A stretch of DNA of 64,000 nucleotides from Branchiostoma floridae (Eukaryota > Chordata > Leptocardii > Amphioxiformes > Branchiostomatidae), in NCBI RefSeq assembly GCF_000003815.2, contig NC_049997.1:11894459-11958458 (forward strand), given 5' to 3'. A program made the position numbers and the translations under genes. The notes below the pieces were generated by a model. It searched no databases. It was not told the origin of the DNA and saw only the letters and a program-made list of their open reading frames with translations. Positions 1-64,000 of the stretch are shown here, in pieces (positions within the stretch are counted from its first letter, which is position 1; each line of letters opens with the position of its first letter).

Positions 1-214
1 CCACTTGAATAGGAATTTTCTTAAAGGGCCTCATGTTAAATCTATCACTTAAACATTAAACAATCCAATTCCACACCTTTAAAATACACTGCTACTATAT
101 ATACAGTTACATTAAGACACAATTCCGAATTGATGCTTGAAATAAACAACATCTATGACCACTCTTAGGACATGTATCTTATATCGTAACACATAAAAGG
201 CTATAGGCACTTAC

Positions 215-298
215 TGTGGGAAGCCCCATGGTGGACGTAGTTTGTGCACCAGCCACAAGACGTACTGGGACCTGACGACTACTGTGGCCCAGGTAAGC
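215..298 (-). other. Candidate internal exon of an unidentified minus-strand gene
   Basis: On the minus strand an 84-nt segment (28 codons, phase 0 at both ends) is open and flanked by an AG acceptor and a consensus GTAAGT donor. It encodes a segment beginning AYLGHSSRQVPVRLVAG and ending TTSTMGLPT. I do not recognise the family. The plus strand is also open here and ends at a GTAAGC donor, so strand is uncertain. Together with the phase-0 candidate at 12008-12112 it may belong to one long-intron gene running off the left edge. Confidence 0.25.
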
Positions 299-724
299 CT
301 GCCTGATAGTATGTAAATGTGCAGTGGGCTGTTCCATCTACTAAAGGGGGTGTTGTATCAAATATGCGATGTGTAATCCTGCATATTGGATATAAAGCCA
401 ACTGTGATGGTCTCTGATCTAGTACTGATAAATACTAAGCAACAAATCACAGCTACTCTAACAATTGAAAATGCAAAATATTGATTCAAAACATGATACT
501 GATAGCTTCCTACATTGTGTATGTGAAAACAGAATTAGTCAATCATTTATAAATAATGGATATAATTTAACACAGCACAGTATCAGGGATAAAAGTACAT
601 TGTATAAGTAAGTATAAGCGGTAAGTAAGTATCAGGTATATAACAGAAAGCATTTGTTGTAAAATTTGCCACTCCATCAAACAGTAACTTTTTTGGGAAA
701 AAAAATTTAAATTTATGATATTTT

Positions 725-812
725 TCAACCTACTCCCTCAGCTGCCTAACCCATAACCAATACAAATTTGGTGCCGTTAACGGTTACCTTAGCGGCTGGA
801 GGTTTAGATGTA
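725..812. repeat. Short dispersed repeat, first of about six copies
   Basis: About 80 bp beginning with a CTCCCTCAGCTGCCTAACCC-type block, followed by CATAACCAATACAAATTTGG and a mirrored end that resembles TTAGC..GGAGGTT. Degenerate relatives occur near 1376-1466, 2557-2630, 7128-7180, 27344-27434 (ALDH16A1 intron 7) and 47221-47304. Ends are loosely complementary (AACCTTCTCCCT against AGGGAGAAGGTT), so this behaves like a very short inverted-repeat element. It has no coding capacity. Confidence 0.5.
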
Positions 813-2972
813 AGAAGGATGCGTAAGACAGCGCGTGGCACTGTCGGCATAACCAATGGGCTCCCTGGGAAATCTACACCGACGCGTACCCGTTATCACT
901 CTTTGCAGGAAAACTCAATCAACACAATCTCGTTTCACACAGAGTTAGGCTGCATAACTAAACCTGATAGGATAAATGAATACATGAAGCTTACAACATG
1001 TGTGCCAATGCTGAGCTATGCAAACACTAAGTCTCACCTGCATGTAAGGCTTACGCTAATGAAATGTAGCCACACGCTGTAGTGTGCTTGGAATACACAC
1101 AACACGGTCATGGATTCAGGAACACCGACGGATTTTAGAGTATCTTATTACCCCCGAAACCCCAGAGCAGGTTTTGATAAACCAGTCACAGAAAGGGAAC
1201 AACTATGATGTTCAGATCGAAAACATATTGCAAAACGTCTTGACCTAAGACTTAAGCCAAACCAAATCATTTTCTTAGTCCTTGGTTCTTATTTCCTGCA
1301 GTTACAATGAAATTTAGCTACGGATTGAACCAGCAACACACTCTGTTGCAAGGTTAATTTTCAAGCTTTAATAGCATCCTTTCTTTAACCATCTTCATAC
1401 TGCCAAATGCTGTAACCAATCCAAATTTGTTGCCAAATGGCTACCCTAGCATGAAGAAGGTCAAAATCACAGAACCTACAAAATGGAATGGATGAGGTCT
1501 CAAGTTAAGGCTTTCCATACATATCTTACAAACACAGCTGTGCCTTCATTCTAATTCCAGTGAGTGTGTGTGCTGTACATGTGCTGTTGTGTGGGTTAAA
1601 AGGTGTTCATCGGAGGAATAATGCAGTGATGTAATTTGTGTTTTGGGGTCAATAGTCTGAGCTGTATGACTGAGATTTGGTTAGACCATTTGTGATGACA
1701 ACAGTGCTTTGGATCTCTACTACTAGTTGTGTCAAAAGACTGATTTTTAATGCCTGCCATTCTGAAAGTCTGATCACAATTAATACAGCCAAATGTAGAG
1801 GACACAACAAAAAATGAATATGATTTCATTATTGAATAAATTTAGATACATGTTTGAATAACATCTGCCGGGCACCCAGGCAAACTGATGCAAAAAAGCA
1901 CGCGCAAAAAATAAAAGTAGGGCCAAAAAACTCCTAAATCTATAGCTGGTCAGGAAGTTGAACAAATATTGAACACACAGCAATTGGTAATCAAACAATG
2001 GCTCCTTTATTTATCGTTTTTCAAATTTTCTTAATTTTTTTCTCATTTTCTTCTTTGACTTTGGAAGACTTTGCACATTTTAAATGTGATATCAAAATAT
2101 CTGAATTCTGATATCTATGCCTTGTAACCTTACAAACAATTTGCAAATTTGATGGCATAAGGCTACCTCAGCATGATGTTGGTTAAATGTGAGGGTTATT
2201 ACGTGCCAATCTTTCCTAACCTTTCCCTGACCTTACTCCCACGTAAAGTCTTCACCTTTTTCAAATTCAATCACAGAGTAATGCAGCACTGATCTTTAGA
2301 AACAAAACTCATTTAAACAGATGAGTGTCACAGTTTGAAAACCAGGCTTTTGACATAGGGATTCCCTGGCGGACAGGCTGAGGTGATTGAAACGTTGTAC
2401 ATAATGCTAGTCTAAGAGTTCAAAGACCTCATACCTCCCACAATGAAATGGTTCTTGCAATCTAAGTTTTAAGTTTCAGCAGTGAAAAATGTTTTCTTTT
2501 ATTTTCTACATCTGGATTGGCTCCAAATCTAGTCTTTTTTTAAAGTTTTTACTTGAACCTTCTCCCAGTTGCCTATCCTGTAACCAATTAAGAACTGTGA
2601 GAGCCAAGTCTGCTACTCGAGTGTGCTAAAGGACCTACACCCTTGCACCAACAATTAAAAAATCTTGAAGTAGGACTTATTGCCAATTTTGTTGGTCCTC
2701 TCTCTAGTTGACACTACATGATGTATATATTGACATCTTCCTTTAAAAGTTTAAGCAGTCGCAGTATTCTTATCCCTTCAACAATTCTTACCTCTCCTCT
2801 GCTACGCATTTCATCAACCAGAATGGCAGGAAAAATATTATAGGTAGAATTAGATATGGCAAAAATTGTATCAAAGAATGTTGTTTCCATACTATTATTC
2901 AAAATGAAAAATATGTACTAACTTGAAACTATCAACATTTCAGCTGCCTATTTTATAAAAAAATATAAGTTT

Positions 2973-3135
2973 AACGCCAGTTCACCTTTATCCGCGAGGT
3001 AACCTATATGCTATAAGCCTATAACCTAATATCATTGCAATTTGAAGCTACCGTCCATCAATCTGATATCCCTAATACACTGCTTTCAAATATAACGGAT
3101 ATAGGTTACGCCCCAGATAAAGGTGAACTAGCGTT
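2973..3135. mobile_element. Inverted-repeat element, family A copy 1 (MITE-like)
   Basis: The ends are inverted copies of AACGCTAGTTCACCTTTATC, followed inward by GGTAACCTATAT. An inner pair related to GACGGTGGTTTCAAA is also mirrored. The family has further copies at 8190-8412, 9634-9820 and 47556-47766, and a half copy near 3505-3676. It is non-coding and best read as a non-autonomous DNA element. Superfamily not determined. Confidence 0.65.
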
Positions 3136-3504
3136 ACTATTAATTTTTCAGGAATGATTAAAAAAAACTACCTGTAAAACTACTAACAGTTACAGTGTTC
3201 TAAATTATGCCTTCCTATAATTGAAAAAGCAACACTCTCTCTATCGAGTCATCAGTCTCAATTTGCCATGAAATTTCCGTGCACATTTTGATCAACCAAC
3301 CAGAAACCCTCTAAAAGGTTAGCCAGTCCACCTCATTAACCACAAAAACGTTCTACAGGGCACTTTCACATCTGATTCATTAGGTGCACAGACGTCATCA
3401 ATAAAACCAATACACGTCGCCAGAATGTCTAATGCTACTCTAACGTTTTCCGTTGGGGTAACTGAAATCTATTGTTTTTACAAACTAAGCATTTATCATT
3501 GAGG

Positions 3505-3676
3505 ATTTAGTCATTGGACGGTGGTTCCAAATTGCAATATTTTGAAAACGTTGCATTTATTTTCAAGATATTGCAACCATGCAACATCCATAGACTTGAT
3601 ATCCCTAATGACCAACTGTGTAAAAACAACGGATTTAGATTACCCCCAGATAAAGATGATAAAGCGTTACAGTTGT
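3505..3676. mobile_element. Degenerate copy of family A inverted-repeat element
   Basis: Contains the GACGGTGGTTCCAAATTGCA-type inner block, a GACTTGATATCCC block and a right end ending GATAAAGATGATAAAGCGTT, matching the right half of the family A elements. The left terminus is eroded. Confidence 0.4.
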
Positions 3677-3850
3677 AACTGCAAGAAAACTACTCCTACA
3701 ATGTCATGACTGATGCAACTGAAGTACTTGATCCGTCAAAGGTAAACAGTGTCCAGTTGTTGTTGACAGTTGACTTTGTCACTGATTATTACTTGAGACA
3801 CGTGATTCACCAGCTAAGCTAATAACTAGGAGTCCTGTATGTGCACATTA

Positions 3851-4175
3851 GGCCACACCAAATCTATTTGCTGCTTCTTGGATTTTTTTCCAGGAAAAAT
3901 TGGACCGACAGGACAAAAAAAATAAAAATAATTTTTTTCAAAAGGTCTGGGATGAAGATATACGGCTTAAACAAATTTTAAGAAACAGCCTGAGAAGTTT
4001 AACAGCATGTTTTATACAATGAATACTGAAATATACTATGTGGCTCTGAAAGGTAACATTTACAGTTTTGTTATAGCAAAACCTGTATTATTGTTTCTTG
4101 TGGCTTATTCTTTTTGAGAAAATGAAAAAAATGGACAGGTGAATCTGAGAAGCAACATATAAAATTGGTGTGGCC
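3851..4175. mobile_element. Inverted-repeat element with TTA target-site duplication (family E)
   Basis: Starts GGCCACACCAAAT and ends TTGGTGTGGCC, with TTA directly on both sides (3848-3850 and 4176-4178). A 3-bp TTA/TWA duplication is typical of the PIF/Harbinger superfamily, so this is probably a Harbinger-type MITE. The inner part has no transposase. A related element sits at 24504-24731 in an ALDH16A1 intron. Confidence 0.65.
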
Positions 4176-4179
4176 TTAC

Positions 4180-4265
4180 CTTCTGCTGATGTGCTGTGTG
4201 GCCTACATGAAAAGACAAAAGCCTTGAAGTTTTGTACTGAATTTGCTATAAAATCTACCATGAAC
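4180..4265 (-). other. Candidate exon, unidentified
   Basis: On the minus strand an 86-nt open segment lies between a TTTGGACAG acceptor and a GTAAG donor. It reads FMVDFIANSVQNFKAF followed by VFSCRPHSTSAE. The donor overlaps the TTA duplication of the neighbouring inverted-repeat element, so the splice site may be partly created by the insertion. The family is not recognised and chance is a serious alternative. Confidence 0.18.
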
Positions 4266-4819
4266 CTGTCCAAACTATAAAGTTAAAGGACTGTAAAATA
4301 GGCATTCTATTTCATTACTTTGATACAATTCCCTGGCAAGTTTGTTCCAAAGATTTACATCTACTGTAGTAGCACATTGCACACTATGGTCAATAATAAT
4401 GATGGTCAATAAAGCCTACATATTAAGTGCTGTGGAAATAGGCTCTCTATTTGATTTTGTTAAATGCAAATTTTGACAAAATACATGACAATTTGTTACC
4501 CAACAAAAAGTAGACTCATATAAATTACTTGAGCCCTAAAACTAAAGAATACAAAGAAGCAGTCCACTTCATTTTTTTCATGCATCAATTTCCCCTGTAA
4601 AGGTTTATTCAAATGATTTACAATGTACATAAGAGGCACGAGAGCAGATGAACTGTAAAACTAAAAAGCTTTCAGAGCAGGTACATGTATTCCATTTCAT
4701 TCTTTTAAGGCGAGTTTATGCGACATACTCTGAAATATCATGCCCAACACAAAATCATTAAAAAAATGTCTCTGTACCCTAAGACTGAAGTACTGTAAAA
4801 AAAATAGGCACTCTATTCC

Positions 4820-5168
4820 CAGGGCTCGAAATACCACCTGCATATGCAGGTTATTGCAGGTAAAATTGGAGCTGTACAGGTGTTTCTGGTGTCTACCTGC
4901 ACCTAGCCTGCACTGGTCCATGTACTAGGTTTTATACATAAATGTCTTATGATGCAGGTGTAAATGGATTGTTATCAGCTGCATTGACTGTTACCACCTA
5001 TAAAGAATAAAAGAAAAAATAGCAATGTTTCCTGAACAATTTTAGTATGATCCATACTTTCTAAATTCAGACTGGTGCAAGTAAAATTTGTCTGGTGCAG
5101 GTAATTTTCAATGTTACCTGCACCAGTGCAGGTACCGGGGTATGCAGAAAAAAGCATTTCGAGCCCTG
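4820..5168. mobile_element. Inverted-repeat element with CAGGGCTCGAAAT ends (family D, copy 1)
   Basis: The left end is CAGGGCTCGAAAT and the right end its inverse ATTTCGAGCCCTG. Just inside are dyads built on ACCTGCATATGCAGGT, with many further CCTGCA/TGCAGG repeats. It is paired with the copy at 7507-7833, which has the same ends but a different internal dyad. Non-coding. Confidence 0.65.
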
Positions 5169-5699
5169 ATTCCATTTCTCAGCGCAAGTGACCACAAAGT
5201 ATAGTATTTACAGTACCTATCTCAAAAGCAGATGGCCGTTAAGTCACATTCGCAAAGATTGCAACCATGAATGATCATGGGATAGTAGGTTTAGCCGATA
5301 TGAAAGGAAAATTTATTGTACCATGCTTATCTAGCTATAGCATTATGGGGAGGCCTGCATTTCACTTTTTTTTTCACACACACACATGCCACTTTTTGTA
5401 AGGTGTTGTTATAAGTTATTTTGATTTTCTGTAATCCAAGGGAAAGCATGATCTTATTAACGTAATTTTTGTAGCAAATGTTGCATAACTTCCTTCCTTT
5501 AATTTAGCGTAAAGTATTGTCAGGACCCCCATGCAGACCACCCTTGTCTTGTATTGAACAAGCTTGATGTCTTGGTGAATGGGACGCATTATTTTCCTTT
5601 TTCCTCCTCTGAATCTAAAAATGTCCTCCATAAAATTAAAATTGCAATCCTTCTTGGTCTGTTACTAGGTAATTCAAGAAGCAAATCATACATAATTAC

Positions 5700-5819
5700 T
5701 TGTACAAGTATCTATAGGCAAGGGGCTTTCATTTGATGAAAGTTTCTTGCTGTAGGCATCCAGAAAATCAACTCCATTCCAATTCCTGTTGAGCATAATC
5801 ATATATGGAATCTTGGTGC
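5700..5819 (-). other. Protein-like segment, possible exon or transposase relic
   Basis: Minus-strand 120-nt open segment after a long pyrimidine tract and CCAG acceptor, ending at a GTAATT donor. It encodes TKIPYMIMLNRNWNGVDFLD followed by AYSKKLSSNE. The NRNWNGVDFLD stretch faintly recalls the YNxxMGGVDxxD block of piggyBac transposases, but the match is too short to claim. Adjacent sequence (5416-5640) is also open on both strands. It could be a decayed mobile-element gene or an exon of an unknown gene. Confidence 0.2.
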
Positions 5820-6118
5820 CTGGCACCACCCAAGGCAAAAAAAAGCTATTAATGACAGTATTGATATCATACAAACTGATATCATTATTATATTTCACTG
5901 TAAATTACATTCTATAATCATATGATTGTCTCATATGCTGCATGCCATTCATGGTTTTACTTGACCTAAATTGGCACTAATAGAAGTGTAATGTAACTGG
6001 TTTAAATTCATATTCATCCCAATTTCACTTCCATCCTTGATTCTGAAAAAAATATAAGTTGATAAAGCTATAGATCTTATGGCATGACATTCATGCTAAA
6101 AACATTGTCCCTAGTACT

Positions 6119-6265
6119 GTTTGACTTTCACACCAATAGACATGTCCGTGGTACTGAACAACACTAACACTGAAAATTGCAACCCTTTCCTTGGTACTGA
6201 ATAACATTGACACATATAATCCTTTCCTTGGTGCTGAATAACATTCACACTGACAACCCTGTCAA
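6119..6265. repeat. Short tandem array of GGTGCTGAATAACATT-type units
   Basis: Three units, each with a TTGGTACTGAATAACAtt-like core followed by a CACAC or CACTG spacer, spaced about 45-50 bp. The core is the reverse complement of the core in the minisatellites at 31340-31680 and 34461-35212. A CA microsatellite follows at about 6396-6435. Confidence 0.5.
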
Positions 6266-6869
6266 AGGTCACATACAAGGGGGCCAAAAATCGACCATGA
6301 CTTTCATCTTTCAAATGCCTTTCCACATACCAAATATCATCAAAATCCATCCAGAGGTTCTTGAGTTTTGCTGACTACAAAATCCCAAAACATACACAGA
6401 TACACACACAAACACACACACACACACACACAAACAAACAAAAAAACTATACATGTATCTCTATTTTTCATGGAAATAATAATAAGTTCAGCCTGCCTTA
6501 CCAAAATGCATACAGATACCTTCTTAGCCATGCTGACCAGATCTATGATTGTCAAAAATTAAAGTCAAGCACTCAAGCATTAATGTTCCTGTCCCTGGTA
6601 CTGAAATACTTATTATTATGAGATATGCCCTTTCCCTGGTGCTGAATGGCTTTCCACTTGAAACATGATTTCTTCTGTTTTAAAGAGCATTTATTTTATT
6701 CCTAGACCAGAAAAATAGCTACACAGAGCAACACAGGAATTCAAAACATATCAATTATTATTACTTCTCTACCCTACATTCACATTTCACAAATACCATT
6801 GATAGTAAATCAGTACATCCTACACTTAAGGCTCAACGATAATTGCCTTACAATTGCCATTCACCCCTA

Positions 6870-7017
6870 NNNNNNNNNNNNNNNNNNNNNNNNNNNNNNN
6901 NNNNNNNNNNNNNNNNNNNNNNNNNNNNNNNNNNNNNNNNNNNNNNNNNNNNNNNNNNNNNNNNNNNNNNNNNNNNNNNNNNNNNNNNNNNNNNNNNNNN
7001 NNNNNNNNNNNNNNNNN
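6870..7017. other. Assembly gap
   Basis: 148 consecutive N. Nothing can be said about the content. Confidence 0.99.
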
Positions 7018-7506
7018 AAACAAAGTAATCCTAGTCTATTGTATTCCTTTAATTGGGACTCTGAATGGAACTGCTATTAGCCATATATAAAATCGCTATT
7101 GTATCCTTATTCTTTAACACGCTGAAGTAGCTTTTGGCCACCAATTCTCTATCAGTTACAGGATAGGCATCAGGGAGATGTTAGAGTTGATAGCAAAATT
7201 TCTGTTGCATTCAAAAGGTATTTTTCATAAAGTTTTACTTGACAATAAGCCTTTATTCCATCTACTTTAGTATGGGTCTTTTCTTAAGCAGACCACTTTG
7301 TCAAAAAGTCAAGGGATGACAGTAACAAAATTTGTGATATTTTGCATATATATGATCAGCGTTTCCGCCAGACCTCATATGATACATTTGTATGATATGA
7401 TTTTCATTCATGGCCTAGACTGATTAGGTATAGAGATTACAAAATTTTCTCTAACTGCTGGCTAACTGAATGTGGATTATTTGGACGTCATGTTCAATTG
7501 CATAAA

Positions 7507-7833
7507 CAGGGCTCGAAATACTGGGTGCACGTGCACCCAGGTGCACCCAAAATTTGAGTTGTGCACCCAATTACTTTCTGTGGGTGCACAGGGTGCACCC
7601 AAATATTTTTTTGCATTTACGTATGTAAAGATATCAAAGTATACTAGTATACATCATATTCTTGAGATCTAAGTGTTAAAAAGGTAATAAAAATGTCTGT
7701 CATAGTACTTGTTTAAGAATTTGATAGCTTGTAACTAAATTTAAGTGGTGCACCCTAAAATATTTTACTGCACCTAATGCTTTAAGCTGGGTGCACCAGT
7801 GCACCTAATCCCCAAAAAGAATTTCGAGCCCTG
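7507..7833. mobile_element. Inverted-repeat element with CAGGGCTCGAAAT ends (family D, copy 2)
   Basis: Ends CAGGGCTCGAAAT and ATTTCGAGCCCTG, as in the element at 4820-5168. The inner dyad is GGGTGCACGTGCACCC, surrounded by repeated GTGCACCC words, with a mirrored GTGCACCAGTGCAC near the right end. The two copies share termini and architecture but little internal sequence. Confidence 0.65.
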
Positions 7834-8189
7834 ATAAAGTATTGCAATACTTTCCATAGAGTATTGTATTATAAATCACAGGCTATCAGTCAAATAGTAC
7901 AAGAGTCTAAGTGTAATAAATCTCACCATTGATAATGCCATAATAAAATAGATAACCCACTCTGATGCCTTTTCACACAACATACATTTTTTTTTAACTA
8001 TCAATTGCTCCAAGCCTTTCATATCCAAAGACTGTTAGTTTTGGAAAAATAATAAAAAATAAAAAATAAACACCATCTTGCAATTGTCTGAAAAGAAAAC
8101 TTTTAAAAAACTGTCCTAATAGCTTATCCCAAAATGAAACCAACACACAACATGAATACATAGACATCTACCTTTCACAAACTTCCTGT

Positions 8190-8412
8190 AAAGCTAGTTC
8201 ACCTTTATCCGCTGGGTTACCTATATCCGTCGTTTTTAAAACGGGGTACATAACAGTTATATACATCAAGTCGGAAGTTCCAAACTGATTAAAAGCCGAA
8301 CCAAAATTTGAAACCACCGGCCATCGACTTGATAACGGTAATCTCAAATATATCCTGATTTAAAAAAAAAACTTATATAGGTTACCTCACGAATAAAGGT
8401 GAACTAGCGTTA
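8190..8412. mobile_element. Inverted-repeat element, family A copy 2
   Basis: Left end GCTAGTTCACCTTTATCCGC, right end ATAAAGGTGAACTAGCGTT. The inner block GAAACCACCGGCCATCGACT matches the other family A copies. No coding content. Confidence 0.65.
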
Positions 8413-8673
8413 TATACTAGTACACAGACGTTACACAGTCACGTACATTCAGTTGATAATATGATCTCTTTGGTGGTGGTAATAAAAAAAGTTATCCCAC
8501 TTGACAGGCCGCTGTGATAAATGTCACATCTGCGCACGGATATTTCTTCATCCCAAGCACATTTGTATGATGAAAGAGTCAGTATAATTACTCTTTGTAG
8601 GTGAGTTATTGTCCTGCAGAAATGGCCTTTAGTTAGGCTAGCCATTACTTACATCATTGCATACACACTGCAT

Positions 8674-8880
8674 ACTGTAAATGCATTAAAGTTCGCGGGG
8701 ATTTAATTTCGCGGTAGCTTGAAAATGACTTTTCGCTGTGATTTTTATTTCGCGGTAACAACATAGACTGCAGTCTAATACCATAATAGAAAAATGTTCG
8801 TGGTGGGTTTAAGTTCGCGGTGAAGTGGTTGCCGCAAAAACCGCGAACTTTAATCCACCACGAACATTTCTGCATTTATA
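8674..8880. mobile_element. Inverted-repeat element with TTCGCGGT motifs (family B, copy 1)
   Basis: Opens with ACTGTAAATGCATTAAAGTT and closes with its approximate inverse ending AACATTTCTGCATTTATAGT. Inside are repeated TTCGCGGT and ACCGCGAAC words. Relatives lie at 18537-18710 (PIH1D1 intron), about 30589-30715 and 43714-43800. Non-autonomous and non-coding. Confidence 0.6.
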
Positions 8881-9633
8881 GTATACCGTACCATGGAGGA
8901 GCCCTGTAGGGTTTCTCTCGTACATACTGGTACATGTACCTTGAAGGTTCCCTACAGGGGTGGTCTCATAATGTCAATTTCAGACATCATAAGAAATCTC
9001 ACATGCAAAATACATGATGTAAAGCAAAGTCTTGTCCAAAAGAGGAACCTCTGACATACACAGTGATTTGTTGAATTTGTATGCTGTTTGATATGTCAAC
9101 CTATGCTAGTAAGTTGCCAGATGATCTAAGGTAAGGTAAGGTGTGTGGCCATGGAGATTCCCGATAGGGTTCATCTCAGAAGTTCAAATGCTGTTTTTAA
9201 AGGATATATTACAAAAAAAGATTCATTTTTAATCCAAGAAATTTTCTTTTCTCTATAGAATTTAGAAACTCATGCATTAAAATTCCAAAGCAATGATTGG
9301 CTCATATTTTCCTTCCTACTTGTAAGGTCTAAAAAGGACTAAAATTCTTGAATCAAATCACAGAAAGATGGCAACAAGCCAGCTAGGTGCAATATGTGTA
9401 AATTGTACTTCAAACAACTCAATCTCGTAACAGCATCCCTAAAATGCTTCATTTCCTCTTCAAAGGTGCAAATATACATTTACTTCATATATATCTCATT
9501 GCAGGAGACAGGAAATAGATTTAGAAGCAACCACCAACAAAATACTCTTCACATATTGTCTGGAGGGAGAGAGTAAACCTGGTCCGGGCAACCCACCCGT
9601 GATGATGATGATGAATGATTATATCAAAAATGT

Positions 9634-9820
9634 AATGCTAGTTCACTTTTATTCGCGGGGTAACCTATATCCGTTGTACTTAAAAACTTGAATAGACGGT
9701 GGTTTCAAATTCAATCTAATGCAGTTTGAGACCACCGTCCGTCGACTTGATATCCCGAAATACCCTGGTGTTAAATTCAACGGATAAAGGTTACCCTGCA
9801 AATAAAGGTGAACTAGCGTT
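9634..9820. mobile_element. Inverted-repeat element, family A copy 3
   Basis: Left end AATGCTAGTTCACTTTTATT, right end AATAAAGGTGAACTAGCGTT. The inner inverted pair GACGGTGGTTTCAAA and TTTGAGACCACCGTC is clear. Confidence 0.65.
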
Positions 9821-9976
9821 ACTGGGAAAAATCCAAGTCATAGAAAATTGTTTTCTTTTCAAGAGTAACATTAAATATTCAGTCATACAAAAGAATCACA
9901 TTGGAAAACTGTTCTTATATGCAATGACTGTATGACTGAGCTTTGTGAGGGTTACTACAGAGTCATATAATATATG

Positions 9977-10386
9977 ATTAGCCTGGATACCATACCCCAA
10001 CCTCAGATATCTTTCGTGTTGGGGTCTGGCAGGATGGCTGTAGAAAGGTTCTTGAAGGCCCTTGATCAGAGGGAGGAGAACCTAGGATTGATGACCACTC
10101 ACACCACAGGTAGCCAGCTACAACACACCACAGTTGGTCAGCAGGCTATCACAGCAGCAAATCAGGTACTTAGTGGTCACTGTTATGGATTCAAAAAATA
10201 CAGTTGGGGGCCTTTAACCAATCATGACAGGGGTGTAATTACTTCCTGCTGATCCTGTGCTGTTCTATTGGTGGAGTTTTTTGCCCACTAGAAGAGGCAA
10301 AATTGAGAGGAGTTCCTATGTCATCCTGCCAGACCCCTGCACGATAGATACTTGAGATCGGGCTGGGGTTTGGTAACCAGGCTAAT
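9977..10386. mobile_element. 410-bp inverted-repeat element enclosing an open reading segment
   Basis: Begins ATTAGCCTGGATACCATACC and ends GGTAACCAGGCTAAT. Inner ends TTGGGGTCTGGCAGGATG and CATCCTGCCAGACCCC are also mirrored. Between them (about 10030-10166, plus) is an open stretch reading AVERFLKALDQREENLGL and continuing HTTGSQLQHTTVGQQ, followed by a GTACTT donor-like site. Either a captured host fragment or chance coding. No known domain. Confidence 0.5.
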
Positions 10387-11563
10387 ATATGTCATTGCAG
10401 AGAAAAAGGAAATAGACTCAAGGCACTCCTAAAAGAATATCCTCTTCAAATGTTGACATTGCACTAGGGGAGATCCTAGCTACACAGACTTGTTGAGAGT
10501 GCTGCATATATTCACTTTAATTGTCCTTCTAGGGTATTGAACTTAAGGAAACAGACAAATACAAGTATTATTATATAACTGCAACAATATGAGAACTCTC
10601 TGCTGTAAATATTAGCTTTGGAAAGTATGCATATATCGTATGCATATAGGAAAAGCATGGGGAACATTGTAATTGCACGATGAACACTTTGCAAACAGCC
10701 CCTTCAATCTGTTATTCCTCAGAATTTATGGTGATATTGATAACATTATTATTAATAACTCGACGTCAGGCCTGGTTTACATTCAGCTGCAGATCTAGAG
10801 TTGCCAGAAGGCAAAAAACTACAGAAACCAACTAAGTCAGAAATTTACACTCAGGTAAGAAGACAGGTGGGTGGGCAGGCGGCTGAATGGATAAATGGAT
10901 GGATGGATGGATGGATGCGCAGACGGACGGACGGATGGATGAATGAATGAAAAGATAGATTGTTTTTATGCATCAGACAATATAATTTTGAATTGACCTG
11001 ATTTGTTCATAGTCATTTTTTTATAATTGACCTGGAAATGTCTCAAATAAGAACATTAAAATCAAATGTGATTAATATACCATATATATCAAAATGGACA
11101 CTACCTGACTCTCCTTTCATTATATCTGTAACTTCTTTTGCTGACAATTGACCTGGACTTGTCTGCGTATCTCGAAGAAATTATGTCTTGATTCAATTTC
11201 TGACAACGTAAAAGTCTTACATGTGACAGATAAGATAACAAAACACATTTCTGTTGCAAACAATTGAATCTACAAATTCGATCTTGCTTTAAAAAAAATG
11301 CTGAACTTTCTAAACAAGGCCAAAATTTGTGGATCAAAATTTAGCACTGCATTCTGTGAATAAACCGGTTGCCAGTTAAAAATCACGCATCTGTTACTGT
11401 GGTGAAAGAACATGATTGTTCAACAACTGTGCACTGTTTAGTGATTGTCATACACACATACGAGTTCTACCTAATAGTAAATGACTCATGAGTTAGCACG
11501 TGTCAGTGCATGAAGTCTTGAAGATAAATTTAATCTTTCTGTCCGATGGCGTAAGAGTCTTAC

Positions 11564-11593
11564 ACGTGACAGATAAGAGTCGCCAACACACTC
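11564..11593 (-). other. 30-nt exon-like segment, duplicated at 11221-11250
   Basis: Minus strand: an AACAG acceptor, then 30 nt encoding ECVGDSYLSR, then a GTAAGACT donor. A diverged copy at 11221-11250 encodes KCVLLSYLSH with the same acceptor and donor. Both are phase 0. The similarity extends a few tens of bp into the flanks, so a local tandem duplication is certain; whether these are real microexons is not. Confidence 0.2.
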
Positions 11594-12007
11594 CTGTTTC
11601 AAAGATAAGACATCGACACACGCTGCAATTTTGTTAATTTGGCTATCTATATGCAACATGGTATTCATGAATAATGCATTAACAAGATTTATCGTATTCC
11701 TTGTCTCATTCACAATGTATTACTATTAGCAGTCTGCCACATTTGGTTAGTGAGTCTCACGATCTAGTTTAGCAGGAACGAAATGTGCAACAAATGAGGG
11801 CATTCTGAGGCAAGGACATGGCAAGAGGCACAGAGGCACAGTGACTTTTATCATATTATATATCTTATATCATTTTGTCATATAATTTTAAGTGAGGCTA
11901 GGAGAGAATCAACTGTTGAAGAGAATCTATGACAAATTTTTGGAGTCACAAGACAGAATTCTGATTTTTTTTCTGGTACAATGTATATCCATGACTGTCC
12001 CACTTAC

Positions 12008-12112
12008 TTTGCCATCATAAACATTAATATCTCTGTCAGTCAGAAGAACGTGATTGGGGCTAGTCAGAAATGCCATCAATTCAAAGTTCGATGAACCTGT
12101 ATACTGCAGCAC
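12008..12112 (-). other. Candidate internal exon of an unidentified minus-strand gene
   Basis: A 105-nt minus-strand segment (35 codons, phase 0 to 0) sits between a CTTGTCAG acceptor and a consensus GTAAGTGGG donor. It reads VLQYTGSSNFELMAFLTSPN then HVLLTDRDINVYDGK. Composition is protein-like and both splice sites are good. The pattern is loosely beta-propeller-like, but I do not recognise it. Upstream partner exons were not found. Confidence 0.35.
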
Positions 12113-13915
12113 CTGACAAGCAGCTAATTTGTAGCTTTCTCATTTGCATTTTCAATTTAGCCCATGCCATGGAATAGGTCAGGGACACAGTCACTGTATT
12201 CAATAAAGCTGAGACTCTTAGGACAAACTCTAAATAAAAGATCGCACATCTTTCAACTTTGTTAGGTCAGATTTCAGATGGGTAACAAGTCTTTATATAC
12301 TATGACTAGCTGCAAAATCTTTTTAAAAAAACATGGTCCTGTTCCTGTATGAAGGGCTTGATACACTTTTTTGTTCTCTTTTCTGGAAAATGTTGTTAAG
12401 GATAACAGGTCTGTGATACTTCAACTTGTCAAAAGTCAAAGTGCACATTGCTGGCAAGTATTTTCAGCCCTGCTGTATGTTGCCCTGCTGTACAGCAGAG
12501 AGCATTTTCAAATGAAAACAAATCTAAACATTTAAGAGATAAAGGCTTAAAACTTAAGAGTAAATAAAGATGATTTTGAAAAAAAAACATTAATTTTCAA
12601 GCTATAGCTCTAAAGCTGTTGTTAAATGATATACTTAGTTGTTTTCTATTAGATTTAGACTTGTCTACTACAAAGACTTTAAAACAAGGCCAAAGTGAAA
12701 AACAAAAACCAAACAGTTTGAAAGTAAAGTTCCTTTAAAGCAAAACCACAATTTTCACACCTACCAAAGTTTCCACTAGCCTTGCAGGAGTCCAGTCTTG
12801 TTTAACTCTAGTCTACTTCAAATGGCCGATATCCAACAACGAGTCAACTGTCAGAAATGAAACGGATGATCTGTACAATGGGAAGTATGGAATGTCCGAA
12901 CACTTCGTTGGAAACCACGTCAGCAGTATGGCGGGTAAGCCCCTTCGTCCATAGAAACTATGTCATAGTACCAGGGGGTAACCCCTCACTCCATTGGAAA
13001 CCATGTCATAGTGAGGGTCTCCATGGGGTTAGTGCACTGCAATTTATGGAAAAAATTCTTGCACTCCTCATACATTTTGGTAATAAAAAAAAAAGTTCGT
13101 AACATACTGTATGTGAAATGGGCTTTACATTGATTTCGATCTGATTACAAGTTATATAAAATCAGAAATGGTGACTATGCTTTATGAAAAAGGGACATGC
13201 ATGCTCCCAACAATAGGTAAACCCCCAACAGCGACAGAAACCACGTCATTGTGAGATTGTAGCATGGATACAAGACTCGTTAAGCCTCTAACGTTCGACG
13301 GTTCTTCAAAGCGACAAAACATTAACCCACGCAGGATGGCAACCAGGCTAGTATCGTAGGAAACTACGTAGTTTTCTGTGTTAGAAGTATTCTAAATAAA
13401 GGGGTGTTCTGATATCAAAGCAAACCTACTCTGGAAGAGCACTTCAGCCCTGTGATAATAATCGTTATTGATTTGTCTGGCATTTTCATAAAGAAAGATT
13501 TTTTCTTATTTTGATGGACTTTCTAGGGTGAGGAAAAAGAGCTAGAAACACCTGTTTGTTTAATATGTTAGGTTTACGTTAACATTATATAATAATAATT
13601 ATGATTTTTTTTTCAAAACATTACAGGGTATTGCAAAGTAGCAAATCGAATTTGAAAGATCTTCTATGTACATACATTAAACTTTTGATAATAATTTTTT
13701 GTTTGTTTTATTAAACACAGAAATACTCTATTTCCAGTAAGGAACACTTGAATAATGACTAACATGTGATGTAAGTGTTTGGGTAGCTATGAGTCATCAT
13801 TTTTTGTTACTGTAAACATGAGAAACAATGGAATTAAGCCAAGGCAAGAATTAAGATAAAGTTGCTTAATACTGCACATTACTCCCATTGCAAAGAGATC
13901 CTCATATCCTTGTTA

Positions 13916-14098
13916 TACAGTCAAACCTGTCTATAGCGGCCACTCAAGGGACCGGACAAATTTGGCCACTATAGACAGGTGGCCTCTGTATAGAGGTGGT
14001 AACTTGTAGATAAAATACCCAAGGGACCGACAAAAAGTGGCCACTATGGACAGGTGGCCCCTCTGTAGAGGTAGCCCCTAATACAGGTTTGACTGTAC
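13916..14098. mobile_element. Palindromic element with TACAGTCAAACCTGT ends (family C, copy 1)
   Basis: Starts TACAGTCAAACCTGTCTATA and ends with the inverse CAGGTTTGACTGTA. Inside are mirrored GGCCACT..GTGGCC blocks. A second copy in the opposite internal orientation lies at 16169-16350 beyond the last PIH1D1 coding exon pair. Degenerate relatives occur near 23718-23850 and 47153-47215. Confidence 0.65.
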
Positions 14099-14644
14099 CA
14101 TCATCATATTTGTACAAAAGGTCACAACTGCATTGAGAGCTAAAGGCTATAGCATATCAATGTCAATTTATGAAATGCAATGTACAAAATCAAACATCAG
14201 ATGAGGACACTAGATCAGCCAGGAAACCAAGCTGCACAACGTTAATAGACATATTCATATTTTCACAAAATCATCAAAGATTATCCTGTGTTACCTTTGA
14301 ACTACCGCGCCAGAAAGCAATGAGATGTAATCTCCAAGCAGATATTGGGAGGGAGATCCTTTAACGTTTTCTGACTGCCGGGTTTCGCTAACACTCTAGT
14401 AGTAACAGCCCATAACTCCACACTCTCCGGACAGTAGGCTTGTACAAAAGCTCTTCATAACCACATGGGGTTTAGCAGTCACTTCAAAGCAGCCCAGCAG
14501 TTAGAAAACGTCCCGATCTTTACCGCAACATCTGCTTTGAGATTTCCGACCTACTTGAGTACAACGTTAAGTTTTTTTTTAAAAATGAGATAATCAAAAG
14601 AAACAATAGTATCGTGAAGTCATTGAGGGAAATGGAAGAAGTTA

Positions 14645-14868
14645 CCTGGATATTCTCTCGAAGTAGCAAGTCTCAAACCGGCTGCAATTTCTTGAGAGTT
14701 CGTCTTATTTTTCTGTTGCTTGGCATGGGGTTTCCCCTGGTCACAACTTCCTAGTTGTGTAAGGTCAAAGGTCGCTGGGATAGTCCACGCAAATTGGGTA
14801 GAAACAGGTTTAACCATTGTGTAAAAATAGGAGTGTCGGCACTTGTATAGATCTAAACCATAATACAT
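14645..14868 (-). other. Possible 5' exon of an unknown minus-strand transcript
   Basis: Minus-strand segment with an open frame from an ATG at 14868 to a CCAG|GTAACT donor at 14645. No conserved domain. It might be the first exon of the hypothetical minus-strand gene whose internal exons may lie at 12008-12112 and 215-298. Support is weak: frame openness and a single splice site. Confidence 0.15.
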
Positions 14869-15258
14869 GTAATGTCTGCACTTATAAAACGTTTTAGAAA
14901 AAATTATCTTTATTTATCGATAGCCATATACCATAATTACATTTTTGAGTGACCGTTTCCTTATGCTGCTATCAGTCAGTCAGTCAGTCCCATAGCTTAT
15001 AAAAATACAAATAATGACTCAGCTTTATTTTTGACACATTATTATTGTTCTTGGAAATGAACTAGTACGCTTACTGAGAATTCAGTGAAATTCTTTTCAT
15101 AAAACCTCCCTGTAGCTGACACTCAACTGCAGTTTTCACCATTATCACAAGGTGGCAGGTCACAACAAGGCTTTTATCCAAGCATATTTACTGGTGGCAT
15201 TAGGCAGCATCAAAAGTTATTACTCACACCTTTGACCCACTATCTTTTACAGAGTTTC

Positions 15259-15264
15259 TTTATT
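15259..15264 (-). terminator. Candidate polyadenylation signal of PIH1D1
   Basis: AATAAA on the minus strand about 400 nt past the PIH1D1 stop. It would give a moderate 3' UTR. Position only; cleavage is not shown. Confidence 0.4.
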
Positions 15265-15665
15265 TCTATGTGTATGAAAATGGCATACAGCAAAAAAAAT
15301 ACATAAATCTTGACATGTTTGTGGTAGTTATATTTTCACATGAACTGATATTTTCACAAGCACAATGAACTCTCCAATACGAATTGGTGACACTGCAAAT
15401 GTATGGTTCCATTGTATTACCACACTTAAGAATTGGGAAAAGCTCCTTTTTCTTACTACAGTAATACATATCTTGCATATTTCATTTAACGAAATAATAG
15501 ACGTTGAACAAGGACAAACACCACAACAACAACAAATCTTCTTTTCATTTGTTCAAAGATTATCTAAACCAAACCAACACTTTCACACCAAGAGAAATAT
15601 ATGCTGCACAAAGTTTGCAAATGCCATATTTATCTTCTTTTCCCTTCATATCATGATGACAGCTA

Positions 15666-18600
15666 TCAACTTGCTGGCTGTACTGGCATTGTCAGGGTCA
15701 ACGTCTGTAAAGACAGAAAAAAAAATATGAACATCTAAAAAAACCAACAGCTTCAAATTTTCAAGCAATTGTATTGTAATGTACAATGGAGCAGTGTTCA
15801 AGCCAGCCTGAATTTGTTTTCCGTCCCCTGGATTTTGAATGGAAGTCCTGTCAAGTGTGGAAGGTGCAACGATCCTAGGGGGTCTGGGAAAATTTTGAAA
15901 TCTAGACCCTCTGAAACACTAGTACTATTGCCTGCATTTTGAGGGGCAAATTTTCCTGGTAGAGTAGACCTGATTCAATGGCATATGTGCTAAATTTTGG
16001 AGATCTTTGCAAAATTTGATTTTTTTAATACCATTACATGCCAATTTTTGTCCATCAGCAGATGGAATAGGCAAAATTTCTTCCATCCCCAGCTGCAAAA
16101 TTCCTCAATGGACAAAAGGATGGATGCTGGCTAGAACCCTGCATTGGAGACAAAGGATACATTTGATGTACAGTCAAACCTGTATTAGGGGCCACCTCTA
16201 CAGAGGGGCCACCTGTCCATAGTGGCCACTTTTTGTCAGTCCCTTGGGTATTTTATCTACAAGTTACCACCTCTATACAGAGGCCACCTGTCTATAGTGG
16301 CCAAATTTGTCCGTTCCCTTGAGTGGCCGCTATAGACAGGTTTGACTGTAGTTGAAACAGAATTCAGCAAAATATATGATAAAACTACAGACCCTAGTTT
16401 TTTTGTTGAACTGTGCCCCAGACTCTTCCCGGTTGATGTTATAAGGTAGAAAGATGTCCAGATGGTAGAGGTCAGGCCGTGCACCCAGGACTATTCTGTC
16501 CTCACCAACATCCAAGGTCAAAAATTTCACAGATCTCTGCAAACCAAGAAAACATATAGAACTCAACACAAAGAGTTTGGAAATTTGATTTCTGTGGATA
16601 ACATCTCTGTGAATACTTGAATTGTATTAAAAATCATGAATTGTATTGTATCAAAAATCATTGGAAAGATTGTTTATTGCCCTTTATAAATATAATGATA
16701 GTCCTTTATATGATCATCAGTTGAGCACCAAGGCTACATATGAGAGTTAGTCGCAAAAAAATGAAGTGCCAAAATTTCATTGAAACATTTCATAGTTTTA
16801 CTTATATCGAGCGCCCTATTAAGAAATGTTACGTCAAGTTAGTTCAAATCGTAGGTATCTTCAACCGAGGACATTTTAGGAGTTTATCAAGGAGTTAAAT
16901 ACTTAGACTATACATAGACTGAACTTTTTCAAGAGGCTATATGATATTTTCACAACAATAGATCCCGACACATCATCTTATGATACCATCTTGTGATACT
17001 TCAGAAATCTTGTTGACTGCACTACATAAAATAACACTACTTTTTTTTCTAAAATCATTATCAGTAAAAATCCTGAATGTTGTTGTTTTTACCACAGCAG
17101 GTAGTTTGAATTCTGCCACCAGGAATTCTGGGTAGCCGTCTGCTGGTTCTTTGATGATTGTGTACTCTGGCTCTGGTATTCTGTGGATAAGACAAGAAAC
17201 CTGATTGGTCAATCAAATCCTTCTTCAAATATACTGATTGGTTGTAAAAAGAAAAGCTTGGAAACTTTCCCCTTGTGTGATTGGCTAATAAACAAAAACA
17301 TGTTACAGAGGCAACCAATACACTAACACCTAATGCAAGTTAAATAGCAAAGATGATCAAAAACTACAACAATTTAAAGCTACATTTTGGAAACCAACCT
17401 GGTTTCTGTTGATTCAACTTCAGAAATCAGAGATGAAGACTTGTCCCTGGAAAAATACAGAATGATATCACTTAAATATTGTTCATAGTTCCAGACAAGG
17501 CTTAAAAGTACTAGTAAAGCAACAACAAAGTAATAATATCCTCAATCGTATAAAGTATAATTATAGAAAATGTTGGCAAGAACTTTTTTCTACTACATGT
17601 ATTACAAGTTTGGAATCTAATAGCATTTTAAGCTATACCTATCCATTGACAAAGCAAAATTGGAATAAGAGGAATCAAAATAAAGGTTTGGAAAAATGTG
17701 ATTTACTACCTGTCCATCTCATGGATGAAAGGTTTAGACTTTGTCCGGAGGAACTGTTCTTGAAGAGCACCAAGACATCTTCTGTTCTTCAAGATGGTGT
17801 AGTCTGAGAAACAAAAGGTAAGGAAATCATTACAATCAATATTTAAGCAGTGAATTATATTATAATACCAGACTTCTTCATTTAAACACATTCATGGTGT
17901 AAAAGCATCAGTACGATAACAAACATCAACAGACTCATGATGACATAAATAATTGTAACATTATATCCATGCATATGTGACAAAAAGGATGGAAAAGGCT
18001 GAAGACAATAATGTTAGACAAATTGAGTAATACTAACTTCTACTGAGAAGCATTTGGTACTTTTGTTCCAGTCCCTCCAGACAAACCACAAGGAAGAAGG
18101 CCTTGAAGATGTCTTGTTTCTAGAAATAAAGCACAACATTATGATTAAGAACAACATTCATGTACATTATAACACAAAAAAAAACAAAGTTATGGGGATT
18201 CAATATCCTGAAAGATTCTAACTTCACAGAAAACTGTACATGTATGTGCTTTAAATGAAATACCTGCATTTTGTCGTAAAAGTTTGGATTGACTATCACA
18301 TCATATGCTGTACAGCCTTTTCCACCTGTAAAGGCACACTCATGAGTTACTGTATTCAATGTTCATCAAACTCTTCAGAACTTAGTCATAACAAGGACAT
18401 CACATCTACATATTAATGTCTCTGGTCATAAACTATCAAGAGGCTCAACACCAGATACTTAACCTTTAAGTTGCAATTTAATTAAACTAATATTATACTT
18501 AATAATGATTGTTGGGTCAACCAGACTTTAACTAAGTACTGTAAATGCATTTAATTTTGTAGGGATTCAATTTCGCAGTAGCAGAAAAATAGAAAGTTGT

Positions 18601-21600
18601 TGAGTTTGTGGTAGAGTCATAGTCACAGTGGTTTTGAGTTTGTGGTGAAGCGGCCACCGCAAAGACGGCAAACATAAAACCACCACAAACATTTCTACAT
18701 TCACAGTATGTAAACTGTAGCACCAAAGATAGTCTTAAACTGTAAGATTTTGCAGGATGGTTACAATGACACGTATGGCCAAAATAACTTGACAAAGAGA
18801 GTTGACAACAACAAAGTGCTGACGTCTCCAACCTTTGTCCACTTCTGTGTGCGGCTCCCCGATACTCATACTGACGCGATATTTCCCAGCATCCTCTGAC
18901 TCCAGAATCTCTCTCAGCTCCTCCTCATTGATATCCCTGGGCTCAGGGACCTGTGTGAAATAGAGAAGTTTTTTTATGCCAACACCTCAGAGGGGGAAAT
19001 CATTTTGTGCAGTACTATGATCCTGCTTTTACATTGTGTCTGACAATCTGTTTGGGATATAAAAACTAAACTATCATGGAAGGGATAAAAAATACAAATC
19101 ACTGAATGTAATTCCACCCATCTGAATTGAATTTGTACCTATCTTGTTACAGGAATATCTTGTAATCTCTTACTTTGAGGAAGTCTTTTTATGGGATAAC
19201 TAAGTTTCAAGTCATTTAATCACCTCTTCAGCTGTACAGACATTGATGAACACTTTCTGCTCATTATCTGCCTTGGTTTTCACACAGAAACCTGGAAAAT
19301 AAAAGGAGAATATTAGAAAAACTTTCTTGTTTCAACTTACTCTCTAAAACCTAAAAGTTGATTGAACCAGTACATTAAAAAATATATGGAACTGAGTTTC
19401 TCTCAAAAAGTGTACTTATCATTGAAGTTAGCTGAACGCACACCAGTGGCGGCGGCAGAGGGGGGGCAGGGGGGGCGGCTGCCCCCCCGGAAAATATGTT
19501 GGGGGGGCGTCGCCCCCCCCCCCAAAATCAAGCTGAAACCTTGTGTATTTTTTTGATGATGGAAATTTCATAAAATCAAGCTAGTCTAACAGCAAAATTT
19601 ACCCTTGAAAATGCAAGAAATGGCGTTTCAGAGAGTCCCGATTTCAAAATTTCGCCAGACCTTCCTTGTGACGGCTGCGTCTTTGGCGCAGGACAATATT
19701 TTGCTGTAGCGTTGCTCTGAAAAATCTTTTAAACCAATAGAAATTGTACTATCGTACTTAGCTTAGTTTACAAGCAGAAAGTGCCACTAAAATGCAGAAA
19801 ATGACGTTTCAGACGGTCAAGATTTTAAAATTTTCTCCGGACCTCCCAAGCGATGACGTTCGCCTCCGGCGCTCACAACGACATGGTGAAAATTTGTGCG
19901 TGGTAGCTTATGTCATCGCCCTCAAACATCTTTTTCTTTGACAAAAATGGCATAAGATTTAGCATAGTCTACCAGCAAAATTTGTCCCTCAAAATACAGA
20001 AAATGTCGTTTCATAGGGGGCAGATTTCGAAATTTCCCAAGACCAACCAACCTTGCGACAGCTCGCACCTTCGGCACTCGAAATCGTGAAAATATTTTTG
20101 GGGCATCGCCTTCGCTAAAACCATGTGTCTTTCTAACAGAATTGCCATCAAACTTTGCTTAGTACTAGTAGATGGCAGCAAAATTTGCCCGTCAAAACGC
20201 AGGAAATGCCGCTTTAGAGGGCCTAGATTTCAAATTTTCCCGGGGGAACATGCCCCCGGACACCCCTAGCGTGGTCGCGCCTATGGCGCGACGGGTAGCG
20301 CCAGCGTGAGCCGCAAAATTCTGTTAGGAAAAGTTCGCCCCCCCAGACGAAATTTCCTGCCGCCGCCTCTGCACACAAGTCTGACTTATGATGATGTTGG
20401 TACCGGTAATATATCATGTCAAAGTTGAAGGCCCCTGAGACATAAACAAAACATTGTTATGCAAATTACGATAGTGGTTGAGACAGAACTATTTACAAGT
20501 CAAGGGCCTTCACTTTTAACATACTACCCACAACCATTGTTGCCAAGCATGCGTAAGTTCAGACATGTGGACAAGATTATAAATCACCAGGTTTAGGTAC
20601 GACCCTCCTCCCGAGCGGCTCCTGTGGCTGTAGGCCCCCCAATCCTGCTGCACCTTCCTTCTCCAAACTCTGAAAACAGAGACATTCAATTTACACACAA
20701 TTTACTGTAAATTCTTTTATTTCACAGGGGACTTCAATTCCTAGCCATGGTTATGAATACATGTTAGTATGAACAAGGAGGTTGAAAGAGGTCCTTTTAA
20801 CCTCCTTGGTATGAATAACATGTCTCCACAGTGCACTGAGGTAGAGGGGAATGGAGGTTTTCGTTGTATTTCAGGTTTGCTTCCTTGGTTCTACTAACAG
20901 TAGAAATATGGAGTAAAACAGACTATGACATGTACAGTAAAACCTTGCATAAGTTGAATGTACTTCAAAAACTAGTAGTAGGGGGCCTTGAAAAAATTAT
21001 GCACACATGGAGTTCTCACATTTTTCCTATCACCCATGACAACATCAGAACAATAGATAGTGTACTACAGATGGTGAACGTAGCAAGTATACCAAAGTCA
21101 CGGTCACTGGGTGCCCAGTGCGGAACTCGTGGAGAAAATGGCGTCGGCACTCGGGGCCCAGTGCGGAAGAATCTTCAGCACAGGAATTCCAGTGCGGAAA
21201 GGCTTTGTTCGAGTGCTGAAGACCCGTCAGCACTGGAATTCAAGAGCCGAAACTTGTCTCGGCACTCGTTTTCTAGTGCTGAACTCCGCCCGGCACTCGG
21301 TTTCTAGTGCTGATCTCCGCTCAGCACTCGGTTTCTAGTGCGGAAGGGTGGTTGAAAGGTCGTCCAGCACTGGTTACCCAGTGCGGAGGTCATTCAGCAC
21401 TGGATAACCTAGTGACGATCTACCTAAGTCACGGGTTCCGCACTGGGATTTCTAGTGCTCGGTGACTTTTCGGCACTAGAGGCCGAGTGCTAAGACCACT
21501 TCGGCACTGGAAGCCGAGTGCTATTATCATTTTTGGACCGTCAGCACTGGGTTTCCAGTGCTCGCGTCCAAATCGTTACTCAAAAACATTGCTTGGATAG

Positions 21601-21966
21601 CAGATAATCTAAATTTAGAAAGCAGGAACTTGAACTTGAGTGCTGAGTTAAAGATCTTACTTGACATACAGCAGCACAGCCTAATGTTGCCTTCTCACCT
21701 TATGTCACTTATACTGTAATGTAAATCAATTTTGCCCAAGTGTTGTCTCTCTCGGAACTCGGAACAGCATGTGTAACGTTAATCATAATCATGCGGAAGG
21801 GGCCTTCCGCACTAGACACCGAGTGCTGAGAGAGGAACCCGTGACTTCGGTAGTTTTGCGTGAACGTACGATCCTCATAGTTTACTCGCCTACTTACCTC
21901 CAGCAGCAGCCGTTTGTAGAGATCTTCATCGTCCAAGTTCAGCAAACTCGAATCACTTTCCGCCAT
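15666..21966 (-). CDS. PIH1D1: PIH1 domain-containing protein 1 (R2TP complex subunit), 11 exons
   Basis: Coding exons, 5' to 3': 21966-21898, 20669-20588, 19291-19224, 18950-18833, 18325-18264, 18119-18038, 17803-17710, 17446-17399, 17180-17093, 16536-16393, 15704-15666. All have AG/GT borders and matching phases, giving 297 aa (human about 290). The N-terminal PIH domain shows [19 protein letters not shown] (residues 51-69), keeping the two lysines (55 and 63) that in the human protein bind the phosphorylated DSDD motif of TELO2. [20 protein letters not shown] follows. The C-terminal CS-like domain carries [11 protein letters not shown] and [13 protein letters not shown], and the protein ends TMPVQPAS. 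The family adapts clients such as TELO2-TTI and snoRNP factors to RUVBL1/2-HSP90. It is divergent from ALDH16A1. A candidate AATAAA lies at 15259-15264. Confidence 0.95.
16169..16350. mobile_element. Palindromic element with TACAGTCAAACCTGT ends (family C, copy 2)
   Basis: In PIH1D1 intron 10, 43 bp past the 3' border of exon 10. Ends TACAGTCAAACCTGTATTAG and its inverse AGGTTTGACTGTA. It is internally the reverse complement of the 13916-14098 copy. Confidence 0.65.
18537..18710. mobile_element. Inverted-repeat element (family B, copy 2)
   Basis: In PIH1D1 intron 4. Starts ACTGTAAATGCATTTAATTT and ends ACATTTCTACATTCACAGTA. Internal TTGTGGT and ACCACAAAC words correspond to the TTCGCGGT words of copy 1 after CpG decay (C to T). 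Confidence 0.55.
19446..20373. mobile_element. GGCGGCGGCAGAGG-ended element with four internal ~195-bp tandem units
   Basis: Occupies most of PIH1D1 intron 2. The left end GTGGCGGCGGCAGAGGGGG is mirrored by CTGCCGCCGCCTCTGC at the right end. Next to each end are C- or G-rich runs that are also complementary. Between them a unit starting CAGCAAAATTT, then a TGCAGAAAATGxCGTTTCA-like block and a GATTTCAAAATTT-like block, occurs four times (about 19590, 19776, 19973 and 20176). Non-coding. Probably a non-autonomous DNA element carrying a satellite-like core. Confidence 0.6.
20773..20812. repeat. Short hairpin CAAGGAGGTT / AACCTCCTTG, copy 1
   Basis: In PIH1D1 intron 1: ACAAGGAGGTTGAAAG, then a loop of a few bp, then CTTTTAACCTCCTTGG. 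Wider flanks (TGTTAGTATGAA and ATGAATAACATG) are partly mirrored too. The same stem recurs at 43383-43424 in the tyrosinase gene. Confidence 0.5.
21100..21560. repeat. Tandem array of ~32-bp imperfect palindromes (GCACTgg..ccAGTGC)
   Basis: In PIH1D1 intron 1. About a dozen units of roughly 30-45 bp, each with a small dyad such as CAGCACTGGAATTCCAGTGC or CGGCACTCGG.. paired with AGTGCTGA. Spacer sequence varies between units. One isolated unit lies at 21796-21826. The strand would fold into a series of small hairpins. Confidence 0.65.
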
Positions 21967-22223
21967 TATTTCAATTCTTTGCGGACACTACCACTCGATA
22001 AAGGGAGGTTCAATGCTTATACTCTCGTTATTTTAGCCTATCTTTTTTTAACTTGTGTATTATGAGTAGTGTTTACTATACTAAAATACTTTATATTGTC
22101 TTTATTTCATTTAATCTTTTTAACTATCCACTAAAGACGTAAATAGAACGTTATAAACTATAATTTTTACCTCTTACGAAGTGAAATGATCCGAATTGTC
22201 ATGTGACTTTCATCTGGGTAAAG
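21967..22223. promoter_or_regulatory. Bidirectional promoter between PIH1D1 and ALDH16A1
   Basis: Only 257 bp separate the two start codons. Each start codon lies in a YY1-like context reading outward: AATAATGGCGGA for PIH1D1 and AAGATGGCTGCC for ALDH16A1. A TCATGTGAC E-box-like word is at about 22199-22207. No TATA box is evident, as usual for such promoters. The assignment rests on geometry and motifs. Confidence 0.7.
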
Positions 22224-25200
22224 ATGGCTGCCACTACGGGAAATGTGAGGGCCTCTGGCGATTCTGTCCCCGAAATCTTCGAGTCTATGGACTATGGACC
22301 AGCTCCGGAAAGCCCAGACGTTGTACGGGTAAGTAGAGAATATATAGAGACACTTTAAGTAAACTTTGCATGCAATCTTAAAGGAATATTGTGGCAGAGA
22401 AAGTTTGTGACGTCATACGCGGAAGTGAGTGAACTTTGGTCACTCAGAACTTTTGTTTGTTCATTCTGCAAAATGGCGTGATTTTCTTACACAAATGTTG
22501 TTCTTGCAGTTTTGGAACTAACATAGATCTGATGTATGACAGTTTATGTGATGCTATAGCTCATTATTGAATCGTTAAGTGCTGCATACAAAGTTTGGTT
22601 TAGTCTGAAAATGCTTAGTCAACGTTTTACAGTCATCAAGTTTTAAGGGGGTGGAGTTTTAGAAATTATGGCCTTGACTATTTGAGCGATTGATGCGGTT
22701 TGAATAACTGGTAGTTCAGACCCTTTAAAGCATTGATTTGTAGTCAAATTTTCAATCAATCCATGAAAAAATTCTTCTCCATATCTCTAGCCTTGTTTTT
22801 ATATTATCAATGTTAATTATTCACATGGTGAAAGTACTTAAAATCACTTTGTTTAGAAGAGAAAGTTTAGTTCAAATATTTACAGTCTGTTGCATGTGTC
22901 AAAACTATGAGCAGATACCCCCTCTATTCTGGCACAATATTGTTCCTAGCACCTTTTTTCAGTATTTGTGGAACAAAACATCAAAAATTTTGTGGCCCTC
23001 TTCAGGTCAATGAATAAGGCAGTAACTCTTAAGTGCTTGTTCCCCCTTAAGTAGGCAATAAATGCCAGATGTTAGGCTAGTACTGTAAATGCAGAAATGT
23101 TCACAGTAGTTCTTTGTCTCACTTGCTACCCTTTCTGTAACAAAGGAAGTTTCTGACATCTAGGAAAATATGATACTTTTTCCTCACAACCCTCTACTTG
23201 GAGATAATTAGTGACCTCCATTATTCAAATATATTGTTTTAATTACTTTATGTTGATTTCCAATGTACAAGCAAAAGCAATAATGTTATATACCATTTCA
23301 AATCAATTCCAAGAAAGTAAATGTCAAATGGGAAAAGTTGGGGAAAGTAGAAGAGGCCATACACATATGCATGTTGAATTTGAAATTAAGGTTGAAAAAA
23401 AAAGTAATTTGTTCCAAAGCTTTAAAACTATATTAAAACTAAATGGGTTGTTCCTTTTTGCAGGCATGGTTGGACAAATATGACCGCAGCTTTGGTCACT
23501 TCATCAATGGGAAATGGGTGAAACCAGAGGGGAGGAAAACCTACCAGACTAAATGTCCTTCTACAGGTATGGTAGTAGGGTGTTATCCTGTTTGTGAATG
23601 TAATTTGTTACTGAGGGGCAGTTCTATTGAACTTGAAGCTACTTGTTAGCAGAGGAGCATAGAATACTATCTATATTCATGTACAAATGTGCATGTATAC
23701 AGTTTGGCACTTATATAATCAAACCTGTATTGTGTATAAGTGACCAACTCTTTATAAGGGCCACCTGGCCACTGTGAATGCTTTTACATGCAGGTCCCTT
23801 CCATTGACACAAGTATCCTGTCCACAGTGATCACATGTCCAAATAGACCAGATTTATTTCATTTCCTTAGGTATGTTTCACTACACAACACGAATTAAAA
23901 GTGGAGTTCTAAGTGGTCACTCTTTCTAGTTTTTCCAAGTTTTGTAATTGAAGGACTATTCCATTTTGTAGCAGACTTAAAATGTGTGTCATAATAAAGT
24001 GTGACATTGATTAATGTATACAAAAACATCACCTTTCTCTTCATAATCAAAGTCTTTTATGATTTTTGTTGGAAGTGTTGACAAATGTGAATAAGTATCA
24101 AGACTCAAGAGATAAAAAGAAGAGAGAATAAAAAAAGCTTTCAATTTTGTCCACTCTAACAGGTGAGGTCCTGGCCACAACAATCCAGGGTGAAGATGAA
24201 GATGTAGATCTGGCTGTGGCAGCAGCGAGGAAGGCGTTTGAGTCATGGAGCACACTACCCTGTCATGTCAGGGCTCGCTACCTCTACAGGTAGAGCTCAT
24301 AATGAAATTATGCACTTTTGTAAAAGAGAGGCAACCTTTATTAAGAGATTACCCTCCCTTAACCTGACTAAATAATGCTTCTACTCGAGTTCTAGCAACC
24401 TCTCCACCGGCTTGGAGAGGCCCCCCTGACAGCAAGAGATTCTGTGACACAAGCTAACCCTCTCCCAGGCTTAGCAGAGAAATAAATACAAATCTACCAT
24501 TCGGCCACACCAATTTAATTTGTTTGTTTCACAGATTAAATTTTTCAAAAAATGAAAAAATATGCTTAACTGTAAAAACATCATGAAAACAAAGCCTGAG
24601 GACTTTGGTGCTCTCAGGTTTATGGGGTGGACATGGTCATATTCATGGTTTCCTCCCTGCAATGATGATATCTGTTTGCTGTATTTTCACTTTAAAAATA
24701 TCAGTGAAACAACAAATTAAATTGGTGTGGCACAATTACTTCAGGATTAGGATTGAATGACATTGTCATGATTTTCCCTGCTTAATGAACCATTTGATTC
24801 AGTTGAATGCGTGACAATGTGACTCTGTCCCCCCACAGTATTGCCCGTAACATGCAGAAGCACCAGCGAATCCTGACAGTCATGGAGAGCCTGGATAACG
24901 GGAAGCCGTTCCGTGAGAGTCGCGATGCAGACATCCCTCTGGTGGTGCGACACTTCTACCACCATGCAGGCTGGGCACAACTTATGGACACAGAGATGAA
25001 GGGGTGGAAACCCATTGGTGAGAAGCAGTGCTTAGAATTGTGTTTTTGTAATGATTAGCGCAAAAATCCAATTGTACTCTCTATTTGAAGCATTTTCTAT
25101 CTTAACTGTAAGCAGATATGCTGAAGCATTTGTACAAATTCTTTTTAATCTGATACATGATACTAACTTTATGAAAAACTCACTAAGCACTACATGAAAA

Positions 25201-28200
25201 CATTACAAAATTCATTATGTCCCAATTTGTGTGTGTGTGTGTTTGTGTGTGTGTTTGAATGTTTCTTCAGTGCAGTTTTTGCCAGAGGGCACTTGAGGGA
25301 GTGCGATCTCTGACTGCCTTGTTTCCACAGGTGTTGTGGGAGCCATTGTCCCCTGGAACTTCCCCCTGATGCTGCTGACATGGAAGGTGTGCCCTGCCCT
25401 GGCCATGGGGAACACTGTAGTCCTGAAGCCTGCTACATACACCAGGATGTCTGCACTCATGTTAGCTGAGATCTGCGCTGAAGCTGGGCTCCCTCCTGGT
25501 ATGTATTAGTTAATTGCAGTTAATTGCACAATGGATTACCATGCACTTCTGTTTATTGCACAGAATCCCCAAATTCCGATTGAGTGCTGTTAAGCTGGAT
25601 AACTCTGAATTTTTGAACCACCAGGATAATTGCATGAAATACATTCATTTGGCAAATGGGGTGTGCAATTAAATGGCTTCTACTCACTGGTGTATTAAGA
25701 TGTACATGTACCGGTAGTTGCGTATGAATTATTGTATTCACTCTGTAGAATCCATCTGTCAATGAATGATTTTCTTCTTGATTTACTCATGTTACATTGA
25801 CTTTGACTTTGTTTATGTTTTTCTGTACATAGGGTATACCCTTAAATGAGTTGACATACATACATTATATACATGTCACTTATGATTTTCCATTAAGATG
25901 ACTGTCTTGTTGAAAGTCATGTACACAGTTTCAGTGATACTAAATGTACAAGGAAGGTATCAGCTTTACATCATCATTACTCCACTTGATCTGTTTCATC
26001 TCATATGATACTTGTGTTAGTGTTTAACAATCTACATGACTGTATTGTTTAAAGAAAGTTGCCTCAGTAACAAGACATTATCTTGTACTTGCAGGTGTAT
26101 TTAACGTGGTGACAGGAAACGGCAGGTTTGGGAGTAAACTGGCCTGCCACCCTGATGTGGATAAAGTAGGCTTCACTGGGTCTACAGAGGTATGTCTTGT
26201 AACGTCTTTTGTCTTAAGCCTCAGATTTTCTCTTTAGTCCTAACAGCAGGATACAAAACTAGTGTACTGTGTAGTTTGTCTCCTTTTATTCTGTGCCCGC
26301 AACCCTTGTTTTTGAACTGCTGGTATCCTCCAAATGTTTTTTGTCTCCCCTGTTTTTATTTGTTAGATATTGTGTTGCCCATCATAGCTGATACATAAGA
26401 AACAGTATGCCTAATAATATGGATAACAATATTCCTCTATGTAAGGATATGATATGTTATCCCCTGTCTGTTTGAAGTCTATGAAATGCATGTAGATGTT
26501 AAGTTAACTGTTCTACTGCTCTAACTGTTACACTTATATATTTTGTAGATTAAGTGTTCTTACCCTTGGTGAGTTAATCAAAATGAAGAATCTACAACTT
26601 CAGATTTCAATCACTTCATGATCCAATCAAAGTTTTATTAGATTTTACAAATCATACAAAAAAGAGGTGCTATATTGGTAGAAACTTCTTGTTCTTTGAT
26701 TGGCATGACTATGACAATATTATCACCCAGTCCAGATGTATGCATTGTAATCACTCACCCACTCAGTGAAATATAGTTAGTAGTAGCCGTAGGGGCAGTC
26801 TGTCAGTCCTACTAATCAACTGTAATAGTTTATTCTGTCACGGATAAAGGTGAAGTACAATGTAGCATTTGCTAAGATTTATATAGTGTATTTTTGTAAG
26901 CAACATACATGGAACAGTAACTGTTGATAGAATTTAAACCAAAATTCCCACAGTTTTGTTGACCTTGTTGACCTTCTTTTTTAAGGTAGGACAGTTGCTG
27001 CGCCGTGCAGTGGCTGGTACAGGGAAGAAGCTGTCCCTGGAGCTGGGGGGGAAGTCTCCCTTCGTGGTGTTTGACTCAGCAGACCTGGACAGTGCTGTGG
27101 AGGGGGTGGTGGACGCCATCTGGTTCAACCAGGGGCAGGTGTGCAACATTTAGGATTTCAGTACTATACTACATTACTCATATTCAGCAACTTTGAATTC
27201 AAAATGTTGCAGTCTAGTAAAGCTGTGATTGCATCATTGCATGCCATGTACCTACAAAGCTGGTATGTTGTGCTGAAGTGTGTTTGTACTGGCTATAGGA
27301 TACAGATACAGATTCAGATTTAAATTCAGACAAAAATTATATATTTAACCTTCTCCCTGCTATCTAAGAATGGTGTAACTGATGCAAATAAAAACTGTGA
27401 TAAAAGGCTACTAATACCTTGGTAGGGAGAAAGTTAACTCTCAACTATCAACAGGTGTGCAGTGCAACTTCTTGTCCATGAGTATGTCTTTAATTGAGCT
27501 CAACACCTTCATTTCCAAACAATTTATGATCCACACCAACATTTTAGTCTGTCCCTTACTCGTTACTGAATGCACATCTTTACTTTCTATTCCTAGGTGT
27601 GCAGTGCGGGTTCTCGCCTGCCTGTCCAGGAGATTGTCTTTAATTGAGTTCAACACTTTCATTACCAAACAATTCATGAACAACACTAACATTTTAGTCT
27701 GTCCCTCACTGAATGTACATCAGAGTCTTAACTTTCTATTCCTACATGTACATGTAGGTGTGCAGTGTGGGTTCTCGCCTACTCGTCCTGGATTTTGTCT
27801 TTATTGATTGAGTTCAACACTTGCAATACCAAACAATTCATGATCAACACTAACATTTACTCTGTCCCTCACTGAATGTTTGCCCTAACTTTTCATCCCC
27901 AGGTGTGCAGTGCAGGTTCTCGCCTGCTTGTCCAGGAATCTGTCTTCAACCCCTTCATCACCAAACTGAAGGCGCGCATGAGTCACCTGCGGGTGGGGGA
28001 TAATCTGGACAAGTGTATCGACATGGGGGCTCTGGTGGACGAGACTCAGATGAAGACTATAAAAGAGTATGTGGAGGAGGCCAGGAAAGAAGGGGCAGAG
28101 GTATGTTATTTTGTTGCAAATTTTGAAATGTTTGTAAACTGCGGAAGGATTTCGTTATCAATTTTGTTTGGGGGTAAGACTTGAGTGATTTTTAAAAAAC

Positions 28201-31200
28201 TTTTAAAGATCTGTATTCAGATGCTAATCATATTATTTTGAAGGATTTTTTAGTATAATTGCAGAAGTAACAGTTGCTATTTAAGCTATGATATATTTGT
28301 TTGACTTTCTAACATTGTTGATAACTTCATATTTGGGAGAAAATCTGTGCAATATCAAAGTTAACGTTGGCAATGCAAAAGCCTTGCAGAGCATACTGGA
28401 ACCAGAACGCGCTCTATAGTACAAATGTAGCTATAGAATACAACATTGATGGTCACATATTCCATATTGTCAGTAAGTGCTGCCCTTAAGCTTATGCCAA
28501 AAGGAAAACAATTTTTTTCATGTAATTATAGGTTCACCAGGTATCAGCCAGTTTCCCTAAGCATGACAAGGGGTTCTTCTACCCACCTACACTCATCACT
28601 AATGTGCAGACTGTGTCAAGGGTCGTCAGAGAAGAGGTATGTACAGTATGTTGTATAATGTGTGTTCTTATGCTTGATAAAATGGCATGTGTAGATTTGT
28701 ATGCTTGTTCTACAATAATGGATATAGAATTATAATGGATTACCGAAAATGCTCTTCTTTGACCATTTTCCTTACAGTATCCTAATCAGCTTGTGTTCAT
28801 ATCATGTATAGGACCTTAGAATCTCTATGATGAGTGATCAATTTCAATTTTTGTTTTCTTGCATGTAATATTTTCAAAGTACTGTACTTTTTGCATATAC
28901 AATCATGTAGTTGCTAGATTGTTATGGTGTTAAGTGCAATAAAATTTGAATCAAAAGAACATGCAGAACTGGTTTTAAAGAAATGCAAAATTTGATTAAA
29001 TTTTATCCCAAAGATCTTTGGCCCAGTGCTGGTGGCCCTGCCATTCCGTACTGCTAAGGAGGCCATCGCCCTGGGTAACAACACCAACTATGGGCTGGGG
29101 GCAAGTGTCTGGACGGAGTCTATTCCTCTGGGACTGGAGGTTTGTGATTTCTTTTTCTTCTTTTGCAAACTGTGGTATGCAATGATTATCTTTGAGAGTG
29201 TGTGTTAGGGTCCGTGGAAAATTCTGCTTGTGTTGATTAATTTTCAAATTATATCTAATTCAATATCTATGCAATATGATCCCAGGCTGCAGTTAGTCTG
29301 AAGGCAGGTGCTGTCTGGGTGAACTGTCACAACATGTTTGATGCTGCAGCTGGTTTTGGAGGCTACAAGGAGAGTGGATATGGAAGAGATGGGGGAAAAG
29401 AGGTCAGCAACTTCACTTTCTAGTTTAGGTTTAACTTATTAATAATATTAGTATTTCAAGGTATCATTTATTCAATGTACATTTATTTTGTCTTTTTTTC
29501 TAACATTTCAGGGCCTGTATGAGTATGCCAAGCCCTCCTGGCAGGACAGACCCCGCCCCAACTGTGGTGAAATCAACTACACAACATTTGCTGCCAAGTA
29601 TGGGGCAACTGTGCCCCCCATCCCTGGCAGTGGTACAGTCGGGGACAAGAGTCTGACTTCAGATGGAGCTATTTTACCAGGGTAAGTTGGTGTACAGAAT
29701 ATCACATCATAAATCTTACAATACATTTAGTGTCAATTGTTAAATTGTGCATGTCAGATCTCTTAATTGTTCATAAATTATGCATTATGATACTTCTCAG
29801 TATTGTGCCAAAGTGACTGTATGCATGACGTCACTGAAACACCAATTTACTTGTGAATGCCATTTTCTTACATACACAAATGTACGTAATTTAAGTAGTT
29901 TGACCAGTAGCAGTGTGTTAGAGATAGATTTTTGTACAGCAAATATTTGCCAATCATGATCTTACTATTCTTAAACACCATGCTCTTTAAGTCTCTAAAT
30001 GTGTGTATAAACTGTTTTTATCAAAAAAATATTGTGTGTACGATATTGGCATGTTAGACTCCACTATTTTAGGAGCGACATCATGTTGGTAGATCTAGAA
30101 TCTAGAAAATTAGTGTGACAACATAATCTAAAGAAAATTGTCTGACAGACATGCAAAAATTGAAGCAATTTTGACTGTTGTAAAATCATATTATCCCTTT
30201 CAAAGTTGACCATCAGATTCTACATGATTGTTGCATTGAACAGGATTGACCGTACCTACAAACTGTACTACGGTGGGGGACAGAAGAGGCCGGACGGGCA
30301 GTACTCGCGGCCAGTGACTGGTCAGGAGGGCAGGGTGCTGGCGCTGGTGGGCGAGGCTAACAGGAAGGATGTGAGAAACGCCGTGGAGGCTGCACACAAG
30401 GCCGCTCCTGGGTAATCCTGATTTGCAAATTGAAATGTCCTGATTCTTGATTTAGTGGCGTGATGCTTTTTTTTACTATGTTCCTGGTTTGAAATTAGCA
30501 CTGTATTAGTTCTATTACTGATAGGCAAAATTACAGTTACTGTATACTGTCAATCTTGAAATACCCATGGTGTTTTGTTTTATTTTTCACATTTACACTG
30601 CAGAATCATGCCCTCCAAATTTTTGGTTTGTTTTAAAACCATGAACATAAAACTCAACAACATAGACCTTCTTCCCATAAACGTCCTCACCACAAAAATA
30701 AAGTGAATTTACTATACAACGTACAATGTAGTATGTTATTCCTTGGTTATTCTCAGGTTTCGGTTTGGGAAGGCGTAAAAAAATGATTGATCTGCTAGTA
30801 TATCATGTGAACATACTAAAGAAGTATAAGATCATTATTGAAAGTCTTGAGAAATAATCTCAGACTGATAGCTTTATGTAACTTTTCAACGTATTTTCCA
30901 GCTGGGGAAAGCGTGCTGCCCACAACCGTGCCCAGATTGTGTACTACATGGCAGAGAACCTGGAGATCCGCAGGCAGGAGTTCACACAGCAGCTGCAGCT
31001 CATGACTGGTCGCAGCGAGGAGGACTGTAGGAGAGAAGTGGACCTGGCTGTACAGAGGCTGTTCTACTGGGGAGCCTACTGTGACAAGTACGGGGGCACT
31101 GTGCAGGTAAGATTTGGGGTGTGGTTATTGTTTAATGTAGGGGAAGGACGGTAATGTAAGAGAGAAGGGGCCTGGCTGTACAGAGGCTGTTCTACTGGGG

Positions 31201-31491
31201 GGCCTACTGTGACAAGTATGGGGGCACGGTGTAGGTAAGGCTTGGGACAGTGTAGGTAAGATTTGAGACTGCTTGGAAGTTGCTGTTAGAATGTTGGGGG
31301 AGTATGATATAGAGTAGCAATACATCTAATGTATGGGTGTAGATAGTGTTCAGCACCAAGGACAGGTATGGTAATGTATGTGTGTTTGTATGTGCGAGTG
31401 TGCACTGTGTTCAGCACCAAGGACAGGTATAGTAACGTGTGTGTGTGTATGTTTGTGTGCATAGTGTTCAGCACCAAGGACAGGTATAATA

Positions 31492-31527
<36 letters not shown>

Positions 31528-33540
31528 TTGTGTGTGTGCGCACACGTGTGCATAGTGTTCAGCACCAATGACAGGTATAGTAACGTGTGTGTGTGTATGT
31601 TTGTGTGTGCCCGCAATGTGTGCATAGTGTTCAGCACCAATGACAGGTATGATAATGTGTGTGTGTTTTCGTGGATAGTGTGGATCTGTGTAATAAGGTT
31701 GTATTGTTCTTCTGGGGGCCTAAGTATGGGGGCCTTGTTCCGGTTATATTGGGTGATATTGTAGAAGACAAATTTGAAATGGGACATCGCACTGTTTAGA
31801 TTGTCATTTTCATGTACATGTACATGTATAACACGTTATGTTTTACCAAATACTCATGAGCAGAATCTCTACCAATAGGAAACCACCTTATATGGAGTCA
31901 CGGCCAAGATCCACGAGCCAATGGGTGTGATCGGCATTGCCTGTCCAGAGGAATACCCTTTGCTGGGGTTCGTGTCACTGTTCGCACCGGCTGTCGTCCG
32001 TGGTAATGCCATGATAGTCGTACCCAGTCAGAAACACCCACTCAGTGCTCTGGATTTCTATCAGGTAATTATAAATAGCCGTTGAATGATGTGAAACTGT
32101 TGGATCAGCTCTTAATGTTATTTCAATTTCCCAACTATATGCCTGGAAACAATTTGTTCGTATAAAATATATGATCCTGAAGACCAAGTCATGTACATGT
32201 ATATTGTCAGGTAAATGCAGCACAATGGCAGTGAATTTGAAGCTGTTTAAGTTGCTAAAACATGACTGTTAAAGTCTGATTTTTTTTCTTTTACATGATT
32301 GTCTGTGTGGATTTTTATTGCAGAATGGCCTTGTCTTTTCCTTTTCCTAAGTTTTTTATTCATTTTCAAATATATATTGATGTGTATTTCTTTCCAGATG
32401 TGTAAATAAAAAACGTTCATGCATTTGTCAAGTTGTCACAGTCTGAATACATCAGATGTGTTGTGCTACAAATACGTGGTAGTCATACAGAACAAAGCTG
32501 TATTTCTCCCCATGAAGTGATTGTAGACCTTGCTGTCTGGCTGTCTACGCCAAAGAGCAGTTACTCAAGCAACTGGATATGATTTGGGAAACGTTTAGAT
32601 GCTTCAGGTAGCGTCCACTACCTTTCAACATAGACCAAAGATGCTACAATGTACCTGAAACATCTGACCGTTTCCAAAATCATATCCAGTTGCTTCAATA
32701 ACAGCTATTCTATGTTTGTTTGTCTTGCCTACCCTGTAAACCAGCTTGTTTGGCATATATTATTACCTGGATGTCTTCATCGACCCATCTGTCTGTCCGT
32801 CCGTCTGCAGGTGTTTGACACATCTGACCTGCCAGGGGGCGTTGTGAACATCCTGACAGGGGACAGGGACCACATCACCAAGTACCTGGTGGAACATCAG
32901 GACATCCAGGCCATGTGGTACTTCGGGTCTGCTGAGGTGAGCTCAAGATAAAGATACATTTGTAGAACCTTCTCACTCCCTCTCTTGCTCAATCATTCAT
33001 TCACTCACACACTGATTCATTCAATCACGCACTCACTCACTCATTTACTAACTCACCCACTTGCTCACTCATTCACTTGATATATTTTCCCAGGCCTAAA
33101 ATGGATATTGATCTGTTTCCAATGCAGAATTACTGCACCTCATTGAGTTTTTAAACTTCTGGACAAAGTTAAACTTGAACTTTCAACACAAAAATTGGAC
33201 TTTCCAAAATTTTTGACTGTTCAAATGGAATGGACAATTCACTGCTTCTGTCACGTCACGTTATGCAGATAGCAAATGTGACTCGGTGAGTAGTGGATCA
33301 TAAGTTGCAGGAAGTCTGTGGCGCTCGCCGTCTCGGTTAATCAAGTTTTTAATCTTGTTTCAATAGGGGTCAAAGTTCGTAGAGTGGACCTCTGCGGAGA
33401 ACCTGAAGCGTACCTGGGTGGATTATGGGATAGCTCGTGACTGGACAGACCCCCAGCAGGGCCAGGGGGAGGAGTTTCTGTACCAGGCAACCCAGGCCAA
33501 GAACATCTGGCTACCAATGGGGGACATCTTTGCAAATTGA
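22224..33540 (+). CDS. ALDH16A1: Aldehyde dehydrogenase family 16 member A1, 17 exons
   Basis: Exons: 22224-22328, 23464-23566, 24163-24289, 24839-25017, 25331-25498, 26095-26189, 26986-27138, 27903-28100, 28532-28636, 29014-29139, 29286-29402, 29512-29681, 30244-30411, 30902-31106, 31879-32064, 32811-32936, 33367-33540. All phases match, giving 834 aa (human 802). It starts [13 protein letters not shown] and ends [12 protein letters not shown]; the human protein ends LWLPMGD. The first ALDH domain keeps the fold and catalytic signatures: PWNFP (Asn181), ELGGKSPF (Glu278), QVCSAGSR (Cys312) and [11 protein letters not shown]. The second, C-terminal domain (from about residue 550) lacks a recognisable catalytic Cys and has [10 protein letters not shown] where PWN would be. 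So it is the two-domain ALDH16 type with an apparently active first domain; mammalian ALDH16A1 has lost that Cys. Substrate unknown. It shares its promoter with PIH1D1. Confidence 0.95.
24504..24731. mobile_element. Inverted-repeat element, family E copy 2, in ALDH16A1 intron 3
   Basis: Ends GGCCACACCAATTTAATTTG and AAATTAAATTGGTGTGGC, with an inner GTTTGTTTCAC / GTGAAACAAC pair. Same terminal word as the element at 3851-4175, but no clean TTA duplication is visible. Confidence 0.55.
27455..27902 (+). repeat. Three decayed tandem copies of the exon 8 5' end in ALDH16A1 intron 7
   Basis: The 3' splice site and first ~80 bp of exon 8 recur upstream at 27455, 27597 and 27758 (true exon at 27903), spaced 142-161 bp. 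Each copy begins AG|GTGTGCAGTG and continues with TTCTCGCCT-type and CCAAAC words. Each has in-frame stop codons soon after. The exon 7 donor also reads GTGTGCA. These are exon relics that keep acceptor-like sites. Confidence 0.8.
31155..31240 (+). repeat. Partial duplicate of ALDH16A1 exon 14 3' end and donor
   Basis: Repeats about 85 bp of the exon 14 end (CCTGGCTGTACAGAGGCTGT, then TTCTACTGGGG..GCCTACTG) just downstream of the real donor. The copy ends GTGTAG|GTAAGG, so the CAG before the donor has become an in-frame stop. A third GTGTAGGTAAGATTT donor-like copy follows at about 31250. Confidence 0.75.
31340..31680. repeat. Minisatellite GTGTTCAGCACCAAGGACAG plus TG spacer, five units
   Basis: In ALDH16A1 intron 14. 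Five units, each with GTTCAGCACCAAGGACAGGT followed by a (TG)n-rich spacer of variable length. The core is shared with the arrays at 34461-35212, 6119-6265 and 45297-45545 (reverse complement in the last two). Confidence 0.75.
32561..32705. repeat. Hairpin element in ALDH16A1 intron 15
   Basis: Two ~50-bp inverted arms, about 85% matching: TTACTCAAGCAACTGGATAT... at 32561-32610 and its complement ending ATATCCAGTTGCTTCAATAA at 32652-32700. The spacer is about 40 bp. Probably a fold-back element. Confidence 0.6.
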
Positions 33541-33690
33541 TTGACATCTAATTTGCATATTGTGTGTTTGTAGAATATATAGACTGTGTTGTGTATTGTA
33601 GAAAGTATGTATGCCATATGAAGCTTTGTCAGTATTCTTAAAACTTTCTTACTATTCAGGCACATTTAGTCATAGTTACACAGTTTCCTG

Positions 33691-33696
33691 AATAAA
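33691..33696 (+). terminator. Polyadenylation signal of ALDH16A1
   Basis: AATAAA about 150 nt after the TGA at 33540, followed by AT- and T-rich sequence. Confidence 0.65.
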
Positions 33697-34460
33697 AATA
33701 ACATTTTTTTCACATTAATTCATGCACTTCATTTTATTTCATACAACTTACTAATAAGACATACTTTAGTGCCTGTGCAAAATAGATTAAGGTGATTAAT
33801 AATCTGGTAATTGTGCTTGCTTGATATATTTTCTGGCTGTGCCATTTGATACAAATAAATAAAATTTCCAGTTTTGTAAAAATGGAGAGATTTATAAGAA
33901 GATAATGAAGATTTAAGAATTGTATCAGTACTTTTTGATACCTCAATTTCATCAGTCACTTGGTGAATTAGAATAATGATATCAGACATGGAATACAAAT
34001 GTCTTCCCAAAAGTATCTATTTTCTATACTCAAATTGATTGGGTGCTTTGTACCTGTCCTATTTCATATATAATACATATAGCACATGGTGATTATTGTA
34101 ATTCTTGTACAAACTATAGACTTAAAATGTCTTCCAAAAGATTTAAAATGTGGATCATTATTGACTTGAACTTTGTGTGAAACTTTGAGCAATTTTTTTT
34201 AAACTACTGTTGATTGAAAGATGATACAGGATAGGATCAATTCATTGAGTCAAAATAAATCTTAAAATCTGACCAATAGAATGCCCTCTTCAATTTCTCT
34301 TTGTGGATGTTGGATGGAATGTGTAAGAGTGTTGTTGGTGATGTGTTGTATACATGTAATAGATGAGATGCTTGTTATCCTCTGCATATCCTTTCCTCCA
34401 GAGAAATAATGAAGGCTTGTATGTGATGTGTGTATGCTAGGTTGTAGGTGACAGCCAGAC

Positions 34461-35212
34461 AGGGATGGATGTGTGAAAGTTGTTTATGGACAGGGATGTG
34501 TGTGTGAATGTTGTTTGACACCATGGACAGGTGTGGGTGTGTGAATGTCATTTAGGGACTGATGGATGTGTGAATGTTGTTCAGGGACAGGGGTGGAGGT
34601 GTGAATGTTCTTCAGGGACAGGGATGGATTTGTGAATGTTGTTCAGCACCAGGGATAGGGGTGGATGTTGTTTAGGGACAGGGATAGATGTGTAAATGTT
34701 GTTCAGCACCAAGGACAGGGATGGATGTACAAATGTTGTTCAGGGACAGGGATGGATGTGTGAATGCTGTTCAGGACAGGGATGGGGGTGTGAATGTTGT
34801 TTGGCACCAGGGATAGGAATGGATGTGTGAATGTTGTTCAGCAGCAGGGATAGGGATGGATGTGTGAATGTTGATTTGGGATGGGTATGAATGTTGTTTA
34901 GTGACAGGCATGGGTGTGTGAATGTTAAGGAAGGGTGGATGTGTGAATTTTCAGGGGTGGATTTGTGTCATTCAGCACCAGGGATAGGTAGGGATGTGTG
35001 AATTTTATTCAGCACCAGGGACAGGTATGGATGTGTGAATGTTGTTTAGGCACATGGATGGATGTTTAGATATTTAGGGACAGGCATGAAAGTGTGAATG
35101 CTGTTTAACACCAAGTACAGGTATGGTGTGTGAATGTTGTTCAGCAACAGGGATGGAAGTGTGAATGTTGTTTAGCACCAGAGGCAGGGATAGATATGTG
35201 AATGTTGTTCAG
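34461..35212. repeat. Minisatellite, ~35-40 bp unit with GTGTGAATGTTGTTCAG core
   Basis: About twenty variable units combining GGATGTGTGAATGTTGTTCA with GCACCAGGGACAGGGAT or GGGACAGGGAT. It ends abruptly at 35212 where a long-terminal-repeat-like element begins, and one further unit resumes at 36601, so the element was inserted into the array. Confidence 0.8.
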
Positions 35213-36600
35213 CGCCAACATTGACAAGGGGACGCGATAGTGAATCATAGGAGCCGATGCAACTTGATTGGAAGAGGCGTTTATTCCGTGATGCTCATTC
35301 AAGTACAGCCATGATAGAAGAGAGCGAAGAGGATCATGGGATCCCTGACAGTGAAGGCAGTGACGTCACTAACTCATTACATAACCCAGTGGCGTGATTT
35401 CTCTTTATCTTCTTATTTCTCTCTTTCTCCTTTTTACCAAACTATCATGTGGTAACAAAAATGTAATATCAGAAAACAGAACCTGTTGTCTACTTTTCAT
35501 AATAAAATGGTATAGATACTATAAATCTGCAGAGTGTGCATTAATAATAATGAATCCATGAAATAACCCCATAACAATACTTGGGAAATCTAGATCTAAT
35601 GAAAAATACGTGAAGAAAATTGTTGACTAATGAGGTAAGGTTTGTTAAACACAATATGAAAGATAACATGTAACATCAGATTGTGAATACATTACGGACA
35701 AATAAAGATAACAGTTGAACTGAAATAGATTGTCAATGTTTTTCTGTGAGATAATGTCTAGCTACCATAAAGGGAAAATACAATATCGATTATCTGCAGA
35801 AGAAAGAGAAAAAAAATACTGGTAGAGCAGAGTTCTGTTTGGGCAAAGTTCGTGACTGTCAAAGTTCTGTGACTCTCTTGGCCGGAGGTGTTAACAGTTA
35901 CAGTTCGGCGTGAGCGATGTTCTTCTCGGCTGGAGCATAAGGTGCCTCTTGGCTGGTATACAGTTCAGCGGTGATCAGACGAAGTTTGTAGAGCGGAGTT
36001 CGTGGGGGAAAGTCCGTGGGCGGTCCGCGTCTAATCGGGTAGAACGTTACGTTGAAGGTTGAACGAAAGAAACATGGCGGTTGGTGAATTTTGACGTTGT
36101 ACTCACACGGCCGGGGGACACTGGGAAGATGCGGGGTTTTGCCGGATAGGTAAGCCGAGTACTACTCCCTGCGACTTCTATGAGTCCTCTGGGGGTTGTT
36201 CAGCGAAGCTGGCACAGGGATGAGGTGTAGACACGCATAACTTCCGACCAAGGGCTCCGCTGGGGAGCTAAGACCAGATCCCCTCCTGCACAAGTGATGG
36301 CGCCATTGTTGACCTACATCCTCATTTGCTAGTGGCTTCCCGTCCACTCAGAGTGCGATCTCCCCTGCTCAAAGTTCGGGTTTGGGCCTGGGTATCGTTT
36401 CCCAGCCGCTGCACACCACGCCAACATTGACAAGGGGACGCGATAGTGAATCATAGGAGCCGATGCAACTTGATTGGAAGAGGCGTTTATTCCGTGATGC
36501 TCATTCAAGTACAGCCATGATAGAAGAGAGCGAAGAGGATCATGGGATCCCTGACAGTGAAGGCAGTGACGTCACTAACTCATTACATAACCCAGTGGCG
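35213..36600 (-). mobile_element. Terminal-direct-repeat retroelement in miniature (TRIM-like), 1388 bp
   Basis: Two 182-bp direct repeats (35213-35394 and 36419-36600) are identical by eye and flank a 1024-bp core without a long open frame. Read on the minus strand, the repeats hold a TGACGTCACT word and an AATAAA. Right after the first repeat is TGGTGTGCAGCGGCTGGG, which starts with TGG like a tRNA primer-binding site; its complement ends in CCA at the exact border. Just before the second repeat is a purine tract (about 35397-35435). Repeat ends are CGCCA..TGGCG rather than TG..CA. This matches non-autonomous LTR elements (TRIM). Identical repeats suggest recent insertion. No clear target duplication beyond CAG. 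Confidence 0.75.
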
Positions 36601-36947
36601 CAGGGACAGGGATGTGTGACTGTTGTCTGGCACCAGAAGCAGACTGTGTGAAAGTTGAACGACAATACACCGTGTATATCTAAGAAATCACACACCGTAA
36701 AGCAACTAGACTGAAATGTCAACACTCTTTTGTCATTTCTGAAGAAAAATGTTGCCACAGCCAAACCTTTAATGTGTCCATATTACTATACTAATGAACA
36801 CGCACTGTGTTTCTTTTCAGTGTTTTAAACGCCACGTAAGGTGTAACATGTTAGAAGCATTGCTTGTAAAAGTTTATTCTTAAGTGCATAAAGCCTCGTG
36901 TGAGATATAAGCCAACCAAAAGCATCGTACAAGCCACGAAAATCATG

Positions 36948-38033
36948 TAACGGCACTGAACTTTAATCCAACACATTCCAACAAATTCTAAACTGAACCA
37001 TGAATAAACAAGCGGGCTTTAGCGCATTCTGGAAACTGTTTAGTGCATTGTTTACTATGTTTCCCCGGCCATTGCTACACACGCATTGGTCTGCCACTTT
37101 CTGTTGTGTCGCGAGAAAATAACATTTCAAAGACAGTGTAACTGATAGCAAGTCCTTTGGATTTCTATTCACAGTGGAACTTTTATCCCACACAAATAAT
37201 ATAACAAGGCTGTTTATCTATGGATTTCATATTTACAACGACAAATTAGTATCAATCGGCAGGCACTTACTCAAGGTTAAATTGGCAAATCAGCATGTCG
37301 GTAAACTGCTGATAGCAGCGATCAAAACACGGCCCGAAAATACATCAACCAGCGGCAAATCCGTTCTGCTGTTCCACTACACAGTTATGACGTTCTATGA
37401 AACTTTTCATCCGTTGTTTGGTCAGCAAATGGTGGCAAAATACGTTGTTTGTGAATGGTTCCCCAAAAATATCCCCGCAAAACACAGTACAAACTCCCTA
37501 CAGCACGTCCCCCATGTGGGGCTGTAATAGTATCGCCAGTGAGATCCGTCCTACTGGCCTTTGGATGTGATCACTTTCAAAAATAGGGGTGAAGGGGCGT
37601 GCTGAAATATGATTCAAAATGGCGCGTGTTCGGATTTCCACTGAATTTGCGTAACAAAGCCTGACCCTGTACTTTAAAGAGGGATACTTCAAGGCATGTT
37701 GGTTGTGTTGGATGGACAGTTTATTGATATTTCACTATATTTACTGTCATGATGATTGTGTAATGTGAGGACGAAGAGCTGCTTGAAATTACAATCGCTG
37801 CCCTCTTCCCACGGCTTGATTAACAGCATGAAAACATACCAGAAGATTGATTAACTTGTCACTGCAACATGCGATCTTTGTGAGCTCAAACTTACAAGGT
37901 TTTAAGTCGTATACCTTACTGGTCTTGTAAAGCACTCAAAAGAATTTGCAAACCGGAGCTAGTTTTTGACTGACAGATGGGTTCTGAAAAGTGTTGGATT
38001 AAAGTTGCGTTGGATTAAAGTTCAGTGCCGTTA
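36948..38033. mobile_element. 1.09-kb element with TAACGGCACTGAACTTTAAT ends
   Basis: The left end TAACGGCACTGAACTTTAAT (then CCAACAC) is mirrored at the right by GTTGGATTAAAGTTCAGTGC CGTTA. The right arm has an extra internal copy of TTGGATTAAAGTT. A TA or TTA duplication is compatible with the border. The interior has a plus-strand open frame of 117 codons (37174-37527) with no transposase motif that I know. Likely a non-autonomous DNA transposon. Confidence 0.55.
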
Positions 38034-38204
38034 TCTAAACCTCAACACGAAGATACTTTGTAAACTCACAAAACACTTTGTAAAACAGAATGTAAAATCC
38101 AACGTCACTCTAGTAACGTTATCGTCGTATACATCTTTTAAAAGCTTCTAAAACGTGTATAGCTGGCAAGTGTGATAGATTTTTCAAAGCTCTAAGGGCT
38201 TTTG

Positions 38205-39800
38205 CTAAAGGTTTATTGCGTCATTCGAATCAAAGTCAATGGTCACGCGCATGTAGTGGTTAGAGGGCATTGACCTTGCGTCTTGTCCCTGGTCGGACTG
38301 ATCCATTACAGGTTGGGGGTGCAGATATCCCTCACTACTTTTGTTTTCTTGAACAGCAGTTGATGGCTGATCTTTCTGTGCTCGCACATTCTTTTTTTGA
38401 AAAGTTCCAAGAAACTGCTCTTGGCCTTGCTCTTGGCTGTAGTCCCTATCAGGACCGCCCGATGGCGTTTCTGTGGCGTTGATCATTGGAATCATCTCTG
38501 GCATTCGGCTTCCACCTGTCTCGGTGGAATCACCGTTTAAATTTGATCGTCGCCTCTGTCTTTTCCTGCTCTTATTCCTTATACAAAGGAAGAAGAATAT
38601 ACACGTCAAGATCAGCGTAACAACCGAACACCCAACGCCAACAAGAACGACAAGTCCAATGTACTTCGTCTTCATGCAGTTTTTGTCACAGTCATCAGAT
38701 GACACATTTATGAACTTCATCGTTGAGAAGAGCGTTCCTGGCGGAATCTCTGTGAATGACATGGACGTTTGCTCCGATTCAGTGGACGAAACTGAAGTTG
38801 AGACGATGCTGCAGTTGTCTAACATTGGGGTCGAAAACTCTTCAATACTTAGTCCACTGTAGAGTAGAGGGTGTGAACATACTAGGGTGTCCTGAAGACT
38901 GTTTTCTAAACATATCTTCGCATGTAGCAAGTCACAATCGCAGTTCCATGGATTTCCAGAAACATGCATTTCCATAAGGGGAGAAAAGGTCTTGCATGAA
39001 AGTGTTTTGATCATATTTCCGTCCATCCACAGTGAGCGAAGTTCATCCAACTGGTAAAAGCAGTTACTCGGGATGTCGCTGATAGTATTGTAAGATAACT
39101 TCAATGTTTCTGTTTGTACTGGTAAGTCTCTACACGGAACTTCTGTAAAACGGTTGTAAGAAAGGTCCAAATACGAAACCATCAACCCGTCAAAACTATC
39201 ACCCTCCAATGTTGTTAGTTTGTTGTAAGACAGATCAAGATATTTCAGAAGATGTAATCTTAAGAATGCATGTGGCTCGATGTGTTCTAGCTGATTACTA
39301 GCGAGGTTTAGTGAAATCATGCTATCTAGACCTTTAAATGTGTCGTTATTAATGATTGTGAGTTTGTTGTTGTTTAGACGTAGTTGCTTCAACTGGGAAA
39401 TAGTTTCGAAAGCATCTTGTTCAATGTCAATCAGATCATTACCACCCAGAAATAGACTTGTGAGATTCGTCACTCCAACGAAAGTGTTATTTCTTAAAAC
39501 CACTAAGGCGTTGTTCTCAATGTTGAGAAGTTTCAGACTGGAAAGATTTCTTAAAAATCCAAGTGGGATGTCTTGAAGCATGTTACCGCTAAGGTCAAGG
39601 GTGACGGTGACGTCAGGAATACCGTTAATGGCCGTCATGATGTTTTTGAAACTGCAGTCTACTTCGAACTGCATCTCGGGAGTCAGAACACAGGTGCAAA
39701 GTGTGTTGTCACCGCGAAAGCAGGCCGTGTATTGTGCCTCTGTCACGTAAACGTGAAGAAAGCACAGAGCGGTTGCCACCATAACAGAAAAGCTCGACAT
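38205..39800 (-). CDS. Leucine-rich-repeat single-pass membrane protein, intronless CDS
   Basis: 531 aa. Signal peptide at residues 1-22 (ATALCFLHVYVTEA). A cysteine-containing LRR N-cap at about 27-50 is followed by about nine LRRs (64-280), with LDLSGNMLQDIPLGFL, LRLNNNKLTIINNDTF, LNLASNQLEHIEPHAF and LDLSYNKLTTLEG. The LRR C-cap PWNCDCDLLHAKICLEN is at 284-300. A Ser/Thr-rich stalk (331-360) leads to a transmembrane segment at about 381-406, a basic stop-transfer (RNKSRKRQRRR) and a ~120-residue tail with tyrosines in EGYLHPQ and NHYMRV. The type resembles vertebrate LRR adhesion or receptor proteins, but orthology cannot be set. A strong pyrimidine tract and CTAG acceptor 12 nt before the ATG imply a 5' UTR intron. 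The ligand is unknown. Confidence 0.85.
   Translation of the reverse strand: MSSFSVMVATALCFLHVYVTEAQYTACFRGDNTLCTCVLTPEMQFEVDCSFKNIMTAINGIPDVTVTLDLSGNMLQDIPLGFLRNLSSLKLLNIENNALVVLRNNTFVGVTNLTSLFLGGNDLIDIEQDAFETISQLKQLRLNNNKLTIINNDTFKGLDSMISLNLASNQLEHIEPHAFLRLHLLKYLDLSYNKLTTLEGDSFDGLMVSYLDLSYNRFTEVPCRDLPVQTETLKLSYNTISDIPSNCFYQLDELRSLWMDGNMIKTLSCKTFSPLMEMHVSGNPWNCDCDLLHAKICLENSLQDTLVCSHPLLYSGLSIEEFSTPMLDNCSIVSTSVSSTESEQTSMSFTEIPPGTLFSTMKFINVSSDDCDKNCMKTKYIGLVVLVGVGCSVVTLILTCIFFFLCIRNKSRKRQRRRSNLNGDSTETGGSRMPEMIPMINATETPSGGPDRDYSQEQGQEQFLGTFQKKNVRAQKDQPSTAVQENKSSEGYLHPQPVMDQSDQGQDARSMPSNHYMRVTIDFDSNDAINL
38212..38217 (-). terminator. AATAAA overlapping the end of the LRR coding sequence
   Basis: On the minus strand the codons GCA ATA AAC just before the TAG stop contain AATAAA. 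If used, the 3' UTR would be very short. No other close AATAAA was identified nearby. Confidence 0.3.
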
Positions 39801-39812
39801 CTTTGACGGTTG

Positions 39813-42175
39813 CTAGAGTCCAAAAGAAAGAAAAAGAAACAAGGTTAAACAAGTTATAGTGTGGGTGTCAAGAACTAGTTGAATATGGCTCCCGCCCACA
39901 CAAATAGCAAAGTAACTGTAGACCTATTCAAACTCTTTGAACCTCAGAATCTGCATACTGTACCACTTTTCAGTTTTCTAATATTTATATAAAAGATTCT
40001 GTCCGTATCAAAATTCATAACGCTTTCCCCTTCGGGAAATAGTGGTTGTACTTTTGCGATTTTCATTAGTGATCGCATTTTTGGTAACTAACTTACCTTT
40101 GTAAACCTTGTGCACAGAAACGTAATGCCTAAACGATATGGGGAGTAGCACAAAATGAACAGTGGCAAATGAACGATCTGTATGTCATGAAGCTTAAACT
40201 AACCGTGTCACCACACTGTACAGAAGGATACAACCTACCTTTCAGATCTTCAAGTTCCAAGGCTGTGAACACTGAGGAATTTATAAACTTTCTCTCAAGA
40301 GAAATAGCGTAACCTCGTTCGTCACTCAGAGGTAAAATGCGTAAGACCAAGGGTGCGGGATATCTTAGAAGAAGGCGAAAGTCCACTTCCTCAATGACGT
40401 AATGTTGTACAAAGTTCATGTGGCATGACCCTTGAAGAGTCAATATCCTCACCCGTTCGCCGTTTCAAACTTGATACTCCAATTGATTGTCAATTGTTTT
40501 TAATTATTTTCGAATTTCTTTGCGCTTTTTTGTGTGCTAAGCTTTTACAATGGGGTTGGCTCTGATATGTTGTGTCACTGTTTGTGGTTTGTTCAACATA
40601 TAATGACTATAGGTTTTAATGACTTAATAACTATAGGTTTCAATGACTTAATGACTATAGGTTTTAATGACTTAATGATTATAGTTTCAATGACTTAATG
40701 ACTATTGGTTTTATAAGACTTTCTACAAACACCAGTCTAAGATACTTACGTCTATATAGGAAGTATCTATTAGTGACAATGACAATGACAATGACAATGA
40801 CAATGCCAATGACAATGATGTTTATTGCATGTTCATGCCCCAATGGGGCTAAATGCATTAAGTTTGATATAAAGTTAATGACAACAAATAAACAATGATA
40901 TATTCTAATAATAACTATTTTCTACAAGCTTCTTTAGTAAGAACGTTCTCTTGAAGCTCTGGTTTCTACTAGACAAAATACACTTGAAAACGGTTTGTCT
41001 ATAGCTTCACGTAGTTTAACGAGATTACGTCATACAGGCTCAACCCGCACATGTATACACAGTTTTGTACACCTGTTGTTTAACATCATTGACGTTTTCG
41101 AAAACTGTAGGTTAATGTGTTTCTTCTTATTTCTTCACGCCAACGTGTCTTTTCGCGATTTGGATATCAAATTTCGACATCTTCAACCATAACAACGTTT
41201 CTTCTCCTGTCTAATCTTCAAACGAGTTCAACTTTTTCATTTTGGGCCAAATGACCTGACATTTGCCATTGGTACGGAGTGGGCATTAGCTTGTAACATA
41301 TAGTCATCATGTCAAATAGTTTTTATATAGATAGCCCTGTAATATTGCAATTGCCACAGATAGTGCTCGTGTTAGGCTAAACACAGATCATAAACACATA
41401 TCGTCTCCGTATCTTTTGTATTTCCCTGCTTTACGTTGTTTGTACAGCCCAGTACGTAAAAAGATAGTGCGTAAAAAAACTCATTTATCTGTAACAAAAA
41501 CGCACCGTAATCGTTTATGTTGTTTCTATTTCTATGCACTACTGGGCAAAGCCCCTTTTAGGGGCATCCCGCCCAGGTTTACTGTACATTGTTCCAAGGC
41601 TAACCCTTAATGATGGCCTCCGGCTAGTTTGGCTGGTAGTCCTGGCTGTATTTCTTTTTATAAATCAAGCCAAATGAAAGCAAATCAAAACGCCAGGTAA
41701 ATCATTTTCGAACTTGACCTTCCTTTCCACAACAGCTACCCATCTATCAAATATCATGAAGATAAAATCCCGCAGCTTCTTGAGTTATGCTGTTGACATA
41801 CATACAGACCCACACCATAGCCAATACACCATGAACCGATGACATAACCTGCCATAGTGCGTGGGTCAAGGTCGCGTCCAGGGGCATCTAGGGACACCGT
41901 CGAACTGAGCGGGAGGACAACAGTCTAGTTAGCACAATAGAGTATTACAGTATGTAGACTAGGACTGAATGAGTGCGTGTGTGTCGGAGATCCCAGAATG
42001 AAATAGTCTACCCGACTGACTACGCTGGCTATTATTATAGGGAGAATAATTTGGCAGAGTTTTGCTACCAGAGGAGTTGTTCGACCAGAGCTTTAATAGG
42101 GGAAACATGAACCTTGGCGTGGACTGACTCTCCTGGCAAATTTCCCGATTTGGGGCCTGGTGGAGGCTATTAGGA
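39813..42175. other. Intergenic region between LRR gene and tyrosinase
   Basis: It probably holds the 5' UTR intron and leader exon of the LRR gene: minus-strand donors GTAAGTTAG at about 40096 and GTAGGTTG at about 40240. A tandem repeat of ~26 bp (AATGACTATAGGTTT..) occupies about 40602-40711, and a GACAAT run 40780-40820. I see no coding gene. Confidence 0.5.
40602..40711. repeat. Tandem repeat, ~26-bp unit (TTAATGACTATAGGTTT)
   Basis: Five near-identical units of TAATGACTATAGGTTTTAAT / TGACTTAATGACTATAGG, followed shortly by a (GACAAT)n stretch. Confidence 0.7.
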
Positions 42176-45100
42176 ATGAAAGTGCTCGGCTTGCTGATCG
42201 TGTTAGCGGGATGTTTCTGCGGCCGGGACGCACAGTTCCCGCGGGTGTGCACCAGCGATGTCGCCCTGAACAGTAAGGAGTGCTGCCCGGTACCGCCGGG
42301 GTTCACCGAACCGTGCGGCGGAGCTGGTCGGGGACACTGCGCCGACACCCCCGACCCCACCGTGGAAGACCCCGCCTGGAAAAAAGCGTATCACGTGGAT
42401 GACCGGCGCCACTGGCCGACAGTGTTTTTTAACAGAACTTGCTCATGTGAAGGCAACTTCATGGGGTACGACTGCACAAGGTGTATCTGGGGATACCGTG
42501 GGGCCAACTGCGAAACAAAACAACAGCCAGGTGTCCGTAGAAACATCAAGGACATAAGTTCTGAAGAGAAAAACAAGTACCAGTGCTACTTTAACCGCGC
42601 CAAGAATACTCCAAGTGACTTCGTCTTCGCTCTGGAATTTAAAGAAAACATCAGGGGAAGTGAAGACCTCGCCAACATCTCAGTGTATGACTTCTTAGTG
42701 GCGACGCATTACTACGCCAGCCGTGAAACCATGCCGCCCTTCAACACAGGTAACGGAGCATTTCTAAAATGTCGTCCGATTGTTCAAAACGCGTGTCCTT
42801 AAATCGCGGACAGAGTTAAATATTTAACCCGTAAAGAGTCATGTGAGGAAAGATCACTGGTCTTTTACTATGAACAATGCAAGGTCTGTAACCCATACCT
42901 TAACCCAGTTCTTCAGTACAGACTACAGTATATCATCACTCGGCGTTAAACAGACGGAGAACAAGCTGTGAGTCCGACTCAAATGAACGACCATATATAT
43001 ACTATAATAGCATTGTCGTTCGCTTGGTATGCTCACATCATCATGCATGTTAGTGCAGCCCACATCAAAACATAGAAACGGCAAAATTTTCCACGTAAGT
43101 GGCCAAAGTAGTCTACAAATCAAGAACAATTCATAGAATTCTCGATCGTGTAGTTTTGAAAACGGGAATGAAATACGGTGTTTCGATGTGCATATACTTA
43201 CACGTCATTACCTTCGCCAGACGGTTATGTTTGGTGATATTCACAGAGTACTTTAATACTATCACAAGATGTTCATTAAATGTCATACTCCCCAAGCAGA
43301 GATTAGGCTCTGGTTAGTTTTTGGAGACAGGTGCGAGGGGTAGTCAATAAGTTCTCGGCCTCACCCAGAAATATTTGGCACAACCAAGGAGGTTAAAGAA
43401 TCACTTTAACCTCCTTGGCACAACTCAGATTTCGAAGCATAGATGTCAAATATAAAGTCTTGATATGTCATAAAATGAATGTGTGCCAAAAATCAAATTA
43501 TTGTGATCATCACTTTACAGGCCACACCTAGTAACGGTAAGTAAGAGAGAAGGACAGAACCATAGAGCTGCGACCTGAGGTGTGCGGGTCAACTTGCGCA
43601 TGCGCTGCTGAAATGCAGACACCCAATCCTTTCTACTTGAAATAGGAAGGGAATCCTCATCTAATATTTTGACAATGTCTTCAATTTTGACAATGCGCGA
43701 GCAGAAGACATGAGGAAAATGTTCGCGGTGGTTTTTAGTTCGCGGTAAAGCTGCCACCGCGAACATAAAATCACCGCGAAAGTTTCTGTATTTACAAAAA
43801 TACATTTTTTTCATGCGATGTTAACAATACAGTCACGGACATTGCTTTTGTACAAAATACCTGTTACTTTGTTATCCAGGTATCTGTCAGGATGAGGACG
43901 ACTGTACCCTGGACTTCGCGCATGATGGCTCGGGGTTTCTCACCTGGCACCGCGCGTACGTGCTGGAGGTTGAGCGGGCCCTACAGGAGGTCAACGGCGA
44001 CCCGGACTGGACCATGCCGTACTGGGACTGGGGCGCCGCGGAGAAGAACCAGTGCGACATCTGCACCAACGAGTACGTCGGCGCTAACAACAAGCACGGT
44101 GACATAGACACGGGGTCTCTCTTCGCTAGCTGGCGGACGATCTGCGAAGATCTAGACCCGTCCGACAATGCCACCTACATGAACCACACCAGACCGTGCA
44201 ATGTGACCAATGCCAGTGGGAAGCTGAAGAGGAACCCCGGCCACGCGGACACGAGAAGACTCGGGGAGGCAATAACTCACCTGCCGCTAGCGACTGAGGT
44301 AGACTTTGCCCTCAGCTTCCCCGTGTACGACACGCCCCCTTACAGCTCAGCATCGAACTGCAGCTTTCGGAACTTATTGGAAGGGAACGCCGACACCAGT
44401 ACCGGCAAGACTAGGAGAGAAATGTGAGCAGAATGCTCCCCAATTTTTATCGGCATAAAGTTTAAATGGGTACTCCATTTTGTGGGTGGGCGCTTACATC
44501 TGCTCGGAGTTTATAGGCAGAAGACGCAGGCCATGTTATGACTGTTCGTTCTGCGTTCAGCTAGTATATAACTAGTAGTAGTATCCATTATTTTATCATA
44601 CTGCTGCTGGGTTCCCTGACACAGAGTTAGGAACAATCTGTTAGTCTTCACATCGCGCTGCTGCCATGCCTCTGTCCAGCTTATCACCAAGCAGATCCTA
44701 CATACATGGCATAAAATAGTACCAAACTGGTCAAGGAGTGTATTCAGCCCAAAGTTGTCCATTTGCCTTGTTAACATTTTCCCGGTAGCGAAACACACTC
44801 CTAAGCCGGCTTCACTCCTCTGACAGCTTTTGATACTGTGTTATGCTACCGTAGGATCTGCTTCGAGATTACTGTCAAGCTGGTTTATGCAGATATCGCT
44901 CAGCTTTGATTATCCCCCCATGCACAGAATCTCCGCCAACGGCACGGTGCTGGTCCCCGAAGCTATCACCCTGCACGACGAAGTGCATATATACCTGAAC
45001 GGCACGATGTCTAACGTCCCCACCGCACCGAACGACCCCATGTTCTTCCTGCATCACTGTAACGTCGACCGCTTGCTGGAGACGTGGATACGCCGACACG

Positions 45101-46234
45101 GGTGAGTGTCGTCATCTGAGAGAAAGTTCTCATTTTCTTGGGTTGAATGCTGTGTACATTGTCGCTACTGATGTTTATTTGTCGTGTTATCAATATTCTT
45201 CGAGTTAAAGTAGTTTTTCATGTGCCTGTCGAAGCCTATTTCTAATAACACATGCATCCCCCATGCATTCCTATTTCTAATAACACATGCATCATTATTT
45301 CTGCCCTTGGTGCTGATTTGTCACCATCACTCCTGTCCTTAGTGCTGATTGGACATCACCACCCCTGTCTTTGATGCTGATTGGTCATCACCATCCTGTC
45401 CTTGGTGCTGAATTGTCATTATCAAGCCCCCCACCCCCACCCACCCCGGGCACAAACACACACCCATGTCCTGTTTTTAAATACGTATCTCTATTCATTT
45501 TTGTCCTTTGTGCTGATTGGCCATCTCCATTCCAGTCTTGGTGCTGTCACTTTGACTTGACTTGTTACTGAGTCGTATATACTTACATTGTTTCAATTTT
45601 TTTTTTCGTATACGATGCTTTACCCAGCATTATAGACATATCTGATTGATTGATTGATCTATCGATGAATCGATTGGTTGATCGATTGATTTTCAGGGCC
45701 CCAGAGTCTGCTCTGCCGGAGATAGGTGCGCCGCCCGGCCATAACCGCCATGAGCACATCGTGCCGTTCTTCCCGCCATACAGCCACACCCACATGTTCA
45801 AACCCTCCATAGAACTAGGATACGACTACCAGGAACTTCACAACAAAGGTACAATATAGTTTCCTGGTCAGACAGACGTTTTTGTCTTGAATTTGATTCA
45901 TAGGACTCACCAAATGCGTGTCGAGTTGTCCTATGAATACTCATTCAGCTTAAACGTAACTTTACGTTACTGGGACGTCAGCAAAGGTCAGAGGTGGCTA
46001 GAAGTCTGTGGCGTCCTCCGTCTTTTATGCTAATGATAATATGTTCCACTGTTATCCTCCCATGTAGGACCGCCGGGTGGAAAGAGCTACATGGGACAGT
46101 GCAGCCCAGAACCGCAAGGGGGCGTGTATGCCTGGATGGGGATTGGCATGGGGTTAGGGCTGGCACTTGTGTTTGGAGTCACCTGTGTTATGGTGTTCAT
46201 CTCCTGCAGAGAGCAAGAGTATCAGGAGATATGA
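42176..46234 (+). CDS. Tyrosinase family copper monooxygenase (TYR/TYRP type), 5 exons
   Basis: Exons: 42176-42749, 43880-44423, 44928-45101, 45697-45848, 46068-46234. Phases match, giving 536 aa (human TYR 529). Signal peptide at 1-19 (MKVLGLLIVLAGCFCG). A Cys-rich EGF-like region carries CSCEGNFMGYDCTRC and RRNIKDISSEEKNKY. The CuA ligands are His178 (THYYAS), His206 (DFAHDG) and His215 (TWHRAYV). PYWDW and CDICTNEYVG follow. The CuB ligands are His389 and His393 (LHDEVHIYLNGT) and His416 (FFLHHCNVD). A C-terminal transmembrane helix (GIGMGLGLALVFGVTCVMVF) and short cytosolic tail match a melanosomal-type membrane tyrosinase. It should oxidise tyrosine/DOPA or dihydroxyindoles; TYR versus TYRP cannot be settled here. 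The exon 2 donor (GTGAGC) and exon 3 acceptor are chosen by phase and consensus. Confidence 0.93.
43383..43424. repeat. Short hairpin CCAAGGAGGTTAAA / TTTAACCTCCTTGG, copy 2
   Basis: In tyrosinase intron 1. The stem is the same as at 20773-20812, with different flanks, so it belongs to a small dispersed hairpin family. Confidence 0.55.
43714..43800. mobile_element. Partial family B element (TTCGCGGT)
   Basis: In tyrosinase intron 1, close to exon 2: ATGTTCGCGGTGGTTTTTAG, TTCGCGGTAAAG, then CCACCGCGAACATAAAATCA and a mirrored end. Only the right arm is preserved. Confidence 0.5.
45297..45545. repeat. Tandem repeat, CCTTGGTGCTGATTGGTCAT units, tyrosinase intron 3
   Basis: About five units of ~33 bp, e.g. 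TGTCCTTAGTGCTGATTGG then ACATCACCACC, plus one displaced unit at 45505-45540. The core CCTTGGTGCTGA is the complement of the TCAGCACCAAGG core in the minisatellites at 31340-31680 and 34461-35212. Confidence 0.65.
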
Positions 46235-46702
46235 TATGACATGATATACTAAGCCACCAACATACTCACCTTGCAGATACAAGGTTCCAGTTTGGCATTA
46301 ACTTTGACCGGATCACACAAAATGGGATGCAAATCATGTGTTTGCACTTCAGATTTTATGGGTATAGCAATAGCTATGTATTTCTATTTCTTAAAAACCT
46401 AGTTCATCATAGCTTTTTTGTGTCTCAACGTCGATAATGCAGCAAATACTTCCTGGCAGAAGTGAATGATAAAGGTAACTTAAGGTAATGCGGCATTGTC
46501 GCCTGCTCGTTTATACCCAGATAGTACATTGGGTATTTGCGATCTCTTATATGGGATGGACAGACAGAGACTATGTTTTGTACCATGTATATGTAGTGAT
46601 ATATGTTGATTTATTAGGACTCGATGTAATCTGTATCTGTGTTATATTTCATCAGAACCTACCTCCCTCATGACCTCAATGAAAAGATTTGAGCTTCTCA
46701 TG

Positions 46703-46708
46703 AATAAA
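46703..46708 (+). terminator. Polyadenylation signal of the tyrosinase gene
   Basis: AATAAA in CATGAATAAACTC, about 470 nt after the stop. Confidence 0.55.
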
Positions 46709-46770
46709 CTCTACATGTATGTACACAAAGACAAAATACAACAAATCATTATGGATACACAATTGTGATT

Positions 46771-46776
46771 TTTATT
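46771..46776 (-). terminator. Candidate polyadenylation signal of the receptor phosphatase
   Basis: AATAAA on the minus strand, about 650 nt past the stop at 47426 and only ~62 bp from the convergent tyrosinase signal. Confidence 0.45.
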
Positions 46777-47425
46777 TCTACTTTTTTTTAGAAGTTACAA
46801 AAGCATACTAGAAAAGAGTTTAAGTTTTATCTGCTACATAAAAGTCTTATCGAACAGAAAAACAAAAATCTATTATCAGTTATTTGTAGTGTGTGCTTAG
46901 CAAGGAAAAGCAAGAACCTTTAAACAAGACTTGGTCTCAATAACTTGACAGGTGGCCAGCACCCTTCCTGACATCTGCCTTAAACTTATAACTTGTCAGC
47001 AGCTCTTCTGAATAATCCATATCATCATTGTTCATTGTTAAAATTGCTCTGACTAATTGTGTGAACAAACATTATTGGTCTCTTGTCATCAAAATGTCCT
47101 ATCAATGTATCCTATTACATGACACTGTAGATATCTAACCATAGTTGCTACATATACAGTCAAACCCACACTAGTGACCAACTGTCTGGAATCACTGGGC
47201 CATTGTGAACACTCTTGACATTAACCTTCAGCCCACTAAGGGCGCCATTTGACACCAAATTTGTACTGGTTATGGGTTAGGCATCAGGGAGAAGGTTAAG
47301 AATCCTGTCTGAAGTGTACTGACCATTTCCTTCATATCAGTTACTAAACAGGGTTGACAATGTGGCTGTTGTCCTCTTGTTCATTATATTAATTGATTCC
47401 AAGTGACTCAAATGGCAGAGATGGT

Positions 47426-57240
<9,815 letters not shown>

Positions 57241-57246
57241 GGTCAG

Positions 57247-57346
57247 NNNNNNNNNNNNNNNNNNNNNNNNNNNNNNNNNNNNNNNNNNNNNNNNNNNNNN
57301 NNNNNNNNNNNNNNNNNNNNNNNNNNNNNNNNNNNNNNNNNNNNNN
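57247..57346. other. Assembly gap
   Basis: Exactly 100 N, the conventional size for a gap of unknown length. It abuts the phosphatase signal-peptide exon and an inverted-repeat element. Confidence 0.99.
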
Positions 57347-57347
57347 A

Positions 57348-57608
57348 ACTCTTAAGGCCCCCTCTCACTTTACGTGCGGCACGCTTGCGGCATTGCCGCG
57401 TTCGTTCACTGCGTCACCATTTTGTTAGATTCTTCGATTTTTTATGATTCAGATATTGCGCAATACGTAAAAGTATAACATAAAAGACGACAAAATATAC
57501 AACAAGTAAGAAAATTCGTTCTTTATCTCTGAAATTCGTTGAGCATCTTCCGAACGCAGCAATGCCGCAAGCGTGCCGCACGTCAAGTGAGAGGGGGCCT
57601 TTAGAGTT
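57348..57608. mobile_element. ~260-bp inverted-repeat element beside the gap
   Basis: Arms of ~50 bp: CTTAAGGCCCCCTCTCACTT.. TGCGGCACGCTTGCGGCATT and the complement AATGCCGCAAGCGTGCCGCA.. AGTGAGAGGGGGCCTTTAGA. AACTCT at the left and AGAGTT at the right border are mirrored. Non-coding. Confidence 0.7.
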
Positions 57609-57609
57609 T

Positions 57610-58740
57610 AACGCCTCAACTCTCAGATACCCTAAGACATTGTCTGTCATTGTCAAAAGTAACCAGACGTTTTGAAGAAATGGTTGTAGTTCTATGATTA
57701 AGGCTGCTTCTAAAATAAAGTCCTATACGCAACAATCGGTGACAATGTTTACTTTTCAGGTGCGTATTGTTTGCCTTGTGGGCGGTAGAGATCAGGGGGA
57801 TATTATTACACTATCAGTTACACGTTCGGCCATGTTAACATTTATGGTCCTTTAACGGCCAGGTCATATAAATCCGCCACCCAGAAAAAATGCGTCAAAA
57901 GAAATCTCCGATGCAATGTCACTCAGTGTAATACACTTCTGTATATCTAAACTGTATATACTTGGGGTGATTCACTAGCAATCCCTTATAATACCTCCTT
58001 GCTTAAACACACTGTCTTTCGGATGTATGTAACCCAACGAATAAATGATGATGGAGGATCGAATCCGGGAGGATATTTGTACATTTGTTACAGTCATATT
58101 TCTAGGGTTTTACGCCACATGACTGTGTCGATAAAAGGTACTGGAAGTTGTTGGCCTTAGCTGGTAACATTCAGTCTAGTTTGATTTCCGACCTGTTTGT
58201 ACTTTTTAACGACTACTAGTGCACTATAGCTATTTGTACATGACGACTTCGGAACGCACCTGAGCAATTTCAACTTTTGGTGACCCTTGCTCGTGGTTAT
58301 GTGCTTTAGACGATCTATGGTAATGTGTCGAACCAAAGTTCTCGGTATCATTTGTTTTCATCAAGACCAAAACTGTTACGACAATTTTCGATCGCTACTG
58401 TAAAAGTTGTTGTTCAGTAGTAAGAGGGTTATCAATTTTCTTATTCGCTGACAATGAATATCACATGACAAGTTAACACACGTAAATGAAAATGTATGGC
58501 GACCACAAATAGCCCCTTTTTATTGTGGACGGGACAAGCTATAAATCACATTCAATTGGGGGCCATTCCATTATTGAAGCAAAGGGATGGAAGAACGTTG
58601 TTTTCCACGTAGCAGTACAGCTCGGGAACGGTACATTGACATATATATAATAGTGTACGATCACCTGCTTCTGATGTTTGAATCACTCTAGCACAAGGGA
58701 AAAGGTAAGAATGCAAACGTCTTATACAATAGTATACTGG
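57610..58740. other. Intergenic region
   Basis: No gene or strong repeat seen. A minus-strand AATAAA at about 58518-58523 may end the neighbouring GTPase transcript. Confidence 0.5.
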
Positions 58741-60648
58741 CTATACATTTTGCACTAGGTTCATGTCTATAGGGTTAACTCTCCTAGATTTCCTCCAACT
58801 CTTGATGAGATGAAGGATTTTCTTCCATATGGCATGCCAGTGATCTGTGCCTTTAGGTGTATCGTCTGTGGGACACACTGTAACTACATCACTCTTGTCA
58901 GGTGTGCTGGTCGCCTGCACGTCTTCCTCCTTCCGCAAGAGGCCGTCGCTGTAAGGTCCGTTGTTGATCTCAACTGTTTTCTCGACCATCGTTACAAGTT
59001 TCCACAGCTGTGTTCTTCGTAGCGTCTCGTCCTTTGTCTTGTTGTCGAAGAAGACACATCTTGTGCCACATTCCTTGAGCACGTCCAGGAATTCGCGGGG
59101 TGCTGTCTTGAGGTAGTCTTGCTTGTTTCTCACCCTTTCATCCGCGTCTATCACATCCATACCAGTGACTACCATGACTGAACACTGAAGAAATCTCTCA
59201 CCAAAAACGTGTCTCAAAAGATCTACTGCTAAGGCATCCTCCTTTGTGAATCTAGTATGGTTTACTACAAACAATAGTGCATGTAACCCGTTTGGGAACA
59301 TTGTTGCTACCTGAGTAAGAATAGTTGCGGTGTGCTCATCATTGTTTCCAGTGTCTAGTATCCCCGGTGTGTCTACAACAGAGATCTTACGGTCTCCCTT
59401 GTCTCTTGTGAAAAACAAGCAGTGTTTCGTTTCTGACGATAGGCCGCATGACACTGCAGAGGCAGCGTATCCGAGGATGCTGTTTGCTGTACTGCTTTTG
59501 CCAGCTCCGGTTTTCCCTATCAGGGCAATTCTAAGCTCCACACCTAGCGGAATGTGACATCTTGGGGACAGGTCGTTGTGCGTGTACGTTGAACCGTTTT
59601 TCTCGGTCAGTTTCAAAGACACGTCGATCAGTTTAGATGTTTGACGCAGTGCAGTTTCTTGGTCATATGCGTTGCTCATTAACAGAACTCGGCCCTGACT
59701 ATGCTGTGCGATTTCTTTCATGCACTCTGGCAGCTCTTCTAAAATTTCAGACTTTGACATCGTGACATCGTCTGCACCTGTTATCACTATGACAAGGCGA
59801 CTGAGGAAGCCATTGCCAAGCAAGCGATGCAGGGACTTGAACACACTACACTCTCTTTCTTCGTTGTCATACGATTTTATGTAAGACCAAGTCAAGATTA
59901 TGGCATCCAGACCGTGGAGAGAAAATTCGACGCCATTTACAACTTCGTGAAACTCCGTTTCTGTCATCTCCTTCGATATCCCCGGTGTGTCTATGACTGT
60001 CATTTCCCAGAAACCGTCCCCGATTCGGCGATGAAGACACTTCCCTTTGGCTGTCTTGGTGCCTTCTCTAGGGTTTCGTCTGACACGGAATGCTCCTTTA
60101 TGTCCAATGAGAACGTTTGACAGCTCACTTTTCCCATTTCCTGAGCAACCAACGACTAGCAAGCTGACTGGCTGAGGGGTGACTGTAGCATCTTCCAGTA
60201 AGTGACATGCTTCAAAACGGCTTTGTAAAGTTTTAGAAAGTTGCGATGTAGAAGCAGATGTGTTTGACGGGGTGCTTCTAAAAGTCGCGGCCTCTGAAAG
60301 CGGCCATGTGTTTGATTTAGTTTGGTTGGATGACTGCCCTGCACCATCCACTTCTGCTTCGCTGTTTGCCAAACCTTCCTCCAGCGCCGAATCAATCTCT
60401 TCTGCCAGAGAAGAATTCGCCCTTCTCAGAGCTCTATGGAATGACTTCATGGCTGTTGTTCCGCGTGTTAGGATATAATCTAGAAAGTCTGTTGCCGGTT
60501 CATGATGGGTGCTTTGTGATGGGATCCTTGGGTACTCGGCAGTGTCAATGAAATCCTTTTCAACTAATTGTTCAAGTACCCTGTTTATTGAGGACTTCCT
60601 TGGGTTTTTTTTTAGCACTGTTCTCCTTGAATTTAGGGCTTTTGACAT
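58741..60648 (-). CDS. CARD-AIG1-AIG1 GTPase (GIMAP family fusion)
   Basis: 635 aa in one uninterrupted frame. Residues ~15-92 form a CARD-like six-helix domain: VLEQLVEKDFIDTAEY, then FLDYILTRGTTAMKSFHRAL, matching the LD.L..RG..A...F...L pattern of CARDs. After a Ser-rich linker come two AIG1/GIMAP GTPase domains. Domain 1 (162-350): P-loop GCSGNGKS (167-174), DTPG (220), TGADD (290). Domain 2 (371-570): P-loop GKTGAGKSST, DTPG (426), TGMD (495). Domain 1 is the more diverged. The tail is basic (KSWRKSRRVN). GIMAPs are membrane-associated immune GTPases, and CARDs recruit signalling partners. A CTACAG acceptor 16 nt before the ATG suggests a 5' UTR intron. The gene is tandem with a paralogue to the right. 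Confidence 0.88.
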   Translation of the reverse strand: MSKALNSRRTVLKKNPRKSSINRVLEQLVEKDFIDTAEYPRIPSQSTHHEPATDFLDYILTRGTTAMKSFHRALRRANSSLAEEIDSALEEGLANSEAEVDGAGQSSNQTKSNTWPLSEAATFRSTPSNTSASTSQLSKTLQSRFEACHLLEDATVTPQPVSLLVVGCSGNGKSELSNVLIGHKGAFRVRRNPREGTKTAKGKCLHRRIGDGFWEMTVIDTPGISKEMTETEFHEVVNGVEFSLHGLDAIILTWSYIKSYDNEERECSVFKSLHRLLGNGFLSRLVIVITGADDVTMSKSEILEELPECMKEIAQHSQGRVLLMSNAYDQETALRQTSKLIDVSLKLTEKNGSTYTHNDLSPRCHIPLGVELRIALIGKTGAGKSSTANSILGYAASAVSCGLSSETKHCLFFTRDKGDRKISVVDTPGILDTGNNDEHTATILTQVATMFPNGLHALLFVVNHTRFTKEDALAVDLLRHVFGERFLQCSVMVVTGMDVIDADERVRNKQDYLKTAPREFLDVLKECGTRCVFFDNKTKDETLRRTQLWKLVTMVEKTVEINNGPYSDGLLRKEEDVQATSTPDKSDVVTVCPTDDTPKGTDHWHAIWKKILHLIKSWRKSRRVNPIDMNLVQNV

Positions 60649-60649
60649 C

Positions 60650-62500
60650 TCCAGGGCTCCACTCCTGTAGTTTTTTTTTGGGTAATGGGGTGGACACTTT
60701 TCTTTAACAGTGTTCCCTTAAGAAAAATCAACCGTCATTGGTTAAACAAGTCGGTAATACTTCAACATGAAGCCTCTCTAGATTTTAGTTTTTAGGGTCC
60801 CATGCCACTTGGGGTTTCACCCCCCCCCCCCCCCCCACACACACACACCGGATAACCACACCACACCACCCACACCCATAACCTCCACACCCCCAAGTCC
60901 ACCAAACAAGCGATGGATTTCGTATGACCTTATAGATCTATATACAATGAAAACTTTTACTTTCAAATTCAGCCGTTTGATTGATTGATTGATTTAGACT
61001 AGTACAAGGCTACAAATGACAAGGTTCAGATGTTGACAGACCTGTAGGTTCGGTCTGTAAGCGTTTAAAATGTCTATCACAAATGTTGGCAACCGTAGCT
61101 ACAATCTTGATTTACAACCATACTCTCTTTCAAACAATTGCACAACATTTAACTGATCGCTTGGGATATTTGGCCTGCTTACCTTACGGTCAGAGGTTAG
61201 TGCAGCAGTGGCTGACTGTGGGAATTCCCTGAACGTTACTCAGCAAAATTATTGTATTTTTTAGTCTATTCATTAAGATCCACAATGAGAATCTTCAGGG
61301 GCCATTTTATCAATAACTGTTAATCTTGGCAATGTTTGTAAAAATGTGACCAATATATTTCAGCATTTAAGATTTTGCAATTTTACACTTACGTTGGGTG
61401 GCACTAGAAAGGCAAACACAGAGGCAAACTCTGGCAAACGCCGATAGATGCCCGCTCAGCAACAAGCCTTTATATGTCCCGAAACAACTTTTCATTGTAA
61501 CGGTGTTTCATACACTAACAACAATTGGCTATGGTGAATGAAATCTAGTATTGACAATAGTAAAAGAAGAAGTATCTTACCCAACAATCACTTTAAACGC
61601 TTCGTCCTTGCAAAGAACCTGGCCGGTTCCAGCTATGACTCACAGCCAAATGACACTGTGTACACTAAGAACTATGCCGTTTGAGCACCGGTGGGTTGAC
61701 CTTTGTCCACACACGGACAGGTACATTGCAAAGGTAGCATGTGCTGCAACGTTTTGATTAGAAACCTTTATCATCTTCCTAGTTTATAATCAAGACATAA
61801 ACCCTGAGAAAGATTAGTTGAAGAACGTTATAAGCTAGAAAAGCGTTACTTTCCACTCGCACAGTTTCGTAACTGTTAGCAGATCGATGATGAAGTGCAG
61901 GCTACCTTTGCAGTGTAGCTTACTTGGAAATCCCTATTGTGGGCACGTGATTGTTTCGGGGGTCAAAAAGTCGAGACGGCTATATTAGGGCATATTGACT
62001 GCTTTATTTACTACATAGAACATTTTCCTCTTTTTCGAATCGGTGCATACCTCAGTTTCTATACCCCTTGGTCCACACAGGGCCCATAAAGTAGGAGCTA
62101 GTCTGTTAAAGCGTTAAGGTTTAGGGCGGGTTTCAAACAGATTTTCTGAATTAAGATCAGCTTGTTTTAGAACAGCGAATAGTTCAGGCAAATTGATTTG
62201 GACAAAACACAACTTGCACATCATTGTACTTCAGTATCTACCATCTTGTATTCAGAATGAAACATTGAAAACATGACAGTGAAAATGAATTCAAGTATGT
62301 ACATCTTTCTTTTTATCATATTAGCTATCATGAATAAAAAAATGCTATGTACATGAGCAACAAAAATCACACCAAACAGGCCCTTTACAAGTCCATGTCT
62401 CTGAACTACTTCGCAAGGCCAAGGTTAACTTTACTAAAACGCAAGCTTAACCCTATCGTTTCTTTCTTAGCCATCTTCCTTATAATGGATTTTGGTTCAG
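60650..62500. other. Region between the two AIG1 GTPase genes
   Basis: Should contain the leader of the left gene and the 3' UTR of the right one. A C-run and CA-rich stretch lie at about 60818-60900. No further coding sequence is seen. Confidence 0.5.
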
Positions 62501-62502
62501 TT

Positions 62503-64000
62503 TCAGCTGACAGGAACCACCGAGTTTCTCTTTCTACGCTTCCTAAGCTTCCTACGAATTGTTCGCCACAACTTTGTCAATCTTAGGTTTGACAATGCAG
62601 CAATATGCCTAACCCTCTCCTCTGTAATGTCAGTGACATTGTGTCCATGAACTGTTTCTTCAGATTGTCTGACGGACAGAGACGAAGCACTGGCTCCAAC
62701 GCACGGATCATCTAGTGACTCCTGACTTTGCATTATGTCCGAATCATGCGACTGGTTTTCAACCAGACTGACAGTTGTTTGGTTTCTTACAGACGCCAAA
62801 TGTTCAGCGAATGTTTCGTCAACATATTCAGTTGCAGCTCCCGGTAAACCCCCTTCTTCAGAGAGACTCTCATTGTGGAATGACATTGAAGAGATACTTC
62901 TGACTCGAAGTCCTGGGAAGGACCTGGCTCTGGTAGAGAGTGGTGGGGGTTGCTTCGGTCGAGTTTGTTGCAATGGAGAGAGGGAACCTGGCGGTAAGAT
63001 AATCACTTCGAGGTCTTCTGAGTGAGACCTCTCACCTGCGAAGTGGAATGACGTTAAGCTGTTACTAGTGACTGGCAGTTTGGAGGTGGACTTGGCTTTA
63101 GTGGACAGCTTTGAACGTGCTTCAATGTTTCCTGCCACAGCCTTTCCTTCCCTGAAGTGGTCATCAATGTAGGGCCCTTCGTTCTTTTCAACAAGACCAT
63201 CGATCATTCTGATGAGCTTTGCAAGCTGCATCCGTTGGATAGTCTCATCTCGGGTTTTGTTGTTGAAGAAAACAACTCTATGTTTGCAGAGTTTCAGCAC
63301 CTCCTGTAGGCCCGGTGGAGCATTACGAAGATAGGTTTTAACATCGCCCCTCATCTTAATGTCTGCATCTATATCATCTTTACCCGTGATGACAATGATA
63401 GTATATTCATGCAACAGCCTGTCTCCGAAGACTGCCCTTAGGCACTGAACAGCGTCCTTGTCTTCTTGTGTGAACCTCTGTCTTCCGCTGATCACGAGTA
63501 ACATTGAATGAAGTCCCTCGATGTGATATGTCGCAGCTATCCTGGATAGCTGATCTACAAGTCTATCTTTGTCACCGACTCCCGTGTCGGTATGCATGAC
63601 GCCGGGTGAATCCAATACTGCCACTTTACGTGGTTGCTCCCTTCTGTGGTAAGGACAATCAGGCGTTTCGGAAGCAGCTGAGCAGGAGAAGGTGAATTTC
63701 TCACAGCCTATGATACTGTTACCTGTACTGCTCTTACCAACACCAGTTTTCCCCATCAGTGCCAGTCGGAGCTCGCCTCCCTCAGGAATGATGCAGTTGG
63801 GGGACAAATCTAACACACTGTGCCTGTGCCTATTCCCCTTAGACAGACTGTAGGCGATATTGCAAAGTTCCTCTCTACTCTGTTGTACGCCCTCCAAAGG
63901 ATCGTTTTCAAAAGTTACTAATCTACCTGAACACTTTTCTTCTATTTCCCTTAGTGGTTCCGGCAAGTCTTCAATGTAGTCTTCCACTGATACAAGACGG
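62503..64000 (-). CDS. AIG1/GIMAP-type GTPase, 5' part beyond window (partial)
   Basis: The frame is open to the right edge; the first ~70 residues (RLVSVEDYIEDLPEP.. LVTFEND.. NCIIPEGGELRL) align with the end of AIG1 domain 1 of the left neighbour, so a first GTPase domain, and perhaps a CARD, should lie outside. The full AIG1 domain has GKTGVGKSSTGNS, DSPG in place of DTPG, and TGKDD. A ~200-residue low-complexity tail ends in a very basic stretch (RTIRRKLRKRRKR) before the stop. It is a tandem paralogue of the 58741-60648 gene. The missing start prevents a length estimate. Confidence 0.85.
   Translation of the reverse strand, partial: RLVSVEDYIEDLPEPLREIEEKCSGRLVTFENDPLEGVQQSREELCNIAYSLSKGNRHRHSVLDLSPNCIIPEGGELRLALMGKTGVGKSSTGNSIIGCEKFTFSCSAASETPDCPYHRREQPRKVAVLDSPGVMHTDTGVGDKDRLVDQLSRIAATYHIEGLHSMLLVISGRQRFTQEDKDAVQCLRAVFGDRLLHEYTIIVITGKDDIDADIKMRGDVKTYLRNAPPGLQEVLKLCKHRVVFFNNKTRDETIQRMQLAKLIRMIDGLVEKNEGPYIDDHFREGKAVAGNIEARSKLSTKAKSTSKLPVTSNSLTSFHFAGERSHSEDLEVIILPPGSLSPLQQTRPKQPPPLSTRARSFPGLRVRSISSMSFHNESLSEEGGLPGAATEYVDETFAEHLASVRNQTTVSLVENQSHDSDIMQSQESLDDPCVGASASSLSVRQSEETVHGHNVTDITEERVRHIAALSNLRLTKLWRTIRRKLRKRRKRNSVVPVS

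Follow-up and report, generated by a model that had tools for sequence, protein, structure and literature searches.

A lancelet GIMAP (AIG1-family) protein bearing a CARD at its N-terminus: gene architecture, family history and a candidate nucleotide-dependent mode of CARD clustering

The stretch of DNA analysed here (the window) comprises 64,000 nucleotides of the Branchiostoma floridae genome and lies on contig C19 of the searched assembly (513 Mb, 431 contigs). A frame of 635 codons runs along its minus strand from an ATG at position 60648 to a stop codon ending at 58741, and within it a CARD and two AIG1 GTPase domains can be read in this order without any intron between the domains (Table 1). 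The preliminary description had placed these three domains in a single frame; its coordinates prove exact on translation, the strand, which it had omitted, is minus, and the domain content is borne out by Pfam and by the same layout in two paralogues. The other five frames across the interval contain 16-46 stops each, and shuffling the bases 500 times (three frames each) produced no open run longer than 213 codons, as against 635 here. Directly upstream of the frame lies a splice acceptor-like TTTTTCTTAAG, and the ATG at 60648 is best regarded as the predicted start of the fusion gene. Such an acceptor-like sequence before the start codon is what might be expected if the single frame were an artefact and the CARD belonged to a separate gene or transcript; the passage from CARD to AIG1 needs no intron, however, and the layout is repeated in one frame in two paralogues, so that a mis-joined gene is ruled out and the chimeric reading is improbable in the extreme. 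The existence of the gene, with the architecture described, is held with near certainty.

Table 1. Features of the CARD-AIG1-AIG1 gene and its tandem neighbour, in window positions
Feature	Position	Strand	Basis or remark
CARD-AIG1-AIG1 coding frame	58741..60648	-	635 aa; translation, ORF list, openness control
CARD, residues 10-85	60394..60621	-	PF00619; leave-one-out profile; four-sequence profile against PDB
Linker between CARD and first AIG1, residues ~86-158	60175..60393	-	Ser/Thr-rich (by eye)
First AIG1 domain; P-loop GCSGNGKSEL, G3 DTPG, G4 TGAD	59569..60165	-	PF04548, 85.8 bits
Second AIG1 domain; P-loop GKTGAGKSST, G3 DTPG, G4 TGMD	58915..59535	-	PF04548, 161.3 bits
C-terminal tail: basic, Trp-containing, possibly amphipathic stretch	58744..58914	-	Translation, hydrophobic moment
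Possible polyadenylation signal AATAAA, ~220 nt past the stop codon	58519..58524	-	Pattern scan
Tandem paralogue, 906-codon frame running out of the window	62503..64000	-	ORF list, Pfam

Several other features were noted in the window. A short inverted-repeat element at 57347-57608, with 58-nt arms that are 95% complementary and 146 nt between them, adjoins a 100-base assembly gap. Of 2429 candidates 40 were scored, and 39 of these are further near-full copies (95-98% identity), so that the element represents a young MITE-like family. On the minus strand, an open frame of 486 residues at 53251-54711 is Ser/Thr-rich and mucin-like and matches nothing in Pfam at E<=1; a single-frame protein on this strand, at 38205-39812, resembles, by eye, a leucine-rich-repeat membrane receptor. 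Exons at 42128-44427 on the plus strand resemble those of a tyrosinase-type copper protein, again by eye.

The N-terminal domain was recognised as a CARD by several profile comparisons. Residues 1-108 matched PF00619 over residues 10-85 at 36.3 bits (E=5.9e-9; cut-off 23.9), and the same family scored 32.1 bits in the whole protein, also above the cut-off. The preliminary description had based the CARD on a signature, FLDYILTRGTTAMKSFHRAL, which corresponds to residues 55-74, and had proposed that the assignment be checked against death-fold profiles; the assignment stands, since the CARD family is found above its cut-off, and the Pfam search of the protein gave no Death, DED or PYD match at E<=1, a threshold at which HMMER filters discard most matches above 0.1. 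No Pfam match of its own was found for the linker that follows. Scored against a profile of the other three AIG1-linked CARDs from lancelets, described below, the window CARD reached 42.2 bits, compared with 7.8 for the highest of 500 shuffles; in the corresponding leave-one-out comparisons the other three scored 50.8, 71.7 and 92.1 bits, the window CARD thus being the lowest of the four. The same profile gave 35.9-51.6 bits for eight ordinary lancelet CARDs, six of which outscored the window CARD (43.4-51.6 bits), and 20.6 bits for the CARD of a further locus, L026. Because ordinary CARDs score as high, the profile recognises CARDs generally, and the idea of a private AIG1-linked CARD type finds no support in this comparison. 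Pairwise identity among the four AIG1-linked CARDs is 23-41%, with ten invariant columns common to them.

A profile of all four sequences matched 74 PDB sequences at E<=1, and the leading matches among the best 60 of these 74 were cIAP1 (9e-8), ICEBERG (6.1e-7) and ASC (1.2e-6), followed by a designed protein (1.7e-6), RAIDD (3e-6), CED-3 (1e-5) and Apaf-1 (1e-4). Queries with the window CARD alone in phmmer detected 7 PDB sequences at E<=1, the best of them a designed protein at 0.15, and PDB CARDs were matched weakly (E 0.33-0.99). Such weak matches, together with the lowest leave-one-out score of the four, below six of the eight ordinary CARDs, would suit a CARD that has diverged into a little-used relic, or that is a self-association tag on a protein whose AIG1 job is unrelated. 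The domain nevertheless passes the Pfam cut-off, retains the shared core and sits in an open frame, and we consider it unlikely to be a relic of this kind. AlphaFold runs on single window sequences produced two CARD models of low confidence (pLDDT 59.8 and 60.9). The trimmed model, with a pLDDT of 60.9, has six helices, and by title 12 of its 16 Foldseek matches were CARD or ASC, all at E>=2 and with an rmsd of at least 7.0; no Foldseek match at E<=0.001 was found with the CARD model. In view of their low confidence, the models count neither for nor against the CARD assignment.

The AIG1 family (PF04548) is detected twice in the protein, at 241 bits together and with a per-domain cut-off of 27. 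The best PDB sequence match of the second domain is human GIMAP7 (1.5e-29), and human GIMAP4 (1.3e-26), GIMAP1, GIMAP5 and GIMAP2 (about 3e-18) are matched as well. The conserved box of the AIG1 domain, which we take to be a mark of the GIMAP family, reads GLHALLFVVN in the second domain and GLDAIILTWS in the first. Both sets of G motifs had been reported as present: this holds for the G1 P-loop and the G3 motif, which are kept in both domains, but not for the whole of G4, where a table of the motifs shows the Asp kept and the Lys absent in both domains (Met standing for Lys in the second). In the aligned human GIMAPs the G4 Lys is kept in 4/4 and is followed by Asp or Glu. Among the tandem-AIG1 genes, the first domains lack the Lys in 10/10 and also the Asp in 9/10, the second domains keep the Lys in 9/11 and the Asp in 11/11, and all three single-domain AIG1 rows lack the Lys and keep the Asp.

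On account of this loss of Lys and Asp across the family, the first AIG1 domain looks specialised and is perhaps a pseudo-GTPase, as judged from its motifs. For the window protein, in which neither domain has the G4 Lys, guanine binding may be weak, and the simplest two-GTPase version of any mechanism is weakened. One arrangement that would accommodate these features is a septin-like pair within a single chain, in which a pseudo-GTPase first domain regulates an active second domain and so times the clustering of the CARD; we offer this as a speculative and rather improbable proposal. If the pseudo-GTPase reading were true, it would represent a third nucleotide gate for CARD signalling, besides the STAND ATPases of the Apaf-1/NLR type and the CARD-only adaptors.

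A six-frame search of the genome detected 30 AIG1 matches. The CARD+AIG1+AIG1 arrangement in one frame was found in at least three genes, namely the window gene, its tandem neighbour and one gene on contig C9. Of this neighbour, which lies upstream of the window gene, the part inside the window comprises the tail, the second AIG1 domain (63148-63768) and, from 63832, the end of the first; the neighbour's CARD is encoded beyond the window in the same 906-codon frame. At C4:21.03 Mb, a frame containing three stretches of AIG1 is preceded on the same strand, at a distance of ~3.7 kb, by a CARD, and a 685-base run of N separates the two. We infer that these belong to one gene, the fourth of the CARD genes.

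A tree was constructed from 24 AIG1 domains of 14 frames; left out were the partial third AIG1 at C4:21.03 Mb, the C4:5414 first domain (whose P-loop missed the pattern), a Hint gene on C18 and the fragments found at C19:15.25 Mb and on C236, and a spurious third pattern match in the frame C9a was excluded beforehand. The tandem genes give a clade of 10 first domains (100/99) and a separate clade of 11 second domains (98/98). Inside the second-domain clade, a subclade supported at 98/96 unites the window gene, its neighbour, C4_21M, C9b and C9a, and a CARD lies in the same frame in 3/5 of these genes and upstream in C4_21M; in the fifth member, C9a, an assembly gap of 388 bases lies 45 bases ahead of the frame. 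In the tree of first domains, the window gene and its neighbour do not group with the CARD genes of C4 and C9, and this fork is without resolution. A separate CARD tree compared the four AIG1-linked CARDs with 8 of 150 listed genomic CARDs and the one from L026, and these nine group together at a weak support of 0.865.

Six tandem-AIG1 genes form a cluster at C4:5.38-5.46 Mb, and no CARD was found there by Pfam in the frames at E<=0.1, by the four-sequence CARD profile in the stretches examined, or in the genome-wide CARD list, for which 150 of 187 candidates were scored. The simplest reading is that the tandem AIG1 arrangement came first and a CARD was then gained once, the alternative being its loss in the C4 cluster. 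As the CARD tree is weak, the case for a single gain is drawn mainly from the second-domain tree.

Other AIG1-bearing loci in the genome show further combinations. AIG1 and Hint domains share one frame at L011:3267-5177 (minus strand, C397), and a Hint frame adjoins an AIG1 match at L013:2298-3275 (minus strand, C18); the four-sequence CARD profile gave nothing convincing in either stretch, the best score being 9.5 bits (E 0.33) in L013. At L026:2258-3197 and 4923-5770 (C236), a CARD frame comes first, and a frame that is TIR-like by eye and AIG1-like pieces come after it on the same strand; this may be a CARD-TIR gene that either neighbours a partial AIG1 gene or is joined to it. A tandem-AIG1 paralogue at L016:49-1896 (minus strand) ends in a long hydrophobic stretch that by eye resembles a tail anchor and calls to mind the membrane tails which passages of a GIMAP review describe for GIMAP1, 3 and 5.

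The gene thus encodes a lancelet GIMAP, of the AIG1 family, that carries a CARD at its N-terminus, and as to what such a protein might do, we favour, tentatively and at somewhat less than even chances for the mechanism as a whole, a nucleotide-dependent platform for CARD clustering. The tandem AIG1 part would serve as a nucleotide-dependent assembly module that collects several copies of the protein, placed at a membrane perhaps through the basic C-terminal tail. The assembled AIG1 parts would bring the CARDs together and so nucleate CARD assemblies, and the clustered CARDs could then recruit a CARD-bearing effector, for example a CARD-caspase. Nucleotide gating, membrane binding, CARD clustering and effector recruitment are all inferred steps. 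The idea of nucleotide-gated CARD recruitment fits the domain anatomy and, by analogy, the GIMAP biochemistry in passages of the review, according to which GIMAP2 dimers are induced by GTP binding, GIMAPs bound to membranes may build scaffolds and the GTPase activity of GIMAP7 is stimulated by GIMAP7 itself. The tail has a hydrophobic moment of 0.56, a value reached by 8.3% of shuffles, and among 14 proteins only C4_21M (2.5%) falls below 5%, so that an amphipathic membrane anchor is only suggestive from the sequence. On the side of the effectors, at least six CARD matches (entries picked by eye) have a caspase match within 6 kb downstream on their own strand, and these CARD-caspase loci are possible partners.

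The main rival to the clustering platform holds that the protein acts as a brake: the CARD would cap or sequester other CARD proteins while the GIMAP part tethers it at a membrane, the outcome being a pro-survival protein. It draws on the fact that the top matches of the four-sequence profile among the best 60 of 74 are the cIAP1 CARD and ICEBERG, the latter named there as a protease inhibitor. CARD likeness does not identify partners, however, and ASC, RAIDD, CED-3 and Apaf-1 are matched as well; we judge a braking role unlikely, though deserving of serious attention. According to passages of the review, GIMAPs affect the survival of mammalian lymphocytes, and their connection to the death machinery is unclear. 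With a chordate protein that carries a CARD covalently joined to GIMAP domains, a link of this kind can be tested directly.

Among known systems, the CARD-STAND proteins Apaf-1, NOD1 and NLRC4 carry a CARD beside a nucleotide-binding module, and their CARDs match the four-sequence profile. This equal order of modules, CARD and then nucleotide-binding domain, is what recommends the reading of the window protein as an NLR-like STAND receptor whose GTPases sense a ligand in NACHT's place. The window protein has AIG1 GTPases where STAND proteins have NACHT or NB-ARC, however, and no NACHT, NB-ARC or LRR was found in the whole protein by Pfam at E<=1. Membership of the NLRs is therefore ruled out and an NLR-like receptor is highly improbable; the protein may work like an NLR, by analogy, yet it is not one. 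Human GIMAP7, GIMAP4 and GIMAP2 are homologous to the second AIG1 domain of the window protein, and GIMAP7 and GIMAP4 keep the G4 Lys, unlike the window domains. None of these three human proteins is known to have a CARD. GIMAP8 has, according to an abstract, three potential GTP-binding domains.

Further afield, the available passages of PMC2362128 describe a fungal protein that is AIG1-like and carries a Hog/Hint domain, and those of PMC8195603 septin/GIMAP-like GTPase switches in bacterial systems, and an animal CARD-AIG1 protein is not described in these passages or in those of PMC3723955. The coupling of CARD and AIG1 is already published, as parts of two papers make clear, in lancelets (PMC12373286, PLoS Genet 2025) and, in a related form, in a snail (PMC7053062, 2020). 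In the latter, as excerpted, the AIG gene Bg8770 of Biomphalaria glabrata encodes DD-CARD, AIG1 and a coiled coil; like the window gene, it combines AIG1 with a CARD-type death domain in a single predicted protein, but it is a mollusc gene with AIG1 and a coiled coil in contrast to tandem AIG1. In the consulted sections of PMC12373286, the lancelet AIG1 architectures that recur most often involve an N-terminal CARD, one of two AIG1 clusters consists of the last domain of two- or three-AIG1 proteins, and these most frequently recurring architectures are called unique among animals, a claim with which the earlier snail CARD-AIG1 protein, as far as these excerpts go, sits badly.

The text of the AIG1 section of PMC12373286 names neither the window gene nor CARD members that lack Hint. 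The window gene resembles the CARD+AIG1(+HINT) proteins of that account in its N-terminal CARD and tandem AIG1, and differs in that it has no C-terminal Hint. No Hint was found in the window protein by Pfam, and 0/9 genomic Hint matches lie near the gene, which is accordingly not placed in the Hint-bearing form. Compared with these published systems, what is new here is not the fusion itself but the family history, in which the CARD genes fall in one tandem-AIG1 clade, together with the apparently specialised first domain.
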